A stretch of 16,338 bases of DNA from an uncultured Alistipes sp. GTDB lineage: Bacteria > Bacteroidota > Bacteroidia > Bacteroidales > Rikenellaceae. Under the pieces are notes generated by a model. The model worked only from the letters and a program-made list of their open reading frames with translations. It did no database searches and was not told where the DNA came from. Both the position numbers and the translations under genes were made by a program. Each line of letters starts with the position of its first letter. The stretch's first letter is position 1. Positions 1-16,338 of the stretch are shown here, in pieces. The stretch is taken from contig CALGRZ010000014.1 of assembly GCA_937880705.1 (NCBI GenBank), forward strand, positions 1 through 16,338. Direction: 5' to 3'.

Positions 1-587
1 TCCTCCAACTCGCTCTTGATGTTGTATAGGCCGAGCTTGTGGGCAATCTGCGCATAGAGGTTAAGGCTCTCCCAGCTCTTGCTGCGACGCTTGCGCTGCG
101 GGAAGATATCCAACGTGCGCATAACCTCCAGTCGGTCGGCCAGCTTGATAAGTATCACACGCGGATCCTCGGAGTAGGAGACGATCATATCACGGAAGTC
201 CGACGCCTGCTCCTTCGACTCCTTAAGCTTGATATCCGAGATCTTGCACAGAGCGAGGGTGATGCCCAACACCTCCCCTCCATAGTCGTTGCGGATGGTG
301 GAGAGCAGCTCCTGCTCATCCTCCGAGTGGCTCTGCACCGCCATGCGCACCACATCGTGCAGTATGGCAGCAACGGTAGAGTTACGACCCAGACCCACCT
401 CCTCGGCAACGATGCGCGCCACGGCAACATCGTGGTCGAGCATCGGCTCGCCATTGTAGCGCGTCACACCCTGCATGCGCTCCCCGGCAAAGAGCAGGGC
501 TCGGTCGACCATCCGACAGGTGGTCTGGGAGAATTGCGCTGCAAGCATCTCGCGAAAGGCACTGTATCTTGAAAGTATATCGTTCAT
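1..587 (-). CDS. relA: RelA-type (p)ppGpp synthetase, N-terminal part (partial)
   Basis: This is the N-terminal 195 residues of a long RelA/SpoT family protein, which makes the alarmone (p)ppGpp from ATP and GDP/GTP in starved cells. The visible part is the HD domain. YNGEP (44-48) followed by LDH52, LHDVV (76-80), IKLADRL (147-153) and YAQIAHKLGLYNIKSE (178-193) are family signatures. The hydrolase metal site looks degenerate: the usual HDxxED reads HDVVRM at 77-82, and the usual DRLHNMRTL reads DRLEVMRTL at 151-159. A synthetase-only RelA is therefore likelier than a bifunctional Rel/SpoT. The synthetase, TGS and ACT domains lie outside the window. The start ATG (587-585) lies 11 bases after the stop of the upstream methyltransferase gene, so the two are probably cotranscribed. 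Family call is firm; the relA versus rel/spoT subtype is inferred. Confidence 0.9.
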   Translation of the reverse strand, partial: MNDILSRYSAFREMLAAQFSQTTCRMVDRALLFAGERMQGVTRYNGEPMLDHDVAVARIVAEEVGLGRNSTVAAILHDVVRMAVQSHSEDEQELLSTIRNDYGGEVLGITLALCKISDIKLKESKEQASDFRDMIVSYSEDPRVILIKLADRLEVMRTLDIFPQRKRRSKSWESLNLYAQIAHKLGLYNIKSELE

Positions 588-598
588 AATCACTGTTT

Positions 599-1369
599 TT
601 ACATTTTACGCACTATAACCAGGTCGTCACCTGCCACCGCATACCTGCTGCGCTCATCGGCTGTCAGCTTTGCGGCATAGTCGACACGCTCCACAACAAA
701 GCCGGCCTCGCGCAACCGCTCGTCGTAGTCACGGCCATAGATACGGCGGTGGTCATACTGACCGAAGAGACGTGTGCGCTCCGCAGCATCGGTGATGCTA
801 TCATCCTCGAAGGTATGTTCGCGTGTTCGATCCTCCGGCACAACCATTATGCCCCACCCTCCGTGGCGCATAATGCGGTAGAGCTCGCGCATAGCCAGAC
901 GATCATCCGCCACATGTTCGAAGAGGTGGTTGCAGATGACCACATCCACCGAACGATCCGCAAGCGGTATATCTTGTACGTCGAAGTGCATATCGGCCAA
1001 AGGTGACTCCAAATCGGCTGTTATATACCCCTCTGTGCCGCGATAGAGCCGTCTGAAGTGCTTCATCAACGACACCTCGGGGGCTATGTGTAGCAGACGG
1101 GGCAGTCGCTGCATGAGGTCGCTCTCACGCTCTATCCAGAGCCACAGCATGCGGTGACGCTCCAACGAGAGGCAGCGCGGACAGAGTGCATCCTCCCGCG
1201 AACGCACATAGCCATAGGGCAGGAAGCGTCGCCGGCGGCTACCACAGATGGGGCACTCGCGACCACGACCCATATAGGCCACACCCATAACGGGTACGGC
1301 CCACCCCGCGAGGCGTTGCAGCCACGCACGGGGGATGTGGTTGAGTGACCATCTGACAAGACGCTTCAT
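599..1369 (-). CDS. SAM-dependent methyltransferase with N-terminal zinc-ribbon motif
   Basis: A 256-residue class I methyltransferase-like protein. Two cysteine pairs, CPIC (39-42) and CPRC (63-66), look like a zinc ribbon. HIAPE (94-98) takes the place of the usual glycine-rich SAM loop, as in a known subgroup. An acidic D119 follows at the end of the next strand (YITADLESP), then DVVICNHLFEHV (142-153), the post-I/motif II region of methyltransferase domain 11 proteins, and a strand near VVERVDYA. The substrate is unknown; relatives sit near sugar or cell-envelope genes, but nothing here names a target. I chose the ATG at 1369-1367 because it follows the xseB stop by one base (TAG-C-ATG). 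A longer reading from 1468 would overlap xseB by almost 100 bases. It probably belongs to the xseA-xseB transcript. Confidence 0.8.
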   Translation of the reverse strand: MKRLVRWSLNHIPRAWLQRLAGWAVPVMGVAYMGRGRECPICGSRRRRFLPYGYVRSREDALCPRCLSLERHRMLWLWIERESDLMQRLPRLLHIAPEVSLMKHFRRLYRGTEGYITADLESPLADMHFDVQDIPLADRSVDVVICNHLFEHVADDRLAMRELYRIMRHGGWGIMVVPEDRTREHTFEDDSITDAAERTRLFGQYDHRRIYGRDYDERLREAGFVVERVDYAAKLTADERSRYAVAGDDLVIVRKM

Positions 1370-1370
1370 G

Positions 1371-1568
1371 CTACTCCTCGTTGTTGATGAGTTGTTCGAC
1401 CTCCTTCTCGGTGGCCAGCAGCTCCTGACGACACAGGGCGATAAGCTCCGTAGCTCGGCGCACAGCACCCGACAGCTCGTCGATACCCAGCTCCGAGGAG
1501 CGTAGGCGCGCGAGTATCTGCTCGACCTCGGCCATAGCCTCGGTATATGTTAACCTCTTCTTTGTCAT
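1371..1568 (-). CDS. xseB: Exodeoxyribonuclease VII small subunit
   Basis: A 65-residue protein that assembles with XseA into exonuclease VII, which degrades single-stranded DNA from both ends during mismatch and damage repair in the cytoplasm. The family pattern is plain: TYTEAMAEVEQIL (7-19), then LGIDELSGAVRRATELI, then a charged helical tail ending in two glutamates. It is slightly shorter than the E. coli protein (about 80 residues), which is normal for Bacteroidetes. The ATG at 1568-1566 lies 4 bases after the xseA stop, so the two subunits are made from one message. Confidence 0.93.
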   Translation of the reverse strand: MTKKRLTYTEAMAEVEQILARLRSSELGIDELSGAVRRATELIALCRQELLATEKEVEQLINNEE

Positions 1569-1572
1569 ATAT

Positions 1573-2850
1573 CTATCGTTTCATCATTTTTGTCACCTCA
1601 CCGCGCAGCTCACCATCGGCCACGCCTACAATAATCTCCTCGCCCACAGCCACATCGTCAACCGAGCCTACCACACCTCGTGGGGTGCGCACCACGGCGA
1701 AGCCAAGACGCAAAATTCGCTCCACGGAGTAACCTCCGACAACCTCCTCGGCATGGTCGAGGCGTCGATGCTCGCCACGCAGCAGCTCGCGCACACCACC
1801 CGACAGCTGCTCCTCGGCCATGGTCAGTCGGTTGGTCGCATTGTTGAGCATGACGACGGCCGAGCGCGTAAGCTCCGCTGTGGCACGCTCCAGGGTGACA
1901 CGCTCCGTGGCGATACGTCCCACAACGCCATCACGCAGGGCTCGGGCACACTCCTCCACACGGCACAGCTGCTCATCGGCCATCTCCACAAAGAGCGTAG
2001 CCACAGCCGTCGGGGTCTTACACGACCGCCAAGCGACCATGTCGGCAACCGAGATATCTTTGTCGTGGCCGATACCCGTAACCACAGGCAGAGGGAACTG
2101 CGCAACGTAGGTGGCTATAAGGTAGCTGTCGAAGAGTGCCAGGTCGCTAGTCGAGCCACCACCACGGATGATGGCCACGGCATCGAACTCCACCTCACGC
2201 TCCGCAATGGCCATAAGTGCCTCGACAACAGCCTGCTCGGCACTATCGCCCTGCATAAGGCTCTCGAAGAGCGTGGTACGAAAGCGATAGGGGGCACGGC
2301 CCAGCTCACGCATAAAATCCTGATAGCCCGCAGCCGTGGGGCTCGACACCACGGCGATGCGCAGTGCCGGGGTAGCCATATCCAGCTCGCGGTTCATATC
2401 CCACACGCCATCGGCCTGAAGGCGCGCTATGGTCTCGCGGCGACGTCGCTCCACCTCGCCCAGCGTGTACGACGGATCGAGGTCGACAATCTGCAACGAG
2501 AAGCCATAGACCTCATGGTAGGTCACAACGACACGCACCAAGACGCGCAGTCCGGCTTTGAGCTCACCCCCTGTGGCCGCAGCAAAGGCTGTGGCAAGGC
2601 GCGAGAAGGCCGTGCGCCAGATGACGGCGCGAGCCTCGGCACGCGGGGCACCATCGCTCTCGCCCTTCTCGACAAGGTTGAGGTAGCAGTGGCCGGAGCG
2701 GTTGAGCTTAAGCTCCGAGATGTCGGCACTAACCCACAGAGGATCGCCAAAACGCTCCTCGACGGTATAGCGCACCATACGCTGAAGGTCGAGCAGCGTG
2801 ATATGCTCGGCTGCGGTGGTGGCCATGACTATGGGACGTGTCGTCATCAT
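1573..2850 (-). CDS. xseA: Exodeoxyribonuclease VII large subunit
   Basis: A 425-residue catalytic subunit of exonuclease VII. The N-terminal OB-fold that binds single-stranded DNA spans about residues 17-125 (DPLWVSADISELKLNRSGHCYLNL is its typical core). The nuclease domain follows, with SPTAAGYQDF (170-179), IIRGGGSTSDLALFD (227-241) and GIGHDKDISVADMVA (259-273), then KTPTAVA. A long helical region and the ending LRLGFAVVRTPRG complete the family layout. The reading frame is open back to 2973, but that would run over 100 bases into the upstream gene. The ATGs at 2850 and 2847 sit just after that gene's stop and are preferred. ATG 2826 is a possible later start. The length compares with 456 residues in E. 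coli. Confidence 0.93.
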   Translation of the reverse strand: MMTTRPIVMATTAAEHITLLDLQRMVRYTVEERFGDPLWVSADISELKLNRSGHCYLNLVEKGESDGAPRAEARAVIWRTAFSRLATAFAAATGGELKAGLRVLVRVVVTYHEVYGFSLQIVDLDPSYTLGEVERRRRETIARLQADGVWDMNRELDMATPALRIAVVSSPTAAGYQDFMRELGRAPYRFRTTLFESLMQGDSAEQAVVEALMAIAEREVEFDAVAIIRGGGSTSDLALFDSYLIATYVAQFPLPVVTGIGHDKDISVADMVAWRSCKTPTAVATLFVEMADEQLCRVEECARALRDGVVGRIATERVTLERATAELTRSAVVMLNNATNRLTMAEEQLSGGVRELLRGEHRRLDHAEEVVGGYSVERILRLGFAVVRTPRGVVGSVDDVAVGEEIIVGVADGELRGEVTKMMKR

Positions 2851-2861
2851 GGGTAAGTTCG

Positions 2862-3404
2862 CTAAAGTAGTATTATGCCTCGCTCCTCGGGCAGGCTCTT
2901 GCCCTCGGGGAGTTGTAGGTTGACAAGGTGTATGCTCTCGGTGGGCTCGCCATCGCGCATCGCCGGCTGCCATGCGGGGGCCGAGGCTATGGCCTTGCTC
3001 ACACGCTTCAGGAAGCTGCGCGAGGTAACCTGCAACACCTCTGCGATGGTCGCATGGCCCTCACTATCGACGAGAAGTCGCAGCGACACCCGCTCGGCAG
3101 GCATGCTATCGTCCCACTTAACCCTTCGGGCCAGATACTGGGTGAAGTTATCCTCGCCCTCGACAGCGAAGCGTGCAGGGGTGTCGTAGCGCAACGTAAC
3201 GAGTATCACACCCTCCGAGGCACGCTCACCCCAATGGGCAATGGTCTGCTCGTCGGCAGGCAGCACATCTATGCTCTGGATATCCTCATGGGGAATACCC
3301 TCGATAGAGTCCACGACATGGCCATTGACCACATACATAGGCTCCTGTGCCCACGCCACAAGGCATAGGCAGAGCGTAGCTAAAAGGGTGAGTGTTCGGC
3401 GCAT
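2862..3404 (-). CDS. Secreted TonB C-terminal domain protein with SusC-plug-like segment
   Basis: A 180-residue exported protein. Residues 1-20 are a signal peptide ending at AWAQ. Residues 23-71 (MYVVNGHVVDS, then IQSIDVLPADEQTIAHWGERASEGVILVTL) match the motif found in the plug region of SusC-type TonB-dependent receptors, where the consensus runs from 'VIDG' to 'ASNGVILITT'. Residues 85-172 resemble the TonB C-terminal domain: YLARRVKWD, LRLLVDSEGHATIAEVLQ, then SAPAWQPAMRDGEP. There is no N-terminal membrane anchor or proline-rich spacer, so it is not a standard TonB and cannot tap ExbB/ExbD directly as written. It may act in the periplasm on an outer-membrane receptor. It sits between the DUF2490 barrel gene (2-base gap) and xseA (11-base gap). 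The domain calls are by eye; the role is unknown. Confidence 0.72.
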   Translation of the reverse strand: MRRTLTLLATLCLCLVAWAQEPMYVVNGHVVDSIEGIPHEDIQSIDVLPADEQTIAHWGERASEGVILVTLRYDTPARFAVEGEDNFTQYLARRVKWDDSMPAERVSLRLLVDSEGHATIAEVLQVTSRSFLKRVSKAIASAPAWQPAMRDGEPTESIHLVNLQLPEGKSLPEERGIILL

Positions 3405-3406
3405 GG

Positions 3407-4195
3407 CTACAACTTGAATTTATAGGTTATGCCAAAGATATGGCGATACTCATTCTCGCGCTTATAGCCCTTCAGATCGCCCTTATTACCCTTGTAGTCG
3501 ATGTTGTACGAGCGATCGTAGTCCATGTAGTAGTAGAACTCCATGCGGTGGTTGCGGCGGATGCGGTACTTGACACCGACACCGGCACGGTAGCGCGTAA
3601 CGTAGTTATCCGTACTCCACTCTGCCTCCTTATAGTTGGCCACAACCTGCGGGGCGTTGAGCGTATTGTGCAGCTCGAAGAGCAGATAGGGTGTCCACCT
3701 CGAGTGGCGGATATTGTACTCGGCCATAAGGCGCGAGCGTAGCACAAGAGCACAGGGCGACTTCTCAAAGCGGTTAACCGAGTCGGTGCGGAAGGTTGTC
3801 TGCAACCTCTCGCGCAGCGACAAGTCGACACGACCCACCTTCACCGTACCCTCCAAGTTGAGGTTGACACGGTGACGCGGACGCTCCCAACGGCCCACCT
3901 CGTGGGGGTTGATAAGCAGGTAGTCGGCACCCACGTTGAAGTATTTGCACACCTCATACTCGGCACCTACCGAGGTCTGCAGGCGGTCGACGGTGGCAAA
4001 GTCCTCCTTGAGGCGCACCTGGAAAGAGGCCTCTAACGACAGATGCTTGATGGGCTCCCACTCGAAGCTGCCCTCCAGACGACCACGGAAGTCGTTACCG
4101 GTGATGTTGGCAGGTGCAGGGATCTCCTGCGCCATGGCTGCCGAGGCCGCGATAAGCATCACGACAACAACGACATATCTCTGCAAAGTCTTCAT
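3407..4195 (-). CDS. DUF2490 family outer-membrane beta-barrel protein
   Basis: A 262-residue exported protein with a signal peptide cut after AMAQ (residue 23). The rest is a series of amphipathic strands with alternating hydrophobic and polar or aromatic residues (SLEASFQVRLKED, VNLNLEGTVKVGRVDLSLRERLQTTF, TPYLLFELHNTLN, YRAGVGVKYRI, RMEFYYYMDYDRSY), ending HIFGITYKFKL. A C-terminal aromatic strand of this kind is typical of an outer-membrane barrel. The shape and motifs fit DUF2490, a Bacteroidetes family of unknown function. It follows the DUF4956 gene by 12 bases, so it probably shares its message. A link to the polyphosphate polymerase gene two places upstream is suggested by position only. 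Confidence 0.82.
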   Translation of the reverse strand: MKTLQRYVVVVVMLIAASAAMAQEIPAPANITGNDFRGRLEGSFEWEPIKHLSLEASFQVRLKEDFATVDRLQTSVGAEYEVCKYFNVGADYLLINPHEVGRWERPRHRVNLNLEGTVKVGRVDLSLRERLQTTFRTDSVNRFEKSPCALVLRSRLMAEYNIRHSRWTPYLLFELHNTLNAPQVVANYKEAEWSTDNYVTRYRAGVGVKYRIRRNHRMEFYYYMDYDRSYNIDYKGNKGDLKGYKRENEYRHIFGITYKFKL

Positions 4196-4207
4196 AAGCG
4201 CAAACCT

Positions 4208-4957
4208 CTAATCGTTAAATGCATTCTTCTCGTTGAGCTTCAGCGTGCTATCCACCGACGGACGCTCACCCTTCACGGGGCGATAGTGAACCTTCAGGAA
4301 GGCGACATCGCGCAGCAGGTCGACATTGCCCACATCGACACTCTCAACCTTCAGGCCGAGGCGTTGCTCGAGGTCGGCGATAAGCTCCTCACGACGCTCG
4401 GGGCGTATAAGCTCGATACGCTCATAGCAGACGAGCTTCGACGCCGTGCCTTTGCGCATGACGTAGTACTCCAACACGGCCAACACCGCGATGATAAGGC
4501 CGTTGGCCAGAGCCAGCTCGGCATACGACACCATGAGGTTAATGCCGTTGATCACCGCCACGGCAATGGTCAGAAAGAGGTATGTCATCTCGCGGATAGG
4601 CACCATCTCGGTACGATAGCGCATGATGCCGAAGATCATAAACAGACCAAGACCAATGCTCACATCGATGCCCACGCTCTTGAGGAAGAAGAGCAACAAA
4701 AAGACGGCTGACGAGAAGAGCATGAAGGTCGCAGAGAAGTCCTTGCGACGACTCTTCGGATAGTAGAAACAACGCACGATGATGCTGCACACTATGAGGT
4801 TGAGCGCAAACTGCACGGCGAGCTGCATAACCGACATCGTATCGCACAGAGGGATGCCCAGGAAGGTGGCACCCATATCGCCCTCGGCACCGGCCAGAGC
4901 AGCTATCTCGGCATCATACAGATCGGGGTCGATGCCCGTATCGTCAAAACGTATCAT
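4208..4957 (-). CDS. DUF4956 integral membrane protein
   Basis: A 249-residue inner-membrane protein. Hydrophobic segments lie near residues 45-63, 77-94, 97-112, 126-146 and 150-166. The hallmark IMFGIMRYRTEMVPIREMTYLF-like stretch is at about 106-128 (FGIMRYR, then VPIREMTYLF), followed by a soluble C-terminal domain of about 80 residues (KLVCYERIELI to the end) that may be cytoplasmic. DUF4956 genes are commonly next to VTC-domain polyphosphate polymerase genes, and that is so here (5-base gap). A reasonable inference is that the pair makes a membrane-bound polyphosphate synthase or exporter, but the biochemical role of DUF4956 is not settled. Start ATG at 4957-4955. Confidence 0.87.
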   Translation of the reverse strand: MIRFDDTGIDPDLYDAEIAALAGAEGDMGATFLGIPLCDTMSVMQLAVQFALNLIVCSIIVRCFYYPKSRRKDFSATFMLFSSAVFLLLFFLKSVGIDVSIGLGLFMIFGIMRYRTEMVPIREMTYLFLTIAVAVINGINLMVSYAELALANGLIIAVLAVLEYYVMRKGTASKLVCYERIELIRPERREELIADLEQRLGLKVESVDVGNVDLLRDVAFLKVHYRPVKGERPSVDSTLKLNEKNAFND

Positions 4958-4962
4958 ATTGG

Positions 4963-5766
4963 TTATCTTTTAGTTAATCGTTTATCTATTTCGCGTAGTC
5001 GCTCCTTGAAGCGGTTGCACTTCACACCCGCAACGGTGAGGGCAGTGCCTATGCAGTACTTGCTCACCTTGAGCGGCGTAATACGCATCTGTCGTAGCAC
5101 GCGCTTCATCACCGAGTCTTGCAGACCATCCTGCTTAAGCTCGACGATGGCCATCCGCTCGATGGTAGCCTCACGGCCGCCACGCATATCCCGATAGCGC
5201 AGGTCGAGGTCGATGGTAAGACGCTCGGTGAAGGCCGGGTTGATGAGCGTGATGCGCGTAAAGCGGGTGCGCAGTGCCGGGGTCAGCCGCCCGATGTCGT
5301 ACCATGCATGGTCACTGAAAAAGGCCATCGCAGCAGCATCCTCCGAGAAGCCGTGGAAGAGCTCGGCCGAGATACCCACACGTCGCTTGCGCGTGCGACC
5401 CCGATTGCTCTTGTTCTTGATCTCGAGGAAGCTCACGCCACTCTCGACATAGGTTCGGGTGCGTATCTTCTGGCGGGTGAGCCTACGGTTGTGGTGCACA
5501 AGGTACATGTCGCGCTCGGCGGTGTCGTAGTAGAGCGTATCGTAGCGACAGGCCCTACACTGCCCGATGAGCTGCACCTTATATCCCTCCACGGCCGCCC
5601 TATCCAGAAGGTCGAGCACCTCATCCACGCTGAGCACATACTTCGTATCGACACGGTTCATCAGTTTAACACCCTGCATCTCGGCAAGCGTGACAGTGGC
5701 CATACGCTGCCAGACGGGGAGGTTGTTAAGGGCCTCAAAGGTTGTGTTCGGTCGAGTATCGGGCAT
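4963..5766 (-). CDS. VTC-domain polyphosphate polymerase
   Basis: A 267-residue soluble protein of the VTC (vacuolar transporter chaperone) family, whose tunnel-fold domain builds polyphosphate from nucleoside triphosphates. Basic and acidic tunnel motifs are visible: RVDTKY (38-43), RYDTLYYDT (74-82), HNRR (92-95), KIRTRTY (100-106) and FLEIKNKSNRGRTRKRR (113-129). Near the C-terminus IVELKQDG carries a likely metal-binding glutamate. There is no SPX domain and no membrane segment of its own. Membrane attachment would come from the DUF4956 protein encoded 5 bases downstream. The ATG at 5766-5764 overlaps the TGA of the upstream gene (TGATG), a sign of coupled translation. A GTG one codon earlier is less likely. 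Confidence 0.88.
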   Translation of the reverse strand: MPDTRPNTTFEALNNLPVWQRMATVTLAEMQGVKLMNRVDTKYVLSVDEVLDLLDRAAVEGYKVQLIGQCRACRYDTLYYDTAERDMYLVHHNRRLTRQKIRTRTYVESGVSFLEIKNKSNRGRTRKRRVGISAELFHGFSEDAAAMAFFSDHAWYDIGRLTPALRTRFTRITLINPAFTERLTIDLDLRYRDMRGGREATIERMAIVELKQDGLQDSVMKRVLRQMRITPLKVSKYCIGTALTVAGVKCNRFKERLREIDKRLTKR

Positions 5767-6185
5767 CACTCGTAGATATATTCAAATTGGCGATAGGAGT
5801 TCAACATTCCGTTGGGCGAGTAGTTATAGCGACGTGTGCAGACACCCTGGCTGTCATACTCGAACTTACGCACCTTCTGCACCTTGCCGCGGCTGTTGTA
5901 GACCACCTCCTTGATGAGCAGACCCCGCTCGTTGTACTCGTAGGTCGACCGCCACGAGAGATAGTGGCCGTAGTCGGCATACTCTCTCTCCTCGATAAGA
6001 CGACCCTCGGCATCATAGAGCTCGGTGTGGTCTACCCACTTGTTCTTGCCATCGGGCGTGGTCTTCCACTCCTTGACCAGTAGCGTCTGTCGCTTTGCAC
6101 GGGCCAGAGCACCACGATCCTGCTCCTGTGCCACGACGGGCAGGGCGCAGATCATCACCATCAACATCATCACTACTCTTCGCAT
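5766..6185 (-). CDS. Small secreted protein with YD-like repeats, function unknown
   Basis: A 139-residue exported protein. A signal peptide of about 20 residues ends at PVVAQ. The mature part has repeated units of the form YD/YN-x-x-G-x-x-x-x-x-x-x-Y: ELYDAEGRLIEEREY, YEYNERGLLIKEVVY, FEYDSQGVCTRRYNY, then YSPNGMLNSYRQFEY. These resemble the YD/RHS or MORN-like repeats of surface proteins. No catalytic motif is seen. It is the first gene of the minus-strand run and overlaps the start of the polyphosphate polymerase gene by one base, so it is translated with it. A weak candidate -7 box (TAATTTTT on the minus strand) lies near 6224-6231. The role is unknown. Confidence 0.72.
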   Translation of the reverse strand: MRRVVMMLMVMICALPVVAQEQDRGALARAKRQTLLVKEWKTTPDGKNKWVDHTELYDAEGRLIEEREYADYGHYLSWRSTYEYNERGLLIKEVVYNSRGKVQKVRKFEYDSQGVCTRRYNYSPNGMLNSYRQFEYIYE

Positions 6186-6245
6186 AATCGGCTACTCTTT
6201 TACTCGGTAAACGTCTCTCGACTCCTAAAAATTATCTGTTATAAT

Positions 6246-6281
6246 GCAAAAACGACCAAGCCCTTGTGCGGGACTTGGTCG
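6246..6281 (-). terminator. Intrinsic terminator of prfA
   Basis: An inverted repeat pairs CGACCAAG (6253-6260) with CTTGGTCG (6274-6281). An inner CCC/GGG pair surrounds a 6-base loop, with a single bulged base. On the minus strand the hairpin is followed directly by five Ts (the A-run 6248-6252 on the plus strand). It lies 42 bases after the prfA stop and in front of the next minus-strand gene, so it separates the two transcripts. Confidence 0.82.
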
Positions 6282-6322
6282 AGATGCTCAAATCATAGTT
6301 TGTGGGCCACTCTCCCTACCCG

Positions 6323-7408
6323 CTACAGCTCGCTCTCCTTAAGACGCTCGGCATTCTCGGCCACGATAAGCTGGTCGATAACATCCTGAATGTCGCCATC
6401 CATAAATGCCGAGAGGTTGTAGATGGTGTAGTTGATGCGGTGGTCGGTGATACGTCCCTGGGGGTAGTTGTAGGTACGAATCTTGGCCGAGCGGTCACCC
6501 GTCGACACCATAGTCTTACGCTTCGAGGCTATCTCGTCGAGATACTTCGAGTACTCGAGGTTGAAGACTCGGGTACGAAGCTCCTCGAAGGCCTTATCGA
6601 AGTTCTTGAGCTGCGACTTCTGGTCCTGACACTGCACGACAATACCTGTGGGGATGTGGGTAAGACGGATAGCCGAGTAGGTGGTATTCACCGACTGGCC
6701 ACCGGGACCCGATGCACAGAAGATATCCTTGCGGATGTCGTTCATCGAGATCTCGATGTCGAACTCCTCGGCCTCGGGCAACACAGCCACCGAGGCTGCC
6801 GAGGTGTGAACACGTCCCTGGGTCTCGGTCTGGGGCACACGCTGCACACGGTGCACACCCGACTCGTACTTCAACGTGCCGTAAACACTCTGGCCGGTCA
6901 CCTTGAGCACAACCTCCTTGTAACCGCCCGCAGCACCATCCGACGACGAGGTGATCTCATATCGCCAGCCCTTTGACTCGATATACTTGGTGTACATACG
7001 CAACAGGTCACCTGCAAAGATGGCGGCCTCATCGCCACCGGTACCGCCACGGATCTCGACAATTGCATTCTTATCGTCCTGGGGATCCTTGGGGATAAGC
7101 AGCAGCTTGATCTCCTCCTCCATCTTCTCGATGGCGGGCTCGAGTGCTGCCACCTCCTCGCGGGCTATCTCGCGGAACTCCTCATCCTTCTCATTAGCCA
7201 GCACATCCTTTGCCTCGGCAAGGTTGGCCAACGCGGTGCGGAAACGCTCCGAGGTCTCGATGATGGGCTCCAGCTCCTTGTACTCCTTGGTGAGCTGCAC
7301 GAACTGCTTGACATCGGCAATAACCTCGGGGTCGGTCAGCTTCTGACCTATCTCCTCGTACTTCAGACGTAGGCCGTCGAGGCGTATCAAAATTGAATTA
7401 TCAGCCAT
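6323..7408 (-). CDS. prfA: Peptide chain release factor 1
   Basis: A 361-residue release factor that reads UAA and UAG in the ribosomal A site and triggers release of the finished protein. The catalytic GGQ is at 236-238 (CASGPGGQSVNTT). The stop-codon reading tripeptide of the RF1 P-x-T type is PQT at 192-194 (RVPQTETQGRVHTS). RF2 would have SPF here, so this is RF1. The acidic coiled N-terminal domain (about 1-110) and RGGTGGDEAAIF (120-131) complete the family signature. Length matches E. coli RF1 (360). It has its own upstream promoter on the minus strand and its own terminator, so it is a single-gene unit pointing away from the phage-type cassette. Confidence 0.97.
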   Translation of the reverse strand: MADNSILIRLDGLRLKYEEIGQKLTDPEVIADVKQFVQLTKEYKELEPIIETSERFRTALANLAEAKDVLANEKDEEFREIAREEVAALEPAIEKMEEEIKLLLIPKDPQDDKNAIVEIRGGTGGDEAAIFAGDLLRMYTKYIESKGWRYEITSSSDGAAGGYKEVVLKVTGQSVYGTLKYESGVHRVQRVPQTETQGRVHTSAASVAVLPEAEEFDIEISMNDIRKDIFCASGPGGQSVNTTYSAIRLTHIPTGIVVQCQDQKSQLKNFDKAFEELRTRVFNLEYSKYLDEIASKRKTMVSTGDRSAKIRTYNYPQGRITDHRINYTIYNLSAFMDGDIQDVIDQLIVAENAERLKESEL

Positions 7409-7448
7409 TGGTTTTATAAAGTTTTCCTTTTGTTTAATCTTAACCGCG

Positions 7449-7480
7449 CAAATATAGCGAAAAATTTTTAATTATGCTAA
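7449..7480 (-). promoter_or_regulatory. Promoter of prfA (Bacteroidetes type)
   Basis: The minus strand carries TATATTTG (7456-7449), an exact match to the Bacteroidetes -7 box TAnnTTTG. TTAG (7480-7477) stands 20 bases upstream at the -33 position, one base from the TTTG consensus. It is 40 bases ahead of the prfA start. An inverted repeat (TTATGC 7472-7477, GCATAA 7483-7488) covers the -33 box and could be an operator. Confidence 0.7.
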
Positions 7481-7500
7481 TCGCATAACCCAATGATTAT

Positions 7501-7530
7501 TAAAATATTTGATTTGTGTGTAAAATATTT
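7501..7530 (+). repeat. Two copies of TAAAATATTT, 20 bases apart
   Basis: TAAAATATTT occurs at 7501-7510 and again at 7521-7530. The core AAATATTT is its own reverse complement. The copies are two helical turns apart and end 25 bases upstream of the cassette -33 box. They could be a protein-binding pair or an A+T-rich activating stretch. In an AT-rich spacer, chance is also possible. Confidence 0.4.
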
Positions 7531-7554
7531 AGAACAATTTTTTAACCTAAACCC

Positions 7555-7585
7555 TTGACAAAGGCTTTTTGGCGTTGTATATTTG
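7555..7585 (+). promoter_or_regulatory. Promoter of the phage-type cassette
   Basis: TATATTTG (7578-7585) is a perfect Bacteroidetes -7 box. TTG of TTGACA (7555-7560) lies 20 bases upstream, within the 19-21 base spacing of that promoter class. Transcription should begin near 7591, leaving a leader of about 240 bases before the first cassette gene. A host-type housekeeping promoter in front of phage genes is notable. Confidence 0.75.
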
Positions 7586-7625
7586 CACTGTAATTCGACG
7601 GCACAAGCGGCGATTACAACAAGTT

Positions 7626-7643
7626 TGTTGACACTATTAACAA
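7626..7643 (+). promoter_or_regulatory. Imperfect palindrome, candidate operator 1
   Basis: TGTTGACACTATTAACAA: the arms TTGTT/AACAA (from 7625) flank a 9-base centre. Its left half is identical to the perfect palindrome exactly 100 bases downstream (TGTTGACACT in both). Two related sites in one leader suggest a common binding protein. Confidence 0.4.
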
Positions 7644-7718
7644 TTTCGATATTTCGGTTATAAACACCTATATAATACTGATATTCAATATATGATTTTC
7701 AGAAGATAGTTATATATT

Positions 7719-7820
7719 ATGTTGTTGTTGACACTTTGTCAACACCCCGGGATACTCCCCGACGACTGCAGCGAAGGGGGTATCCTACAGGGGAGAGAAC
7801 AACCCTTTACACACGATTAA
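7719..7820 (+). CDS. Possible 33-residue leader peptide
   Basis: ATG at 7719 opens a 33-codon frame ending in TAA at 7818-7820, only 11 bases before the first cassette ATG. The peptide begins MLLLTLCQHPG and ends GREQPFTHD. The AT-rich sequence ahead of the ATG suits Bacteroidetes translation starts. The frame runs across both the palindrome (7726-7744) and the long hairpin (7745-7793), so its translation would open those structures. No known family is recognised. It could equally be a chance frame inside a structured leader. Confidence 0.25.
   Translation: MLLLTLCQHPGILPDDCSEGGILQGREQPFTHD
7726..7744 (+). promoter_or_regulatory. Perfect palindrome, candidate operator 2
   Basis: TGTTGACA (7726-7733) and TGTCAACA (7737-7744) are exact reverse complements around a 3-base centre. 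A 19-base site with 8-base arms is typical of a dimeric repressor. It would also fold as a small RNA hairpin. It lies about 135 bases downstream of the predicted transcription start, so repression would be by roadblock or by looping with the related upstream site. Confidence 0.5.
7745..7793 (+). promoter_or_regulatory. Long leader hairpin
   Basis: GGATACTCCC (7750-7759) pairs with GGGGGTATCC (7776-7785) over ten positions including one G-T pair; 7749 with 7786 adds a further G-T pair. CCCC 7745-7748 with GGGG 7790-7793 extends the stem past a 3-base bulge. The loop of 16 bases contains CTGCAG. No T-run follows, so it is not a terminator. It ends 38 bases before the first cassette ATG. Confidence 0.5.
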
Positions 7821-7831
7821 ATTATTTGATT

Positions 7832-8800
7832 ATGAAGTTTACAACAATACCAAAAAACGGAGCTTCGTGGCACGATAATCTGATCTATGAGTTTGACTCC
7901 GAGATCGCTGAAGGGGCAGACTACACCCTCTCGATAAACGATAAGTCGCGCGGGATAGTCATAGGCCTTGTCACACTGCGCAACGTCACAAAGGCCAAGG
8001 TCGACATCGCCCCGTACATACGCCGAATAATGGGCGCGACACCCACGGTGAGCACAACGCCCACGGTGAGCATATCGCCGGCAGCTCTTGTCATAAACCT
8101 CTCGTGCGACGACATCCGAAGCGAAAATCGGCTTATATTCCGCTCCGAGATCAAGAGCCTTGCACCCGAGCTCTACACACGCAGCGTCACACGCCAGACC
8201 GTACGTCGCAACGACCCTATACTTCTGACGGCCTACGGCGAAGAGTACGTCACGGTGAGGATTCGATACATGCACAACAACAGCTCGACCACCAAGGAGA
8301 TAACGCACCGCACATACGGACTGCCGGCAGAGCTCTGCATACCCACCACCTCGACCAACGACACTCTGCGCAGCGTGCATCTGACGATTAGCTGCGACAA
8401 TGCCGTGACATACGAGCGCGACTACACCATTGGCGAGGGGCTCGACAATGCCGCTACACTCTACTGGTACAACCCCATGGGTGGTGTCGACCACTACACC
8501 TTCCCGCTGGTACGCCTCCAGGAGCGATATGCCGAGGTTGAGAGCATAACCACCTCAACGACCACCTATCGCAACCTTAAGAGCGACCGACTGACCTACA
8601 CACTGACAAGTGCACGCGAGGTACCAGAACAGATGAGCCAGCTGGCCGAGATTGTCGGCTCGCCACACATATTCTGTCACCTCGACGGCAGCCTTGTAGA
8701 GGTGGAGATGCCCGAGCGCAAGATAGTCTACGACAACCACGGCGCACTCCCCCTGCTTCAGATCAAACTTACTACCAACGCTAAATGCCGACTGCTATGA
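7832..8800 (+). CDS. Phage tail-tip/fibre-like protein
   Basis: A 322-residue protein, first gene of the cassette, with no signal peptide. Residues 1-60 look like a compact beta domain (SWHDNLIYEFDSEI, then DYTLSINDKSRGIVIGLVTL), followed by VDIAPYIRRIM (65-75). The central part has the motif LYWYNPMGGVDHYTFPLVR (about 209-227). That resembles a motif I associate with tail-fibre/tail-tip proteins of Bacteroidetes phages, where a 'W-x-N-x-x-G-G-x-D-x-Y-T-F' pattern recurs. A tandem 18-base repeat gives TPTVST/TPTVSI at about 70-81. I chose ATG 7832; the frame is open to a TTG at 7736 inside the palindrome, which is a poor start. Its TGA overlaps the next gene's ATG by four bases. The structural role is inferred; the exact part is uncertain. 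Confidence 0.6.
   Translation: MKFTTIPKNGASWHDNLIYEFDSEIAEGADYTLSINDKSRGIVIGLVTLRNVTKAKVDIAPYIRRIMGATPTVSTTPTVSISPAALVINLSCDDIRSENRLIFRSEIKSLAPELYTRSVTRQTVRRNDPILLTAYGEEYVTVRIRYMHNNSSTTKEITHRTYGLPAELCIPTTSTNDTLRSVHLTISCDNAVTYERDYTIGEGLDNAATLYWYNPMGGVDHYTFPLVRLQERYAEVESITTSTTTYRNLKSDRLTYTLTSAREVPEQMSQLAEIVGSPHIFCHLDGSLVEVEMPERKIVYDNHGALPLLQIKLTTNAKCRLL
8039..8074 (+). repeat. Two-copy 18-base tandem repeat inside a coding region
   Basis: Two 18-base units (8039-8056 and 8057-8074) share CCCACGGTGAGCA in register and encode TPTVST and TPTVSI. The unit length keeps frame, so copy number could vary without breaking the tail-fibre-like protein. Confidence 0.7.
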
Positions 8801-11121
8801 CACGACTATGGATTGATGGTGTGGAGTGCGCCATTGTGGGCGACTCCCCGACACTACCGGCCTACGACAGCCGCCGCCTGCGCTCTGTCGAGGCGTGGCG
8901 CGAGGGCGAGAGCATGGCTATCCTCATTGGAGCAACGCCCGAGGCCGACAGCGTGCTCTACATGGCCCGCGACATATACCGCACCTCGAGCTTCAACGAC
9001 GACTACCACGAGGCCATCTTCGAGGTTGACGGCACGGTACTCTTCCGAGGTGTTGTAACGCTCCTCGGCACGTCGTACCACGACGGCGAGGCCTGCTACC
9101 GCCTGCTGATACGCTCGGGAGGTGCCCAGTGGGCCAAACAGGCTGCGACAACACGCCTCAACGAGAGTGCGATAGAGTACAACGGCTGCCTCACCCTACC
9201 CGACATCGAGGCGAGCTGGAGCCAGCAGTGCCCCGTGCGCTTCATGCCACTATGGCGCGACCGCTACCCCGAGTACACTACCGACACAGGCATCTACGCA
9301 ACACAGGCAACGCTGATGCCCCACGACTACTACCCCTTCCTGGCCATTGAGCCAATTATCGACTCGATGGTCAAGAGCAGCGACTACACGCTGGTGAGCC
9401 GCTTCATGCAGCTACGTCTGTTCAAGAGCCTGATGATGAGCGGTGCCTACCGCACCCTGCGCAGTGCCGAGGCCTACGCCACGATGGGCTTTAAGGCCTA
9501 CCGCACAACCTCGACAACAAACCAAGCCGACGACATGGGCCGCGTCTATGCATGGCTGCCCTACACAGCATCGAACATCGGCTGCATAGTCGACACGGTG
9601 AGCCCCACGGCCACGGATGAGCAGGGCAACACGCTGGGCGATGCCTACAACTACGGCAACTGCTTCACCTTCGACAAGGGCAGACCCGTATTTCGCCCAC
9701 GCCGCACCATCTCCACGGCCTTCGACATGCACCTGCGCTACACCACCGACTACCGCATAGTGTCGAGCAGTGAGCTGCGAGGCTTCGACACCATCTCGCT
9801 GGGTGGCGAGTGCGTGGTGAAGGTCAAGCTCTCCAACCCCTTTGTCGACCAACGCTCGAGACTTGTGGCAGGAACCTCCTACCGCGTGCTGATCTTCGAC
9901 CACGACACCGGGTGCAGCTACATGCTGGATGGCTATGGGGAGCTGACCGATGCCGATAGCCTGATCACCGCCACCGAGGAGATGCAGCGTGGCACACGCC
10001 TGCTGGTCAAGGGCGAGGGTGAGAGCCAATACTCGGAGTATACGGGTGACTGGGCCATATACTTTGGCTATGTGACTTCAACGGGCAGTCAGACCGTTGC
10101 CGTGGACATACGCACCGACTACCGAGAGCTCTCGCCCTCGAAGCCCGAGTTGTTCAACGCCATCTTCTTCGCAGGTGCCGAGCCCGGGCAGTCGCTGACA
10201 CTACACAACGGATGCAGCGTAACACCCGTCTTCAACGGTGTAGCCGGCTTTGGCTCGGAGCTCACGTTTAGCGATGTGGCCAACGTGGATATCTCGCAGG
10301 CCGACCTTATGGAGGCACTGATGCAGATGTTCAACCTCTGCATCTACTCCGACGACACGAGTCGCAGACTCTATATCGAGCCCTACGACAGCTTCTTCAC
10401 CGACGACATCCACGACTGGCAGCATAGGCAGATTGACGAGCCTCACGACGGTGTAGAGCTTCGTGGCGAGTGCTACGAACGACTGACACTGGGCTACCAA
10501 CCCACCGACGGCATAGGTCTGCGCAGCGACGAGGCGAGCGGGAGCACCGCAGGCTCGTGGAGCTACACCACCGAGGGCTACGCCTCGAAACAGGCAACGC
10601 ACACCCTGCTCAACCCGCTCTTCGCGCCCACCCTGTCGCTCCAGGGCATGCTCTCCACCGCCCCCGCAGCCGAGGTGATGTGCGTGGGCGACCGCGACGC
10701 ACTCAACGACGACTTCAACATCTCACCGCGTGTGGTCATCTATCGCGGTTTGATGCCACTGCCCGAGGGCCAGACGTGGGGTGCTGCGAACAACGCCTAC
10801 CCCTACGCCTACTTCCACTCTCCGCAGATGGAGGATGGCCTCGGCTTCGAGGTGCGCGACAACAGCTACGGCCTACACCGCTACCACCTCACCGAGCTGG
10901 AGCAGAGGGCCTCGGGACAGAGACTATGCTGCCGCATAGTGCTCCACCCCGATGAGTACCGCGACCTCTTCGATATGGAGGGCAAGGGTGCCACGCTGCG
11001 ATCACTCTTCCGCCTGCGCCTCGGACAGAACAGCTCGCTCTTCCGTCTGGAGGCCATAACCCACTACGACTACGAGGCTCACATCGCCACTTGTAGCTTT
11101 ATACGCACACTTAACGACTAA
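8797..11121 (+). CDS. Large phage tail-tip/baseplate-like protein
   Basis: A 774-residue protein without signal peptide or membrane segments. The N-terminal 130 residues follow a pattern I know from tail-tip proteins of Bacteroidetes phages: DGVECAIVGDSP, SVEAWREGESMAILIGATPEADSV, SFNDDYHEAIFEVDGTVLFRG, then YRLLIRSGGAQWAK. In those relatives the pattern includes 'FN...A.i.vdG..v..G...L'. A long beta-rich middle and a domain around LMQMFNLCIYSDDTSRRLYIEPYD follow; the latter also occurs in such proteins. I chose ATG 8797 because it overlaps the upstream TGA (ATGA). ATG 8785 would add four residues. It probably forms part of a particle that touches the target cell. No enzyme motif is seen. Confidence 0.6.
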   Translation: MTRLWIDGVECAIVGDSPTLPAYDSRRLRSVEAWREGESMAILIGATPEADSVLYMARDIYRTSSFNDDYHEAIFEVDGTVLFRGVVTLLGTSYHDGEACYRLLIRSGGAQWAKQAATTRLNESAIEYNGCLTLPDIEASWSQQCPVRFMPLWRDRYPEYTTDTGIYATQATLMPHDYYPFLAIEPIIDSMVKSSDYTLVSRFMQLRLFKSLMMSGAYRTLRSAEAYATMGFKAYRTTSTTNQADDMGRVYAWLPYTASNIGCIVDTVSPTATDEQGNTLGDAYNYGNCFTFDKGRPVFRPRRTISTAFDMHLRYTTDYRIVSSSELRGFDTISLGGECVVKVKLSNPFVDQRSRLVAGTSYRVLIFDHDTGCSYMLDGYGELTDADSLITATEEMQRGTRLLVKGEGESQYSEYTGDWAIYFGYVTSTGSQTVAVDIRTDYRELSPSKPELFNAIFFAGAEPGQSLTLHNGCSVTPVFNGVAGFGSELTFSDVANVDISQADLMEALMQMFNLCIYSDDTSRRLYIEPYDSFFTDDIHDWQHRQIDEPHDGVELRGECYERLTLGYQPTDGIGLRSDEASGSTAGSWSYTTEGYASKQATHTLLNPLFAPTLSLQGMLSTAPAAEVMCVGDRDALNDDFNISPRVVIYRGLMPLPEGQTWGAANNAYPYAYFHSPQMEDGLGFEVRDNSYGLHRYHLTELEQRASGQRLCCRIVLHPDEYRDLFDMEGKGATLRSLFRLRLGQNSSLFRLEAITHYDYEAHIATCSFIRTLND

Positions 11122-11141
11122 CATCAACAACCAACGCTCCA

Positions 11142-12296
11142 ATGTCTAACACCACTCAAAAGTATGCCGAGATAGCATCGCCACGCGGGTCGCGTCGATA
11201 TGAACGCCTCATCGGAACACTGCTCTCTACACAGCTGATCGATCCGTCGACCCTCGAGCGAAGAGCCATCTACGACTATGTATCGAACAACACTCAACGA
11301 CACCGTGGTCGTTGCAGTGCCATGCGATGGGCCGCAGCACGGTTTGGCTGCTCATACGAGAAGGTACGCAAGGTGGTGTACGACACGGAGCATAACCTTT
11401 CATCACTAAAACAGATGCACTCATCAATCAACATTCGCAACGAAGCGGACTGCACCACCATCGACATCGAGGGCACCATAGGGCTCTCCGAGCAGTGGCA
11501 GTTCGACAACCCCAACAGCCGTGTGGCGACCTATGAGGCCTTCCGCGAGAAGGTATCGCACATCGCCAACATCGCCGACACGCACATCATTGTCAACATC
11601 CGCTCCACGGGTGGCGACGTGAACGATGCTATACTCATCTACGAGGCCCTGCGTGCCACAGGAGCGCATATCACAACGCGCTGCTACGGCTACACCGCCT
11701 CGGCAGCAACCATCGTGGCACAGGCAGCCTCGGAGGGCTCTCGAGAGATTGCAGCCTCGTCGCTCTACCTCATCCACAACTCGCTGTGCTCGACCGAGGG
11801 CAATGCCGAGGAGCTGCAGGCCGAGGTCGAGATGCTGCGCCAGACCGACAGCCGTCTGGCCGAGATCTACGCGACACGCTCCGGCGTGCCCACCGAGCAG
11901 ATTGCAGCACTCATGGCCGAGAATGGCGGTCGTGGTCGCTGGCTCTCACCCGCCGAGGTCATCGAGTATGGCCTTGCCGACTGCCTCGTTGCCGAGAGCG
12001 TGACACCTGCCCGCGAGCAGAGCCTCGGCGACCGCGCCCTGAAGGGGGTTAAGGCACTGCTGAAGGCCATAGGTCTGGAGCGTGACACCCCCGAGGCCGA
12101 GGACGACATCAACTACATCCCTCGCCAGAGGGCTACGGCGGCGGCCGACCACTCGACCATCGCCTTTGAGGAGGCACAACGCAGTGCCACAATGACATCG
12201 CTCAAAGAGGTGGAGGACCCCTCGCTGAGCGACCCCACACTCACGCCTCGCGGCACGGCCTATGAGCGTGATGCACGCTCGCTGCGCCAGCGTTAA
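11142..12296 (+). CDS. ClpP-like phage head maturation protease with N-terminal HTH-like segment
   Basis: A 384-residue protein. Residues about 95-285 form a ClpP/S14-type serine protease: IVNIRSTGGDVNDAILIYEAL (150-170) with the oxyanion-loop GG, the nucleophile Ser187 in CYGYTASAAT, His212 in YLIHNS, then EYGLAD (275-280). The third catalytic residue is not clear; Glu260 is a candidate. Such proteases cut capsid and scaffold proteins while phage heads mature. Before it, residues 55-82 (MRWAAARFGCSYEKVRKVVYD core) look like a helix-turn-helix. After it come 100 charged residues that could act as an internal scaffold, as in protease-scaffold fusions. The gene sits directly before the capsid gene, which fits the role. 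The added HTH-like part is unusual. Confidence 0.78.
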   Translation: MSNTTQKYAEIASPRGSRRYERLIGTLLSTQLIDPSTLERRAIYDYVSNNTQRHRGRCSAMRWAAARFGCSYEKVRKVVYDTEHNLSSLKQMHSSINIRNEADCTTIDIEGTIGLSEQWQFDNPNSRVATYEAFREKVSHIANIADTHIIVNIRSTGGDVNDAILIYEALRATGAHITTRCYGYTASAATIVAQAASEGSREIAASSLYLIHNSLCSTEGNAEELQAEVEMLRQTDSRLAEIYATRSGVPTEQIAALMAENGGRGRWLSPAEVIEYGLADCLVAESVTPAREQSLGDRALKGVKALLKAIGLERDTPEAEDDINYIPRQRATAAADHSTIAFEEAQRSATMTSLKEVEDPSLSDPTLTPRGTAYERDARSLRQR

Positions 12297-12350
12297 AAGC
12301 GTACTAAACCAACCAAAAAAATCTACTAACATCTATTAAAACACCTTATT

Positions 12351-13310
12351 ATGGGACTTATCGAACACACCAAGACCTACACCGGCAACGACCTTGAAAC
12401 CATCTTCTTCCGCCCCATGCTCACCGGCCCCAATGCCGAGGAGCTCGGCATCCGCGTGATCTACAACATGCCCATGCCCACCACCATCCAGCTGTGGGCT
12501 GCCAAGTCGGACATCCTCCAGAACTACACCTCGGGCTGGACAGGTGGCACAAGTGCAGACCGCAAGCAGAAGACCATCGACATGGCCAAGATCAAGGCCG
12601 AGCTCGGCTTCTCCGCCTCGGACTACTTCAACCAGGTCTACGAGCTCATCGTAAACAGTGCCTCGGTCAACCTCGACGACCTCTCGGGCACCGAGCTGGA
12701 GAGGGCCGAGACCGAGCTCTTCCGTAAGTCTATCGCCGAGAGCCTGCGCACGATGATGTGGGTGGGCGATGTCGACAGCAACAGCCGCAACCTCTTCGAC
12801 GGACTGCTGACCAAGGTCTACAAATATCCCCACAAGGATATCGACATGAGCGATATCACCCTCTCGGCCGACACCGTAACCTCGATTTTTGACAGATTGT
12901 GGGAGGCGGCCGACCACAAGTTGAAGTGCCTGAAGTCGGAGGGCAACCTCGCCTTCTTCGTCACCTCGAACGTGTGTGATGCCTACGAGCTGTGGCTCGA
13001 CAAGTTTGGTGGCGATGCGGCCTACACCGACATCAACACCGGCCGTCGCGAACTCTCGTACCACGGCATCCGCATCATCGACATGAACATCGACGCCTGC
13101 CTGCCGCTGGATGTCAACGAGAGTATGCACCACGTCTTCCTCACCGACCGCCGTAACCTCGCCCTCGCGGTAAATACCGCCGACTACCCCGGTGCCGAGG
13201 TGCGCATGTGGTACAACCCCGACGAGATGGAGAACCGCCAGCGTGCCACCTTCCTGGCCGGCACCGAGATCCTCGACGAGACGCTGGTTATATCTGCATC
13301 ATTCATCTAA
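12351..13310 (+). CDS. Probable major capsid protein (HK97-like)
   Basis: A 319-residue protein between the head protease and portal genes, the expected place for the main shell protein. Visible hints are WAAKSDILQNYTSGWTGGTSADRKQKTIDMAKIKAE-type linker (48-83, in pieces), ELIVNSASVNLDDLSGTELERAETELF, FFVTSNVCDAYELWLD (about 204-219), GIRIIDMNI, HHVFLTDRRNLALAVNT and a C-terminal strand VRMWYNPDEMENRQRATFLAGTEIL. A late 'L-T-D-R-x-N-L' strand followed by a basic/aromatic strand is typical of HK97-fold shells. It has the longest upstream gap of the cassette (54 bases, A-rich), which may give it high translation. It ends in ISASFI. The call rests mainly on context and overall form. Confidence 0.7.
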   Translation: MGLIEHTKTYTGNDLETIFFRPMLTGPNAEELGIRVIYNMPMPTTIQLWAAKSDILQNYTSGWTGGTSADRKQKTIDMAKIKAELGFSASDYFNQVYELIVNSASVNLDDLSGTELERAETELFRKSIAESLRTMMWVGDVDSNSRNLFDGLLTKVYKYPHKDIDMSDITLSADTVTSIFDRLWEAADHKLKCLKSEGNLAFFVTSNVCDAYELWLDKFGGDAAYTDINTGRRELSYHGIRIIDMNIDACLPLDVNESMHHVFLTDRRNLALAVNTADYPGAEVRMWYNPDEMENRQRATFLAGTEILDETLVISASFI

Positions 13311-13328
13311 CCTAAAACTGCGTAAGCT

Positions 13329-14558
13329 ATGACCGAAAAGAGAGTTGCAACACGCATCACCACTACCGACAACCGCACCGAGCCTCTACTGGGCTCGGTG
13401 GCGGCCGGCGGCACAGCCTCGACAAGCGATCGTGTGTGGCGTTGGGGCGACAACAACGCCCTGCCCACAGCCCTCTCGCTTATGGCACGTCGCTCGGCAG
13501 CACACCGCCGCATCATCAACGACAAGGCCGACTATATCGCCGGCAAGGGCTTCGCCTACGACGATGGCTGCAACCCCATCATCGCAAGCCTTGTAAACAG
13601 AGCCAACGGCGAGGGCGACAGCCTGCGCGGTGTTATCGCCCGTCTGGCATACGACATTGCACTTCTGGGCAACGCCTTTATGGAGGTCGTCACCGATGCC
13701 AACCGCTCGTTTCTGTCGCTCTACCATCACGATGCCTCGACATGTCGTGTCGCCCGCGACTCACAGCACATCGTCATGCACCACAATTGGTCGTCATTCA
13801 CCGCCACCGATGCCAAGACACTACCCCTCTACCCCCTCTTTGAGGAGCAGGAGGATGGCACGCTGCGTAGCATGATCCACTACAAGGAGTATGAGCCCAT
13901 GTTTGCACACTACGGCGTGGCAACCTATGTCGCAGGCCTCGACGTGGCGGCCATAGCCTGGAAGACCGACCGCTGGAACATCTCGCGCATCGACAACTCG
14001 TTTCAGCTCTCCGGCGTGATGATGCTCGACAGCGCAGTAGATAGCGAGGAGGAGGCCGACCGCATAGTGCGCATCGCCGAGGAGAAGTTCGCCGGCCGCC
14101 CCGGACAGGTACTCTTCGTGTTGCGCGACCACAGCGATGGTGACAACTCGCGCTTCATACCCATCGACACCTCGTCCGATGGCGACTGGCACACACTCCA
14201 CACGCAGGCCGAGAGCGATCTGGTTATCGCCCACTCCTGGTTCCGCTCGCTCAGCGGTCTGGACTACTCGTCGGGCTTCTCCACCGACCGCATACTCCAC
14301 GAGTATGAGGTGGCACTCAACACCATCATCCTGCCCGAGCAGCAGAGGCTCATGGAGCCCCTGCGCAACATCCTCCGCGAGGTGATGGGCGTGGATGCCT
14401 CATCGCTGGAGATTGTCAACCGCCCACCCACGACCTCGAAGCCCCCATACATGAGGGTGTGGGAGGCACGCCGAGCCGATGGCTTGTGCTACGACGAGCA
14501 CGACCCCGAAGAGCAGATCTTCCTTGCCGACCTAAACCGTAACCGCACAAAAGATTAA
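13329..14558 (+). CDS. Phage portal protein
   Basis: A 409-residue portal-like protein. Portals form the twelve-part ring at one head corner through which DNA enters and leaves. Family signs include RRIINDKADYIAGKGF (about 60-75), LAYDIALLGNAFMEVV (102-117, the usual 'GNAF-E-V' strand), LYHHDASTCRV, SGVMMLDS, then a helical region EEADRIVRIAEEKFAG and a C-terminal helix block EYEVALNTIILPEQQRLMEPLRNIL. It is slightly short but within the range seen in siphophage-like elements. It lies 18 bases after the capsid gene and 6 before the connector gene. A portal with no terminase nearby is a key oddity of this cassette. Confidence 0.82.
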   Translation: MTEKRVATRITTTDNRTEPLLGSVAAGGTASTSDRVWRWGDNNALPTALSLMARRSAAHRRIINDKADYIAGKGFAYDDGCNPIIASLVNRANGEGDSLRGVIARLAYDIALLGNAFMEVVTDANRSFLSLYHHDASTCRVARDSQHIVMHHNWSSFTATDAKTLPLYPLFEEQEDGTLRSMIHYKEYEPMFAHYGVATYVAGLDVAAIAWKTDRWNISRIDNSFQLSGVMMLDSAVDSEEEADRIVRIAEEKFAGRPGQVLFVLRDHSDGDNSRFIPIDTSSDGDWHTLHTQAESDLVIAHSWFRSLSGLDYSSGFSTDRILHEYEVALNTIILPEQQRLMEPLRNILREVMGVDASSLEIVNRPPTTSKPPYMRVWEARRADGLCYDEHDPEEQIFLADLNRNRTKD

Positions 14559-14564
14559 CCCGCT

Positions 14565-15041
14565 ATGGAGACACTTATCAACCGCGAGGAGGTCATACGT
14601 CTGGCCTTCTCGCCCCACGAGCTGATACTCGAGAGCGTCATCACCCAATCGGATATCGCCGAGGCCGAGCACCGCTATCTGCTCCCTGTGATCGGGGAGC
14701 CACTGGCCTTGGCCCTATATGCAGGCGACTACCCTTCGTTGATGAGCGAGTATGTGGCTCCGGCCGTTGCCGCATGGGTGCGCTATGTGGTGCAGCCACT
14801 ACTCGGCCAGAGGTGTACACCATGCCTCACGGATGATGGCAACGACTTCTACAACGCCACGACGGCCGACAACGTGCGCCTCCGAAGGCTGCAACACACC
14901 CTGCGCCATAAGGCCTCGACGCTGACACGCCGCCTGAGCGACTACCTCAACGCCAATGCGGAGCAATACCCCGAGTTCGACCCGAAACACAACGTATTAA
15001 ATCGCTGTTCGATAGATGGAGACATTATTCAAACTTATTAG
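14565..15041 (+). CDS. Head-tail connector-like phage protein
   Basis: A 158-residue mostly helical soluble protein. METLINREEVIRLAF and the run ITQSDIAEAEHRYLLPVIGEPLALAL (26-51, read in pieces) resemble the small Bacteroidetes phage family (DUF6712-like) that sits after the portal gene and is believed to be a head-completion or connector protein. A helix-rich C-terminal part (LRRLQHTLRHKASTLTRRLSDYL) follows. It overlaps the next gene by 26 bases in another frame, which suggests coupled translation. The position fits the connector role; the family name is from memory and should be treated as tentative. Confidence 0.6.
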   Translation: METLINREEVIRLAFSPHELILESVITQSDIAEAEHRYLLPVIGEPLALALYAGDYPSLMSEYVAPAVAAWVRYVVQPLLGQRCTPCLTDDGNDFYNATTADNVRLRRLQHTLRHKASTLTRRLSDYLNANAEQYPEFDPKHNVLNRCSIDGDIIQTY

Positions 15042-15441
15042 CGGCCTATGCTCCTCGCTGGCCGCACTCTTCTGCCCCATAGCACCCCTTGTAGGTGCCG
15101 TCACGCTCTTCATCGGCGTGGACTTCCTCACCGGCATCGTCGCCTCGCGCGCCGAGGCCAAGAGGGAGGGCCGGCAATGGTGGTTTGAGAGCCGTCGCGC
15201 CTGGCGCACGGTACTCAAGCTGGGCTTTGTGATCATCGCCATCGTGCTGGCACACGTCCTGGACAGCTGCCTCGCGGAGATGCTCACCATCAACCTCGCC
15301 AAGCTCTTCACAGGCTTCGTCTGCGGTGTTGAGCTGTGGTCGTTTTTAGAGAATGCCTCGGCCATCAGCCACTCGCCACACCTCGCATGGCTGGGCCGTT
15401 GGGTTAAACGTCGCGTAGAGAGGGAGGTGGAGAATGAGTAG
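15016..15441 (+). CDS. Phage holin (holin 4 family-like)
   Basis: A 141-residue membrane protein with hydrophobic segments near residues 6-30, 26-45 (LVGAVTLFIGVDFLTGIVAS), 70-88 (KLGFVIIAIVLAHVLDS) and 95-112. LFIGVDFLTGIVAS followed by a basic helix and ESRRAWRTVLKLG is the pattern of the phage_holin_4/toxin-secretion holin family. Holins make holes in the inner membrane so that a cell-wall enzyme can act, ending the infection cycle. The gene starts inside the connector gene and overlaps the next gene by 8 bases. A basic, charged C-terminus (WVKRRVEREVENE) fits holin control regions. Confidence 0.82.
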   Translation: METLFKLISGLCSSLAALFCPIAPLVGAVTLFIGVDFLTGIVASRAEAKREGRQWWFESRRAWRTVLKLGFVIIAIVLAHVLDSCLAEMLTINLAKLFTGFVCGVELWSFLENASAISHSPHLAWLGRWVKRRVEREVENE

Positions 15442-15871
15442 AGGCTTAAGGAACAACAATCCGGGCAATATACGTCGCTCGGGCACACGCTTTCGTGGCG
15501 AGGTGCTGCCCGGCAGCGACCCTTCGTTCAAGGAGTTTTATACCGTGGCTCTGGGCTATCGTGCCATGTTTGTGGTGCTGGACACCTACGCCCGACGATA
15601 CGCTCTGAAGAGCATCCGCGAGATGATCACCCGCTACGCCCCACCCTCCGAGAACTTCACCGAGGGCTACATACGCTTCGTGGCACGCACCGCGGGCATC
15701 ACCCCCGACGAGGAGCTCAACACCCGCCGACCGCAGGATATGATACCCGTGGTTATGGCCATGTCCGAGATCGAGAACGGCACACCGGCCAATATCGGTG
15801 ATGTGCACCGAGGCTGGAACCTCTTTGCCGACGACAGACACGCCACCCACGTCACACCGCCTGCGGAGTAG
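15434..15871 (+). CDS. Virion-type peptidoglycan hydrolase ('structural protein P5'-like)
   Basis: A 145-residue protein starting MSRGLRNNNPGNIRRS, the signature of a family in Bacteroidetes prophages often labelled 'structural protein P5' or endolysin. Further family residues are RGEVLPGSDPSFKEF, GYRAMFVVLDTYARRY, MITRYAPPSEN and NTRRPQDMIPVVMAMSEIENG, ending in GWNLF. It probably cleaves cell-wall sugar strands; a glutamate near residue 24-25 or in the RYAPPSEN segment could be catalytic, but I cannot assign it. There is no signal peptide, so it would rely on the holin encoded by the overlapping upstream gene. It is the last gene before the cassette terminator. Confidence 0.75.
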   Translation: MSRGLRNNNPGNIRRSGTRFRGEVLPGSDPSFKEFYTVALGYRAMFVVLDTYARRYALKSIREMITRYAPPSENFTEGYIRFVARTAGITPDEELNTRRPQDMIPVVMAMSEIENGTPANIGDVHRGWNLFADDRHATHVTPPAE

Positions 15872-15885
15872 CAGTCTACACCATC

Positions 15886-15920
15886 GGGGCTGACTAAAAC
15901 AGGTTTAGTCGGCCCCTTTT
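15886..15920 (+). terminator. Intrinsic terminator of the cassette
   Basis: GGGGC-T-GACTAAA (15886-15898) pairs with TTTAGTC-G-GCCCC (15904-15916) over 13 positions, with one T-G pair and a 5-base loop. TTTT follows at 15917-15920. It begins 14 bases after the lysin stop. A clean terminator closes the unit and isolates galE. Confidence 0.88.
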
Positions 15921-15931
15921 GTGTCGCGCTG

Positions 15932-15962
15932 TTTCAATTTTCATATTTTTTGCATATCTTTG
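15932..15962 (+). promoter_or_regulatory. Promoter of galE (Bacteroidetes type)
   Basis: TATCTTTG (15955-15962) matches the TAnnTTTG -7 box. TTTC (15932-15935) lies 19 bases upstream, one base from the -33 TTTG. The galE ATG is 26 bases downstream, so the leader is short. Confidence 0.7.
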
Positions 15963-15988
15963 TGGGTTGAAACAGATAAACCGCAAAT

Positions 15989-16338
15989 ATGAGCAAGAGA
16001 GTACTTGTTACGGGTGGTGCCGGCTACATCGGCTCACACACCACAGTTGAGCTTATCAACGCCGGCTATGACGTGGTCATCGTCGACAACTTCTCAAACA
16101 GCGACCCCTCGTCACTCGAGGGCATCAGGCAGATTACGGGTATCGCCCCCGACTTTGTAGAGGCAGACTGCTGCGACCGCGAGGCACTGGAGCAGGTCTT
16201 CCGCGACTACGACTTCCAGGCCGTGATACACTTCGCTGCCTATAAGGCTGTGGGAGAGTCTGTTGCCGAGCCCATGAAGTACTACCGCAACAACATGGTA
16301 TCGCTGCTCAACATCCTCGACCTGATGAAGCAGTACGA
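15989..16338 (+). CDS. galE: UDP-glucose 4-epimerase, N-terminal part (partial)
   Basis: The first 116 residues of an extended short-chain dehydrogenase that interconverts UDP-glucose and UDP-galactose with bound NAD. The nucleotide-binding loop GGAGYIGSH is at 9-17. D36/N37 of VDNFSNS bind the adenosine ribose. VIHFAAYKAVGESV (about 78-91) is the GalE-specific stretch, and NNMVSLLNILDLM continues the family pattern. The catalytic Ser/Thr-Tyr-Lys set lies beyond the window end. The ATG at 15989 gives the usual short N-terminus before the first strand. It has its own promoter and follows the cassette terminator, so it is a host gene bordering the phage-type cassette. Confidence 0.95.
   Translation, partial: MSKRVLVTGGAGYIGSHTTVELINAGYDVVIVDNFSNSDPSSLEGIRQITGIAPDFVEADCCDREALEQVFRDYDFQAVIHFAAYKAVGESVAEPMKYYRNNMVSLLNILDLMKQY

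Follow-up and report, generated by a model that had tools for sequence, protein, structure and literature searches.

Why should the chromosome of a gut Alistipes carry phage head and lysis genes between two ordinary host genes, with no motor beside them to fill the heads? The window (the whole stretch of DNA analysed, 16,338 nucleotides) holds eight intact, open phage-type frames on the plus strand (7832-15871), with prfA on one side and galE on the other, as a sequence-only reading had described. That reading attributed the gene set to long-term loss of all but particle and lysis genes, and supposed that the remainder was kept for a host function. The eight genes appear to form half of a particle system of viral origin, old and inherited, that most sampled gut bacteria of the Alistipes family possess, and a motor and switch elsewhere on the relatives' chromosomes suggest that its particles would carry host DNA. 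We put at roughly two in three the probability that this cassette encodes the particle and lysis proteins of a Rikenellaceae system (Alistipes and kin) that is domesticated, fixed in the chromosome, vertically inherited and similar to a gene transfer agent (GTA); the system is known here from genes alone.

Gene content and control regions of the cassette

The features, in window coordinates, are:
6323-7408, minus strand: prfA, left neighbour (context); Pfam PCRF and RF-1
7555-7585, plus strand: promoter-like site of the cassette, TTGACA ... TATATTTG; sigma-70-type scan, 11/12
7586-7831, plus strand: 5' leader; the 9-mer TTATYRACA occurs five times on one strand, each time with one mismatch, starting at about 7625, 7634, 7658, 7725 and 7736
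7832-8800, plus strand: g1, 322 aa, presumed tail or particle protein; in 68/80 loci
8785-11121, plus strand: g2, 778 aa, baseplate/tail hub (model); C1q/TNF-like domain inserted at residues ~228-485
11142-12296, plus strand: g3, Clp-type head maturation protease; PF00574, E 1.6e-26; phrog_94, E 2.6e-37
12351-13310, plus strand: g4, major capsid protein; HK97 fold by model, sequence matches weak
13329-14558, plus strand: g5, portal protein; phrog_11226, E 1.1e-19; Pfam match under cut-off; 2012 homologues
14565-15041, plus strand: g6, DUF6712; PF20459, E 1.7e-7
15016-15441, plus strand: g7, holin (Phage_holin_4_1); PF05105, E 6e-14
15434-15871, plus strand: g8, endolysin-type protein; phrog_873, E 2.7e-42
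15886-15916, plus strand: intrinsic terminator; 13-pair stem, then T run
15989-16338, plus strand: start of a galE-type epimerase gene, downstream of the cassette (context); homologue in 14/80 loci

The protease, portal, holin and lysin recognised in the sequence-only reading were confirmed by family matches, and the capsid by its HK97 model. Structure matches of the g4 model include the GTA capsid 6tb9 and also encapsulins, which have the same fold; a PDB sequence search with the capsid gave 0 matches. Two tail-tip-like proteins had been proposed, of which g2 is upheld and the second found no support. g2 has no sequence match in the family scans and takes its identity from its model alone, which is confident and matches the baseplate/tail hub fold; its C1q-like domain is possibly a binding domain. 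g1, which most likely starts at 7832, has no significant family match in the Pfam and phrog profile scans. g6 is a probable head-tail adaptor, because its gene adjoins that of the portal. Among the 18 window proteins scanned (the window minus its first ~600 bases) there was no terminase, integrase, repressor or replication gene, and neither a tail tube nor a tape measure nor a tail terminator was identified in searches narrower than a whole-genome family search. Besides prfA, the family scan placed VTC, DUF4956, DUF2490, xseA, xseB and a methyltransferase in the flanks.

The cassette had also been placed between one promoter and one terminator. Both sites are strong, but the whole scan returned 9 promoter-like sites where shuffled sequences gave 3.7, and 5 terminator-like sites where they gave 4.8; the promoter at 7555 and the terminator at 15886 therefore draw support only from their own strength. 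Of the 74 sequences examined, the window counted in, 50 have a TTGAC-N-TAnnTTTG form no more than 700 bp ahead of the cassette. In the relatives' leaders, sites of the TTATYRACA type are arrayed on one strand with a phasing of ~11 bp; the window's copies are all imperfect, with no strict site and none on the other strand. The figure of 88 against 1.8 for this 9-mer is post hoc, because the 9-mer was picked after the leaders were read; strand bias and phasing were inspected later, and the leaders are of common ancestry. Genome-wide, 9-mer pairs occur at 29 places in 19/26 genomes, 13 of them cassette leaders (coordinates read by eye), and the 9-mer read backwards as a control occurs at 17 places in 8 genomes, with 11 of the 17 in two genomes. 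Identity with the canonical DnaA box found no support: the stretches upstream of dnaA contain TTATCCACA or TTATTCACA in 20/26 genomes and the array form in 2/26.

A second locus in relatives

The absence of terminase and repressor noted earlier holds for the window, but relatives carry both at another locus, and the supposed loss of packaging and repressor genes is contradicted there. In 26/26 genomes picked for presence of the cassette, and unlinked to it, lies a separate module that encodes a divergent CI/LexA-like S24 repressor, a protein of ~96 aa and a large terminase. Terminase_6N matched in all 26 (one match in 25, two in 1), and the profile match identifies the protein as TerL (phrog_38, E 3e-94), with 47.6% identity to the TerL of Bacteroides phage B40-8 over 97% of its length. 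Our alignment shows the Walker A and Walker B motifs together with two of the nuclease motifs in 26/26 and the third nuclease motif in 24/26, and the repressor retains GDSM in 26/26, an AG-type cleavage motif in 25/26 and the Lys motif in 22/26. The ~96 aa companion, found with the repressor gene at every TerL locus, is a possible small terminase. A PDB sequence search with the TerL profile gave a single, irrelevant match (0.0017). A PF03354-type terminase was considered as the motor and rejected, being scattered and present in 4/26 genomes. The window's own genome presumably has the second locus too.

In a draw of 150 genomes from the family of genome G005, taken as Rikenellaceae, 131 have the portal, 134 the terminase, 128 both and 13 neither (Fisher 7e-12); six have TerL without portal and three portal without TerL. 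Remnants of g2 were seen in genomes with neither. Both loci fall on one contig in 26 genomes of the draw, with gaps of ~2-3 kb in 6, ~8-12 kb in 7 and ~19 kb to 2.6 Mb in 13 (coordinates hand-read). The six with a 2-3 kb gap are divergent genomes in which g2 is not present. Contiguity with terminase and integrase had been named as a sign of an ordinary phage; clusters with terminase do exist (L131-L136), but the seven proteins scanned in the flanks of L131 are ordinary host genes, with no integrase or replication genes.

Of 173 cassette loci found, 80 were kept, several of them cut by contig ends. Each of the eight gene families recurs in 68-79 of the 80, so the cassette is more than a chance assembly, and in 30 of them prfA, in divergent orientation, is no more than 8.5 kb away on the upstream side of the portal. 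More distant portal relatives, G321 and G335, have compact clusters with, by eye, a terminase-like frame of another type; the TerL profile gave no match in them. A single-protein viral scan gave no match. An alignment scan matched seven IMG/VR contigs of 4-13 kb; none has a TerL frame at E 1e-10, and they may therefore be host fragments labelled viral.

Inheritance, selection and competing explanations

The dN/dS check proposed with the sequence-only reading gave medians of 0.24-0.40 per gene, the g2 hub included, indicating purifying selection. The values come from 46 species pairs with portal dS < 0.75 (26 to 46 pairs per gene), a restriction made because the ratio saturates in distant pairs. 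Evolution is fast in g1 and in the ~96 aa protein, and dN/dS reaches 1.07 in some pairs. Portal and TerL distances are correlated (rho 0.78, 26 genomes), and against rpoB in 19 genomes rho is 0.75 for the portal, 0.57 for TerL and 0.85 for the repressor. In this distance test, which is distinct from tree reconciliation, 0/1000 shuffles matched the congruence of portal or of TerL with rpoB. prfA was rejected as a host marker because it is too conserved (rho 0.34 for the portal, -0.06 for TerL). The rpoB distances and the common positions point to mainly vertical inheritance and co-diversification with the host. The relatives' sequences themselves show the gene content, its split over two loci, the co-occurrence, the retained motifs, the vertical signal and the selection; together, co-occurrence, common positions, purifying selection and rpoB congruence favour a set kept for a host function, with a GTA-like particle as the best fit.

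Several observations count against this fit or bear on other origins, among them broken copies, the lack of an identified tail tube or tape measure, the absence of g2 from the six divergent genomes, the fast evolution of g1 and the ~96 aa protein, and the few genomes with one locus only. A decaying ordinary prophage remnant, sampled many times, would agree with the small gene set, the lack of any integrase or replication gene (a temperate phage has both contiguous with its head genes, and neither is seen in the window or the L131 flanks) and the broken copies, such as G091 with portal and g1 in two pieces each; 17/134 portal match rows are flagged with an internal stop, G091 being the one inspected. 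We consider it very unlikely, given the single portal match in 128/131 positive genomes, the dN/dS medians, prfA as recurrent neighbour, the rpoB congruence and the state of the full loci, of which 46/63 have all eight genes at nearly their full length and 14 of the remaining 17 depart from this by a shorter g3 frame alone. Equally little credence goes to a satellite or helper-dependent element taking tails or packaging from helper phages, since the family has its own unlinked terminase, its own capsid and its own portal (a single match in 128/131 genomes), at chromosomal positions common to different species. PICI-like satellites are mobile and carry an integrase; here no integrase was seen among the 18 window proteins, nor any other mobility gene, the same neighbours recur across species, and two loci separated by as much as 2.6 Mb of a single contig cannot form one mobile unit. 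That cassette and terminase locus are unrelated relics merely co-occurring in the family is barely credible. In none of the 26 cassette genomes are the loci linked, and TerL is close to that of Bacteroides siphophages while none of 72 portal-matching phage records is named a Bacteroides phage; against this stand the short gaps in thirteen genomes (2-3 kb in six divergent ones, ~8-12 kb in seven more), the joint absence in 13/150 and the portal-TerL correlation.

A cell-killing particle of the tailocin type, a tail without capsid, portal and terminase, had also been suggested and does not fit genomes that keep all three, and the protease as well. A domesticated capsid system that moves no DNA, with packaging retained and delivery lost, its particles lysing kin or serving as protein shells or as killing or repair devices, seems unlikely. 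It would suit the lack of an identified tail tube or tape measure, the retained protease, holin and lysin, the encapsulins among the HK97-fold matches, and the joint absence of two possible tail genes, g0 and g4b, from 19/26 genomes, the window's closest kin (G001-G004) included. A move of g0 and g4b to a third locus was rejected, as a search in those 19 did not find them. What speaks against such a system is a hub, with its possibly binding C1q-like domain, retained under selection, and the retained terminase motifs.

Proposed mechanism and comparison with known systems

In the GTA-like system that we favour, we infer induction, random packaging, release and delivery as follows. The operon would supply capsid, protease, portal, adaptor, hub, holin and lysin, and the unlinked locus the large terminase and its ~96 aa companion, governed by the divergent S24 (CI/LexA-type) repressor. 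Relief of the repressor in a few cells would start particle production; the terminase would drive pieces of host DNA through the portal into small heads, holin and lysin would open the producer, and the DNA would be delivered to kin by a particle with a hub at its tip and a short tail or almost none. A bolder version, to which we give somewhat less than even odds, has a near-universal, family-specific Rikenellaceae GTA, apparently the first in Bacteroidota, whose motor and CI-like switch were split from the head operon by chromosomal rearrangement; the window's clade would be streamlined to head and hub without a tail tube, and a helically phased DnaA-box-like array over the head operon could couple the making of particles to replication or to some other global signal. 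We found no such system described in the literature on Bacteroidota.

A GTA is defined as a caudoviricete-derived, caudovirion-like particle that holds mostly random host DNA and delivers it to other cells, its genome being endogenized, often multi-locus, too big for the head and mostly vertically inherited, co-diversifying with the host (PMC9662315). For the putative Alistipes particle, caudoviricete descent is supported by protein homology and the HK97 and hub folds rather than by imaging. Endogenization is complete, with separate loci in relatives. Loci hundreds of kb apart would not fit together in one head, if the head is as small as supposed. The likely path from contiguous to split is visible among relatives. 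According to PMC11841831, published GTAs often occupy several loci and resemble remnant phages, and are hard to recognise for that reason. A head cassette lacking terminase is by itself insufficient evidence for a packaging-dead relic; here the missing motor was located in relatives, giving a family-wide, sequence-defined GTA candidate in abundant gut commensals.

The siphophages B40-8 and B124-14 of Bacteroides fragilis, with TerL 47.1-47.6% identical over 97% of length, are full phages of 45-47 kb, unlike the cassette, and among the tblastn matches of portal and hub in the phage collection none bears the name of a Bacteroides phage. Capsid-forming PICI (EcCI2) and P4-type satellites share the compact head gene set and a similar capsid fold but are mobile, whereas the Alistipes cassette has no mobility gene seen and common positions across species. 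In RcGTA the large terminase lies within the head cluster. RcGTA (Rhodogtaviriformidae) is, as described in PMC9638019, driven by GafA, whereas an S24/CI-like repressor adjoins the Alistipes terminase.

The gut particle study PMC12946183, in its excerpted text, ranks Rikenellaceae with the families most abundant in its total DNA and assigns 23 of 25 GTA events, all to Gram-positive families, with Rikenellaceae unnamed among them, which counts against the GTA reading. The FpGTA of Faecalibacterium prausnitzii described there is, compared by layout, similar: a small, genus-wide gut-anaerobe system whose two operons are unlinked and include head genes of phage origin, a holin and an endolysin. 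FpGTA keeps its terminase beside the head genes and has its tail and lysis genes in the second operon, whereas Alistipes has one operon for head, hub and lysis and, elsewhere, the terminase next to the repressor. FpGTA particles with ~9 kb DNA have been shown (PMC12946183), while the Alistipes system is known from genes. If active, it would be a route of capsid-borne gene flow among Alistipes and, as a system from a different phage stock, would allow comparison with those of alphaproteobacteria and Faecalibacterium.

Distribution and integrity of the cassette

The eight-gene cassette is old and shared with relatives of this Alistipes. Among 7995 scored candidates, 2012 homologues of its portal gene (g5) pass the threshold, and the named organisms among the 120 listed are five Alistipes sp., one Rikenellaceae bacterium and one Caudoviricetes sp. 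A relative is encoded on 173 genome-contig stretches. The best 80 of these were retained and are titled Alistipes sp. or Rikenellaceae, except for one 'Bacteroidales bacterium', and each of the eight families is present in 68-79 of them, some loci ending at a contig edge. In 30 of the 80 loci a divergent prfA gene is found no more than 8.5 kb upstream of the portal gene, and 14 of the 80 contain a galE homologue; cassette groups without the prfA neighbour have other neighbours in common within each group.

All eight genes are near full length in 46 of the 63 loci spanning the whole region. Among the remaining 17, a shorter frame for the Clp-type protease (g3) is the only change in 14, one has a short baseplate/tail hub gene (g2) and two are without the usual holin. 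Median dN/dS per gene is 0.24-0.40 (46 close species pairs; 26-46 pairs per gene), with outliers reaching 1.07, for the unassigned g1. In a draw of 150 genomes of the family (that of genome G005, read as Rikenellaceae), 17 of the 134 rows of portal matches carry a flag for an internal stop, mostly close to the match end.

Many cassettes that are not prfA-linked have two additional small genes:
g0, before g1, about 134 aa
g4b, between capsid and portal, about 150 aa

At whole-genome level the two go together: 7 of 26 genomes have both and the other 19, among them all 15 prfA-linked ones, have neither, which reflects either joint loss or joint divergence beyond recognition. At a guess, they may be tail genes. 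Elsewhere in the window, family matches identify the following:
3407-4195, minus strand, DUF2490 gene
4208-5769, minus strand, VTC-domain gene and adjoining DUF4956 gene

An order-wide draw of 295 genomes gave portal matches in five only, three of them already in the family draw, the others being G321 and G335. The stretches read from these two genomes, whose portals are distant, contain no match to our large terminase profile. Their loci are compact clusters among host genes (L163-L171) in which portal, capsid and adaptor are matched and frames resembling a terminase and a protease can be seen by eye; G335 has two copies. They may represent an independent second group of this kind.

Against 50,697 phage records, the hub matched a single one, a faecal contig of 7.4 kb without annotation that has g1-g5 in cassette order, and the portal had 72 weak matches, all below 60% identity and none covering more than 80% of its length. 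Contigs recorded as phage or viral, 4-13 kb long (L001 and the IMG/VR loci L082-L088), carry cassette genes with the terminase frame absent, and are possibly host chromosome labelled as virus.

A terminase locus apart from the cassette

The 26 genomes screened for a terminase were picked as portal carriers. A PF03354 terminase was rejected as the motor, being present in only 4 of the 26. PF03237 was matched in all 26 (one copy in 25, two in one), apart from the cassette; the matching protein is usually about 480 aa long. Its profile is that of a large terminase, TerL (phrog_38, E 3e-94), and over 97% of its length it shares 47.6% identity with the large terminase of Bacteroides phage B40-8. 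In our own alignment Walker A, Walker B and two of three nuclease motifs are present in 26/26, and the third nuclease motif in 24/26. In every genome the TerL locus also encodes a protein of about 96 aa without a family match and a phrog_4 repressor of about 226 aa with HTH and S24 peptidase domains, whose gene is divergent in the loci that were laid out. The repressor has GDSM (26/26), AG-type (25/26) and Lys (22/26) motifs, which we take from family knowledge to be its serine, cleavage and Lys motifs. A TerL frame was found in none of the cassette loci L001-L088 (88 loci, often short).

Portal and TerL occur together. In the family draw the portal was matched in 131 genomes and TerL in 134; 128 had both, three the portal alone, six TerL alone and 13 neither (Fisher p 7e-12). 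A single match was usual for each (128/131 portal-positive and 124/134 TerL-positive genomes). Isolated absences are expected from incomplete assemblies, because even the universal rpoB domain was detected in 21 and dnaA in 25 of the 26 cassette genomes. The hub was sought in all 22 genomes missing one or both genes and was found in 3/3 with the portal only and 1/6 with TerL only; among the 13 with neither, G104 had a strong match, G099 a weak one (5.7e-4) and 11 had none.

Across 26 genomes, portal and TerL agree in their pairwise protein distances (rho 0.78; 0/2000 shuffles as high). Against rpoB in 19 genomes, the values are 0.75 for portal, 0.74 for capsid, 0.57 for TerL and 0.85 for the repressor (0/1000 shuffles each), and 0.42 for the ~96 aa protein (5/1000).

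Six divergent genomes have TerL 2-3 kb from the portal, in clusters of terminase, protease, capsid, portal and adaptor. The hub is missing from these six, and our repressor profile matched in two of them. One of these contiguous clusters (L131) is flanked by host genes, including a leuA-like gene and an alcohol dehydrogenase, and no integrase was found among the seven flanking proteins scanned. The distance is about 8-12 kb in seven further genomes and about 19 kb to 2.6 Mb, on the same contig, in 13. This range of gaps suggests a route from a single cluster to two loci.

In one genome (G091, locus L139) the portal and g1 are each split in two pieces and the probable adaptor gene (g6) is short. 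TerL, the ~96 aa gene and the repressor appear whole there.

The control region

A TTGAC-N-TAnnTTTG promoter lies within 700 bp upstream of the cassette in 50 of 74 sequences (49 loci and the window). The leaders of these 50 contain 88 copies of TTAT[CT][ACG]ACA compared with 1.8 expected. In the 49 locus leaders 87 are forward and one is reverse, 85 of the 87 having the form TTATYRACA, and the 9-mer density is 6.06 per kb compared with 0.118 per kb in the rest of the same loci. With one mismatch allowed there are 201 forward and 35 reverse leader sites, whose spacing follows a period of about 11 bp (R 0.74). In the window leader, five sites match with one mismatch and none matches strictly.

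The array 9-mer is one base away from TTATYCACA boxes, which occur in 20 of 26 dnaA upstream stretches. Pairs of the 9-mer are also found at other places, in an AT-rich stretch on the 3' side of a gene for an Mrp-type ATPase and ahead of a small XRE gene adjoining a HIT gene. The former stretch, seen 3' of Mrp/NUBPL-type genes in L213, L214, L220, L230 and L232, is non-coding, about 390-600 bp long and 23-29% GC, with long A/T runs and TTATYRACA-type sites inside or just beside it; it is origin-like and is kept although the neighbouring gene varies. The latter pair is a tandem TTATYAACA-N-TTATYAACA directly before the XRE gene in L210, L218, L219, L225 and L233 (L210 and L225 are from the same genome). 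The small XRE protein is a candidate for the regulator acting on the cassette array.

Comparison with gene transfer agents

Among the titles and abstract openings listed from open-licence PMC literature, preprints excluded, no description of a gene transfer agent (GTA) of Bacteroidota was found; the searches paired GTA with Alistipes, Rikenellaceae, Bacteroidales, Bacteroidetes and Bacteroidota and covered domesticated prophages. The GTA definition of PMC9662315 has six features. Three of them are seen here at the sequence level, namely proteins of phage origin, multiple endogenous loci and vertical inheritance; the others concern random packaging, delivery and head size. Judged from its genes, the system appears made to function as a GTA does and is a candidate member of the class. 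GafA, the activator of RcGTA, has a DnaA-like domain according to PMC9638019; the DnaA-box-like leader sites found here are a parallel to it and not evidence.

According to PMC12946183, Rikenellaceae are one of the most abundant families in total DNA, but 17, 3 and 3 of 25 events are assigned there to Ruminococcaceae, Oscillospiraceae and Christensenellaceae, so that these assignments count in part against strong activity of the Rikenellaceae system. The same paper describes FpGTA of Faecalibacterium, a two-locus system of a gut anaerobe that makes real particles. The proposed Rikenellaceae system resembles it in having two loci and in belonging to a gut anaerobe.
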